Position numbers and translations under genes: made by a program. A stretch of 64,000 nucleotides of DNA from contig NC_068559.1 in NCBI RefSeq assembly GCF_022201045.2, forward strand, positions 26,109,501-26,173,500, given 5' to 3'. Shown in pieces: positions 1-64,000 of this stretch. Numbering within the stretch: the first letter of the stretch is position 1; each line of letters begins with the position of its first letter. Source of the DNA: Citrus sinensis (lineage: Eukaryota; Streptophyta; Magnoliopsida; Sapindales; Rutaceae). The notes under the pieces were generated by a model. That model was not told the origin of the DNA. It did no database searches and was given only the letters and a program-made list of their open reading frames with translations.

Positions 1-2413
1 CACAAACCTCTCCACTCAGAGCCGTGTTAGGCAAAAGGCTCATGAAATTATGCCTGGAGATAAATTGATCATCAGTAGAGACAACGATTTCGCTGAAAAC
101 ACAAACAAGTAATAAAGTGTTAGCTAATCAATATATATGTACAAGGGAATAAAAAATACAAAGCCTTATAAACCACAAGTACCTTCCGTTACCACCTTTA
201 TCAAATGCATATTGAATGAGCTTCAATTGGTCAAGAGAAAGGGGGTTATTTACATGGAAAGGACCAGCTTTAAACTTAGCCTTCGCTCCCCGAGACACTT
301 TATCATAAGGAGAGAGTTGGTATCGTCCCGGCCTTCTGTTCCGTGCTGGTCGTGTTGCTGGTACGCTCATGCTAGTGGAGGTCTGGAACTCTTGCTTAGT
401 GTCAAGTGGTTCAGCTAAATTCTATATATGTCCAGGGTCAAAATTAATTCATTATCATTAAAACTAAATTACAACTAAAGATCGCTTAGACAAACCTCTC
501 CCTCCTCTCGAGGTTTTGGCGTTAAATGGAGATCATGTCCTCTATCAAATTGAAATGAATCGAGCGGAGTTTCACTAGTATGTGCAGTAGTCCCAATACA
601 GCCCAACATAACATCAAAGGCTCGTAAACTTGCTTTCACTCTACGATCCACGGTGTCGTCATCACTGACCAAAATCATTTTCCCTTCAGTTTTTGACATT
701 GTTTTTCCATCCGGAGATGTACGATTTTGACTTTTCACATTTGAAGGTGGATCGGGAGCAACTGGTTGTTTGCTTGATCCTCCGTGATACTTTGATGTCA
801 ACTCTCCCAATATTTTCTCTATATTTTCCAATCTCCGTTCAATGGTTTGGAACGACTCTTTGTTTTGTGCGACGAATGACCCAAACCTTTCCATTAGTAA
901 CTGAAAAGCATCATTATTCGCATTGTTCCACCCAGGAGGTTCTGCTTGTTCAGGCTTATGAAGCCGATCAGGGTCACGCATCGAAACCTAAAATAATTCA
1001 TAAAATAATAACAATTTAGTCCAAAAATATGGTAATTGATTTCATTAAAATAGTATGCATGTATTTTATACCTTATTGCTTTTGATGCCACCAAGCTTTT
1101 TTTGCCATTTCAAGAATCGTCGAATCTCATCATTATTCCATACACTGATAGGACACATTGTTCTATCAATAGAAGGTCGATCATATACAACGGAGGAAAA
1201 GTAGAACAACTGTCCATCAATGGCAAAGTACGTATGTTATACACTGAAATAAGCAAAATACAAGAAACAAGAAACAATATATTTTTTCTTAATTAAATAC
1301 GAACCTTTAAGAAAAGAACACAGCCGCTAACAGAGCTAACTTTATTCTCTTTAAACTTTTGCACACCTTCCCATAAAAAGGTAAAACACCAACTAGCCCA
1401 ATTTTTTTCTCTAATTGAATTTGTATCTTTCAGTGCACGAAGATACAACGGATTAATGTATATTGCACTTGTGGGACATAAAATGGTTCCCAACGCAAAA
1501 AGACTAAAAAGTATCTTAAATTCATCATCAGAAGTTGAAGTATTCATTAGCCTTTTTTTCACCTCCGCTATATGAATTCCTCTAGGTCCACTACTATACA
1601 CTACACGCAAATCAGTTATATCAACTGCTTGGTCATTTAAGTCCACACGTGTGCCTCCATCTCTAACCCCCATTATAGTTGCAAACACTGTAGGGCTTAA
1701 ATTGTATTCTTTCCCATGTAGAATTATACTTTGCCTACCTACATCACATTGTTGAATTAATGCTGCACATAACTCTTGTCTTAAGCGTCCACATTTTAGG
1801 TCAAGTAGACTTCCTAAGCCGGTTTCATTCACTGCTGCTTGTTGGTCACTTGAAAAAGATGAAACCACATCGGAGAATGAGGCTACACGACATCGAGATA
1901 GAAGGTTGCCACCATCAGTCTTCTCCTCATCAGATTCCTTAATATTTTTACTCGTACCACTATTTTCACTACTATTTGAGCTAGATATCTCATTCATATT
2001 ACTAACCATCCATTGATGCCTCTCCTCGGGGGTTAGTTTCTTCCAATTTTGTGCAATATCAGCTCTAACCTACAACAATGATAATATATATACGATCAGT
2101 GGCATATCATTTTAGGCAAGAGAAAATTGAATATCCAGCAGGTCATTATTTTTGCTACATACCGTTTTATCCACCTTTTCTACCCCTAATAGCCTTAGTC
2201 GTTTTGCTTCTGCCTTACTGTGATCAATATTTTAAGTTACATTAATTAAAAAAATTGAACCTTAAACATAATGGGTACATAAATGCATATAAATTATACT
2301 TACAAATAGTATATCCATGCTTTTTTTTTCACTGCTTGCTTTTCCTGCCATAATGATTTTTCTTTCGATTTTTTCCTCTTACCATCAACAGATTCCATGT
2401 GTTCTTGTAAAAT
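1..2413 (-). mobile_element. Plant DNA-transposon gene with Ulp1-type (C48) protease region, partial and probably decayed
   Basis: On the minus strand a chain of exon-like blocks reads 2413-2304, 2217-2163, 2069-1305, a block ending at 1072, 987-496, 415-183 and 92 to the window edge. The 2069-1305 block carries the acidic/serine-rich start and the conserved stretch GSLLDLKCGRLRQEL then ATIMGVRDGG, typical of plant DUF1985-like transposon proteins. The 415-183 block has PGRYQLSPYDKV and the 92-1 block has SRHNFMSLLPNTALSGE, which resemble the start of the Ulp1-like cysteine protease domain of such elements; the catalytic part would lie beyond position 1. The block near 1230-1072 (for example QLFYFSSVVYDR) does not join in frame to the one before it, suggesting decay. 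Family placement is from pattern memory; Mutator-like versus CACTA is unresolved and no terminal inverted repeat was identified. Confidence 0.6.
1305..2069 (-). CDS. Transposon-encoded DUF1985-like exon
   Basis: This is the largest open block of the transposon gene: 255 codons with acceptor at 2071-2070 and donor at 1304-1303, entered in phase 0 from the exon at 2217-2163. It begins VRADIAQNWKKLTPEERHQW, continues through a Ser/Glu-rich linker, then a globular part with LCAALIQQCDVGR and HGKEYNLSPTVFATIMGV, and ends SSVSGCVLFLK. There are no nuclease or reverse transcriptase motifs in it. In related elements this domain precedes a Ulp1-type protease. It is a piece of a mobile-element gene rather than a host gene; I cannot say whether it is transcribed. 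Confidence 0.55.
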
Positions 2414-3518
2414 CTACAAGAAAGCAGTTAATAAACAACAATTACTGCCTCTCCCACACGTGTTGGTGCGACGGTGCCTATCGCACCAAAACACACCTCA
2501 CACGTGCGATGGGCATTAACCGAAATGCATCTTGCATCAAACGAATGCATACGCCAAACTATCACACAAAGCTACCACACTCGAATGGTCAAGTCTAATT
2601 TTTTTCATCATCGAATTATTATAAAAAAAATTGAAAACACGCCTACAGCATTTTGTCAATAAAAAAAAAATTAACCTATTATCTTAAAAGATGACAAATA
2701 GTTCTATAGTTCTTTGTGGCATTTTGTCAAATATTATGTAAGCATTATATTTCTACACTATCATTAACAAATCCTTTTCCCCAAATATAACAAATTACAG
2801 ATCTAAATCACTTTAACAAATACAAGGCTAAGTTTCAAGTTCAGTAACCTTGATAAGAAGAGTGAAAGTCGGAGCCGGGAGCTAGAGCGAAAGTGAGAGC
2901 AAGTTCGGGCGTGAGTGTGAGTTGGAAGAAAAGCCAAGACCAATAGCAACAACAACGGCGAGAATGGGAGCCTGAGTGTGAGCAAGAGCGGGAGTGGGAG
3001 TGTGAGCCGGAGTGGGAGCGGGAGTGTGAGCCGGAGTGGGAGAGTGACCAAGAACGAGACCGTGACAGTGTGAGGAATGACAAAGATCTGCTCAATGTTC
3101 GGGGGGGAGAAAGGAGAAAGAGAGGGAGAAAGGGAGGGAGAAAGAGAGGAAGGGAGGGGAAAATATTTTGATTCAACCGGTTGCCTTATTTTTTTCCTGT
3201 TTTTGTTCATTTTTTCTCTTTTTTTTTTTATTAAAACCACAACCGTTGGATTCAAACAAGCTGAATCCAACGGTTTAAGTTTGGCCCCTGCACCATACAG
3301 GGATTTCATGCCCTGCATGGTAGCCGTGTCCTCTGTCGTAAAGAAAAAGACAACGTCACACGCAGGTGGCCGAGCCGACAAACGCAGATAATGACACGTC
3401 CCCAAATAAAATCTTTCCCCTCATCAAGATGTATCAAGTAAAAAGCCCGACAATTCCGTTTCAGTCAAAATAATTTCGCATTTAGTAATTAGCAACGACG
3501 AAAGCAGCGCCGGTGCCA
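2414..3518. other. Intergenic region upstream of first GH27 gene
   Basis: No gene is supported. It separates the minus-strand transposon gene from the plus-strand GH27 gene, so both could have 5' regions here. A purine-rich tandem repeat lies near 2960-3065, and purine-rich DNA continues to about 3165. The long reading frames across it are serine/arginine-rich by-products of the repeat. No clear TATA box was found close to the GH27 start. Confidence 0.5.
2960..3065. repeat. Purine-rich minisatellite, about 24-bp unit
   Basis: Degenerate tandem copies of a unit like GTGTGAGCCGGAGTGGGAGC (about 24 bp with the flanking GGGA) are visible, grading into GAAAGGGAG-type purine tract up to about 3165. 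It sits 350-550 bp upstream of the first GH27 ATG and yields spurious Ser/Arg-rich reading frames on the minus strand. Confidence 0.7.
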
Positions 3519-6500
3519 ATGGAGATATTTGTATTGAATTTGAGCGCTGTGTGTTTGTACTTGGCTTTCTTACTTCACAGGTGTTTCTTCTACCTTGTGA
3601 TTACTCATTTGGTGGGCCCATTGATTTCACCATTTTGGTCCGTTGGAAATCTTTTCCAAGACATCAGGAATCGTATTAATTTTGCGCCAAATTGTGGAAA
3701 AATGTGTGATTGTGTTTGTTAATGTGATTAAAAAAATTCCACTTTGATGAAGTGAAAATGTTTCCAAATTCAGGGTATCATCTATATCAGAAGCTGTACC
3801 GGTCCGTGCTAGCTCACCGCCAAGAGGTTGGAACTCTTATGATTCATTTTGCTGGACCATTTCAGAAGAAGAGTTCTTGCAAAGTGCTGAAATTATTTCG
3901 CAGCGTTTACGTCCTCATGGATATGAGGTATAAGCATTATACACAGCATGGCCAGCAGCTAAAAGCTTAATTTTTAAGCCATTTTGGAAGTTATTTTTAT
4001 CATTATTTTTATTTTCCTTGTATTGTGAATTTGTGATAATGGACTGTTGGAATTTGGAAACTAAACTTGATGTTTCCCTTCTTTTTGTGTATGGATGTAG
4101 TATGTTGTGGTGGATTACCTCTGGTATAGACGAAAAGTGAAAGGTGCTTACGTTGATTCTCTTGGATTTGATGTTATCGATGAATGGGGGAGGATGATCC
4201 CGGACCCAGATAGATGGCCATCATCCAGAGGAGGGAAAGGGTTTACTGAAGTAGCCAAGAAAGTACATGCCATGGGTTTGAAGTTTGGGATTCATGTCAT
4301 GAGAGGCATAAGTACTCAAGCATTTAATGCAGACACCCCTATCTTGGACACTGTCAAGGTATTACTTCTCTTATTTATGTTAAAGACATAAGTTCTCAGG
4401 ACTGTGTGAGGTGTTAGATCCGAAGGTTAATGATTGAGTCTTTATTTTTTCTTTTCATCAGGGAGGTGCCTATGAGGATTCAGGTCGACAATGGCGGGCA
4501 AAAGATATAGGGCTCAAGGAAAGGGCTTGTGCATGGATGCAACATGGCTTCATGAGTGTAAATACCAAGTTGGGAGCTGGAAGAGCTTTCTTGAGGTCAC
4601 TGTATCAACAGTATGCTGAGTGGGGTGTTGATTTTGGTAATTTGAGAATTACTTGAAAGTCATCCTTCTTGTTATGTCATGATGAATACTTGAAAGTCAT
4701 CCTTTCTTGTTGTGTCATGATGAAAACTAGTTGAAGTTTCAAATTCCTTGTAGGTAGCATCCATTTTCCCTAGGAGCCATTGTTATGCATCATCAGATGC
4801 TAAGAGCCATTTTTTTTTTGCCCCCCCATGAAAGCATAAATCAGGCATTAACTTTCCACCTAGGCTAAAGGCTAAATCAAGTCCCAATTAACCTGATGAA
4901 ATTACCTGGCTAAGGTGCTGGCTTTTGATTTTTCTGTAGCATTGGTTAGTGCATCTTCTTTTTTAAGTACCATGCATCAATCACAACCAAACTATAGCAT
5001 CACTTTATTTACTTTCCTGGACTGGCTTCATCTAATCTTTTCTAATTTATATCCTTGGTCTTATTGCAGTAAAACATGACTGTGTATTTGGTGATGACTT
5101 GAACATAAACGAGATAAGCTTTGTGTCAGAGGTACAGATTAGTGCCTGATAAAATTAGCGATAATCTCACTAAATTTTTTGGGGCGGAAGTCATACATAT
5201 GAAGAGCATTTGTGCAGGTTCTAAAGGAGCTCGACCGCCCCATTGTATATTCTCTGTCTCCTGGAACCGGCGTGACACCAGCTATGGCCAAAGAAGTAAG
5301 TGGATTGGTCAACATGTACAGGATCACTGGGGATGACTGGGATACATGGGGAGATGTGGCCGCCCATTTTAATGTTTCAAGGTAAATAAAAGAGATACAT
5401 ATGCATTAAGACCTTAGAATTATGCTTCCGTTTGAGCTATTTTATTCCTTGTCTTCATATCTCTGACATGTTTGCAATTGCTTTAGAGATTTCTCTGCTG
5501 CCAATATGATAGGCGCCAAGGGCTTGCAAGGGAAGTCATGGCCTGACTTGGATATGCTGCCACTGGGGTGGCTCACTGATCCAGGTTATGTAAATTGGAA
5601 ACTAGTTCTCTCTTTCATCTGGAACATTCTTGGACCGGTTGATGACAGTGGGATTGATGACAGTGGAGTAGCATACAACGCATATCTACCACTCAGTACT
5701 TTTCTGCATGTATTAGTAAGACAAAGAAATAATGAGATGGTAGCTGCTAACTCTAGGCTTGTTGCTCAGCATCTGTCTAACATATCCAAACTCTCAGCCA
5801 CATGACACAGGAACTAATTGTCTTGCATTCCATCCCTATAAAGCATATTATTCTTAAGTAGAAATGTTTTAGGAGCTAGCAGCGTTGGTTCTTGGAGCAA
5901 ATTTTGTGTCATAAGATTACTAATCATGAAATTGAAGTACAGAGGGTTTATGTCTTGTGATTTCATAAAGTTGCAAGTGATGGTTGGTTAGCTTGGCAGA
6001 TTAAATGAAAAAAAAGTTTCCAGAATGGATGAGAATCCATAAAACTAACTTGGATATTTTCATGTGTTCCAGGTTCAAATGAAGGTCCACATAGAACTTG
6101 CAACCTTAATCTAGATGAGCAAAGAACTCAGGTATGCTTGCATACTTATATTTGAGTTAGTTTGTTGATATTTAATAGACTAGCATTCTTTTCTCACCTT
6201 CTTCATTTTGCTTAGCAGATGACTTTGTGGGCTATGGCCAAATCTCCTCTCATGTTTGGTGGAGATGTAAGAAAACTTGATGAGACTACATATTCCTTGA
6301 TTACAAATCCTACGGTGCTGGAGATAAACACTTTTAGCTCAAACAATAAGGAGGCATGTGAACACATTCTTATAATTGTGTCGGAAGAATATTTTCCTCT
6401 AGCATCGTACCTAACTTTTTGTTGCATTACAGTTTCCTTATATTATTGGAACAAAGGGAAATACTAGGAAAATTAAGGTCACCCCTCCACATCTTTCAGA

Positions 6501-8296
6501 AGTCGCTGAGTCAAATACACATGTTCTGGGTCTCACTAGCTGTAAGGATCCAAAAGCAAACAGTTGGTCAATTCAAGCTCATGACCAAGAGCTTGAAGAA
6601 ATCTGCTGGAAAGGAAAATCAGGAAACAAAATTGGGGAACCTTTATGCTTATACAAGAGTCGAGCGCTTTTGTCTTCGTAATGTTTATTTCACCTATTCA
6701 TTATTGGATTTATCTGTGTGATTTTGTTGTCATTACTTGCACTTGATTAATGATCATGATTTTCAACTTAATATGAATGCTGATGTAGAGATGGAGAGAT
6801 GATTTACAAGCAGCAGTATCAGGGGAAAGTTCATCTACTAGCAAGTAAAGGCGTGGGGGTGTGCTTGGATGCTTCTCCAAAGTGGAAGCTTACTTCTAAA
6901 GAGTTGAGAAGAGGATCATTTTCTAAGTGCAAAAGAGATGCCAACCAGGTACCCCTCGGTGTCAAGTGATTTTACAAAGATTTAATGGTTGTTCTTCTAC
7001 CATGAAAAGAAGGAAAGCATAACCAAGATATGTCATTAGAAGTTCTAGCTATAAACATAAGATGCAAAAAACAATCAATTCATTTTCAGTAAGAAACATT
7101 TACAACAAGAGGTTTTCAGGAGACCTTTTGTCTACCACTCCCAGTCATTACCAATTTGATTCAACTAAGCCTTAATACTAGCTGGACAGGAAAGTTGATA
7201 AGTTCTCTTTCTTGGAATTAGAACTTGAGGTTTATGAGCTTAACCCTATTCAAATAAATCTAGCCGTATATGAGAATCAAACTCTATGACTCATCTCAAT
7301 TTTTTATACTATTGATATTTATTCCGAAGTGAAGTTTATATGATTGAGATTTTAACTCAAAACTTTGCAGATGTGGCAGTTGAACCCCAGTGGAGCCCTC
7401 ATTAGCAGTTATTCAGGTCTTTGTGCCACAGTGAATTTAGTTCAAGGTGATAGTTCTAAGCAGATTTTCTACATGCTAATGATAAACATCTGAAAATTGT
7501 TTTTAAGATGATGATTCTGAATGGCTAACTTATGTGTTATGCAGCTGATGTTGGTTCTGGTGGAATTCGTTCTTGGATTGCAACTGGAAGAGAAGGTATT
7601 TCTCTAATGCTTTATCTTATGGCTTAGAATCACTAAAAATGCTCATTTGAGCACTTTACAAGTAGAATGATAAATGAAGGTCAATCACCCATTTGAAAGC
7701 TATTTCACTTCATTGAGGGAAGCTAAAATGTAACTAATTATGACGAAGACTAAGGAAAAAAAAATGATTTTGTTTTTGCTTGGAAACAAGTCTTTTTAAG
7801 AGACTTGTTTGTTGGTTGGGAGCTATCAATACCTCAATCTTTGAAAAGGGTAGCTTCTCTGATGGTTATGCTTAGTAAAGGAGACAAGTCGTTCTCCAGA
7901 ATTGCTTCTGCTTAATAATCACTTTCCTTATCATTGTATCTTGCTCTTAGTGTTCAGCTTCTTGTCACAATTCGTGCTGAATTATCACATCCCTGCAATC
8001 TATTACTCTTGTAAAACAACGGGGTTGATGTTTTTTTCAGCTGAATTTGATTACTTTGTTTCCTTGCTTATTCAGGAGAAATATACGTTGCTTTTTTCAA
8101 TCTGAACACTGAAAAGACACTAATATCTACCAAGATATCAGACCTAGCTAAGGCACTACCTGGAAAAAACCTCAATGGAGCTTCATGTAAGTGCCGAGAA
8201 ATTTGGAGTGCAAAAGACTATGGAGTGTTACAACAGACACTATCAACGGCAGTGGGGATGCATGGTTGTGCACTATTTGTTCTGAATTGTGATTAG
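3519..8296 (+). CDS. GH27 alpha-galactosidase / beta-L-arabinopyranosidase-like protein, copy A (full length)
   Basis: Predicted secreted glycoside hydrolase removing terminal alpha-galactosyl or beta-L-arabinopyranosyl residues from cell-wall glycans; closest known type is Arabidopsis APSE (At3g26380, from memory). Fourteen exons keep frame: 3519-3580, 3774-3927, 4101-4358, 4462-4636, 5070-5131, 5218-5381, 5487-5584, 6073-6131, 6219-6353, 6433-6677, 6789-6948, 7371-7446, 7545-7595, 8076-8296; 639 aa. Residues 1-21 are a signal peptide. PPRGWNSYDSFCW opens the GH27 barrel; KHDCVFGDD holds the expected nucleophile D220 and SWPDLDMLPLG the acid/base D314. A C-terminal module with CLDASPKW and QMWQLNPSGALISSYSG looks like a ricin-type (QxW) lectin fold. 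Intron 9 uses a GC donor (6354). It is followed by a tandem paralogue in the same orientation. The family is certain; the exact substrate is inferred. Confidence 0.92.
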
Positions 8297-8324
8297 TGTA
8301 GAGGAAATTATACCGCATTTTCCA

Positions 8325-8503
8325 TCTACGGATTTCCCCCACAGTTTTTCTACATTCTTTTCCTCCAGTTGTTTGAATGTACTTGCACTTTTCACCGGCT
8401 GAATTATTTAGTTTACTTCTACAGACTACCCCCGAGTTTTCTGCATTCTTTTTCCTCAAATCGTTTGTATGCACTCGCGCACATTGCACCCGCTGAATTA
8501 TAT
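8325..8503. repeat. Degenerate tandem duplication of about 93 bp just after the GH27-A stop
   Basis: Two imperfect copies, 8325-8410 and 8419-8503, align from CTAC(G/A)GA through TTCTACATTCTTTTCCTC / TTCTGCATTCTTTTTCCTC to CCGGCTGAATTAT / CCCGCTGAATTAT. Identity is roughly 70 percent by eye. It lies in or just beyond the presumed 3' UTR; the corresponding sequence after GH27-B is not duplicated. Confidence 0.7.
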
Positions 8504-8672
8504 ATGGAACTTAATTGTATTTATTGATTTTAGTAAATTTAATTAATAATTTTAACAAAATTATTAAACATATAATAAATTTTCTACTATACAAGTAAAA
8601 AATCATATTAACATAATTTTTAAGATACAACAGTTGATATTTACCAAATAATTTAGTGTTATAGTTTAAAGT

Positions 8673-8806
8673 TATATAGCGCGTTTGGAGCAATTGTGTT
8701 GTCACTGCACAGCTGCTCCACATGCTATATTCGAGGGGAATATTTCCCTAAAATAGACATGGGGAGTAGCTGCGCGGTGGCAGCATAGCTACCCCAAATG
8801 CGTGTA
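8673..8806. mobile_element. Small foldback MITE-like element
   Basis: An imperfect terminal inverted repeat of about 47 bp: the left arm (8673-8720) contains GCGTTTGGAGC and CACAGCTGCTCC, and the right arm (8761-8806), read on the other strand, contains GCATTTGGGGTAGC and CGCAGCTACTCC. The interior is only about 40 bp. Features fit a non-autonomous DNA transposon (MITE). Target-site duplication was not resolved. Confidence 0.65.
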
Positions 8807-9570
8807 TAGTTATCCAACTTCAATCATAACCCACTCTAAGGTAGCATGACTCTTTATGCAGATAAAGGCCGGAATCTAGATGCATGGCTGAAAACTGTAA
8901 CGTATTATTCACAACAAAAAACTGAAATGACTGAGCAGAGTCGTTCAATGTCGATACGACATTGTGGGTGTGCCAGATGATTTAGGTAAAGTCTCTTGGT
9001 TCTCACAGAGGTGTGGTTCTAATTCCATAACGAGTAGGGCATGGATCTAGTTTCCAGCTTTACTTGGAGGAAAAAGAAAAAAAAATAAAACAAAACCGAG
9101 CCTACAAGTAACCAAAATTAATGAGTCCTTGGTGTCATTGCCTAAAGATATCCTACGCTGAGAAACTTTTTGCTCAAAATAGCCTTAATTCATTTAGTTC
9201 TTAAAATATTTATTATCCGATTATTATCTAAGTTGTAAATGGTTGATGGTCGTGTGTTCTGAGTTGTTGGTGTTCTTGATTGCCCTTGTTTAGAAGCTCA
9301 TTAGTTAATAATAATCATTTTCCACTTTTTTCTCTTATTGTTTAGGGTCTAAAAATGCTAAAAATGGAAAAAAATAAATGCTCTCTCTCTTTAGATAACT
9401 TTTTGGATTTTCTTTTTTATCCACTGAATCAACTTTTTTGACCTTTGTCCTCCTTGTCTGGAAAAGTGGAAAATGCAAATAAAAAATGTTTTTGGCGGTA
9501 AATGACTCCCTCAAAAATAGGTAAAAGTTCGGATTACCTCATCTTTGTCTGGAATTTCTCTTCTTTAGAA
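8807..9570. other. Intergenic DNA between the GH27 paralogues
   Basis: AT-rich with no supportable gene, RNA or repeat. It presumably contains the promoter of GH27 copy B. Confidence 0.5.
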
Positions 9571-9580
9571 TCTATAAATA
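9571..9580 (+). promoter_or_regulatory. Putative TATA box of GH27 copy B
   Basis: TCTATAAATA lies about 35-40 bp upstream of the ATG at 9613, which would give a very short 5' UTR. No comparably placed TATA box was seen upstream of copy A, so the two copies may differ in promoter type. Confidence 0.55.
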
Positions 9581-9612
9581 CCATTCTATAGAACTGAAAG
9601 TTACAAGCAACA

Positions 9613-12532
9613 ATGAAGTTCTTTGCATTGAGCATTCTTTGTTTCTTCTCTAGCCTACTCCTTCACAGGTACCTCTTTTTCTTATTACCACTAACATTAC
9701 AGTTACTTGCAAGACACTCTTGAATGCGTAGGAAATGAGAAATGAATGATAGTATTTGTTTGTTATTTTTGATCAGTGAGTTAAAATTTTTACTATGATG
9801 AAACAAATAATTAGGAGATGTCTTGGAATTCAGGATACCGTCTGTAAATGCAGCAGACAAAGAGACAGAACATGCTGCCTTACCGCCCAGAGGCTGGAAC
9901 TCGTATGATTCATTTTGCTGGATAATCTCAGAACAAGAATTCTTGGAAAGTGCCGATATTGTTGCTAAGCGTCTTCTTCCTCATGGATATGAGGTAATCA
10001 ATTGCTCCATCTCGTAAGGTGGCATAATGAACTTACGTAAATGAGGCTTAAATTTTCTTAACGTGTGTAAAATGATCTAGACAAACTGGGAAGGGCATGA
10101 CGCAAATAATATCGGACTAATTAATGGCCTTTTTTTTTTTTCTTTTTCATTGTGTGTTTTATGTAATGTGATGCAGTACGTTGTGGTGGATTATCTCTGG
10201 TATAGAAAGAAAGTGAAAGGTGCACATATAGATTCAGAAGGGATAGATTTGATCGATGAATGGGGAAGAATGGTGCCTGATCCTGAGCGATGGCCATCTT
10301 CGAAAGGTGGGAAAGGGTTTACAGAAATAGCAAAGAAAGTACATGATATAGGTTTGAAGTTTGGGATTCATGTGATGAAAGGAATTAGTACCCAAGCGGT
10401 TAATGCTAACACCCTTATCTATGACTATGACAAGGTATCAACTCATAAAATTGATGTCAAATATGCGAACCACAGTAGGAACTGCTCTGTTTGACGCATT
10501 ATTGTCTTGATATTTGATCAGGGAGGTCCTTACATGGAGGCAGGTCGCCAATGGCGGGCGCAAGATATAGCCATCAAGGAAAAGCCATGCGCATGGATGC
10601 CGCATGGATTTATGGCCGTAAATACAAAGTTGGGAGCTGGCAAAGCTTTTCTGAGGTCACTGCATAAGCAGTATGCCGACTGGGGTGTTGATTTTGGTAC
10701 ATTTGAACAATTTCCTTCCATTTTTATTGCCATGTTACTAATTGTTCTCAATCTTTTCTCTCGTTTAATAAACTCTTTCTCCTTTTGTCTTGCAGTGAAA
10801 CATGATTGTGCATTTGGTGATGACTTGGATGAGGGTGAAATAGCCGTTGTGTCGGAGGTAAAAAAATCCTGCTTTTGGTAAAATCAATTAGTCATAAATC
10901 TATAAGTTTACAAAATAATCACATTAAAAAAATACAGACACACTTTTAAACTGTATAAAATTATCTTTTAATGAACTATAGAGTTATAAAATTTAAGAAA
11001 GTTAAAAACTAACTTTTCTAAGCCTCTTAATTTAAAAAAAAACATGGGCACATAAAAAAAAAGAAGTATGTCCGCACTTAAAAAAAAAAAAAAACCTCTT
11101 TTACAAACTTTGAGGTGATAATCCTTATGACATTTCACCGTGCAGGTTTTCAAGGGGCAACAAAACCGTCCAATTATCTATTCTTTGTCTCCAGGAACAA
11201 GTGCAACACCAGCTATGGCACAAAAAATAAATGGATTAGCCAACATGTACCGGGTAACTGGGGATGATTGGGATAGTTGGCCAGATGTTGCTGCCCATTT
11301 TAGTGTTGCAAGGTAGATTATGGATTCCATGAGAGCTTAATCAGAATTTTTTTCCCTCCTTTTTTTTCAAAAATATGTGCTTTGTTTATTATTCATTATT
11401 CCATATAGGGATTGAAATGTGTCACCTTTTGCTTCAGGGATTTCGCTGCCGCTAATATGACCGGCGCCCTGGGCTTGAAGGGAAAGTCATGGCCTGATTT
11501 GGATATGTTACCACTGGGGTGGCTTACTGATGCAAGTAATATATGTTGGAAAATTTTTGCTCTCTTTCATAAATATTCAACGAGATTCCGTTATCCGAAT
11601 TATGTAGCATGCTTGGACACTCTAGTTTTTCAAATTTCAAGAATGGATGCAAAGTAATTCACAAATTAATCTTGATGTTTTCATGTTTTGTCAGATTCAA
11701 CTCAAGGTCCATACAGAGCTTGTAAACTTACTCAAGATGAACAAAAAACTCAGGTATGCTTGTATATGCAAATCTGAATTGGTGTTTTGATCTTTGGTAA
11801 AAGGGCTCATTCATTTCGCCTTCACACAGATTACTTTGTGGGCGATGGCCAAATCTCCTCTTATGTTCGGAGGAGATGTAAGAAAGCTTGATGACACAAC
11901 GTATGGTCTGATTACAAATCCGACTCTGCTGGAGATTGACCATCATAGCTCAAACAATAAGGAGGCAAGTACAGGCAACACAAACACACATAGTTAAGAC
12001 AGCAATCTGAAGAATACAAATTTCCAAATGCTTCATATCTAATAGATTTTCTCTCGCCTTTAATTACAGTTTCCTTATATTAATGGAGGAAAAGGAGGAG
12101 CTACTGGACCAAGTGCTGGAGCTGTTGCTTCGGGAGTTCGTTCTTGGATTGCAACTGGAAGAAAAGGTTTGATTTCTTTGCCAGTTATCTTGGTCACGTT
12201 CGGCTTCGGCCTTGAGGATTGAACATCACATATTAAAAATTTTATGTTATATGTGCATTCTTTTCTTAATTTACATTCCATAGTTTGATTGTTTCTATCT
12301 TTGCTCATCCTCAGGAGAAATATACCTTGCATTCTTCAATCTGAACAATGCAAAGACGACGATTTGGGCCGAAATAGCAGACCTGAGCAAGGCAATCCCT
12401 GGGTGGAAAATAAAGCCTCCATGTAAAGGGACTGAAATCTGGAGTGGAAAAGACTTTGGAGTGATGAAAAAGTCTGTATGGGCAGAAGTTGAGACCCATG
12501 GTTGTGCACTATTTGTTCTTAATTGTAACTAG
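9613..12532 (+). CDS. GH27 alpha-galactosidase / beta-L-arabinopyranosidase-like protein, copy B (lectin-like module missing)
   Basis: Tandem paralogue of the upstream gene. Eleven exons keep frame: 9613-9668, 9834-9993, 10177-10434, 10522-10696, 10796-10857, 11146-11312, 11438-11535, 11695-11753, 11830-11964, 12070-12166, 12315-12532; 494 aa. Signal peptide MKFFALSILCFFSSLLLH, GH27 opening PPRGWNSYDSFCW, nucleophile motif KHDCAFGDD and acid/base motif SWPDLDMLPLG are intact. Exon borders match copy A through exon 9, including the GC donor at 11965. Exon 10 then starts like A's exon 10 (FPYI) but passes through a short GGKGGATGPSAGA linker straight into A's exon-13 sequence (RSWIATGR). About 145 residues are missing, including the QxW lectin-like module; there is no stop or frameshift, so it is probably functional but with altered glycan binding. 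Confidence 0.92.
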
Positions 12533-12984
12533 TGTAGAGGAAATTATATTATAGCCCAAAAAAAATAAAAACTCCTACTGCATTTGTTTCAGAAGTTCAA
12601 ATCAAATTTTCTTGGTAAGTGATTGATCCTTCCAAATATGCCCATATTGTGTTCTTCGTATAAACGTATTAAGATATGTTTCAAATTTGAAATCAAAGTG
12701 TCGTAATTTTCAATTCACAGTAAATTACATTTTTATCATTTCATAAATGTTGTTGAAGAACCTAAAGTGAATTACACGTCATGCATGATGGCAGCAACAG
12801 TATGTGCTATATTTTAAAGGAGGCAAGACCGTGCTTGGATGGATTAATAATTTCATATTTGATATTCAAATTTGTTGTTTATTGCCCCCACAAAAGTAGG
12901 TACACAGATATTAATGGCTAGGAAAGAATATTAAGATAATTTTTAGAAAAAAAATTGTGAATTGTATTAAGTTCAATATAATGC

Positions 12985-13009
12985 ACCACACACACACACA
13001 CACACATAT
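12985..13009. repeat. (AC)n microsatellite
   Basis: Uninterrupted AC dinucleotides running into TATATA, in the intergenic DNA after GH27 copy B. Confidence 0.9.
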
Positions 13010-14343
13010 ATATTAATCCGAAGTTGTAGATCACATATATTGCCAAAACTCGCCCAAAAGAAAAGAGACAGGTGATTGATAGTTTGATACCCAATTTCTC
13101 GCATGAGGAGACTTGACACCTCACTTTCGAAAAAGAAAAAGAAAGATGGTTGCCCTTTTCTTCTCTCGTTGAGCAACATCAACTTACTCGAGGCATCGCT
13201 TGGAGTAGAGAAAAAGAAGGGTTAGTGGGGAGGGTCTTAGTCCACGTTGAAAGATACATTATTGATGATACATTATTGATGTTAAAGTATTAACAAAAGA
13301 ATATGTAGCTTTAGCAGCCGATTAGATCACTAACCATTGAATCATTAGTTTGTTAATGATCATTTTCATGGTCAGAATAATCAAGATAGGGACATAGCTT
13401 TTCAGATGAATGGCTTTTTATTATAAAGACAATCTCATTTGGTCCGAAAACTTTCTTCTTTTGGTGGCAAAACAGTTAAAGTTAAGAAATGATAAAGGAA
13501 GCAGATTTTTTCTTAATATGTATAAAACTTCTACAACTTTTTAGCTGAAAACTACTCCCAAAAAAGGCACTTTGGGAAGTGGCCTTTGTCATTGAACCAA
13601 ATTCATCAAGAGGAAATGCCGGTTGCTGTAATATTTTACATAAATTACTATCTAAGTTCACAAAGTACCATCTAAGTTCTATGTAATATTTTGCGACTAT
13701 CATATGTTGAGATGACAAAATTTCTGATCTTGATAATAAAAGGTTAAAGTTCGAACCTCCCCTCGTGTAGATGGAAAGAAGATTAAATTGCTATTAGTCT
13801 AAATAATAATAATAAAACTATGCAATATTTTATTAAGAGTATATATTATACTAAAACCAAAATTGAGAGACGTATTCTTTTAGAAATATCATATTACAAA
13901 CAAGGGTTTAAATTCGAAATTCATATAATTTTAATACAATAAGGGATCTACAGTCTATAACTTTAGAATCAGTCTCTATAAGATTGCACATTTCACAAGG
14001 TAGAGAGATTGTGATAAAATTAAGATATTCCTGCTTACAACTATTATTTACAAGAGAAGAAATTGAATACCAACTGGCATACATAATCTAACGACATATT
14101 TGACATTGGCTGGGCAGTCAACTTGTAACGGCTCTGGGTTATTGTTTGTAGCAGTACCTTGAAAGCAAGAAAGTTTGAAAGTGTAAGAAGAAGATGACAA
14201 TTTTGACTTTTCCTCTGAAATGAAAAAAAGTTATTTAATTAAGGCTATACATAACATCTAACCAAAATTATTGGGGTTTCCAATGATAAAAGACGAATGT
14301 AATAATGTATGTTAATTTTTTTTTCCAATTTTTATGAATCAAG
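13010..14343. other. Intergenic AT-rich DNA with possible SINE debris
   Basis: No gene seen. Around 13690-13800 there is a stretch with GTTCGAACCTCCCC, a polymerase III B-box-like match, followed by a tract resembling one at 31640-31730; both may be decayed copies of one short interspersed family. Confidence 0.35.
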
Positions 14344-14672
14344 AAAAGCAAAGCAAAACGCCGAGTGGTCAGGACTGCTGCCTTCCAACTTGGAGGGCAG
14401 CAGTTCGAACCCCCACAAAAGTATTGTGGGGATATTTCCTTCCTCAATTAAAAATTGAGTGAAAGCAGTCATCTTCCTTACCCATGAGTGATGAGTGAAT
14501 ATCCCTCGAATATTTATGAGGGTTAAAATTTGGGCAGAACTCCATTAGCATTGATGTAAGTTGGTCTCAGTAATAGTCTGATTTGTAAATATCAGTTATA
14601 CTCTCATGTAATATGAATTGTAATCCGAGCAATAATCTCACGTAATAAAAAAAAAAAAAAAAGCAAAGCAAA
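14344..14672 (+). mobile_element. tRNA-derived SINE with target-site duplication
   Basis: The body starts near 14359 with a tRNA-like head: A-box-like GCCGAGTGGTCAGGA (14360-14374) and B box GTTCGAACCCC (14403-14413), separated by an anticodon-arm-like region. It ends in an A-run (about 14647-14660). The 14-bp sequence AAAAGCAAAGCAAA flanks both sides (14344-14357 and 14659-14672), the target-site duplication expected from LINE-assisted retrotransposition. Body length is about 300 bp. Orientation is plus. The nearly perfect duplication suggests a fairly recent insertion. Confidence 0.85.
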
Positions 14673-15199
14673 GTACAAGAAGCAAAATAACTGTTTGATT
14701 ATGATACAACCAAGAATTCTTTACAGGACTATCTTACTACAATCACTTCCCCTTTTGTCCCAACCTGAACTAAGCCGGCAATACAAAGCAATTTCAACAG
14801 CAGCCGCCAGGATGCTCAGACCTGGCTTTCTTTTCTTCTACTTTAATATTCATAATAGAATAGAAAAAAAAATAGCAGTCGGGTTCTGCGGATTCACTTT
14901 CGTCCATATTCTACCCCTCCATTAATATTATTTATTTGTTAATTAACATTCACATATGTTACTATTAAAAGATTATTTTAATTTTAAGTCGTAGATACAT
15001 ATACTTTTTTTTTAAATATTTTCAGATAACTTTTCCTTCATTTATTAGGTGAAAAGTTTCGAGTTTCACCATAAATTTGTGGTAAAAAAAGGGGAAAAAA
15101 AACAGTACACTTCCATTGCCCCCTAAATTTTGGCAGACGTGGTTGTATCGGAACACGACTATGACGTGATCTATTTTTGGCGCGATGTATTTCTGTTAC
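14673..15199. other. Upstream region of SufE2-like gene
   Basis: AT-rich intergenic DNA without a supportable gene; it leads into the promoter of the SufE2-like gene. Confidence 0.5.
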
Positions 15200-15210
15200 C
15201 TATATATAGA
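15200..15210 (+). promoter_or_regulatory. Putative TATA box of SufE2-like gene
   Basis: CTATATATAGA lies about 145 bp upstream of the ATG at 15348. A start near 15235 would give a pyrimidine-rich leader of about 110 nt. Confidence 0.6.
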
Positions 15211-15347
15211 ATAGAGAACAACTTTCTCAAAGACACAGACAAAAGTCGGCGCAGTTTAAGGATCTTTCCCATTTGCTTGCTCTACTCCTCGCCCTTTGTT
15301 TTTACTTAAATTAATTTTCTTCACTTCCACTTCCTCCTCATCTAAAC

Positions 15348-15992
15348 ATGAGCCTGAAACTTTCATCAACCCTAAACACAAGTCGCCGCTCTTTCTCGTC
15401 ACCTTTGTTTTTCTCAAACGTTAAACGCACGCCAATCAGTAATATCAGGATACCAAGAAACCGTTCCGTAAAGTCTTTTACTTGCGTACACGAACGCAAC
15501 CCGGAACCCATCGCAACAACAAGCACTAAACTTCAACTGCTGGTGTCAGAATTCGATTCATTAACGGAACCCATTGACCGGGTCAAACGTCTGTTAGATT
15601 ACGCGGCGGTCTTGCCGGGGTTGGACGACTCAGGGCGCGTGCAGGCGAACAAGGTGGCGGGTTGCGCCACGCAGGTGTGGCTTGAGGTAGTGATGGACGA
15701 GAGAGGAAGAATGAGGTTCAGAGCCGACAGTGATTCAGAGATTTCAAAAGGGTTTTGTTCGTGCCTGATAATGGTGCTCGACGGGGCCGAGCCGGAGGAG
15801 GTGTTGGGCTTTAAGACTGAGGAATTGACTGAGATGAACGTTGGTGTTGGGGTAAGTCATGTTGGGATCAAGGCGGGGGCGTCCAGAGTCAACACGTGGC
15901 AGAATGTGTTGTTGGCTATGCAGAAGAGGACTCGCTGTTTGGTTATGAAGCGAGAAGGGAAAGTCTTTGCTGGTTGTAATTGCTTTAATTAG
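15348..15992 (+). CDS. SUFE2: Chloroplast SufE2-like cysteine desulfurase activator
   Basis: Intronless 214-aa protein. SufE proteins accept persulfide sulfur from the plastid cysteine desulfurase (NFS2) and stimulate it in iron-sulfur cluster assembly. Residues 1 to about 55 are Ser/Arg/Lys-rich with almost no acids, as in a plastid transit peptide. The SufE domain spans about 60-205: KLQLLVSEFDSL, RLLDYAAVLPGL, then NKVAGCATQVWL with the sulfur-accepting C106, then DSEISKGFCSCLIMVLDGA. It lacks the BolA domain of SUFE1 and the NadA domain of SUFE3, so it fits the short SUFE2 type (At1g67810 from memory). The start is the first ATG after a pyrimidine-rich leader and is required for the transit peptide. 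It stands alone on the plus strand. The SufE family call is firm; the SUFE2 class follows from size and domain content. Confidence 0.9.
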   Translation: MSLKLSSTLNTSRRSFSSPLFFSNVKRTPISNIRIPRNRSVKSFTCVHERNPEPIATTSTKLQLLVSEFDSLTEPIDRVKRLLDYAAVLPGLDDSGRVQANKVAGCATQVWLEVVMDERGRMRFRADSDSEISKGFCSCLIMVLDGAEPEEVLGFKTEELTEMNVGVGVSHVGIKAGASRVNTWQNVLLAMQKRTRCLVMKREGKVFAGCNCFN

Positions 15993-17032
15993 TGAATGGC
16001 CTTTAATTGACTTTGATGGTCTCTATGTTTTAGTACTTCGAGGCACAATTCATGTCATCATGTATCCTGTTTCCTCCACCTACAGGCTGCTGGCAGCTGA
16101 TGCTTTGTTGTACATGAGCTTTTAATTTTGTTACAAACTACAAAGTCGTTTGAGATAATTCAGATGTAGAAACTGGGCTCCAAAGGCTATGGATGCCTGG
16201 ATGCAGACAGCAAATGCAGGGTTTCGGGTATACACATCTTCAATCTTGAATCTTGATGATGCAGCTTTTAGAAAATTATTAAGTTCCGCCAAACAAGGCT
16301 ATCAATTTGATGTGTAAATCATTGACTATGAGATTGACTGTATATGGATTTGTTATGGATGAAATCATTTTTTATATGTTTTAAGTCTGATACTTTCCCC
16401 AAAATAAAAAAGAAAAAGATGCTTCGAGAGTGTTTGGTTCTTCTGAAGTGTGATGTTACGCAATTTTTAGCTCTATCAGAGTCAGGATATTTCATTTCTA
16501 TCGCATTCACTTTAATCTTCAAGATGAATTCATTCAACTTACACCCAGGATTCCGTCACAAGCTATGAAGCTGGATGATTCATTCAGGTTAGTTTCATCC
16601 AACATCAAAACAACATAGTCCTCACAGGTTATGTGGATTGCATTTGCGGATACCAAAGGCAAAGAAGTTAGTAGTAGATAGGCTAGTATCTTTGTATCCT
16701 TCATTCAGCTGTCAAAAGGAGATGAGAAGAATCCTTCTTATCTCTAAGCTGGACGGGTTTCAAGTTCTGAACGTTGCATATGCAGTTTTGCACTTTCTTG
16801 AATGCCATTGTACGTGTAGGGCTGAGTGTATTATTTCTAGTTGTTTTCTGCTTCACTCAAACACATGGCTCCCCTCGTTATTATATTTGTCATACAAGTT
16901 ACAAATATTCACTTACCCTTCAAAATTTTCTTGATGAAGAAATCTGCTTGCAGAAACCCTGAAGTGTCAACACATTCTTTCAGTTCCTACCATAAAGTAC
17001 CCGGAAAACGTAGTTATTTCTACTCTATCAAC
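15993..17032. other. Intergenic region
   Basis: No gene, RNA or clear repeat seen. It probably contains the SufE2 3' UTR and, on the other strand, the 3' region of the NAR2-like pseudogene. Confidence 0.5.
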
Positions 17033-17746
17033 TCACCTTCTCTCAATTCCTTGAGAACCCTTTCTCTTACTTCTCTCCACAAAGTAAAATCCAAACAAAG
17101 ACACCGCAGGAAAAAAAGAGAAGCACATAGATGAAATCTCAAGGGACAGATGCCGCTCACTAATGGCATGAATTTCAAACAAGTTGCTGCTCTTCCTAGC
17201 ACCAAATGTTTGTCCAAATCCCACTTCTTTACCAGCAGAATCAGAAGCGTAGACTGTAACGAAGTAGCTTGCTTCAGGCGCATCATTCTCAATCATCGAC
17301 CCAAGGCTATGATTCTACTGTGGCTGCGGCATCATCAGCATAAGGCCTTCTCACAATGGTGAATTGGCAGGTCCTGTCTTTGGTCATATCATCCTCGGTC
17401 TTTGACCATGCGCCGTCTACTTGGCTTGCCGGTGCATAGCACAAAGTCACCTTCACTTTCTTGTACAAGTCATCGGTTGCCCGAAAGCTCCTATTCAAAC
17501 TCCAGCTCACTGTGATCTTGTCATCCCCTGCTTTCAAAACTTCAAAAATGGAACAATACAACAAAAATCTTGTAAAATTATTATTGAACTAACTAATATT
17601 CGTCTCCTTTTTAGATAAGCTTTAGCTATTTAAGAGATAGACTGAGAGATAGTAATAATTCTTGGAACAGAGGAGAATCGTACATCGCCATTAGAAGACT
17701 TTACTAAACACAAGAGTAACATAATTATAAAGAGACGTGAATCCAT
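17033..17746 (-). pseudogene. High-affinity nitrate transporter accessory protein (NAR2/NRT3-like), frameshifted
   Basis: NAR2/NRT3 proteins partner NRT2 transporters at the plasma membrane. Minus strand: exon 1 17746-17643 gives signal peptide MDSRLFIIMLLLCLVKSSNG and the mature start; a 74-bp GT-AG intron (17642-17569) could join it to exon 2 from 17568. Family hallmarks are clear: VLKAGDDKITVSWSLN, KVKVTLCYAPASQVDGAW, KDRTCQFTIVRRPY, then SYFVTVYASDSAGKEVGFGQ, NLFEIHAISERHLSLEIS and a C-terminal membrane segment with a basic tail. The frame breaks between them: after RRPYADDAAATVES a TAG at 17309-17307 stops the first frame, and the rest continues only in another frame from about 17296. 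Either a pseudogene or a sequence error; no splice sites bridge it. The usual GQ-VLKAG junction is also unusual here. Confidence 0.75.
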
Positions 17747-17830
17747 CGAATTCCAATGAAAATGAACAAAAGTCTTAATGTTTGTGTTGATTTCAGAAAA
17801 TTGTAATAAGAGGTTGATGCAGGCTGCCAA

Positions 17831-18912
17831 CCCATATATAAATCGGTGCCGATATTCTTACAACACTTTGTAGAAAACTTTGCACAAAACGGTGCGTTTT
17901 GTACAAAGTATAAAACCCACTTTTTGCTGCAAAGTTTAACAACAAACACACACACACACACGTAAGGGGAACAAAACTCAGCGTCTCTCTCTCCCATCTT
18001 CTTTCTCCCTCATGAAACCTCACCAAACAGCTCAGATCTTTCTCTCTCATCCCCACGCCAGTAACAGTCTCATCTCTGTTCTCCCTTGTCGCGTAAATGA
18101 TGAAAAAAATGTGCTATAAATGAGGGAGACGCGTAAATTATAGCATAAGCTCAATGTTTAGGGGTTGTAATTTTTTTAAAAATTCTTTTCAAATAATGGC
18201 AAATACAATTTATTCAACAGAGTAAAATAATTTGAGGAAGCAAACTAAATTTTCCAGGTACTTCATCAAACAATCAAATCACAACATGAAAGCTTGAAAT
18301 AAATATGATTCCCAAAGGCATCAGGTTTTGCATAATTTGATTCTAATTTACAACACTCAAGCAAAAGACCAACACCATCCATAGGTAATTCAGCACAATA
18401 TCTTAAACGAGTTAAAGATTTCAATTAGAGCAATGAATTGAAACGGGTGAGAGAGAGATCTTATGGTTGCTGCGGGGCGAGAGAGGTTAGAACTGGGACT
18501 ATTAGCGGCGTGGAGACTGGAAAGAGAGATCCGAACTATCTTGTGAGGGAGAAAGGAGGCCAGAGAGAGAGACCCGAGCTGTCTTGTAAGGAAGAAAGGA
18601 GGACGGAGGGAGAGAGATCGGAGCTATCTCGTGAGGAAAAATGGAGGAAGAAAGGAGACTTCTGTTGAGTTTATTATATAATATTATATTAATAAGGAGA
18701 CTTCTTGCTGTGTGGAGAACGAAGCTGCTGGGTTTTTGTTGCAGTGAAAGGAGGCAGACGCGAGTGGGAAAATGATGTTGTGAATTGGCGTGCTTGTGTG
18801 TTGTTTGGTGCACGTACGAAGAGCATTTTTAAAGCTGCACAAAACGCACCGTTTTGTGCAAATCTTTGCACGCAAATTTATGAGAACATCATTTTCTTAT
18901 ATAAATATAGGT
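17831..18912. mobile_element. Possible DNA-transposon relic bounded by inverted repeats
   Basis: A 24-nt segment at 17879-17902 recurs as an exact reverse complement at 18839-18862; each copy itself contains the near-palindrome ACAAAACG-GTG-CGTTTTGT. Similarity extends weakly outward (CATATATAAAT versus ATATTTATATAAG read inverted). The interior holds an AC run (17945-17961), CT-rich DNA and a GA-rich minisatellite, with no transposase. The exact ends and any target-site duplication are not visible. Confidence 0.4.
18523..18660. repeat. GA-rich tandem repeat, about 46-bp unit, three copies
   Basis: Three imperfect copies share GAGAGA-(T/C)C(C/G)GA(A/G)CT(A/G)TCT(T/C)GT(G/A)AGG and a purine tail. 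The plus-strand reading frame across it (repeated RDPNYLVREKGG-like blocks) is a product of the repeat, not a gene. Confidence 0.65.
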
Positions 18913-19178
18913 AGCTACATATTTATATCGATTAAATTTCACTAGTCGAAGTCTTGGGAGACAGAAAGCCTTTACCCTTTAGAAACCTGTGAAAGATGAT
19001 GGCCCATTAACATGCCCGAGAGGTGTACCCAAATTTTAGCCCATATTAGTTAACTGACTCTCTGATTTTTAGCCCATTTTAAGAGGTAAGAGCTAAGACA
19101 GATGGCCCATTCAAATGCCCAGTAGGTGTAGAAGACTTTTATACCATATTTGTTGACCGTCATAAAGTTAGGTACTTA

Positions 19179-19448
19179 GGACTCATTTAGGATTTTTTTT
19201 TGCGAGATTTAAAAGTTATTTTGAAAAGTTACAAATTAATTTTATTATTTGATAAATATTTTCAGAAATCACTTTTGGTAAATTTACCTTATCTTACTGA
19301 AGATTTTAAAAAGTAGGGAAAAAGTAGATTTTTAAAATCGGATTTTGAGAATTAGTTTTATACTTAATTTCGTGTTTATCGTCATATATATTATAAAAAT
19401 CTAAAATTATCCATATTAATTAGAAAATAAAATCATTAACCTTAAAGA

Positions 19449-19482
<34 letters not shown>

Positions 19483-19819
19483 GCCAATTATTAGTAAGAT
19501 AGCAAAATAAAAAAAATAAAATTAATAATATTTTATTTATTTTAATTATCAATTATTATATGTACATAATAAAAAAATATTTTATATACATGTATGTGAA
19601 TATTTAAATAATTTTTATTAAATATTATACTCAATCTAGTCATTTACATTTTTACAGCAGTTTAACAATAAGATTTACTAAATATATACGATTGCTTTTA
19701 AAACCACTTCTAAAAATAAAATTCACCAAACTTTTAATTAATTCTCTTCACAGTTGATTATTTCTATAACACAGCTAACAACAATTATTTTAAAAACTAT
19801 AACATTACCAAACTGACCC
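19179..19819. mobile_element. Degenerate MITE-like element (about 640 bp)
   Basis: The left end GGACTCATTTAGGA and the right end, read inverted, GGGTCAGTTTGGTA begin an imperfect inverted repeat that continues into T/A-rich sequence (AAAAGTTATTTTG versus AAAATAATTGTTG). The interior is AT-rich, non-coding and contains an (ATT)n tract at 19450-19482. It fits an old non-autonomous DNA transposon. Confidence 0.4.
19450..19482. repeat. (ATT)n microsatellite
   Basis: About eleven uninterrupted ATT units inside the putative MITE at 19179-19819. Confidence 0.9.
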
Positions 19820-20740
19820 TTATTGATTTTATGGTTGCTTTTCAATTCTAATTTTCTAAAATTTTATTTACTTTTTAAGACAAGATATGATGACTAATTA
19901 GTAGGGGACAAATTATTAAAATTATTTAAATAGGGCAGTAACTCAATGAGCTATGACTATGAGGGTTCATTAGAAATATTATTGCCCTTTACCAAATATT
20001 TTGGAAGTCCCCCAATGTCAATAAATTCTAGACTCTAGAGTATGTAGCAAAATAAATAATAAAACAAAAATTAGGTAATTTTAATGGGAATAAACAAAAT
20101 AAAGCAGTTTAATAACTTGCCGAAGCAACTTTGCCATCATATTTATCTAATATATTTAATGAATGAAATTGATTTCTTATAGTAATTTATTAAACTCGTG
20201 CATAAAATTAAACTAGTGTTTGTCTTTTCTATTATTTAATGAATATGTGTCCTTTTAAAGTTCATTGAACAATCACTGGCATTGACCATCTTGAATATAA
20301 AAAGTGCATCTAATTTCTATTTTTAGATTATTAATTTGCCTAATCTGACTTGACCACCAACACATGATAAAGACTTGACCAAGGTATAATTAGAGCTTGA
20401 TACACTAATTGAACTCTGCATAATAAAATCAGTTGACTACAGCTAAAAGCGGTCTGTTTCTTGCCCATATTCTTCTCGGCAATTAAACTTTTATGACCTT
20501 TTGTTTTGTACCATATTTTTTGCATTTGACATGGTGAGTAATGATTTAAGTGAAATGATTTAAGCAAGGATCGTTGCTCTCGCATTACTGATTGGATCAT
20601 AGAGAATCAATTTCAATCTCACAAAAGAACAAATAAAAATTAAAATATTTTATGGATGCCATTAAAATTTAACTTAATGACAAAGTTTCCCTATAAATTT
20701 GCTTTAGTGCGGCGCATATTACTTTTCTTATATAGATGCC

Positions 20741-21490
20741 AAGGGCTTGTTTGGTATGTCGGATTAGATTGGATGAAATTGGATAAGATAGAATTTGATT
20801 GGATAACATTTAATTATATATAATACTATGTTGTGTTTGGTGCAATATTGGATTGGACTATAAATAATAATGTCTTGTATTTGGTATGCCATGGGATTGA
20901 CTAGTAACTAATAATATGTCTTATATATTAATTTATCAAAATTATCTTAGATTTATTGTAAAATGACATGGAATATAATCTAATTTAAATCCATAACTAT
21001 TGGTAAATTTATTTAAAAAATGCAAAATCTTCCATTATTTTTTTTTATATTTAACATATTATAGTTTTTAAACTTACATTTTACTAAATAATATGATCAT
21101 AAATATGACAAGAATATCATCAACAAATATAATAAGAATATTAGTCCATTAAAAAAATTACATTACAATGTCACTAGCTATATGTAAGAAAATATGACAT
21201 ATCATTGACATAAGAGAGATTTCAGGAAGATTTAGCACGATGGAGAGAGTAAAAGAAGTTGGGGATTTTGCTCTCTTTAATTCATGAATAGTTGACGATA
21301 AAATTTTAGCTTAAAAAATATAATCCCAAGAGTTACTCTTGGATGGAATTTTGCCACTGTTGGGGATTAAGTGGTGCGCCAATTATTACTATCCTACCTT
21401 CACTTTTTTTTTACACCAAATGTGATATAAGATTATTTTATATTAAAATTATCCAATCACATAATGTATAACTAAAACCAAACGGGCCTT
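20741..21490. mobile_element. MITE-like element with TTTGGT-type ends (about 750 bp)
   Basis: The left end AAGGGCTTGTTTGGTA (20741-20756) matches the inverted right end AAGGCCCGTTTGGT (from 21490). Next to each end are variants of GGATTGGATT / ATCCAATC, as in many plant non-autonomous hAT or Mutator-type elements. No transposase is encoded. Confidence 0.6.
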
Positions 21491-22481
21491 AATGCTATCA
21501 TGTTATGTTTGAGATAAAATAACGCAATATTTGAGAAATATTTATATTACAAAACAACAGATGACATTACAGAGGCGGAACCAGCAAAATTGAAAATACA
21601 CCAAATTATAAGCCTATTTACGTTTTGCTCCCATAAATTTTTTTTTAAAAAAAATTATGCCAAAACCTACTCATTTTTCCGTTTATACATTATGGTTCTT
21701 ATTGTTGGTCCATCAATTTTACATGAGCCAACTTAGATTTCTGATTTATGCATTTTAGAAAACCAAAATCCTATTTATGCCCTTGACGTTACCTCTATAA
21801 TTAAAATGTGAAATTCATAAAAAAATCCCATTTTTTATTGTTCCAATCTCAAATTATATTTAAAAAAAAATTCCACTGATCGCTTAATGTTTTAAACTTT
21901 ATTAAAAATACACCAACATTTTTTTATTGCTATCTACATGAAGTTTATAAATTGTTTCATTACTTTGCTTTTTCCTTAACACCATGAGAGGAGTTAACAA
22001 ACAATTACCAAAATGATTATTTTACCCTTAAAGGTCGTGGATTTTTTTTTTTTTACATTGTAAATAAGGAAAAAAAATGAGTCGTATATCCTTAAATTGT
22101 CCTCATATAAAAAATATTATGATACTTTCAAGTTGTATCGTTTATTTTTTCCAAATTTGTAATATCTGTTCATCCACCAAATCATTAGTTTTCGTTATAA
22201 AATTAACAGAATTGTAGCAAATTAACCATTTTACCCTGAAACTCAATTCAACGTAAAAGGACATAAGAAAATTATTAGCCATATATCTTAAGTTTATCCT
22301 ATTATAAAAAATACTATAAAAGTTTGAATTAATTTGATTGCCCATTCTAGGTCACTACGTTTGTAATTCATATTGACTGTCCACTAAAACGTTAATATTG
22401 TTAGAATATTTAACAAATTTTAAGTAAAATGACCATTTAACTTTTGAATTCAGGGGCATTTGTGACTTTGCACCAATAATA

Positions 22482-22515
<34 letters not shown>

Positions 22516-23439
22516 CTATAAAAAAGAATTTAAGATTGGATTGATTGGATGTACATGAATTAGGTTTGGATAATTTGTGAATTTAGTTTAATTATATAAA
22601 TTTGTGGAGATAAATGGAGAAAAGCAATTAGATTTTTTTAATTAAGAAAAAATAGAGTTTTAAGGGTATTTAATTGAATATTGGTTATAAAAAATAGTTT
22701 TTTTTATAGTTTTATATTTAAAACTATTATTTTATTTTGTATTTAAGATGTTAAAACTTGAAAAATATCCTTTTAATGTCATTAATTATAAACGATAGTT
22801 AACGTTTTAGTGCACGGTTGATATAGATTATAAAATTAAGGTAGGAAATTGAACAAATTCAAATTTTTGCATAACAAGTTAAATTTAAGATGAATAATTG
22901 ATAATTTCTCTTTTATTTTTTATTTAGCATGTTAAATAAAAAAATTACCCTATGACATCATTATTTTCTAACCGAAGGTAATGATTTAGTAGATGAATGT
23001 TATATATTATAAATTTAGAAAGTATAAATAATACAACTTGAAAATAATATAGTATTCCTTATAACATAACAATCTGAGAGTAAATAATTGATAATTTTCC
23101 TGTAAATAATTAAATAAGATTAAAAAAACAGTAACACAGACTAAAACACTAGTCTCGAAATTTAGACCCAGCAAACTCAAACTGTTAAACCAATCCTCAA
23201 AATCAAAAGTCAATGATCCAATCCTAAATCCACCAGCGAGCATACAAAGCCTCAACCCCTCCAGTAACTCATTAAAACTACCATCAACAACGCCTTTATT
23301 TCCATTTTTATCAACTAAATTGTTGTTACTACTAGTATCAGCTCTGCATTTTGCGATCTCTTACCAAAAGTGATAAATGAATCATACGGGTCAAACTCAT
23401 TTTGGGGCTTGTAGATCGGGTCCGGATTAATTTGTACAA
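21491..23439. other. AT-rich repeat-derived intergenic DNA
   Basis: No gene supported. The phrase ATGATTATTTTACCCTT / TTAACCATTTTACCCT / AAAATGACCATTTAACTT recurs around 22008-22025, 22215-22235 and 22420-22445, pointing to internally repeated or nested element remains. A long TA tract lies at 22485-22512. Confidence 0.4.
22485..22512. repeat. (TA)n microsatellite
   Basis: Fourteen uninterrupted TA units in AT-rich intergenic DNA. Confidence 0.9.
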
Positions 23440-23616
23440 GATTGGTGTTAGACCAAAATATAAAAGGCCCAAACCCACGAAAAATATAAGCCCAATGAAA
23501 TTATTTTATATAAAATAACTTAATATTGTTCTCTATAAGAATGACCAAGATACTAACAATTCTAACTAAAGTGTCTAAATGCAAGACACGACAAAAAAAA
23601 TAAAAGTGTGATTCAA

Positions 23617-24071
23617 CAAAGAACGACGTAGGTCCATTCTTGACAAAGAACGACGTAGGTCCATTCTTGACAAAGAACGACCTAGGTCCATTCTTGACAA
23701 AGAACGACCTAGGTCCATTCCTCGCAACGAACGACCTAGGTCAATTCCTCACAAAAAATGACATAGACACTTAGAAAATATTTATAAGTAAAATGCTCAA
23801 AGGGCGAGTCTTCGAAAAAGTACCAAAGACATGATTTAACAAAGAATGACATAGGTCTATTCTTTATAAACAGCGACCTAGGTTCATTCCTCGCAAAGAA
23901 CGACCTAGGTCCATTCCTCGCAAAGAACGACCTAGGCACTTAGAAAATATTTCTTAATACGCCTAAAGGGTAAGGCTTTGACAAAATGTCAAAGGCACGA
24001 TTTAACAAAGAACGACCTGGGTCCATTCCTCCTAAAAAACGACCTAGGTCCATTTATCACAAAAAATTACC
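23617..24071. repeat. 27-bp minisatellite in a higher-order arrangement
   Basis: The unit is CAAAGAACGACCTAGGTCC followed by ATTCCTCG (27 bp). Block 1 (23617-23755) has about five units, block 2 (23838-23934) about three to four, block 3 (24005-24071) about two. Between blocks a related spacer of about 70-80 bp recurs, starting CACTTAGAAAATATTT and passing AAAGGG to end ACGATTTAA or ATGATTTAA. This gives a nested repeat: 27-mers inside a larger unit. Confidence 0.8.
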
Positions 24072-24117
24072 TAGATACTTCGAAAATATTACTAAATAAG
24101 AGCACACGAGCTACTTG

Positions 24118-24345
24118 AAATGGGCCTACGGGCAAATACAGAATGGGCTTACGGGCAAATACACATTCTACGGAATGCGCCTACGGGCAAATACACATTC
24201 TACGGAATGGGCCCACGTGCAAATATACATTTTACGGAATGCGCCTACGGGCAAATATACATTCTACGAAATGTGCATATGGGCAAATATATGCATTTTA
24301 CGGAATGCACTTACGGGCAGAATGCACTTACAGACAAAATGTTGC
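24118..24345. repeat. 32-bp minisatellite
   Basis: About seven copies of a unit like ATGGGCCTACGGGCAAATAC plus ACATTCTACGGA (32 bp). All three plus-strand frames are open across it because the unit contains no stop and its length is not a multiple of three. These frames are artefacts of the repeat. Confidence 0.85.
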
Positions 24346-24870
24346 AAAATCAATCCTTTTTGTAAGGAACCAATATAAGTGCCGAATTTAAGTTAAAAGT
24401 CCATTAAAGGTTAACAGCCCAAAAACATGACAAATGTCCAAAGATTACTTGTCATGAACAAGCTTGACACATAATGACATGTGTTTTTATGCATGAGTTT
24501 TGCAGACACTTGTCACTAAGACAATGCTACGTGCCATGATGGCACCTCCACCTCATGGATCAAATTACCTATATAAATACCAAGACTCTCCATTTGAAGG
24601 TAAGAGAAAAAAAAGGGTAAGGAAATGCTGTCCCTCTCTCTAAATTCTCTCTATACAATCAAATTTAAAAGGCTGACTTGAGCGTCAGAGGGTTATTGCC
24701 GGCAACCCCGGCACCCTTTGATAATTGTTTCTTTTTGCAGAACAATTAACGATAAGGAGACATGTAATTTGAGACATTCGCCTCAAGGAAAAAATAAGCC
24801 GCCGAATTCGATTTAGAAGAAAGCTCGAAACACAAATCAATCGCTATACATTGAGCAAAAATTTTACATC

Positions 24871-25681
24871 AATAATTAGGATTTACAGATGTGGAAAAAT
24901 AAGATGGATTCGAACTCAATACTGTTCCTTGGCCCTTAATAATATGATTTATTTTTGTTACCATCAAGGGTATTAATATTATGATACTTTAGGGGTTAAT
25001 GTGTTAAATGTCTGAATTATCCTCTTCGCATTATCACAAGTTAGCAAACTTGATGTATTATTTGTCAAAAAATTTGCAACATTGTGTTGACAAATGTCCA
25101 AACCATCTAACGGTGAAATATCTCATCATCCGCACAAGTGATTCATTTATCACAGCCATCATTTAGCACTGACGCTCAAACGGCCTTGTCAAGAGAGCAT
25201 CCTGACCGTTTGATTCGAAGTGGAAGACACACAATCTTGGCCCCACAAACACAGTTTAAACACATTCTCACGATCCCACTAGCCGGGAGCTACAATCTCT
25301 CTCTGATTGTACCGTGCTAACCACTCCCCGAACACGCGCGTGGTCACGTGACCTCCCAATACCAACACACGCTCTCTCTCTCTCTCACCGCCCCACCCTC
25401 CCCTTTGTTACATTTTGTTTCACATTTTATTTCATCTCTACACTCTTAGTGTTACATTTTTTTTTTCCCTTCATTTCGCTGTTGAAAGGAAAAAAAGAGG
25501 AAAAAAAAAAGAAACTAAAATTTCGTTCAAAACTAGCATACAACAACAACCGTTAACTCATCTTTGCAATCGCATGCTGTCGGAGCTACGGCTCCACTAA
25601 CGGAGCCCCAGCTCAAGATAAATCAAATCAATTTTTAAAAATTAATTTCGCAAACCAGCATCAGATCTCTTCATCTTAAAG
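24871..25681. other. Upstream region and leader of eIF4B
   Basis: No gene. From about 25375 a CT-rich tract (CTCTCTCTCTCTC) and purine/pyrimidine-skewed sequence resemble the TATA-less promoter and 5' UTR of a housekeeping plant gene. The exact transcription start is not visible. Confidence 0.45.
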
Positions 25682-28600
25682 ATGTCCAAAAAATGGGGTA
25701 ATATCGGCGCCTGGGCCGCCGAGGCCGAGCGAGCCGAAGCCGAAGAACGTGAAGCCGCAGCCGCAGCAGCTGCATCCGGAGGCGCCGCAACGCCCGCCGA
25801 GTCGCAAAGCTTTCCTAGCCTGAAAGAAGCCGTTAGCGCCAAGCCCAAGAAGAAGAAAATGTCTCTATCGGAATTCACCATGGGCGCATACTCCGCCTCC
25901 GGCGCACCTGACCGCTCCTCCAACCGCCTCACGCCCAACGAGATGATCCACCTCCCTACTGCTCCCAGAGAACGCTCTGCTGAGGAAATGCAGCACGGTC
26001 GCCTCGGCGGCGGCTTCTCCTCCTACGGCCGGCCCTCACGAACCATGGGCATGGGAGACCGCAACGACTCATGGGGAGGTGGTAATAGACGACCGTATGG
26101 CGGATTCGACGAAGAGCATCCACAACGCAGGGGTCCACCTCCTAGGGTTTCGGATTTGGACCAACCTTCGAGAGCCGACGAAGTCGATAATTGGGCGATG
26201 GCCAAGAAACCATTTCAGCCGTTACATTCCCAGGATTCTGCCCGTCAAAATCGGTACGGCGGTTTAGGTTCTGGCGGTGGTTTCTCACGTGCCGATGAAG
26301 TTGATAACTGGACAACTGCCAAGAAACCGATTATGCCCGCCAGATCCTCTACATTTGGCTCTGGATTTGCTCGTGAAACCGTGCCGGAACCTGATCGATG
26401 GACTCGTGGTGGTGGTGGAGGATATCCTCATGAACGGTCCAGATTGAATTTGGATCCGCCGAAACTGGAGGCTAATGATACAGTTGTCGTGAAGACGAAT
26501 AGACCAAATCCTTTTGGAGCAGCAAGGCCAAGAGAAGAGGTATTGGCGGAGAAGGGATTGGATTGGAAGAAACTGGAAATGGAGATGGAAACAAAGAAGG
26601 CCACGAGTCGACCCACAAGTGCGCACTCGAGCAGGCCCTCAAGTGCCCAATCGAGCAGGTCGGAGAGTCAGGGGCTGCAGGGATTGGAGAATGTGGTGAA
26701 GCCGAGTAGGCCAAAGGTGAATCCATTTGGAGATGCTAAGCCTAGGGAAGTTTTGTTGGAGGAACGGGGTCAGGATTGGCGTAAGATTGATCTTGAATTG
26801 GAGCGGCGCAGGGTTGATAGGTTTGTGTTTTCATATTGCATTCTCTATTTGTCCATTGCAAGTAACTGCACTGCTATATTAGCTTTGGTGTTGGTGTGTT
26901 TGTCATTAAATGTTGTTGGTGGAGATTGTCTGATTGTAATTAGGTGATTGTTTCAGTGGGGTGATTTTGGTTTCTTAATTGATGTTAGAACGATCAGAGG
27001 ACGTAGTGTTCACTGGTAACATTTTGAAATGTGACATAACGAATAATTGCTGAGGATGACAATACATTAACAGTTTGGAGCCATTTTCATCCTGGAGCTG
27101 TAATGTCATGTGATTGTTTTTCCCAGTTAGCTGGATCTTCTGGTCCATGCATAATGATTTGACTAACAAACCTTGTTTGTTGGTTTATATTGTATTAATG
27201 ATGTAATACTTTCTAAAATTTCATTTGGTAGGCCTTTTCTTGAAATGGCTGGTGATTATTGCCATCAATGTGATTTGAGCTGGTCCAATGGTTTTTTATT
27301 TATAATAAGTTGTTGAAGACTAAGGTGGCTTTCTTTTGTTTTTTTTTAATATCTGAAATCTTAATAGACCTGAATTATGAATAGAGTTGAATGTCTGAAT
27401 GTGAATGATATGTTTGTTTTTTTGTCTGCATTGCTAGAAACAAATATTAAGTTGTTTTTTTTAACTTAAAAAATTTGAAAGCTGATATTTTTACTTTTGT
27501 GTCCTTACAAATTATACATGTTAAACAAATAATAAGCATATCAAAGGACTTAAATAAGATAATATATTATCATAATGTTCAATTCAGTACAACTTTTTCT
27601 ATTCTAAATTAGTATAGGTTAATCAATTTTATTGTAGCTTATGATGTTTTTATATGGAAAGTATTCATAAAAGATTGTGAAGATAAATAATGCTAATTTG
27701 AAGAAAATAAAAAGATAAAAATAATAATAGCGAAACACTATATTATCGCAAGTTCTAGAGATGGATAATAATGTTATTTATTAAATTTTATTTAGGTAAG
27801 GATGAAAATTAATTAATTAGATAGGAATATTTTGGAGAATCTCTTTTAATGATATCATTTAGACTTTTTAGATTAAGCAAAAAGGTTAAAAAAAAATTGG
27901 CTTAATAACTTAATGACTGAAGATTTTCATTAAGTTGAAGAAACAAACGGACTTAATGACTTAATTGATTGAAATCAAGTCAATTTAGCCATTAAGTCAA
28001 GAAAACAAGCAGCCCCTAAGGCTATAAAGAAATATCTTCACACCCTTTAGGGTAGCTTTTCTGATCATAATACATTAGTTATGTTTTCTAGCATATGCCG
28101 AATACACTGAGGCAGTTGTCTTTGATAACTTTCCCATATTGGAAAATGCAAAGACGTCTTAGCTAATAGTTTGTGAATTGGATCTATTTGTGCCCTATGA
28201 AGTGAAGTATATGAACCTGAAAACAGGTCATGTGGAACTGATTTATGGAACGTCTTCCTGGTACTTTACATAAGTCATAAAGTGTCCTGATGAAAATTAC
28301 TATTAATAGCTATTACCTACTAGATGCATGTAAAGCAGCTACTATCATTCCTTTCATGTTGTAAACGATTGCCTTTATTTGCATTTCCTTGTCAGATTTT
28401 GTTTATGGTTGAACAGTGGTTTTTGATGATACAAATTAAGCCCTGAGTTTCACTGTGCTGCACAATATGGGCTATGAATTTACTGTTTTGAAAGTTTAAT
28501 ACAAGATAGCTTTTTGTTTATATGTTGAATTGTGGCGTTGACCAACCACGATTAGCATGCAAAGACAAAACATGAAGGGCAGCTTGGTCAGATTGCTGAC

Positions 28601-30919
28601 ACATTTCCTTGTCAGATTTTGTTTATGTTTTCTAGCTTATTGTTCAAACTGGTGGCCTACATTTTTTTCCCTTGTTTGGTGGGAGAGAATAATTGCATCC
28701 ATTTTCTTTTTCCTATTAGATTCAACTGATACAATTGTAGGCTAGGAAAAATATCTTCCTTGACTATCTGTTGTGGGTTTTGACTTGTTATGCGAGTTCC
28801 ATTGCATGTGTCACACGGTGTCTTTTCCTTCGTATTATTAGTGAGTAATGTTAATGCATCTTGGTGTCTTTCTGAGTATTGACACGTTTATCAAGCTTCG
28901 TGATATAAACTACCTCTTTGTTATGAGCAAACTTTTTGTCTTTTAAAGAGTTACTTTTTGCTTTGATTTAAGTTTTGTGTTTTATCACAATTTTTGAATG
29001 AATCAGATTACCTCATTTATTTGGCAAGTTAAATCCTTTGGCTTATTAATATTGGGGAATAGTCCAGTGGAACTGGATCTGCCCTGAAGTTTATGTTGTA
29101 TCACATCACATGCCCATATGTGAGTCAAGGCCTACTTGAGTTGCTAATTATTGGCAGTATGTTTTTGTGAAGATCAAAGAAACTAAAGTTTTCTCTCTTT
29201 TACTCCTAACCTCTGGGTTCTCTTTGTCTTGGCTGCTCAATACGTGCCTGTGCATGCAAGTGTATGATAGAGATAATTTGCACCTGATTCCAGTGGCCTG
29301 TAGTTTAAGCCACTTGATTGCTGAGGTCTCCTGGAATTCGGCATTTGTTACATAACGTATATAATTGTTATATATTGCAGCAACTAGCATGATCACTTGG
29401 GTCTAGCATAGCTGCACGTGAAGCCTTGCCTGGTAACCTAATTGATCCATCTCTCTTAACTTGTAAGATTGGCTTAGCCAATGTGTGGATGATCCATAGA
29501 TTTTGCTTAATCATTTTAAAACCTGATTCTTATTCCGGAATCTCAACATTTAGTCTCAATGCCAATGCCTTTTGTAGTTCTTATTTCTTTGGTGTCAAAC
29601 TCACTGCTGATACTTGATTGGGTGATCTACAGTGTACTTGTCATGTATTGGCCTCTAATGTAATGTAAATGTTTCAGGCCTGAAACTGAGGAAGAAAAGA
29701 CGTTGAAAGAAGAAATCGATTATTTAAAAAAGGAACTTGAGATTAACAGGGAATCACTGCAAGAGTCTGGAGGAGAGCAACCCAGTCTGCATGATAATAT
29801 ACTTAGCAAAGAACAGGAACTGGAAATGCTTGTCAGAGATTTGGATAGCAAAGTTCGGTTTGGGCCGAAAGCCGAAAGGCCTGGTTCTGGAGCAGGTAGG
29901 GCAGCCGGCTTTCTTGAGAGACCGCCTTCCCATTCTGGGTCATTTGATGATTCTAGGAGCATGGAATCCTTGGATAGACCTCGTTCACGGGGCATGGGGG
30001 ATGCGTGGACAAGGCTTGGAGATGACAGGAGAGCATTTCAAGGCAGAGAAAGAGGATTTCTGGGCAGCAGAGACTTGGACAGGTAAAGTGCATTTTTTCA
30101 TGTTTTCCTGGTCTTGTTTTCGATCTTAGCAGGGTGGCTGGCCTGTCGCCTCTTCTTTTATTTTGTATCTTTCTAAATGTTGGAGAATGGAAGATCTGAG
30201 GGATGTATGAAGTATGAACTCATATTTCTCAACATCTTGGATTGCATTCCCTTGCGTATCATAATATATAAAATAGTTTTAATTTCGGACATGGAATGCT
30301 GATATCTTTGCTAGTAATTTTCAAGTAAAAGAAATTTAAGACTGAAAATCGTTCAGTAACGATGTTGTATAAAGAATTCTGAATTAGTTGTCAATTAGTG
30401 TATGATTACAAAATTGTAGGCGTTCCAAGTTTTATTTCAGTGGAGCCCTTTTGGGGCTTTCTCATTGGAAGATTTTTGTTCAGTTTCGTTTTTCCATTTG
30501 GCTTTTTTCGATGATAATGTGGACAACTGTTACCACAATCCACATGTAAAGATTTTTTCTTTATTGGTTAATGCACTTAGCTGTTTCTATTTTTCTTTTC
30601 TTTTTCTTTTTTTGATATTAAAACTGTCAATGACACTTGATCTATTATTTTTCAAATAAATTTATGTTAAAATGGCCTCATTAGGCCTTTTTTAAAACTC
30701 TACTCCATTTTCAACTGTTAAGTTATTAGCGTCTACTTCCGTATCCCCCAAAGTTCTCTAATCATGGTCTTCCTATACAATATTAATGACAGTACATAAT
30801 CTTACTGCTGTGTTCTTTGCTTCAGATTCTAGTGTTCTGGATCTGATTGTAATATCTCAGACGTGACTAATGTTGTGTGCCCTATTTGTGGCAGGCAAAG
30901 TTCAAGAGAGAGATGGTGA
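25682..30919 (+). CDS. EIF4B: Plant eukaryotic translation initiation factor 4B
   Basis: eIF4B stimulates the eIF4A/eIF4F RNA helicase and binds poly(A)-binding protein and eIF3 during cap-dependent initiation in the cytoplasm. Exons 25682-26820, 29678-30082 and 30895-30919 keep frame and give 522 aa, close to the usual plant length. Visible parts: N-terminal MSKKWGNIGAWAAEAERAEA; Lys-rich KPKKKKMSLSEFTMG; Gly/Arg-rich stretches; two copies of RADEVDNW...AKKP (about residues 160-220); two copies of an NPFG-ARPRE-EV-EKG-DW / NPFGDAKPREVLLEERGQDW block; a charged helix EEEKTLKEEIDYLKKELE; Arg/Ser/Asp-rich end QSSRERW. The 2.86-kb first intron contains repeat-like DNA. The start is the first ATG and encodes the conserved N-terminus. 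Recognition is firm. Which eIF4B isoform it corresponds to cannot be told. Confidence 0.93.
27320..28020. mobile_element. Possible MITE inside eIF4B intron 1
   Basis: The left end CTAAGGTGGCTTTCTTTTGTT (one base trimmed in comparison) resembles the inverted right end CTTAGGGGCTGCTTGTTTTC. The interior is AT-rich with AAGTCATTAAGT-type motifs and no coding potential. The inverted repeat is imperfect, so the call is tentative. Confidence 0.35.
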
Positions 30920-32417
30920 ACAACTGGCGGTGTAGATTTATTATCTCCCATGCATTTTGGCAGATCAGAAACAAATAATATTTTCTCTGACTTATTTTAA
31001 TCTATCGCTTGTTTTTGCTCTAGAGAAATGGAGCTAGGACTATTGAGAACCGGCGTCAGCAAAATCTTGCGTTGATCTATTTGTTACTTCTTGAAGTTGA
31101 AACTAATGTAAAATTGCAAAAATTTTCCCCACTTTTTTGTCTGTTCTGAGGCATGAGCCTGTATTGTTCTTAGGACTCAATTTTATTGAACAATGTGGGG
31201 CTCGCTAGTTCAATTTTTGTGACAGTCGTTTTGAGTGTTATACAGTTAAATCTTTGGTTTATTCTGTAAGTGGATGCTACTCTTATCTATAAATTTTAAT
31301 CTCTTGCTACTGTTTTTTTTACCCTATTTATCTGGGCAACTCTGAATTGATTAAAAGACCATTCTATAAATAATGCGGGTACTAAAGGAACATGTTCCCT
31401 GGAGCCAGCAACCTTCTAAGCGATTAAAACCTGCACCTCTTAAGCTCTTCATGATATTGTTGTATCATACAAATTGCGAGAAATAAATAAAAGCTGGACC
31501 CTGCAGGTTTGTTTTTTTTTTTTTCTGTTCTTAAAAAAAAATCGTGTATTACTTTATTTAAAAAGAATAAAAGAAAAGAAAAAAACGATTACTAATTGTA
31601 ATGATGCAGTTGTTATGGTGGGTGTTAATTAATTGAGTTGGTGAAGTTTCATATGTTGAAAGTAAGAGATCTTGAATCTTGTTTACATGAACAGGGAGAG
31701 ATTGAGTTGTTTTGTTATTAAGCTAAACTGAAAAATGATAAATAATCATGTACTTTCTATGAATCTAATGGAAGCAACCAAATAAATAATACGAATAATA
31801 TAAATAAGCCAAAGTTTAAAGTGACAGAGAAATTAAGGAAGGAAGTGTGAGACGAAAGCAGCAGAACCCTCCATGAGTTTTCATTAAATTCTCAATTGCA
31901 AAGGGGGCTACGTATTTATAATGGCCTTTGCACAACAGATGAGCCTTTAATGTTTGATGTTTTGCCAAGTGTCTGACTATTCATTAACTTCGCAAGTTTG
32001 CACCAACAGATGATTGGTTGCATTGCATGCATGAAAGTGCAAACATATATGAGAACAATAAAACCAACAGAGATGGCGCTTGTCGTTACTATATTAAATT
32101 TAAGCTTACTAAAGATTATCATAACATAGTTCAGTTATTAATTGCTATAATTGGACTATAGCACTTAAGCAGAAGCAGATTTTTGCTTAGAAGGGAAATG
32201 CGAGTAGCCCAGGTTGAAGCTGTCCATGCATGAGATAGCAGCATCAGCTGGAGACGGAAAGGGCCTTGGATTGATCCGACAGTGAACAAGGTCAAGAATT
32301 TCAAAGCTTTGAATTTGATATTTGGTAACGTCAGCTCCCCTGTTTGTTTCATGGGTCTCCATTCTTATTGTTATGACTTTGCATCGAATAAAGGCTACTA
32401 CCAGCACTACAAATGTG
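30920..32417. other. eIF4B 3' region and intergenic DNA
   Basis: The first few hundred bases are probably eIF4B 3' UTR. A tract near 31640-31730 resembles the SINE-like debris at 13690-13800. No further gene is supported. A minus-strand frame at 32165-32407 (containing DLVHCRINPRPFPSPADAA) is open but belongs to no family I recognise. Confidence 0.4.
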
Positions 32418-32550
32418 TGTCAGTGTCACTTTCCGGCATATTCCAGTTTCAAAAAGACATGGGCAGACCAGCAGCATTTGTTTCTTCCTTCACCAAATGG
32501 CGTAACTTCTTCCGCAAGGCATCGGGGACGGATCATTCTTGATTTTGTAG
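32418..32550 (+). pseudogene. Relic first exon of a GDSL esterase/lipase gene
   Basis: In one frame the sequence reads CHFPAYSSF, then LPSPNGVTSS, then GRIILDFV and stops at a GT donor (32551), parallel to [18 protein letters not shown] and GRLIIDFIG of the intact downstream genes. The segment that should carry the catalytic GDSNSDTG block is missing or scrambled. No later GDSL exons follow before the next intact gene at 33949. This is a truncated fourth member of the local GDSL cluster. Confidence 0.65.
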
Positions 32551-32654
32551 GTTAGTTTAATTTGTGTTTTCAATCCTCAGCCTTAGGTGTGGCGCATTCG
32601 CCACTTTTATATTCTGTTCTTTCTAATGTTTTTACTTCTTAGACTTTGTTTCGT

Positions 32655-32880
32655 ATTGAGATTGGATATCTATAGTTTAAAAATTATTGCATTAAAGTCG
32701 TAGATAAACACTAATTATTGAAACTTAAAAGTTAAGTTATTTTAATCTATCACTTATAATATAGTGAAACACCTATAGTATCATTATTATTTTTATTAAA
32801 ATTATATTTAAAAGTCATATTTATTAGATAACACTAATTTTTATTTCATGAATATAACATTTTTTCTACAGCACCTTAAT
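32655..32880. repeat. AT-rich MITE-family copy 1
   Basis: Shares with 39590-39835 a series of landmarks in the same order: ATTGG(A/G)TA-CTATA-TTTAAA, TAAGTT(A/G)TTTT(A/G)AT, ATTATT-AAAAGTCA-ATTTA, then TTTTTAT-A-ATTTAAT. Both copies lie within or near the GDSL cluster. Non-coding. Confidence 0.4.
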
Positions 32881-33948
32881 TAATTCCAAGGCGTTAGTCT
32901 TATTGGGGATAAAATTATGCTATTAGTTTCTTTGCTAACTAAAGCGTGTTTGATAAACATTTGATGTTGTGATGTTGAGTTAATTTTATCGCATACCTAT
33001 ATAATTATACACACACACACTATATTTGTTAATAAAATTATATTTATCACACGCTATCAACTTTTATTCTATAATTACAATTTTTTTTAGTAGTTATGAC
33101 TTAAAAACTATAATACCTTTATGCTATACAGCCTAAGTCTTAATGTATATTAATTAGATGATAGCTCTTCACTCTTTGCCGTTTGTATTGCTACATCTAT
33201 AACAGTGAATTAATTGGTATAAAATTAGCTTTACGATATATGTCGTGTTTGTTAATTTATTTTATATTAGAAAGAAGCGTAAATGCATGATGAAAGCTAC
33301 TTGCATCATCAATTTAGGGACCTGTTTGTCTGGAATTGAACCAACTAAATTCATTATAGACAATTTAGTAGCACACGGATGCAATAAGTGAAGTTGGGGT
33401 TATATTTTGAATTCAGAACAGCCTGTTCCCATTGTTAGCCATTGTGGCTGTGAAACAAAAGTTCTAGTTGAATATGACTTTTCAATAATATTTTATACAA
33501 AATAATAAAAATAATAAAAGTATTTTATCTCACAATTATGAAATAGAAGTTTATCAAACACTTTGGACTGAATTTAAAAGTCATAGGTGCTCCACATCAA
33601 TATAGCGGATAAGCAATGTTTGATTTGCTTTCTCTAATCCTCGGAGCGAATTGATTGGACCCTTTTTTTTTTTTTTTTGGGAACCTGTATCATCAAGTTG
33701 ACATTATTTTATTTTAGTACCCTGCTAATGCAACCATATTATATTACAACTAGTAGTTGAGGGTAATAGCAGCACATTAGTTTAATTGTTTTCTTAAAGA
33801 AAGTACTAGTAACATCTTTTGTCTTACGATTCTTAGATCCAGTTCAAGAACCATAAAATTTCTCTATCTCAATCTGGAACTAGCAATTCAGTAACTTTGT
33901 TTTTGCTTGACCTAAAGAAGGTCTAACAATCAAAAGGATAAAGCCTCC
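32881..33948. other. AT-rich intergenic DNA upstream of GDSL gene 1
   Basis: No gene or RNA supported. Pieces near 33030-33120 resemble the right end of the AT-rich element family at 32655 and 39590. A T-run lies at about 33664-33679. Confidence 0.4.
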
Positions 33949-35695
33949 ATGGACTGGTTAAGAATTATCAGAAGGAAGAGATGGAGAGGCCTCTGGAAAT
34001 TTAAGAAGAGTCTAATAGCATTGATGACAGGCATCGTTTTGGTTGTTCCGTTTCTAAGTTCCTCGAATGCTTGTAGCTTTCCAGCAATATATAACTTTGG
34101 AGATTCGAATTCGGACACAGGTGCTGTCTCTGCTGCATTTGGTCGGGTACCTTTCCCCAATGGCAAAACCTTTTTCGGTAAACCTTCCGGAAGGTTCTGT
34201 GTCGGCCGTCTGATCATTGATTTTATAGGTAACTCTAGTTGTATATTCATTTTATCCATATTGCAAGGAGATTTTATTATTTGAATTCAGTAATAGGTCT
34301 AATAATAGTAGGATTGAAGGTCTGTTTAAGATGAGGTGTTGTGATTTTTTAGTCCACAGTTGTTGTGACATGGAATAACTAGCTGTTAAGTTTACAATGG
34401 AAATCTAGTTCTTGCTCCGATATGATCAACTATGTTTCTGGTTTTGAGTAATATCACAAGGAACAAAATTTATGTGCACTTTATATTGCACACTCCCATT
34501 TCCCACCGTGCAGCTGAGAGGTTGGGGCTACCATTCTTGAATGCATATCTTGATTCTTTACAACCAAATTTCCAACATGGAGCAAATTTTGCTGCTAGTG
34601 GATCTACAATTCAGCCAGTGGATGGTAAATTATTTGGGGCAGGTTTTAATCCTTTATCTCTCAATATTCAACTGTCGCAGTTTGAACAGTTGAAAGAACG
34701 ATCTACGGAGTTGTACAATCAAGGTTAGAGATATTCAAACACTAGGGAAACATGAGAATTACTTCTTTTGATTAGTCTTGATGCTTCTTTGGCCTTATGA
34801 GTTCTATCTTTTCAGCCAAAACCTCACAAATCAAAAGTAATCTCCCGAGACCAGAGGACTTCTCAAAGGCACTTTACACGTTAGATAGTGGACAGAATGA
34901 TCTTCAATTTTGGCTTGAATCAATGAGAGAGGAGCAAGTTAAGGCATCCATCCCCAATATAATCGACCACTTTGCTTTGGCTATTGAGGTAAGCAGCTCC
35001 CACAAGATGCCCCAATATGAAAGTTGGCCCTAAATAGATAGAGGAGGGTATTCCCTAAAACAACCAATTTGCTTTTGAATTGTTACAGAAACTTTATCAA
35101 GAAGGAGCAAGAAAATTTTGGATACATAATACTGGTCCCATTGGCTGCTTGCCCTCAATGGTTATTAAGTATCCTCCGAAGCCTGGCAACGCAGACCAAA
35201 ATGGCTGCATTAGGCCTTTCAACGAGGTGGCACAAGAGTTCAACAAGCAACTTACAGACAGAGTTTCCCGACTAAGAGCCCAACTTCACGATGCAGTGCT
35301 CATTTATGTTGATATTTACTCAGCTAAATATACTCTAATTACTGAAGCAAAGAAACATGGTATGTTGTGATTTATATTATCATCTGTGATTTCGTTTGAC
35401 TGTCTCATTAAACTAGCTTGAGATAGGGAACATGTTTGATTCAATTGCAGGCTTTGTTAGCCCATTTGAGTATTGTTGTGGGAACTGGAGGGAACATGAT
35501 GCTAAATGCTGGGAGAAAGTTATATTAAATGGAACTAAAGTTGGTGCGGCTATATGTAATGATCCTTCAAAATATATTAGCTGGGATGGCATACATTATA
35601 CTGAAGCTGCAAATCACTGGATAGCCAACCGGATTATGGATGGCTCATTCTCGGATCCTCCTGGTTCAATCCCCAATGCATGTATGCAATCCTAA
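33949..35695 (+). CDS. GDSL esterase/lipase 1 of local cluster (FXG1 / At3g26430 type)
   Basis: Secreted SGNH/GDSL hydrolase of the subgroup containing Arabidopsis At3g26430 and FXG1 (At1g67830). Five exons keep frame: 33949-34228, 34514-34723, 34816-34988, 35089-35359, 35451-35695; 392 aa. A basic N-terminus (IIRRKRWRGLWKFKK) precedes a hydrophobic segment at about 21-38, so it may be a signal anchor rather than a plain signal peptide. Catalytic Ser53 in [10 protein letters not shown]; block II Gly/Asn in HGANFAASGST and SGQND; catalytic Asp356/His359 in WDGIHYTEAAN. The block is GDSN rather than GDSL, normal for this subgroup. It is the most diverged of the three intact copies. Substrate is unknown; FXG1 was reported as an alpha-fucosidase. 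Confidence 0.9.
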
Positions 35696-36849
35696 AAATG
35701 ACCAAAGGGATCAAATCCAGAGTCACTGGTTCCGTAGACCAGCGACTTATCCATTGGCGGGGTCTATTCGTCATGATAACATTTTATCCAAATCATTATA
35801 CCGAAATTACAATTAGGGAATTTTGTTTTTGAATAAACAGAGGACAGATCGAACTTGAATAGTAGTAATTGGTGCATCATTTTGCGGATTACGCTACTGA
35901 CCAAATCCAAATGCCAACCGTCTTTAGCCTGTCTTATCCTGACACAAGAGATGAATCAATTAGACTTTATCTCCCATAGTGTATAAGTAGCCAACGGATA
36001 TGATTCTAAAACCTTCAGAAAAAGGAATCAAAATTAAAACATGTTTTAACGAGAAACTGCTACGTGCCAACCCCAGTGACAATTTGATCCGTGCAATCAC
36101 TTACCCAACTTGACACACCAGACAGCCTCACTAAAGATAACAAAGCTAAAGCTCCAAAAAGTAACCCACGTCACTCAACAAACTCTATCCAGCTGATTAC
36201 GAAAACAGTTGCCTTTTCAGATTAAAATGGTTCATAACCCTCCCCAGATTGGATTTCACCATGTGTATGATAGCTTTGATTTTTTGCATTAAAAATATAT
36301 ATAATAATGATGAGTTTTGGATAACTGTTACGATACAAATGGCAAATATGCTGATTTCTCCTTGGTCAAGTTTTCCTTGTAAGGACACTTTGATCAATGT
36401 AGGAAACTCCTTTTATCAAACCTGTTAATGCGGCCATTTTATCTTAACTTATTATATACGAATTATCCAAACATGGCCTAGTACTTCAAAATCGATACCC
36501 TCCAAGGCAATTAGATCTGTGATAATTAAACTTAGCAAATCCTCCTCCCCAGAACCGCCGGAGTAATTAAATATATCCCCAAGGATAAGATTAACAAGAT
36601 TCTAAAAATCATCATCATATCACATTAACCTTCTAGTTCCTGCATTTACAAAGCTGCCCCCAACAATAAAAACCAATCAGAACACTCAAATGCCACTACA
36701 TTTCTAGAAACGTAAATTCAAATATTTTTTGGCCCCGTTGCGCAGCACGCACGCCTCAACCTCAAGAGTCTTTATATTCCAAATTTCCTTCAGCGTTACA
36801 ATAGTAATACTCTTCGCCCACTGAGCCCTTTTGAATTCACACTAGCCTC
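35696..36849. other. Intergenic region between GDSL genes 1 and 2
   Basis: No gene, RNA or repeat supported. Contains the 3' region of gene 1 and promoter of gene 2. Confidence 0.5.
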
Positions 36850-38574
36850 ATGGGGTCACGTTCCTTTTCACCTCCTATCACCATCTTAGTGCTGGTCTTA
36901 TTGAACTTCACTCCCTGTTTGGCCTTGGCCAAAACCAGTCAGTGTAAATTTCCAGCCATCTTCAACTTCGGTGACTCGAATTCAGACACCGGTGGCTTGT
37001 CCGCAGTCTTTGGTCAGGCTGGTCCCCCTCATGGCATGTCATTCTTCGGCGGCCCCGCCGGGCGTTACTGCGACGGCCGCCTCATTGTTGATTTCATAGG
37101 TATACATAAATATTCTTGTTTAATTTGATGGGATTTTAAGGAAAAAAAAAAGGATTAATAGTTAATGTTACACAAAAATTTCTTAACAAGGTAGTGAGGT
37201 GTCCGATGAGTAGAAGAAACAATGTGTTGTCTTTTTCACGTGGAATGTTTGATAATATCCACCGACGCTATCAAAATCAAAATCAAAAGCTTCATCCACT
37301 TTTAGATTTGGTCCCACGCTGTAACTTCTAATGTAGAGCACGCATGCAGCTTGTCCCTTTTTTTTTTTCTTTTACTTTTATCTTCAATTATTTCAAGCGT
37401 GACAAAGATATTTTTAATCATGTAACATTTTATTATTTATTTATTTACTTATTTATTGTGAAAAAATAAAAAATTTCAGCTGAGGCCTTTGGGTTACCGT
37501 ACGTGAGTGCATATCTTGATTCGATCGGCAGCGACTTTTCTCACGGAGCCAACTTCGCGACGGCAGGATCAACGGTGAGGCCCCAGAACACGACTCTTCG
37601 GGAAAGCGGCTTCAGCCCCATCTCATTAGACGTTCAGTGGAATGAGTTTTATGACTTTCATCGTAGATCCCAAATTGTTCGCAACCATAGTGGAGCCTAC
37701 CAAAAATTATTGCCTGATCTTGATGCAGCTTTGAAAAGGCTGCCTAAGGCTGAAGATTTCCCTAACGCCTTGTACACATTTGACGTTGGCCAAAACGACC
37801 TCACTGCTGGCTACTTCGCTAACATGACCACCGATCAAGTTAAAGCATACGTCCCTGAAGTTGTCACTCAGCTCCAAAACGTTATCCGCGTAAGTCATGT
37901 GTATTATTTATTTAATTATTGTTTAGTCGTTATTCGATGATTAATTGTTAATTACATACATACAGTACATATACGGGCTCGGAGGTAGATACTTCTGGAT
38001 ACACAATACGGGTCCGGTGGGTTGCTTACCGTACGTATTGGAACGTATTCCGGTGTTGGCCTCACAGGTTGATGAGGCTGGGTGTGCAACTCCTTTCAAT
38101 GATGTGGCTAAATATTTCAACAGCCAATTGAAACAAGCCGTTGTTCAATTACGAAAGGATTTACCATCCGCTGCTCTCACCTATGTTGATGTTTATTCTG
38201 TTAAATACGCTCTCTTTCACCAGCCCCAGAAGCACGGTTAGTATATCTTTTAATTCATTAACTAATTAATTGCTGATCGTAGGTCAAAAGTAATTTATTG
38301 CACCTGCACAGGGTTCAAGCAATCGATAAGGAATTGTTGTGGGCGTGGCGGGAGGTACAATTACAACATCAATGTGGGGTGTGGGCAAACCAAAATGGAG
38401 CACGGGAAGCAAGTGCTGCTGGGGAAGCCGTGCGACGATCCTTCAGGTTATGTTGTGTGGGACGGCGTTCACTTCACTCAGGCGGCTAACAAGTTTATTT
38501 TTCAACAAACCGCTGGTGGTGCATATTCGGATCCGCCAATTCCTCTGAATATGGCATGCCATCGAATTGAATGA
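36850..38574 (+). CDS. GDSL esterase/lipase 2 of local cluster (FXG1 / At3g26430 type)
   Basis: Four exons keep frame: 36850-37099, 37480-37889, 37966-38236, 38312-38574; 397 aa. Residues 1-28 form a signal peptide (hydrophobic core ITILVLVLLNF). Catalytic Ser43 in [11 protein letters not shown], oxyanion Gly in [12 protein letters not shown], Asn in DVGQNDLTAGY, Asp361/His364 in WDGVHFTQAAN. Like its neighbours it carries FWIHNTGPVGCLP in the middle. It differs from genes 1 and 3 in having exons 2 and 3 fused: the intron that separates the KLLP-proximal segment in the others is absent with no gap in the protein. Expected to be an apoplastic esterase; substrate unknown. Confidence 0.92.
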
Positions 38575-38883
38575 ATAACTGTTCAAGCACGTTAATGAGT
38601 TTCATCTGCTCTTCCTCTAATTGTAATTTCCATTTATGCAATGTTAATCTTATCCTATATCTGACCACTACGTGTTTAGTCGCATAAAACCAAAGTTCAA
38701 ATAGGCAAATTGTGTGTGATAAATGCGGCTCATCATAATTAAGTTTCTAATTTATGGAGACCAGGTCATCACAACTTGCGGATAAATTCTTTATTACTGC
38801 TTTGCTTTAGTCAACCTCCACTCTCTCATCTTATATCAATCTCCTCAAATTTCGTCCATCTGTCTCTGTTTTCCTCTTCTTTC

Positions 38884-41379
38884 ATGGAGCCTTGTTACCT
38901 GAAATACATAACCCTTAGCCTTAATTTAGCCCTATCCATATCTGCAGTAACATCGTTGCCAAATTCTCCCAAAACTAAAACATCTTTAAAGACTTGTAAT
39001 TTTCCTGCCATTTTTAACTTCGGTGACTCCAACTCCGACACCGGCGGTCTATCAGCGGCATTTGGACAAGCCCCATATCCCAATGGAGAGACATTTTTTC
39101 ACTCCCCCGCCGGACGTTTCTCCGACGGGCGTCTGATTATTGATTTTATAGGTACTCAAATCTTACTTCCAAGTTCTTTTTTTCTTTTTTCATTTCATGT
39201 TTTAACTCTCCGTCCTCAGGGTAACATGCATGGTTAAATCAAATATTGTTGGCTAGCTTGAACCTTGGATCTTTAATAATTTCTCACGCAAACGATAATT
39301 GTTGCACGAAAATTCTCGCAAGAATAAAAAAATTTTAAAAAAAATTCTACCACTCTTTTAATTTTCAAAATATTCGAGAGGCATAGATCTCAAGAACATT
39401 GGTCCACGAACGGTGCAAGTTTTGACGGTCATGAAAATAGCTAGCGACACAACAGATTTGGATTATTGTTCTGTAATTTTTGTGAAATCAATTATTATAT
39501 TTTAAACAGTGCAGCACGTGATGTGATACCAATAATTAAAAATGAGAAACATGCATAATGATGATTTGACTTTTTATCACCCAGATATTAACATTGGGTA
39601 GCTATAATTTAAATATTATATTATTAAAATATTTAATAAATACTAATTGTTATAATTTAAAAATTAAGTTGTTTTGATCCATTATGGGTATGATGAAAAA
39701 TTTATAATTTTTTTAGTTAAAATTATTATTCAAAAGTCACATTTACTATATATTATTAACTGTTTTTATAAATTTAATTTTTAAAATAATTATATCTTAA
39801 AAGTTATAATACCTCACAATCAAATAGGGTCAACGTTTTTTTTTTTTACGTTAAATTGGAATCTTTATCAACAAAAGTGAACTTGAATAGTTGCACGTGA
39901 GTTTTTGCCGGACATAATTCTTATCATCGAGGGTGCTGCAATCTAATTAAATTTAGTTTAATTGAATCTATTTTATTGTTAATTAGATTATAATTTTTAT
40001 CTTTGAAAAAAAAAAAGAAATTAGAATTTGATTTTACAGCTCAAGGATTGGGACTCCCTTATCTTAGTCCATATCTCGATTCTGTGGGGTCAAACTTCAG
40101 CCACGGAGCTAATTTTGCCACTGCTGGCTCCACCGTTAGACCTCAAAACACAACCATGTCTCAGAGTGGATACAGTCCCATTTCAATAGATGTTCAATTT
40201 GTTCAGTACTCAGATTTCCGTCGAAGATCTTCAGTATTTAGAAAACGAGGTGAACACATTCATGCGTAATTACCTTAATAAGAACATTATTAATGTCACT
40301 CAATGTATATATATTGCTGGGACAAAAATGGATTTAATCTTTCGAATATATTTTACTCTGGCAACAGGAGGGGTTTATGAAAAATTGCTGCCCATGGACT
40401 ACTATTTCGCCAAGGCTCTGTACACGTTCGACATTGGCCAAAACGATCTCACTTCTGGTTTCAAACAGAACATGACGTTTGATCAAGTTAAGGCTTATAT
40501 TCCTGATGTGCTGCGCCAGTTCTCCAATGTCATTAAGGTAAAAAAAAAATAAGACTAAGACAAAACAAGCAGACCCGTTTTCTTTTTCTTCATGAATAAT
40601 AACAAGGTTGTAATTATTAATGTTGTTTTGGTTCATTGATTCAGAATGTGTATGCACAGGGGGGCAGATCATTTTGGGTTCACAACACTGGCCCATTGGG
40701 CTGCCTCCCTTATACTTTGGACCGCTTTCCAATAATGGCGGCCCGGATTGATAACCACGGCTGCGCCACCCCGTTCAATGACGTGGCTCGCTTCTTCAAT
40801 AGTAGATTGAAAGAAGCTGTGGTTCGGTTAAGGAAAGATCTTCCTTTGGCTGCAATTACCTACGTTGATATTTACTCTGTCAAACATTCTCTCATCACTC
40901 AAGCCAAGAAACTAGGTAATGAGCTAGACATTTTCGCTTAATATGACAAATACAAAACCCTAAAGTCAGTGGTCATCGAATATTTTAGCTTTTTTCTTTC
41001 GTTATAATCTTTACAAATTAGAAGCCAAACGATCTAAATTCTTTGATTATAAAATTAATAACTTTGTTTAGATTATATTGATAATTTGTCACGATGGTTG
41101 TTGTGATGTGTAGGTTTTGAAAACCCTTTGCTAGCCTGCTGTGGGCATGGTGGGAAGTACAATTACGACAAGAACAGGAAATGCGGGAGCAAGGTTACCG
41201 TAAATGGCAAGGAAATAGTGGTTGCAAAATCCTGCAAAGTTCCATCAGTTCGGATAAATTGGGATGGGGTCCATTACACAGAAGCAGCCAACAACTGGGT
41301 TTACGATCAAATTATTAATGGCTCGTATTCAGACCCACCGATTCCAATGAAAATGGCTTGTCGCGTAATGGACCACTGA
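38884..41379 (+). CDS. GDSL esterase/lipase 3 of local cluster (FXG1 / At3g26430 type)
   Basis: Five exons keep frame: 38884-39151, 40040-40249, 40368-40537, 40645-40915, 41114-41379; 394 aa. I chose the ATG at 38884 because the open frame upstream has no in-frame ATG and looks like leader. Signal peptide about residues 1-25; Ser49 in [34 protein letters not shown]; Asp357/His360 in [11 protein letters not shown]. It is closest in sequence to gene 2 (shared VRPQNTT and AVVQLRKDLP-like stretches) but keeps the five-exon structure of gene 1. The 0.9-kb first intron contains an AT-rich repeat copy at 39590-39835. Only 309 bp separate it from the gene 2 stop. Confidence 0.92.
39590..39835. repeat. 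AT-rich MITE-family copy 2, in intron 1 of GDSL gene 3
   Basis: Same ordered landmarks as the copy at 32655-32880. It ends near AAAAGTTATAATACC-TCACAATCAAATAGG, a motif also echoed at 33095-33125. Non-coding. Confidence 0.4.
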
Positions 41380-41737
41380 TTTTCCTTCGCCTTTTTATTT
41401 TTCTAAAAGCACTTTTCAAAAGTTGTGTGTGGAAGAACCAGCTTTTGCGCATAGGAAAAAGGTTTCGTTTTTTTGGGCTTCGTTTCTAGCTAACGAGAGA
41501 TACACTTTGGGTGTTTGGTCCACCATTTGGCCCAATTTATGTAAGGTCTCTATCTTTCGGTGCATTACATGCACGTGGCAGGCACGTTGTAATGGTTTTC
41601 TTTTTTTTTTTTTTTCCTCTTTTAGCCAAAAGGTTATGGTGTTAAACTTAAAATTGTGTTTAAATTTATATATTTGAATTTCCCCGTTTAACAAAATAAG
41701 AAACCAGCAGTAGATTCCATTTGCGCTATATATGTAT

Positions 41738-41772
<35 letters not shown>

Positions 41773-42213
41773 CTATTATACTGATTGAGTGCAACTCTGC
41801 TTGCTTCCATCACCATCAATTGTATTTTGCACATGATCCCAAATATAAGCTGCCTTTGCTGAACTAGACATGTATGTTGATATTGCTCACCTTTTTTGAC
41901 GCACATAGCCACATACACACACAAATTCAGAAAATGATAACCATAGAAACTACATTAAGTATGATATAAACCCTAGATTGGTATTGAGATTGGAGAAATT
42001 ATTGGGCATGGAATGCATATGTAATCCAATCTGGCTTATCCTATCTTTAATAATTCCAGCTCTCTTCGGGGCCCATGTGTTGGAGACCAAAACTCCCAGT
42101 CTCATTGACCAGCGTCCCAAAAATCCTAAGAGACTAAGTGATGATGATGTGGATTATCATATGATATCATGATGGTACTGAAAAAGATCACTTATCCACT
42201 CATCATTTTCATT
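41380..42213. other. Convergent intergenic region after GDSL gene 3
   Basis: Holds the 3' ends of GDSL gene 3 (plus) and the DUF868 gene (minus). An (AC)n microsatellite runs 41740-41768 and a T-run lies near 41600. No further gene supported. Confidence 0.5.
41740..41768. repeat. (AC)n microsatellite
   Basis: About fourteen uninterrupted AC units preceded by TATGTATGTA. Confidence 0.9.
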
Positions 42214-43176
42214 TTACTCTACCTTCCAAGCATATAGAAACAAGCAAAACCCGGAAGACACCCCTGCTGCATTATCATCATCATTCTCTGCAGATGATGG
42301 ATCATGACTGCAGAATTCGGCCAACTTTGCTGCTGATGATTCCGGAGACGAAGGAGTTGATTTTGATGCTGATGATGATGTAACTGCAACTGGCTTGAAA
42401 ATGAACAAACCATGCCTTGGACCAGACCCAAATAGCCAGTCATGAACATCCCAATAAACTTCAACTCTAGTTTTGCTTATATTGATAAACTCATTGCCTC
42501 TGAACTTCCAATGCAGATGCCTAACATGCACCGCTCTCTTCCCATCAACTCTTATTTCCAATTCAGGATCAAACCCACCTAGATTGCTGTCACAATTGAT
42601 GTTATTATTACACTCAACTGAGATATCATGTAGTGGTGCCTTCTCTTGAAACTTAACTCTTGTAGAGAATTTCTTCTTACCAAACACATGTTCCTTTCTT
42701 GAAACCAACGTAGGTTCAATAAGAGAAGGCCTGCAACCTGTCTTTCTAAAGGCGTCTTTTTTCAAATCACCAAGAAGTAAAACAACCTCTTCTTCACAAA
42801 CAATGGCAACATAGTAATCCGATCGTGGCTCTGTCTCCCCATTGAACTTTGCAGCTTTAAGGTCCCAAAAGATATCAACAGCTCTACTGTCTACTGTAAT
42901 GTGTTTGGAGCCTTGTTTTCTCCAGAAGTACCATGGCTTCAGTTCAACTTTACACCGATAATGTTCATCTCCATCAGGTCCTTCAACAGAAACAGAGAGA
43001 CCATGTAGCAGCAAATTCTTGCACCAGGTGACGGTGATCAAACGACATTCACCAGCAAGCTTTGTTCTATAAACAGACATGAATACACTCTGCCCTGACC
43101 TGGCTACAGTAGCCGGATCATCAGCTTGCCTTTCACCAGATGAAAAGCAAGCAGGAATTGCAATTGAATCATGCAT
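42214..43176 (-). CDS. DUF868 family protein
   Basis: Intronless, 320 aa, a plant-specific family of unknown biochemical function. The start PACFSSGERQAD and QSVFMSVYRTKLAGECRLIT match the usual N-terminus. The core includes VTWCKNLLLHGLSVSVEGP, a basic WYFWRKQGSKHI segment, VDIFWDLKAAKF, YYVAIVCEEEVVLLLGD and VEVYWDVHDWLFG. The tail is Ser/Asp-rich and low-complexity, with a hydrophobic-aromatic end FCLFLYAWKVE. No signal peptide. A TATA box lies just upstream (43220-43213), which gives an unusually short leader. Length and lack of introns match the family. The next genes on either side do not suggest a function. Confidence 0.88.
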   Translation of the reverse strand: MHDSIAIPACFSSGERQADDPATVARSGQSVFMSVYRTKLAGECRLITVTWCKNLLLHGLSVSVEGPDGDEHYRCKVELKPWYFWRKQGSKHITVDSRAVDIFWDLKAAKFNGETEPRSDYYVAIVCEEEVVLLLGDLKKDAFRKTGCRPSLIEPTLVSRKEHVFGKKKFSTRVKFQEKAPLHDISVECNNNINCDSNLGGFDPELEIRVDGKRAVHVRHLHWKFRGNEFINISKTRVEVYWDVHDWLFGSGPRHGLFIFKPVAVTSSSASKSTPSSPESSAAKLAEFCSHDPSSAENDDDNAAGVSSGFCLFLYAWKVE

Positions 43177-43212
43177 GGTACTTGAGAGAATGAGCAGAGA
43201 GAATTGATTTGG

Positions 43213-43220
43213 TTTATATA
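43213..43220 (-). promoter_or_regulatory. Putative TATA box of DUF868 gene
   Basis: On the minus strand TATATAAA lies 37 bp upstream of the ATG (43176), so the predicted 5' UTR is only about 10 nt unless a second start site is used. Confidence 0.5.
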
Positions 43221-44455
43221 GAAAATGGGAAATGGATATATTTTTAAGTGGGAAGAATAATATAATAATGAACGGATCAGGATCTCACCCACTAGATCTG
43301 ACGCATTGATGCTGCCAGAGTTTCTGTTGGCAGCTTGTTATCATCAAGAGGAAAATGCTCAACTTCTAAGCTGGCAGTTTTTAAAGGATGGAGGCAATAC
43401 TAGAATGATGGAAGGGAAACATATTTTCTATTCAACTAAATGAAACCCAAGTAATCTTATTTCATCAGTTTCTTTCTTTTATAATTTTTCTTTCTGTTTG
43501 TGCCAAATACGAATGCACCTTTTCCGTCTTCGATGTGGGTTGGCTTCAATGATAGGAGTCATCCCAATAAAATTAAATTAACTTTTTCGTGCATGGTAAA
43601 AAGCGAGCATACACTTTTTCAGCAGATTTGAAGTTTATGTGAAAATGCACCTCAAAAAGTAGCTCATATAGGAGAAAAAGTGGGGCCCTTTCATGCATGA
43701 GAGCATGTGGGTGGGCGCAAAAATGAGGCTGGCCGAATATGTTAAAAAATAAAATAAATTTGGAACTATAATAATAATAATACATTGCCAAACGAAAAAG
43801 GAACCATATGCCTGGGTTTCTTCTTCAGCTATATTTGAAATTTGGGCAAAATATTTAGGGGAAAGCGATTCTGAAATCCCAAGGATTCTGCAGAATTTGC
43901 AGCATATCCTCTCTCTATCTTGAATTGAGCAGTGACATGGAGATAAGTACATAGTAATCTTCACTTCTCTGGATGTGAACATAAAAGATCAAAAATAGAT
44001 ATGCTTCATTATATGAAACGCTCTCCTACAACTCACTTATTCATACATCTACATGATTAATGATGATGTCTGAGTAATGGTATGACGTAATTCGTAGATC
44101 CCTAGATCCTCTTTAATTGGGCGTCTTCAAGTACCTTCCTAAATTCAGTTCATTAAAAATGCAAATGGTGGCAGTGAAGTTAGGAATGAATACTAGATGC
44201 TGACGAAATTGAACTTGCATTCATAATCAATTAATTCTCAACAGTTTTTTCCTACAAAAAGAGATCCGAATTTTATGTTACCAATCAGAAACATCACCGC
44301 CGAATGACGCTGCTCTTTCACTGTTGACTGATGTTGTGTGCAACTCCACAACATGGAGCCCATCCTAGTTTATTGTAATGGTTCCAAATATACAAGAGAG
44401 AGATACTTTGGAGTGTAACTAATCATTGTGGCTAGCCCAGTTACAGAAAACTCAA
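43221..44455. other. Intergenic region between DUF868 and PP2C genes
   Basis: No gene or repeat supported; contains the DUF868 upstream region and the PP2C 3' region. Confidence 0.5.
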
Positions 44456-47061
44456 TCAGCTGGTGCATCTAAAGCGGTTTAAATCAATTATCATCACAGT
44501 GATGTCATCCAAACTACCCCTACTCATGGCAAGGTTTGCGAGCTCCTTGCAAGCAGCCATAAGTCCTGAAGAAGCAGGACTCTTCTTGTAGTCAGTGTTC
44601 TCTTGACTCGAGGACTCGGTCTTTACATTTATTCGCTTGATTATTGAAATTCTTCTTGACTTTGAAGAAGGTGATCCAAGTTCAGAAGCAAAGTCATCTT
44701 CACTAATTGTCTTCTTACATCTGGGTGACAGACTTGCATCTTTTGCTTGCTTGACCAGCGAGACCCTTCGTATCTTTGAAGATGGACTTACATTCACACA
44801 GCCATAGTCCTCATCATCGTCTTTACTAAAATCTCCTAAGGTTCCTATTGCTTTCCCAGCTAACAACCGTTTCACAATATCAACAGCTTCTTGGTTACCA
44901 ACCTGGGAAAAGAAGTCAGAGGTCAAAATAAAAAATCAAGCGAAGTTATAATCATCTTTAACAGTAACATAAAATCCACATTTCTGTGCACAGTGCATAA
45001 CATAAGAAAGCAACACATTGAGGATCTTCACATTACAATTAGATTTATGGCTTAAGTTGAGAAACAAGCCAATTTCATTTTAGAAGGATCACTTGACTAC
45101 AACCTTATGTTAGAAAGGAAAGTATTTCAGACAGGCACAGGTTACTAAAAACTTTACTAAAAAGAGACAAGAGTCTGATGGCTCGATTTGTCTTCACATT
45201 TTGTAGATTAAATAAAAAAAATTTTGCTGTAGACTTAAGTACCTAACCTACCATATTGTCAGCTTAAAAAAAACCGTTGGTATTATGCAAAAAATGAACC
45301 ATACAAAAGACCTTTTTTTTTTTTTTTTTGGGATAAGAACCATAAGAAGGACCTTAAACAAAAGAAGATTAAACCATTTTGCACAAGCAATTACATAAAC
45401 AAAAAAAACACAACCGGCAGGGGCACAGCAGAGTGCCACTTCTTACCTCATCCCAGAATCCATCAGAAGCCAACACAAGAAACTCCATGTCTGAACTAAA
45501 ATTGAGAATTTTTGTATCAGGCTCAGCCAGTACCCAGTTCTTCAGATGAGCATTTCCTATACTTCTCGACACAGCAAGTATCCCATGAACTCTCCAAGCT
45601 CCTCGGTGGAATTCGACGTAGCCCCCCTGAAACACATTATCAATAAAAGCCATCAAAATGAATCTGAGCTCCACACTTCTAATTTTGACCACTCAAAAAT
45701 AACCCACCTCATTCTCTATTCGTTTGCGTTCATCCTCTCTCCCTGCTTTATGATCATTTGTTAGGGCTTCAGCCACTCCTCCCCTACAGAGGACAGCTCT
45801 GCAATCTCCCAAGTTTGAGACTACAACATCATGCCCCTCGATAAAGGCTGTGACGCAGCAGGCACCACTGACTAGACCCTGCATTTATTCACACACTGAT
45901 TCAAACATATCTGCAAAATAAAACATGAAGAAATATAACAGAAATGGTTAAAAAAATGATGCAGGCATCTCCCACACACACACACACACTATGCAAGTTC
46001 TAAGTTCAGAAGGCTATAACCAAATCAGCCAATCTAATGTATTCCTTCTAGCTCAAATCTTTGCAGCCTGTTGGTGTCTATTTAACAATATCGGTATAAG
46101 AAATACCAGAGAAATGCCATTAAATGTAATAGAGATTGCCAGCATACAGTCTAGTCTAAATACAATAAACAAAAGGATTCTTAATTTGGTCATATGCGGC
46201 CACAGGCGAAGGAACGTTGATCAGTTTCATTATTAGACCAATGTCCCCTCTATAACTGTATTTAGCCAGCAGCTTTTGTGGACAAAGTATAAAGGAAAAC
46301 TTAGGAACGAAGATTTCTAATTTCCAATTTGTTTGGGTTGACTTGAATTTAAGATGTTCATATTGAATCTTACCTAATAATTTATTTCAATTTCAAAGAC
46401 ATTGAATGAATAATAATTGCTAGGAAAGCAAAATTCACTAATTCACCAAAAAAAAAAAAAAAATAGACAATTACCTGTTTCAAAAACTCCGCGTCTGTTT
46501 TAAGATAACCAGCTTTAACAGCTTCCTCCTTATCTCCTGTACAAGTCTTCATCATTTCAAAAATATTCGTGTGCAAATTCTCCGCCACAAACTCTGCAGC
46601 CATTTTGCCTCCATGTCCATCATAAACACCAAAGAAACTCTAAACATAAGCAACAAAAGAATGTCTCAGCAAAACAAACAAATAAAAGAAAGAAAAATAG
46701 GAAAATAGGGAAAAAAAAAAAAAGCGATTACTTTATTAGAGTTGCCATGCAAGCAGGAAATGATCTTGTGGGTATCTTCCATGAACTTTTTCTTGCCTTT
46801 GAGGGAAGAAACAGCGACGCCAATCCCACTGAAAGAAACGGCATCGTCTTGAACTAGGGGCGACGTCAAGTCTTTGAACTTGAGCTTATCCCTTTGGATT
46901 TCTTGCAAAACATTGGGGATCTCAATCTTGGGCGGTCTCTTTCTCTTTAAGGAAACACTTGAAGAGTTAGCAGCGTTTGGCTTCTTCTCCATTTTTGCTT
47001 CAAAAGGTGAACGCGAGTTGTCGTCGTCGGCCATTGCAGTTGTTGCTGGAATGCTTGGCAT
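44456..47061 (-). CDS. Protein phosphatase 2C (PPM family)
   Basis: Metal-dependent Ser/Thr phosphatase, 430 aa, five exons on the minus strand: 47061-46732, 46639-46475, 45878-45708, 45626-45447, 44902-44456. Metal-binding and catalytic motifs are all present: KKFMEDTH (E95, D96), [10 protein letters not shown] (D117), [35 protein letters not shown] (D277) and [13 protein letters not shown] (D415). The N-terminus is Lys/Arg-rich ([11 protein letters not shown]), possibly nuclear. Between [11 protein letters not shown] and [17 protein letters not shown] an insert of about 85-90 Ser/Lys/Asp-rich residues enlarges the last exon; it contains two related SSK-RR-S repeats ([13 protein letters not shown] and [13 protein letters not shown]). 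Resembles At1g67820 (from memory). An AC microsatellite lies in intron 2. Translation could also start at Met10. Confidence 0.92.
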
Positions 47062-48148
47062 TAAGACGTAAGGGAGAGGGAGAAGAGTGCTGCTAACGGC
47101 TATAAAAGAAAGAGGGGGGAGAGAGAAACAGAAAGGAAAGGAGAGGAGTGTTTGTTGTTTCGTTTTTGTTTGTGTTTGGAGTCAAATAAAAAGGTCAAAG
47201 GGGATAGCTTCCGCTCGAGCCGTTGGGCGATGGGGGTAGTCTAACCATTAGTGGGTCAAACTTTGACTGCACACTTGGTCGGTTGTGTTTTGAGAGACGT
47301 GGGAGGGAAAACAAATCCTCCAAAACTCCGTCCTAAATTTGGCTACAGGCTTTTCTTTTGTGTGAATTAATAATTATTTGGATATTATCATATCAACAAA
47401 CAATTTCCTTTGAAAATATTTGCTACTGGCATGCCCACGAATCATTGATATCGCTTAAATTGAAGTTGTTTAATTTATCTCTTGCGTAATTTTAAATTTA
47501 AAAGGCCTTTATATTATTAAATAATTATAAATTTAGGCAGCTTTTCTTTATAAACTTAAAACATCTTAAATCCATTATTTTTATACTTATGACCTTGAAA
47601 ATATTATATATATACTTGAAGTTGTATATATTTACAGTGTTATCTAGTACAATAATTTTTGTATGTTATAAATATTTATATGGTAAGCATTTGATAAATA
47701 ATTTATGAAAAATAATTTTCATAACATTATTTTTTTACAACTTAAAATAATATTTATAGTTTAAATAAATTGTTATCTAACAGTAAAAGAATTTGTTTAA
47801 AATTCAAATTGAATGTATGTTAAATATTTAATAACAAGGAAATTTTGAGATTATGAGCAATTTAATAAAAACATCTAATAATTATATAGGAAATAAATAC
47901 ATTTAATGAAGGTATTTGTCAGAAAAAAAAATTATTTTCCTTGCAAATATTTTATCATTTAGATAAAAGTTAAACTTTACTTTTTGTCTTAGGTAAAAAT
48001 GTCTTATAATAACACTCCAATACAAAAAACAAATAAGGTATATATTAAAACATCTTAAATTAAGGTAAATTAAAACTTCAGATATAAAAACAAACAACCC
48101 TTGGTTTTGAATTTTGAGAAGAAATTTTGAACAATTTCTCTTTTGCGT
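47062..48148. other. Divergent intergenic region between PP2C and CSK
   Basis: The first 120 bp are probably PP2C leader (purine-rich on the plus strand). The remainder is AT-rich without a supportable gene. Confidence 0.5.
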
Positions 48149-48568
48149 CTGTTTGGTATGACTTATTTAATGACCATAAGTATTTATTTAATCTCATGAG
48201 TTATTTTTCTTTTTCTTTTTCTTATGTTGTTTGGTTGTTTTTTAAGTAAAATTTTTGAATATTAAATAAATTATTTTGCCTTTATTAGTAAAAGTTTAAA
48301 TTTTCGGCTCTTAGGAGTCGATGTTGAAATTTTTTTAAAATATTAAAATATCTAAAATATTATTTCTTTATTTCATATTCTTATTGTATTTATTCATAAC
48401 ATAACTTTAAATGACTTGTCTACTAATATAATTTTATCATTTTCAATAAAAGTTTCAATTGATAATTAAATAACCAAATTTTTTTAGTAAAAATTCTGCT
48501 TGTAAAAAACTTACTAATAATTTTTTTTTAAAAAAAATAAATTTTATTTAAAAAATTATATCAAACAG
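48149..48568. mobile_element. MITE-like element with CTGTTTGGTAT ends
   Basis: The left end CTGTTTGGTAT (48149-48159) and the inverted right end CTGTTTGATAT (48568-48558) enclose 420 bp of AT-rich non-coding DNA with AAGT-TTTATTTAAT motifs near both ends. It lies about 290 bp upstream of the CSK ATG, so it is part of that gene's distal promoter. Confidence 0.5.
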
Positions 48569-48854
48569 AAAGTTTATGTTCCACGTGACGTTACGAGATG
48601 ACGTTATTTATAATTATAATTTATATGTAATTCGTTTGAATAATATTTAAAACTTAGGAAAGAGATATGACAGGACGCCGATTAAACGAGGGAGTTGACG
48701 AGTTGTATGAATGAAATTGAAGTTGAAAACCAGCCGCACAGTTTTCATCGGAGACACGAACTGTTAAGTCTGTTGTTACCTTTGCTTTTCGCTTTGTTGT
48801 GTTACTTAGTGGCGCATAGAATTAGAAGAATAGAGAGATAATAATTTAATAAGA

Positions 48855-51800
48855 ATGCTGCTCCTCTCTGCGACCGCAGTCACTCCCAAAACTCCACTCT
48901 CTAAAGACCACACATGCTGTCTCCTCTTTTGCCCCAATTATCATCCCAAATTCTGCGCCTCACTCAACCCCAAGCCACTCACCACCTCCCCTAAATCTCT
49001 CTCCAGCAACGGCACCTCCCTCCGTCACGTGACTCGCACGCTCTCCAACGATGACGAGCCTCCTGCTGCTGGGTCCCCCATGGTCTCCTCAGCTTCCGCC
49101 GTCGCTTCCGCTATCCGTAGAACCTCGACATCTCCCATCGAGTTCCTCCAGACGATCGAGACTGATCAGAAAAGATGCAACTTAGTCCTCCCCAGTCCCG
49201 ATTTTCAGCGACTCTGCGTCGAGCAACTTCACCTCTTTCGAAGAATCGTCGATCCCGACGCCGTCCTCTCGGTCCGCTTCCTCTCTCATTCATTCGCCTC
49301 TTTCTTTTTTATCCTTTTTTGTTTTGTTTTGTTTTGTTTCCTTCATTCAATTTCCAATTTTCCTTCTTTACAGGTTTATGTGAGACCGGCTGGCAGTTAT
49401 GTAATGGACAGGTTAGAGCTGCGTAGAGTGGTTAGCTATCCTGGTGTGAACGCAACGGACATTGTTGTATTAGTTGGCAATTTCAACATGCCCGCTGGAT
49501 TACGTGCTGCTGAAGCTGCACTTTCTAGCCAACAAGTTGGACTTACTACTAGTTATTAGTTATAACTAACTTTGTCAAATTCAATAAGATTTTGTTAATC
49601 TTTATTTTAATTGTTGAATTTGAATTTTAGGTTCAAGTCGTGCCTGAGCAGAGAGCGGTGGTGTTCCCTATGGTGAAGCACCCATTTGTTGTGGGGTTCT
49701 TGGTTGCGGAGCTGCCACTGATGGAATTGCAAATGTGCGGGACTGAAGAGCCCGATGCTGCTATTGGGTTTCAGTCATCAGAGGAAGTCTATGCGTTCCC
49801 TCCCAGCTTCGATACAGAATCTCATGCAATTGAGAGTTTTGATCATGAGAGAATGAGAGTGTACAAGTTTAGTGCTGACCAGAGACTGAATGCCATTAAT
49901 ATATGTAGGTCTCTTGCCATGGCCTATGTAATGGATCAGGTATATGGGTTGGGTTGCTATTAGAATGAGCATATCTTCAATCTCTCATATATGCTACTTG
50001 AAACTTGATGCATTTAGCTTAGTTCTTGCTATGATGCGTGCCGCCCTGGCAGTCTTAGCATATGATATTTGAACTTCCTCATGCTTGTAGCTAATTTGCA
50101 CACTACTAAGCCTATCAACCATATTGAAATGCAATTTTGACTGTATCAGTTCATTTACAATTTGCTTGCTATTTTCTCCCCAGAAATCGATGTTACTTCA
50201 ACAATCTTCATGGCAAAATAATGCCAGGATGAGTAATCTGGTTGAGCAGGTAAGCTGATTCTCAAACTGTTGTGCACCTATTTATTTATTTATTTATTTT
50301 TGGTTTTTGGTGTTTTTTTTTTTTTTTTTGGTGTGGGGGTTGGGGGGGAGAAGGTTGTATTTGTTTAGTAAACTTATTCTCCTGTAATTAAACTTTTCTC
50401 AGATTCGCGGTCCACTGTCCAGCATTCAGACTTTAAGTAAAATGTTATCCCTTCATATGAAGAGAAGCGAGGTTTGCGCACTTAAGTGACCTGGGATTCC
50501 CCTTCTAATTTTCTTTTTCTGTTTGAAAAGTTTAAGTATAAAATAGTTCTTGCAGATATCTTATGACATTGTTGAAGATATTATGGTCCAAGGTGATCGT
50601 TTGAGAGGTACCCTTCAAGAGCTCCAGGATGCTGTTTTTTTGACAAAGGTATTAGAACTGCACACACAGACTTCTAAATACAGTCCTTCACTTTGACTTC
50701 TTTTTCAGCATTCTACTCAGATTTGTTTTTTGCTGTCATGAAATGATATTATAATCTTTTCTTTTTTTTTTTCTCATTTACTTTTCCTGTTGTTTGGGCG
50801 TAGCCGCATAGATCTCTACTTTACCAGGCTTTTTCTTTTCCGTTTATTACATACAATACAAGCTTCTTATGAGATTATTTATGAAGTTGGAATTTGAAAG
50901 CTAACTTTAAACAACTTCCCTTTGTAACATTGATTTTTTGCTACCATTTGGGTTGAAGATTGTACATCTGATATTGTTTTTTATACTTATTAGGCTAATA
51001 TTGTGCGCTATAATGAAGAAACACTGAAGAAAATGAACAATTCAGCGTATTCCCATCCAGAGTCAATCAGGTCTCAATTATCTAATAACTTTTCAAGAGA
51101 GAATTCTGGCAATAAGTTGCAAAATTCCTGCAAACCATTATCACTGGATACACCTGCCAAGGATTTAGAAATGCCCATGCCACCTCTGGCCCTTGCTCCT
51201 TTGAAACAAAATGGAATTAGGTATGCTTTAACTTTTCTTGATATTTTCAATTTCATTGCCTAGCGTAATTCGATTTCAAGGTATGCAAAATAATTTAACA
51301 GTGTTCATTTGATTCACCTCATCTCAAATTTGGAAATTTCTCGTTCGCTTATTCTCTTCATTCATGTCAGGAAGACCGTGCAATGTTTCTGATGTGTTGG
51401 GAGATTTGGTTGAGGCTGTGAGGCCTCTTGCCCACATGCAGCAACGACAGGTGGAACTAAGCGAACTTTCGCAATCTTTGCTAGTTGCAGTAGAAGAACC
51501 TGCTCTACGTCAGGCTCTGAGCAATTTGATTGAGGGTGCACTGTTGCGTACCCAAGTTGGGGGTAAGGTTGAAATTGTGTCTGCTGCAGCTCCAGCTGGT
51601 GGTGCTTTAGTAGTAATTGATGATGATGGACCAGACATGCACTATATGGTAATAATAGCGAACTTTGCTGCTAATTCCCCTCCCCACCTCACCCCAATAT
51701 TGGATTAGAAGTTGAGAACTCTGTTGTTGCATGCTTTGAACATATTTCTCCTTTGTCCTTGGAAGCTGTGAATTGTGTGTCCCTTTTTAATACTCGACAG

Positions 51801-52302
51801 TCAAAAGAATATCATGTCATGGTCTGAGGAACTCAAAACTTATGGTATAATGTTACGCTGTTGCAAGAGATTCGGGAATCATAAAAGATTCTAGCATCTA
51901 ATCCACTTTTTTAGACATGGGATTCTGAGTTAAGAGTACCTTGCTTATTAAATATCCAGGCAGACATTGCTATAACCCCCATTGCCTTTATCATATCCAG
52001 TTTGTCGTGTTATGAATTTATTTTGTTGTTGGACATGTATGCTGCAGACGCAGATGCACTCACTCACTCCATTTGGATCAGAACTGTCCTCGGAAAACAT
52101 GGTTGAAGACAATATGACGTGGAACTTTGTTGCTGGGTTGACAGTAGCTCGGGAGCTACTTGAGAGCTATGGCTGTGTTGTCCGTGTGATATCACCATGG
52201 AAGACAGATGCTGCCCTTGGATCTGGGGGAACTCATGTAGAACTCTGGCTTCCTTCTCTGGCTCCACTATCTGATCTTAATGGCAAATCAAATGAGACTT
52301 AG
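48855..52302 (+). CDS. CSK: Chloroplast sensor kinase (CSK)
   Basis: CSK descends from a cyanobacterial two-component histidine kinase and couples plastoquinone redox state to plastid gene transcription. Nine exons keep frame: 48855-49271, 49374-49535, 49631-49939, 50184-50249, 50403-50471, 50556-50648, 50994-51220, 51375-51648, 52048-52302; 623 aa. Residues 1 to about 70 are Ser/Thr/Pro-rich, a plastid transit peptide. A GAF-like sensor region (about 125-300) includes VVFPMVKHPFVVGFLVAELP. The dimerisation helix reads MSNLVEQIRGPLSSIQTLSKML, with Glu317 where the phospho-accepting His is expected. The N box (ALSNLIEGALL, N498) and an ATP-lid-like VIDDDGPDM followed by LTVARELLESYGC are recognisable. 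Exon 8 uses the second of two AGs four bases apart; only that one keeps frame. Matches At1g67840 (from memory). Confidence 0.93.
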
Positions 52303-55300
52303 CTAAAAATGGAACTGCATTCAGATTTTTCCATTCAACAGAAAAAATCCTGACAAAAGCAGGTTGGTAGATTATTGTCTGAAATTCAATGAGATTCTGT
52401 ACAGATTGCTTGTATTTTAGCTGCTGTAAAGGCAAGGTGTAGGTAATGAAGGGTTAGGATTTTTAAAGCATTAAAGCCCTGTGAGTAGATGAGTTGCCGT
52501 TGCAGCTGGATCATACTTGTAGATAAAAGAAGGTTGAGGAAAGAAGATGTAGCATTTGAACAATTATTGTTGTCTTTGGGCTTTGTTCAGGTTTTGGACA
52601 ACTTGAACGGGCCACGAGGCTGGCCTGTTAGATGCTGGGCTTTCAGTTTAGTATTTGTTGCCGTGCTATTGCGTGGACCGAATGGACTGGTTCACATTCC
52701 ATGTTTCACGCAAATAATTAAAAGTCGGTTAAAACCGAGAGAGAAGAGGGAGCTGGTTTCTTGCCTTAAGTTTCGGCAATGATAGAATTAGTTACTTGTT
52801 CAGAGAAACCGAGGGCAAATTAAACACAAGGTCGTAAATAATTTGTGAACGACTATGACTTAAATTGTTCCATGCAATAGTTTAATTAAACTCAATTAAT
52901 TGTGTCTTACGTCAAAAAAAGATATTTTAATCCGCAAAAAAAAAATTATTTATTGAAATTCAGGACGAGTTATGTATATTTGATTCTACTCTTTAACATT
53001 TTTTTTTTGTATGGAATAAGATAGAGAATGACATGTTGTTTATTTTTAATGGGATGGAAATAAAAATCATAATGTACATACGAAGAATAATTGAAAATAT
53101 GAGTCATCAACGTCAGGGTCAAGTCAAGAGACCTACGTAAGAAGGAGAACATGGTGCAGCCCGACCCACCGCCTCGGTGTTTAGTAGCCAAACAAAACAG
53201 TGGGACGCGTCAAAGACTTGATTTGATTTGATGAAGGAATCCATACGTAATTCCTCCACAAGTCAACCACACACAACCAAACCAACAACAACCGACTACA
53301 TCAGTATTCCGAAATCTTAAGCATGAGTTAGGTGCCACGTGTCTCGTCGGGTCGGGGCAACAAAAGTATTTTTAGGAAATAATAATTAAACAAACAACAA
53401 TTCTAGTTGTTCCAAGAAAAAATAATTACTATCAACTTGTAATGTCAATTCTAGTGCCATTGATTGCATGCCCCGTCTTGTAGGTTACCAGAATGGCCGC
53501 CATTTAATAGCCAATAGAACAACCCCAAGCAAGATTGAGGGCGGCTTCATCTCCTCTCTTGTTAACGTTTCAAAAGGTTCGACGCTGTTACGTACTCATG
53601 TCATCGTGATCACCACTCAGCCGTCAAAGTCCACCCTCTTTGAATTCTCTCTCTCTCTCTCTTTTTTAAAGATTTTATTTAACAATATTTTCTTTGACGT
53701 GCAATGCGACAAGCCACGTTGGAATTTTATAATTAGGAAATGTACTCACAAAAAAAAAAAAAAAAAAAAAGGTGAAAGTATGACATATGCTCTATTGCAA
53801 GAAAAATGCTAAATATTATCAGCGTAATCACATTGAAAATGTAAAATGCACACCATCATAATTGGCGGGTGACTATTTATACTACTTAACTATTAAGTCA
53901 ATATCGTCCCATATTTTCTTAAGTCATTGATCGGGGGGTCTTTTTCTCTTTAACACATCGACATCACGGCGTCGGAATTTTTGGATTGAATTTTGTTCAC
54001 CTTATAGGAAGAGATCTATCTACTGCTTTTTATTCCTGGTCATTTGGTTAAGAAAATGTTGCCATGAGTGAAGGCAAACCGAGTTACAAATTTTACAAAG
54101 CGTGCACGGATTGAATTTAATTTGCCGGACCAATCTCAAATTTTTTGTACTGCCAAATTGATAAAGCAATTTGGGTCCATTCTTCCTTCAATAGACCATA
54201 TACACAGCCAACCGGATTTGAAGTTGAACAGCTACTCTGTCATGGTCACCGGCCCCCTTTGTAGATCTACATAGCTATTAAGCTAGCTGCTTTTAGCCAC
54301 TCGTTTTTCACTTTTCAAGGACTTGCTTAATTAATTATGTCTTTCTTTTTTTTTCCTTTTTATTTTTCGGAAGCTAATTAATTATATTTGAAAATGCGTT
54401 TGTTGTCAAAAATTTCACTAAACCTTGTTTATCTTTACAAATTTAATTTAATTTAATTGTATTTGAAGTTTGAGGCCTTTCCCACTTCTCCATATGGAAT
54501 GGAGAGTGCCACAATCCAAATTACAACGCAAATCAAACACTAATTGAAAATTCGACGCTAAAGTAATTCACGATATAAAAACGCACGCACGCAGGCAGAT
54601 GTCAAGTCATATCAGCGGTTATTTCCTTCGAGCATCACAAAGTGGCCGCAGCAATATGCATCTGCCAAGTGTTATCACCAAATCAAATCAATCCAATTAC
54701 AAATTAGAAAAATTACAAAACAATGGAACAAAAACCCAGTTACCAAGGCAAAAAGCCTTTTTGTGAGTTGTACTTCACCTTTCTCTTGCAGTGAAAATTA
54801 TAAATAAAAACAAATTCTGATTATTCTTTTTCTATTTTTCAAAAATTCTCTCGCGAAAATCTATAGCATTCTCAACAAAACACAAACACCTAACTTTGAT
54901 ATATCCCTCAAAATCAGGGGAAAAAAAAAAAATCATTCAGATACATTTCCAAATTCGCTCGATCTCATTATTGTTTGCCCAACTTTGACTTGAAAAATAC
55001 AAATAGCTATAAAATCTTCACCTTTGCTCACGTTTAATAGAGAACAGGGGCGATCACGGCAAGTGGGTTTCTTGTGATTTTTAAGTTTGATCGTTTTCTG
55101 CTCACCAGATCTTGTCACACTTGTTGCACGGTTTTTTCGTTTTGCAGGTATTTACATGTTCACTCTCTTTTTATTTTTCTGCTTTTTAAGTAATTCTACA
55201 ACTAAAAATCAGTTCAAAAGCTGGTAGCTTTATTGATCGGCATCGCTCGTATGCTGCTAAAGTTTTCTGTTTTTTTCTTAATTGGTTTTTTTTTTTCCGG

Positions 55301-56093
55301 TTCTTATGTTAACTGTGTTTTTTTTGGGGCGAAAAAAATATATTATTATTCTCTTTTAAAAAAAAAAAATCTTCAGAAGTAACTTAATACTTAGGTTTAT
55401 GTTTGTGGTCGTGTAATTCTTTGTGTCTTTGAATGTAAGCAAAGGTCAGTTGTTTGTCTAATCTGGGTATTTGGGCTTTTGTTGATTTAAATAAAAGTTT
55501 TGATTTTTAGTGAAAAATGGGAACATGGTAAGTTGAGGGTTTGAACGGGATTTTTGGTATGATTGTTTATTCAATCAAATGGAACATTTGTTATGATTCG
55601 ATGAATTTAGTTTCTTGTAGAGGATTATGTGTCGGAAGCACATGCTTGCTTGGTTCATTTCGTGTTTTCAGGAATAGCTGCAAATTTATTGATTTCGTTT
55701 CAAAATCTTTGTTCTTGCATGTGTGTATATATTTGACAATGGGGATGTGAGATTGTGATTATGCCACAGAGTTAATACATTACCGCATAGGATTACCTTG
55801 TGAAGACATTGAAAAGGGGGAAGTTCTCGATTTCTTTCTTTTATCATCTTAGATTGTGGCTAGTAGAGTAGTAACATTGTTTTGTCAATAGTGAGCACCA
55901 TTTTCCGGTTTCATGTTGTTGCAATAGATGTTTCTCTGGATTTGTGAGTTAATGTTTCTTAATAGACCTCTTTTCTTGTAACAATGTATTGAATACAGCA
56001 GGTCCTGTTTTGCTTCCACAAGGATCTGTGTCTGTTTTATGGACTGTCAAAGCAATGCTCAGAAGTTGTGAAAATCAGAAGATTTTAAATAAA
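52303..56093. other. Long intergenic region with DUF707 5' UTR
   Basis: The first few hundred bases are probably CSK 3' UTR; an open frame at 52489-52782 there has no family resemblance. A CT run (53647-53663), an A-run (about 53750-53771) and an ACGC run (about 54583-54594) are low-complexity tracts. Around 54830-55147 the sequence looks like a 5' UTR exon ending TTTTGCAG-GTATTT, with a long leader intron before the DUF707 start; this is inferred from its CT/T-rich composition only. Confidence 0.4.
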
Positions 56094-59000
56094 ATGGGAA
56101 CTGCTGCTCGCAGGTTCTGAACTTGTGATTCCTTTCATACAATAGTGAACCCTATTTTATATTTTTATTTTTGACTCGTTTTAGATTTGATAACACTATA
56201 TAATTTCTGTTTGCTGCAGTTCGATTAATAGAAAAACAAATGAGAGTATGAGGCTGATAGTAACAACATTCGTTGGAGTGGTTTTTGGGTTTTTCATAGG
56301 AGTATCTTTTCCAACACTGTCACTAACTAAGGTACCTAAAGTTGATTTTTATTTGATATTTGCACTTTTGTTTTTATTCAGAGATATGCTTATAAGAATG
56401 CCCTTCATTATATTTGTACTTTTTATTTTTAACTAGATGATGGAACATTCACACTGTTTCTCAATTCTGGCAGTTGACTCTCCCATCCAGCCTTCTTCCT
56501 ACCGTGGAATATGTTGAGGACCAAAGATCAGGTCTTTCAACCCAAAGATTTTTGAATGTCTTTAATCCTTTGAACCGTAATAATGGCAGCTCAACTCGAG
56601 CTCAAGTTTTGAATGATACATCAAAGGTAATGCCACCTATCCATGGTTTTTTTTATCTAGAACAACAGATTTTACATGGCTAAATTGTTTAATTGGGGAG
56701 CTTATTGCCAGTATGGTTACTTCATAATTTTGTTTTGTGACCAGTTTCTTAATTTCTTGACTATTAAAGAGTTTATTGCAATTATTGTCAATAAACACAC
56801 ATTGGAGATCCCTGCTCTGTTTTCCAAATAGATAGTTTCTTCAGGTTGGAAAGGGCTTTAAACACTGCTTGCTATGGTGGTTTGCAGCTTCACAAATATG
56901 ATAAAAGTAGGAAAGATTGAAAAAGCATATAATAGACAAATAGACAATTAAGCGGTTGTGAAAAGGGATTTACTGAATAAGTTTAAGAGACCCAGCTTTC
57001 AGTCTTGTTCCTGCATCTCAGTCTTCAGACAATTGTAGACCTTAGGAGGTCAAGATTAGGGAATCAGATATGCTAATAATAATTTTTTGAAGCTTGTATG
57101 TAAATTTTGTTGGCAGTTCCATCGTCAAATTGGTTCTTGTTTTCTCCTATTTCTTGCCAAGGTTTTCTCTGCCTTTCCAAAGGAGGTTGATTGCTGGGTT
57201 CTTCTTGATTTTTCTATTATTTGGTACAAAAATTCTACATAATTGATCAGAGCAGTATTATAAGTGGCTGAAATGGATGAAAAAAATCTGGACATGCCTG
57301 TATTGGTAATTACTGAGTAAAGAAATTGTACTTTGATCTTACCTGTAGTTGTTGATAAGGTGGCTCCTTTTAGGTACTCTATATTACTGAGCTTAAATGC
57401 ATGAGCTATGTGGTACTTAAGTTAGGCCATCATTTATTTGTTTCATTGTTGGCATAAGTGTGGATAATCTTAAAAGTCCTGTTTCGAGTGTTCTATACTT
57501 AGTTTCCACATCCATACCTTTTTGGTATGCTCTCTTTGCATCAGAGTTGATAATATTGTTCTTATTTAATATTCGTGTCCAACGCTGATTACAAACTCTT
57601 AAGAATTTGTTGTTCCTTGTCAATTTATTTGAGCTTGCATTTTGTGTTTCCTTTTTTATTCTGGCACAGATTTGGGTTCCTACAAATCCTCGAGGTGCAG
57701 AAAGACTACCACCAAAGATTGTTAGAGCTGAATCAGATTTTTACTTGCGCAGATTGTGGGGTAATCCTAATGAGGTGTGTATCTGACCACTTTCATGAGC
57801 AATATAATGTTGCGTTGTTTTTTTCTAGTCCTGGGTGAATGCTTTAATGAAGACACCATTGGCAACCTCTTGGTATTTCTAAATTGTTATTGTTTGCTGG
57901 CAACAACATATCTGATGAAGTCTGCTATTGCAGGACTTGACCAGCCAACCAAAGTATCTTGTCACCTTCACTGTTGGTTATGACCAGAAAAATAATATTA
58001 ATGCAGCAATTAAAAAGGTTGGTTTCTGCTTTCCTCCCACCATTTTCTTTCTTTGTGTGCATCTTTGTGTCACTAATATCTGTTCCAAACAGTTTTCAGA
58101 CAACTTTACAATTGTTCTCTTTCATTATGATGGCCGCACAACTGAATGGAATGAGTTTGAGTGGTCGAAACGGGCTATCCATGTGAGTGTTCGGAAGCAA
58201 ACTAAATGGTAACTATCTATTATTATCTTCTATTTCATTTTAAATCATGAATATTATATCTACTTTTGCTGGTAAGCTTGAATATAACATATTTATTATC
58301 TGTTAGTTCAATCTTATGTTTTTGCATTTGTCCTAGGTGGTATGCGAAGCGGTTTTTGCATCCTGACATTGTGGCATCATATGACTACATATTTATCTGG
58401 GATGAAGACCTTGGCGTTGAGCATTTCAATGCCGAAGAGTGAGTGATAAACCCATAGCTTTAATTGATTGTCCTGTTTCAGTATATTCATTTCGTGACAC
58501 ACCTTTTGTTTAATTTCAGATACATAAAACTAGTGCGGAAGCATGGTTTGGAGATTTCGCAACCTGGTTTGGAACCAAACAAAGGATTAACATGGCAGAT
58601 GACAAAAAGAAGAGGTGATCGTGAAGTTCACAAGTAAGAATTGTGGGATTATTACCAAAATTCATCTAGTCTGGTTTATTGAATGATTTAAGTAACAATT
58701 TTTCTTTGTTTGCTGAATTCATTAGAGAAACTGAGGAGAAACCAGGCTGGTGCTCTAACCCACATCTACCTCCCTGTGCCGCGTATGATAAGCTTTGATA
58801 TTATTTTTGGATATGCATTGATTAGTTCGCTGACATCTTATAACTGGATGAGTTATTGCACGCAGATTTGTAGAGATCATGGCACCCGTGTTTTCGCGAG
58901 ACGCTTGGCGTTGTGTTTGGCATATGATTCAGGTATAAAGGATTTTGCTTATTCATTTAAAGCCTTAACTGGTCCTCAATTATTTTTCCATCCCATTGCT

Positions 59001-59595
59001 TAGTTATTATTATTTTTTCGTGGTGATTTCAGAATGACTTGGTCCATGGGTGGGGCCTTGATTTTGCCCTCAGAAAATGTGTAGAGGTTAGTGACCTGTC
59101 TCATCTGTCTTTGATTATCACTCTCTCTGTGATCATTTGCTATTGCTGAAATGCTTAACGTGAATCTCTTGAAAAACAGCCTGCACATGAGAAGATAGGT
59201 GTGGTAGATTCTCAATGGATTGTTCATCAAACTGTTCCGTCCCTTGGGAACCAGGTAATTGGAATAAATAATTGGCTACCAATAAGTCCATCTATGTCAT
59301 TTTAAAATTTGTGTATGCTGGAATGAAATACTTACACCACTTATTTTTTCTGTAGGGAGAGTCGAAAGATGGGAAAGCACCATGGCAAGGAGTATGTGAA
59401 ATCCTTTCTTAAATAATTTTTTTATTATTGCACGCACGCCGACGCTTACAATGAACTAATTTTCTTCTATGCCAATGCCAGGTAAGGGAGAGATGTAAAA
59501 AGGAATGGACCATGTTTCAGGGTCGGATGGCAAATGCTGAAAAAGCATATTTTCAGGCACTGGGAGCTGATACTACGGATTCCTCAGCTCATTAG
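56094..59595 (+). CDS. DUF707 family protein (membrane-anchored, Golgi-type topology)
   Basis: Plant DUF707 protein, 402 aa, often misnamed 'lysine ketoglutarate reductase trans-splicing related'. Fourteen exons keep frame: 56094-56113, 56220-56331, 56474-56626, 57670-57774, 57934-58017, 58093-58208, 58337-58438, 58520-58633, 58726-58782, 58866-58932, 59033-59086, 59180-59254, 59356-59391, 59482-59595. The first coding exon has only 20 nt. A short cytosolic end with NRKTNESM precedes a signal anchor at about 18-38 (LIVTTFVGVVFGFFIGVSF), implying type II topology. Conserved parts: IWVPTNPRGAERLPP, YLVTFTVGYDQK, IVLFHYDGRTTEW, WWYAKRFLHPD, acidic IFIWDEDLGVEHF, CSNPHLPPCAAFVEIMAPVF, HGWGLDFALRKCVEP and IGVVDSQWIVHQ. 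The fold recalls nucleotide-sugar transferases but activity is unproven. Matches At1g67850 (from memory). Confidence 0.9.
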
Positions 59596-61180
59596 GGAAC
59601 ATCAATGTAAAGAGGCTGACCGTACACAATGACCGCCATTCAGTACAGTGCTTTAGGGTTTTACGTATATTGGTAGAATCCAATTTCTCAATGTAATAAT
59701 TTTTTTTTTAATTAACAATTATTAGATTTATGGTATGAAAAGAAAATGATCACCCAGTTTTCCACCTCAAGTTCTGCTGAGATTTCAGTCATTCTGTTCA
59801 TATCATTCCTTCATTTCAATGTTGAATGCTCTATCCTTGCTTCCCTTGAATTATCTTTCGCACACCTTGTCTCTTCCAATGCTAGACAAGATACGTGACG
59901 CGTTTCTTGACACAAACGGAAACAGAAAAGGTCCAGGCATTCACATGCCTTCGTGAACGGGACCAGAATTTTGTCTCTCTGCACACCGTCAACAAGCTCC
60001 ACATATTTATCAAGAAAGTTCCTGGCGCCATAGGTGCCTCCGTGGATGTAATTTTGCCCACACGTTTGGGGTGGAGGAGTTGTTTACCGCGCCATAATTT
60101 CAGATGATAGGGAAAAAGTTCTCAGATTTTGAAAAGATCGACCGACTCGTAAAAGCTTCTTCCCATGATTCCTTACCACAATGACAATCCGGCCAATGTT
60201 AACGTTAAAGCGGACAAAAACGGTAATTTTGTCTTCGTGCTTGTTAAAGATACCTCTTGCTGTCGTGTTCTCGCTTTTGTTGAAAGCTACAGGTTAAACG
60301 TTAATTTTGTGATGTGTTGTTGCCATGTTGATTTTCAAGCCCGCGTTCACGTTTCTTCGTTATTCCTTTTGACTTTTATGTATTGGGCGTGTAATTAAAA
60401 TGATGCCTTGTACATTTTCCTTGCACGGTGTTCTACACGCTTACAAGAAAACTAGTCAAATAATATGACCCGCAGAGAGATGTCAATGCGCACAAAACCA
60501 TAAGAGAAAGGCACGCCCGACTCTCAGGGTCTGCTCTAAGTGAATATGATGATGATGTCTTCTTTTTTCCCCTTTTCCGCCTCCAACGTTAAGAGTTTAT
60601 TAAATTGTGGGAATCTAGCTGCTTATTAGGCAAAACCCTCAAACTATCAGTGTCATTTCTTTGATCAAAATGGTCTTGCTGCTTCGATGGGTTAGATGTT
60701 AGATTTGAACCGTTTGATTTCATCCTCAGAGGGGACCACCCATCTTAGACGGCAGCACATTGAATTAACAGGTTCAAAACAGGGACAGCAAAAAGCGAAG
60801 GCTTCACAAAAATCATACGAGGCTCCGGGAATCAAAAGATTCAAGAAACTTCTTGACAAGGCGCAAAGCTGGAAGGTCACTGCCACAAGGCATCGCCTCA
60901 TTAGCTCTCAGAAAGTATTAGTGCCTTAGAGACACGTGGTTCGTGGAAGTTACCCTTCATGTTCCCGTGAAAAGGCAGCACAACCGCCCAATTTTATTTT
61001 CTTTCACTCTTGTTGAATGTTCGATTATCATATCACTATTCGGTCATCGAATCACAAATCTTTCACAAAATTTTACACTTGTCGCCACGTATATAACCGA
61101 CTGGCCCCACCATGGTTAAGATATTTAACCAGGGTTAAGCAGTCTAGTGGTTAGGATGAGCCCGTGCCCGTCTGCCCGTG
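59596..61180. other. Intergenic region upstream of RING-H2 gene
   Basis: No gene is supported. Short open frames at 59811-60002 (minus), 60165-60398 and 60696-60929 lack family resemblance. Near 61131-61165 AGTCTAGTGGTTAGGAT matches a tRNA-Glu-like A-box region but no B box or acceptor stem follows. GCCACGTATATAACC at 61084-61098 combines an ACGT core with a second TATA-like motif. Confidence 0.45.
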
Positions 61181-61190
61181 TTATATATAT
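61181..61190 (+). promoter_or_regulatory. Putative TATA box of RING-H2 gene
   Basis: TTATATATAT lies about 235-245 bp upstream of the ATG at 61425; a start near 61215 would give a leader of about 210 nt. Confidence 0.5.
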
Positions 61191-61424
61191 CATCCTTCGA
61201 AAGCCCAAGTTGGGTTTATGTTGTTGAAACTGTTATGTGGAAGTGGAAGCAAATTGCTTGCTTCTTTGTCTTCTCACTGTTGTTGTCTCTAGCCAGAGCC
61301 AAAAGCCAATTCTTCTTCTAAAACTCTTAGCAAGAATAGTTATTGCGCCAAGTTTTAGAAGAAAAAAAGTGTTTTGCTTTCTGGCTTCTTGAAAACAAAG
61401 AAGATAAATTTTGAATTTTATAAC

Positions 61425-61883
61425 ATGGGTCTCTCAAATTTCCCTAGTGCAGCTGAGGGGTTGCTACCGGGACTGGTAATGAACACAGTTTTGTCTGTGG
61501 CTTTGCTGAAGAACATGGTGAGATCTTTGCTTCAAGGGATGGGAGCTGCTAGTGATTCTTCTTCTTCAAATGTCGAGGATGAATCAGATGGATTCATTAG
61601 TTCTAACTCAGAAGATGATAATGCAAGAGAGAGGAGAATATCAGTAACCCAGTTCAAGTCTTTGTGTGACAGCAGGTCCAGTTCTAGTAGTACTGTTGCA
61701 AGAAGTAATGGTGGCAGCACCTCCTGTTCAGCTGCAATGGAATGTTGTGTGTGTTTAAGTAGATTCCAATCTGATGAGGAGGTGAGTGAGTTGTCTTGCA
61801 AGCATTTCTTCCACAGAGGTTGTTTGGACAAATGGTTCGACAACAAGCATAGTACTTGCCCTCTTTGTCGATCTATTCTCTAG
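61425..61883 (+). CDS. XERICO-like RING-H2 E3 ubiquitin ligase
   Basis: Intronless 152-aa protein. The start MGLSNFPSAAEGLLPGLVMN followed by a hydrophobic segment (about 13-36, LVMNTVLSVALLKNMV) matches the N-terminal membrane anchor of the XERICO/RHA2-like group. A Ser/Asp/Glu-rich linker (42-100) leads to a C-terminal RING-H2 with all eight zinc ligands: C107, C110, C125, H127, H130, C133, C145 and C148 (CCVCLSRF, CKHFFHRGC, W137, CPLCR). The open frame upstream lacks another ATG. Such proteins sit in endomembranes and recruit E2 enzymes; XERICO itself raises abscisic acid levels, but that role cannot be assigned here. Resembles At1g67856 (from memory). Confidence 0.88.
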   Translation: MGLSNFPSAAEGLLPGLVMNTVLSVALLKNMVRSLLQGMGAASDSSSSNVEDESDGFISSNSEDDNARERRISVTQFKSLCDSRSSSSSTVARSNGGSTSCSAAMECCVCLSRFQSDEEVSELSCKHFFHRGCLDKWFDNKHSTCPLCRSIL

Positions 61884-63366
61884 ATTGGAGAAGCTTTTGG
61901 TTACTTAGTGGGTGGGTTCAGCTTTTTTAATGCAGGTTTTCACTTTTTAGAAGATACAATACTAGTCCTTCTATATTTTTGGTTGTACGTTTTCTTTGTC
62001 TCTTTTTCTCCCTTCAGGCTTCAGGTTTGATTTTTGCTCAAAATTAGGGAAATGTTATGTGACAAGCTTGCTTTTGCATTGCTATGTTTCTGTACGTTAA
62101 CATTATCGTGTATTATTGGTACAAGATGAAGGGATTGAAGCAGTTTTAAAAATTCTTCGTCTTGAGTTCCTTCTTCTATTAGCAAGTTTAATCCTTGAGA
62201 GAAAAACATGCTATTGGGTAATAGTATTTGGAAATAGCAATGATATGGTATTGAAAGACTCTTAAAAAGCTGCCATTTTTGGGTGGCTTTTTAAGGCTGT
62301 TGATGGGCCCGTACCTTTTTTTCTTTACCCCCCTTTCTTTTTTGTTTTGCGTAAAGATGGAAACCTCGTTTTGATGAAGTCTCCATTTGTCAAAAATAAT
62401 CTTCTGGAAACATTATCTGGAATCATGCTGCCAAACTTTGTCAATTGTCACTCTTATGCAAAAGGCCAGCTATTCACTCATGTTCTGGTTCTCATTTCTT
62501 AGCAGAAATGATCAATTGGGAATGAATAACACACAAACCATCACACATAAGTGGATTCCACAACAAACTAGCTTAAAGGTTAGACCTTTTTCAAAGAACC
62601 TGACTCGGGCTTGAAAAATAATCCACAACAAACTAGAAGCTGGAGGATCAATAAGAGGTCCAAGTTCTTGGTTTAATTAAATGTTCTACCAATATTGGAT
62701 GCTAATAAATGTAACTAGGTAGGTATAGACTGAAGATCTTAGACCACAAACTGGGCCCTAAACCTTCTCATAGGATTAGGCGATTAGCATCAGCCATTCA
62801 GCTGGCATTTTGGATCTGAAAAATCTTATTCTGAAAACTCCGCGGATCAAACCAGTAAAAGAAAAAGATCTTTAACCGAAAGCCTGTCGAGCTTTGAGCC
62901 TTTTACCAGAAAAGAAAAGTTTTTGAGGACACGATAACGATCGGTCATTTGGCACTTTATTGAATCAAAATAAGTACAAATCATGCAACTGATTGCATAA
63001 GCTAATTGATTTCTTTTTCTGTTTTTGTTCAATGGGGTGGCCTAGTTCCATAATCTGCACAAATAAAGCTTCAATCCACTGTTGTGTTATCAGGGACTTC
63101 TATGGTTTATTTAGTAATTCTGTTGCTGGTTCAACATGTTCTCAATAATCATTCAGTTTCAAACTATATTTGATATATGTGACAGAAGGAACAGGAAGTG
63201 AGGGTTGGGAGAGAACACAGATAGAATACAAACACTACGTGGATATAATTACTTGAAAGAAATTATTGGCTAGTACATATCGAACTTAAAATGCAAAGAG
63301 CAACCGTAACACAAGCCGCTCTAACGCTTTATCCGGCATGGAAATTGGTATCAGTGTACAAAATAA
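61884..63366. other. Intergenic region after RING-H2 gene
   Basis: The first few hundred bases are likely RING-H2 3' UTR. A short inverted repeat, AAAAAGC-(C/T)GCC near 62264-62296 around GGGTGGCTTTTT, is seen but unremarkable. No other gene is supported. Confidence 0.45.
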
Positions 63367-63614
63367 CCACGATTTATTGTATATAATCAGTGATGGGCAA
63401 CTCAATAATATGGTCCAGACAGCTCAGACCTCTGCTTGCTTAATAGAAACTTCTTGTGCTCATGCTGAATAAATTCCTCAGCCTCTGCATCCACGATTTA
63501 TTTTATATAATCAGTGATGGGCAACTCAATAATATGGTCCAGACATCTCAGACCTCTGCTTGCTTAATAGAAACTTCTTGTGCTCATGCTGAATAAATTC
63601 CTCAGCCTCTGCAT
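63367..63614. repeat. Recent 124-bp tandem duplication spanning a gene's 3' end
   Basis: Copies 63367-63490 and 63491-63614 differ at only two positions (TTGTATA versus TTTTATA, and CAGACAGCTC versus CAGACATCTC). On the minus strand the unit contains the last 29 or so codons of the small protein at 63526-63927, its stop codon and adjacent 3' UTR. The copy at 63491-63614 is the coding one; the other lies entirely in the 3' flank. Confidence 0.93.
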
Positions 63615-63927
63615 CCACGTTTTCTTCTATCTTCTTCTTGTTGACCTTAGCATGCACAGGAATGCGAGCAGGTTCGTAATTTACTACACGAATCCTCCTT
63701 GGTTCCTCAGGAACATACCCCATATAGTCGTTGAACGTTGGATTACTATATTGATAATGTTGGCCTTCAGGGAATGGCATCGGCTCCAGAGTGGTAGCAT
63801 AAACTGGGTAACCATCTGACATGGAACCATAAACTGGGTAACCGTTTGATGAATCAAAGCTTTGATATCGCCTGGCGTGATGGTGCTCGTGTCGATGATG
63901 CTCAGGGCTTCCATTTCCATACATCAT
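63526..63927 (-). CDS. Small His/Tyr-rich plant protein with DUF761-like tail
   Basis: Intronless 133-aa open frame on the minus strand; I do not recognise an assigned family. The N-terminus is His-rich (EHHRHEHHHARRY), followed by a Tyr/Pro/Gly-rich middle in which NGYPVYGS and DGYPVYAT repeat, then PEEPRRIRVVNYEPARIPVH, a Lys-rich stretch and an acidic-to-basic C-terminal helix AEAEEFIQHEHKKFLLSK. That last motif resembles the DUF761 C-terminal signature (AEEFI-x-F-x-x-Q). No signal peptide or membrane segment. Met1 and Met2 are adjacent possible starts. Composition bias and the conserved-looking tail favour a real gene over chance. The final 29 codons plus stop are duplicated in tandem just downstream. 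Confidence 0.7.
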   Translation of the reverse strand: MMYGNGSPEHHRHEHHHARRYQSFDSSNGYPVYGSMSDGYPVYATTLEPMPFPEGQHYQYSNPTFNDYMGYVPEEPRRIRVVNYEPARIPVHAKVNKKKIEENVDAEAEEFIQHEHKKFLLSKQRSEMSGPYY

Positions 63928-64000
63928 TTTTGGTCACTTTAAATTTGTTTGCCTTCAGATACGGGGTTTTGAAGTTGTGTTGTATCTTCTGTTTTCCCAG
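63928..64000. other. Upstream edge of the small-protein gene
   Basis: Only 73 bases remain before the window end; they hold the presumed 5' UTR of the minus-strand gene and nothing else recognisable. Confidence 0.5.

Follow-up and report, generated by a model that had tools for sequence, protein, structure and literature searches.

Probable secondary loss of a ricin-B-like lectin module from one of two tandem GH27 genes of Citrus sinensis

The window under investigation, i.e., the whole stretch of 64,000 nt of Citrus sinensis that was analysed (contig NC_068559.1, positions 26,109,501-26,173,500 of the forward strand, assembly GCF_022201045.2), harbors two tandem GH27 genes, referred to as A and B, both located on the plus strand (Table 1). 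The comparison of the two copies, taken together with the published architectures of plant APSE, makes it very probable that the lectin module has been secondarily lost from the duplicated APSE gene B, which has thereby come to a two-domain plan like that of the bacterial GsAbp. According to the proposed history, A and B derive from the tandem duplication of an APSE-type GH27 gene of plants, a type whose enzymes trim the beta-L-arabinopyranosyl (in rice, also the alpha-galactosyl) ends of cell-wall arabinogalactan. In B, a deletion with its ends in the two trefoil-flanking exons, probably a single event, would have taken out the module in frame; both strands of the hairpin that carried it would have remained and been rejoined via a Gly/Ala-rich loop, so that the barrel and the sandwich of B could still fit together.

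Table 1. Coordinates of the two GH27 genes and of the features at the deletion junction (positions within the window).
Feature	Position	Strand	Remarks
Copy A	3519..8296	+	14 exons, 639 aa; three-domain APSE-type GH27 gene (spliced translation open)
Copy B	9613..12532	+	11 exons, 494 aa; GH27 gene without lectin domain
B exons 1-6	9613-9668, 9834-9993, 10177-10434, 10522-10696, 10796-10857, 11146-11312	+	
B exons 7-11	11438-11535, 11695-11753, 11830-11964, 12070-12166, 12315-12532	+	
Intron 9 with GC donor (GC-AG)	A 6354-6432, B 11965-12069	+	common to both duplicates
A exon 10	6433..6677	+	spliced model
A exon 11	6789..6948	+	trefoil; no B counterpart
A exon 12	7371..7446	+	opens with the M of the QxW-type repeat NQMWQLNPSGALISSYSGLC; no B counterpart
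A exon 13	7545..7595	+	linker end and second hairpin strand, RSWIATGR
A stretch without B counterpart	6460..7547	+	from the 3' portion of exon 10 to the beginning of exon 13, including exons 11-12 and three introns
B exon 10 (fusion exon)	12070-12166	+	97 nt; A-exon-10-like start FPYI, Gly/Ala-rich linker, A-exon-13-like end VRSWIATGRK
B exon 10 linker stretch	12097..12129	+	mostly without clear A counterpart; an alignment of its final bases with A exon 13 is possible

The exon models of both copies were placed by hand from the sequence, and all of their introns are of the GT-AG type, with the only exception of intron 9 in each copy. Both proteins pass the Pfam cut-offs of the GH27 profiles Melibiase_2 and Melibiase_C (in B, E 4.9e-19 and 2.7e-7, respectively). 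In A, the order of the Pfam matches is Melibiase_2, Ricin_B_lectin (the latter below its cut-off) and Melibiase_C; in B, no ricin-B match was retrieved in the Pfam search at E up to 1, and no NCBIfam match was obtained. The loss of a lectin-like module from B, proposed in a first-pass annotation of this DNA, is the best reading. A third GH27 copy was searched for in the 64-kb window and was not found. The regions upstream of A and B share no similarity, and those downstream share only two matches, of 16 nt and 18 nt. A 38 bp tandem duplication (4650-4728) is located in intron 4 of A, just past the donor site.

The junction lies in exon 10 of B, whose first 27 nt are identical to A exon 10 at 23 positions and whose last 30 nt are identical to A exon 13 at 29, so that the description of an exon starting as the former and ending as the latter is confirmed. 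When the B gene was compared with the A gene by blastn, the two flanks were recovered as separate anchors, the left one (25 nt, E 4e-6) joining B 12063-12087 to A 6426-6450, the right one (36 nt, E 1e-10) B 12133-12168 to A 7562-7597. At the protein level, FPYI aligns as the end of the strand that starts in exon 9. The block of exons 10-13 spans 1163 bp in A (532 coding nt) versus 97 in B, i.e., a net shortfall of 1066 bp and of 435 coding nt, corresponding to 145 in-frame codons, in agreement with the approximately 145 residues that had been reckoned as absent; likewise, the spliced frame of B is open across its 11 exons, without the stop or frameshift whose absence had also been pointed out. 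Since one in three of the deletions of this kind preserves the frame (967 of the 2900 enumerated), the kept frame alone is unsurprising.

The proposal of a deletion between two exons stands, with one limit. Its ends do fall in the exons flanking the trefoil, but more than the simple joining of two exons is seen at the junction, because about 10 residues of the Gly/Ala-rich linker of B have no clear counterpart in A. At both ends, this linker resembles the A linkers when the alignment is inspected by eye (NGGKG/IGTKG and VASG/VGSGG). A derivation of its middle part (12097-12129) from a piece of the A insert was considered and set aside, the best match being equalled by 22 of 200 shuffled sequences.

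It might be asked whether the short exon of B is an artefact of the assembly or of the exon prediction, B really possessing a trefoil. The exon model was indeed built by hand from the sequence; however, the junction is embedded within a single open exon that has its own diverged linker, and no trefoil-coding stretch was detected in the B introns or elsewhere in the window, A excepted. In the tblastn search, no convincing trefoil trace emerged outside A in the window, the other hits having E values of 3.5 or more. Introns 9 and 10 of B are just 105 and 148 nt long, too short for 435 nt of exons to fit in them; on the basis of their length and of the lack of a tblastn trace, extra exons hidden in the introns of B were ruled out. 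An artefact is thus highly improbable.

The stretch of A without a B counterpart, whose borders are accurate to a few bases, codes for the ricin-B-like trefoil together with the linkers on its sides. Taken alone, the exon 10-13 segment of A matches the Pfam Ricin_B_lectin profile with an E value of 1.4e-5, under the curated cut-off (25.7 bits vs. 29), over positions 53-103 of 126. In the comparison with solved structures, a repeat protein ranks first (E 5e-7), although none of its individual stretches reaches significance, and the next one is a CBM13 xylanase (E 0.055), which weakly resembles the NQMWQLNPSGALISSYSGLC stretch (13.0 bits for the best stretch). Since no solid sequence match to solved structures was obtained, the identification of the segment missing from B as a ricin-B-like beta-trefoil of approximately 145 residues leans on published work: according to the consulted portions of PMC12137362 and PMC12470104, a ricin-B-like beta-trefoil occupies the same spot in the models of rice APSE, between the GH27 domain and the C-terminal all-beta domain, and, among grass GH27 proteins, ricin-B-like domains are confined to the APSE clade, although the presence of the domain is not stated there for every member of the clade. 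The six cysteines of A located between residues 426 and 542, an even number, all fall within the lost part.

In order to place the insertion site in the GH27 fold, bacterial relatives were retrieved from genome contigs. When A and B alone were used as queries, no relative was present among the 43 pattern matches; a second scan, in which stretches of GsAbp and of 3CC1 were added, provided at least 578 confirmed bacterial relatives, the best 80 of which were retained. The comparison at the site was carried out on 79 of these, the remaining one (L020) being cut by the contig end. In all 79 site-spanning proteins (among the best 80 of at least 578), the barrel is joined directly to the C-terminal sandwich. 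The gap between two landmarks, i.e., the TN motif that follows the barrel and the Trp column of the sandwich (Trp in 74/80 bacterial relatives), is 24-29 residues long in the 79 proteins, whereas B has 41 residues there and A has 186; the Gly/Ala-rich loop of B is accordingly 12-17 residues longer than its bacterial equivalents. In 11 of the 80 relatives, more than 150 residues follow the Trp column, and therefore extra domains occur at the C-terminus in these proteins instead.

A structure model of one relative (L047), built from a 30-sequence alignment, has a mean pLDDT of 90.8 and TM-scores of 0.92 with the solved GsAbp and of 0.86-0.87 with BH1870 (3CC1). At the site, the model exhibits a strand (350-357, DSNRQLYL), a turn (358-360, TED) and a second strand (361-367, KAAWAAS); in this modelled protein, the insertion site is hence a beta-hairpin turn of three residues. 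Transferred through the alignment, this turn suggests that the trefoil of A sits inside the tight hairpin turn with which the C-terminal beta-sandwich begins. Both hairpin strands are kept in B according to the alignment (NNKEFPYI and VRSWIAT, on either side of the Gly/Ala-rich loop), and the alignment of B with GsAbp (4NX0) forms a single stretch (residues 31-489), whereas that of A falls into two pieces. The direct joining of barrel and sandwich in the 79 bacterial relatives and the location of the site in a hairpin turn are the new elements of this analysis.

In the GH27 family at large, the two-domain plan is older than the three-domain one. This raises the possibility that B represents the ancestral two-domain form and that the trefoil was gained in the A lineage after the split, with gene conversion possibly keeping the barrels alike. 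The absence of the insert from the 79 site-spanning bacterial relatives agrees with the greater age of the two-domain form at depth, and the protein identity between the A and B barrels (75%) is not high. However, the trefoil has been reported in rice APSE and, judging by mass, is most likely present in Arabidopsis APSE, while the synonymous divergence between A and B is only about 0.7-0.8; moreover, the longer loop of B resembles the A linkers at both ends. A gain in A is quite unlikely on these grounds, and the loss in B is the simpler history, because the three-domain plan occurs in rice and most likely in Arabidopsis, and A and B are sisters whose dS is below saturation. In the barrel tree constructed with the 79 bacterial proteins, A and B have branches of 0.16 and 0.20 on a common stem of 1.43, far from the bacterial proteins. 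Between rice and Arabidopsis genes, dS is expected to be saturated, and the A/B value is well below that expectation. Both the direction and the timing of the change lean on the published plant APSE architectures, next to the synonymous divergence.

As for Arabidopsis, the calculated mass of its APSE is given as 68,863 Da in the portion of PMC5853685 consulted, in which it is not stated whether the signal peptide is counted. The calculated mass of A is 70.9 kDa whole and 68.2-68.5 kDa when cut after residue 21 or 24, and that of B is 54.6 kDa whole and 51.9-52.2 kDa when cut at the same residues. The Arabidopsis protein most likely possesses the insert, then, since its mass fits A and not B. 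The median identity between grass and Arabidopsis APSE exceeds 70% according to the consulted part of PMC12137362, and the identity between the A and B barrels is not clearly above it; this would fit a split that is older, or a change that is more rapid, than the synonymous rate implies. Proteins combining GH27 and ricin-B domains in plants are mentioned in the consulted portions of PMC11212257 and PMC5485960, the latter with gene counts of 0, 4, 0, 1 and 1 in a table. If the columns of that table follow the order of the abstract, the count for Arabidopsis is 0, which might suggest that automatic annotation misses weak trefoils; a trefoil reported as absent in databases therefore needs to be checked against the sequence. 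A lectin-free APSE is not described in the titles and abstract openings searched, and the APSE-clade tree of PMC12137362 may hold one.

The catalytic barrel of B, whose retention had already been recognized in the first-pass annotation, yields the Melibiase_2 match given above. Of the 70 columns strongly conserved in the bacterial relatives (at least 76/80), 61 are kept in A and 61 in B. At the columns of the catalytic nucleophile and acid/base, where Asp is found in 80/80 bacterial relatives, A harbors D220 and D276 and B D220 and D277; D220 aligns with the residue that Ala replaces in the catalytic GsAbp mutant (4NXK), and the spacing of A is the same (56) as that of D226 and D282 in OsAPSE, as given in the consulted part of PMC12137362. 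Both copies have Tyr78 at the specificity position, a column that was set by the motif and by the bacterial Ile/Glu, without a direct alignment to AtAPSE. In Arabidopsis APSE and OsAPSE, the specificity position is likewise occupied by Tyr (PMC5853685, consulted in part), a bulky residue in the place of Asp.

In the barrel, dN/dS between A and B is 0.17-0.21, with a dS of 0.68-0.76, and in the C-terminal domain and in the N-terminal stretch it reaches 0.43 and 0.64, respectively (values obtained with one method only); all these rates span the whole time since the duplication, not just that since the deletion. The identity between the two copies is lower in the C-terminal domain than in the barrel (60% vs. 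75%, Fisher p 0.006). One might suppose that B is decaying or is not expressed, the deletion being one lesion among others: the C-terminal branch of B exceeds the one of A in length (0.42 vs. 0.22), the mean unique changes of B in that domain are slightly more numerous (3.7 vs. 2.8), and its Lys140 replaces an Arg that is present in A and in 80/80 bacterial proteins. Nevertheless, the 11 exons of B are free of stops, frameshifts and damaged splice sites, the barrel has the low dN/dS reported above, with mean unique changes of 10.2 and 10.3 for A and B, respectively, and a TATA box lies 40 bp upstream of the start codon of B (TATAAAT, 9573-9579); no match to the same pattern was found in the 150 bp before the start of A. 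Moreover, in 126/126 bacterial pairs whose barrels are 70-80% identical, the C-terminal identity ranges from 0.20 to 0.56, below the 0.60 of A and B (the comparison covers 78 bacterial proteins, L020 and L064 being left out as cut, and the pairs are not independent). A decay of the C-terminal domain of B was rejected on the basis of this comparison, and B is unlikely to be a decaying or silent copy.

The two copies can be framed by comparison with known proteins. On the basis of the published descriptions, plant APSE (At3g26380, OsAPSE) shares with A and B the GH27 barrel, the specificity Tyr, the C-terminal all-beta domain and a signal-like N-terminus. The ricin-B-like domain, a distinctive trait of APSE according to the consulted portion of PMC12137362, is present in A and absent from B; for this reason, A is classified as APSE-type and B merely as an APSE-derived GH27 protein. 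The solved proteins closest to both copies by sequence are GsAbp of Geobacillus stearothermophilus (4NX0) and BH1870 of Bacillus halodurans (3CC1), in which the barrel is followed by the beta-sandwich, as in B; these proteins are, however, bacterial and approximately 39% identical to A, their interdomain link is much shorter than that of A and B, and in proteins of this type the specificity position is usually occupied by Ile (65 of the 80 best relatives) rather than by Tyr. In the consulted portion of PMC4598101, GsAbp and Bh1870 are assigned to a newly apparent group of GH27 that also comprises two characterised beta-L-arabinopyranosidases. SaArap27A of Streptomyces avermitilis (3A21), a GH27 beta-L-arabinopyranosidase, has a CBM13 module that constitutes the C-terminal domain IV (same source), whereas the module of A is inserted where the barrel meets the sandwich. 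Chitinases of class I and class II are another case of plant hydrolases that carry or lack a sugar-binding module, the fold and the module being different from those of GH27.

Regarding the function, recombinant Arabidopsis APSE is specific for beta-L-arabinopyranosyl residues (PMC5853685, in the part consulted). The rice GH27 domain alone, when made in a cell-free system, displays both alpha-galactosidase and arabinopyranosidase activity (PMC12137362), and therefore a trefoil-free form can be active; the MBP-tagged rice GH27 domain from E. coli had no measurable activity and the refolded full rice APSE had a low one (PMC12470104). These reports, both consulted in part, agree on the difficulty of producing rice APSE and its parts in soluble form, and in the former the role of the ricin-B-like domain is only supposed, in that it "might enhance substrate binding". 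Both enzymes would trim the terminal sugars of arabinogalactan within the cell wall. B would be expressed and active, and would act on the same sugars as A, without the hold on the polysaccharide of a lectin domain of its own; the trefoil of A may keep the enzyme on the polymer, a hold that B would lack. A more specific picture is tentative and, on balance, doubtful: B would be a maintained working APSE, a natural return to the bacterial two-domain plan, operating on soluble or mobile arabinogalactan, with A operating on the wall-bound polymer. If this were true, the hairpin-turn site would have allowed the reclosure of the protein after the loss of the trefoil, and the two copies would represent a natural test of the role of the lectin domain.

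The loss of a domain after a duplication is a familiar type of event, and the value of this case lies in the natural test pair. The first-pass annotation had spoken of a module-swap pair; this term is wrong, a module having been lost instead. A and B, with and without the domain in one plant and with barrels approximately 75% identical, offer a natural comparison for the role of the domain, and the hairpin-turn site suggests how a domain can enter or leave a glycosidase without wrecking its fold.

Other features of the window can be mentioned. On the minus strand, two ORFs of 170 and 258 aa (475-2069) appear transposon-like by eye only, no Pfam match being found for them at E 0.001. The plant-specific Pfam families eIF-4B and DUF868 are represented among the genes of the window, and what looks like a cluster of GDSL lipase-like genes in tandem extends over 33916-41376; in this cluster, the ORF 37470-37937 matches Lipase_GDSL, and the other members were assigned by visual inspection of the GDS motif. 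Tandem repeat arrays with units mainly of 27 and 32 bases are located at 23616-24327, and a 124 bp unit is tandemly duplicated at 63367-63630 with 96% matches, a degree of similarity suggesting that the duplication is probably recent.
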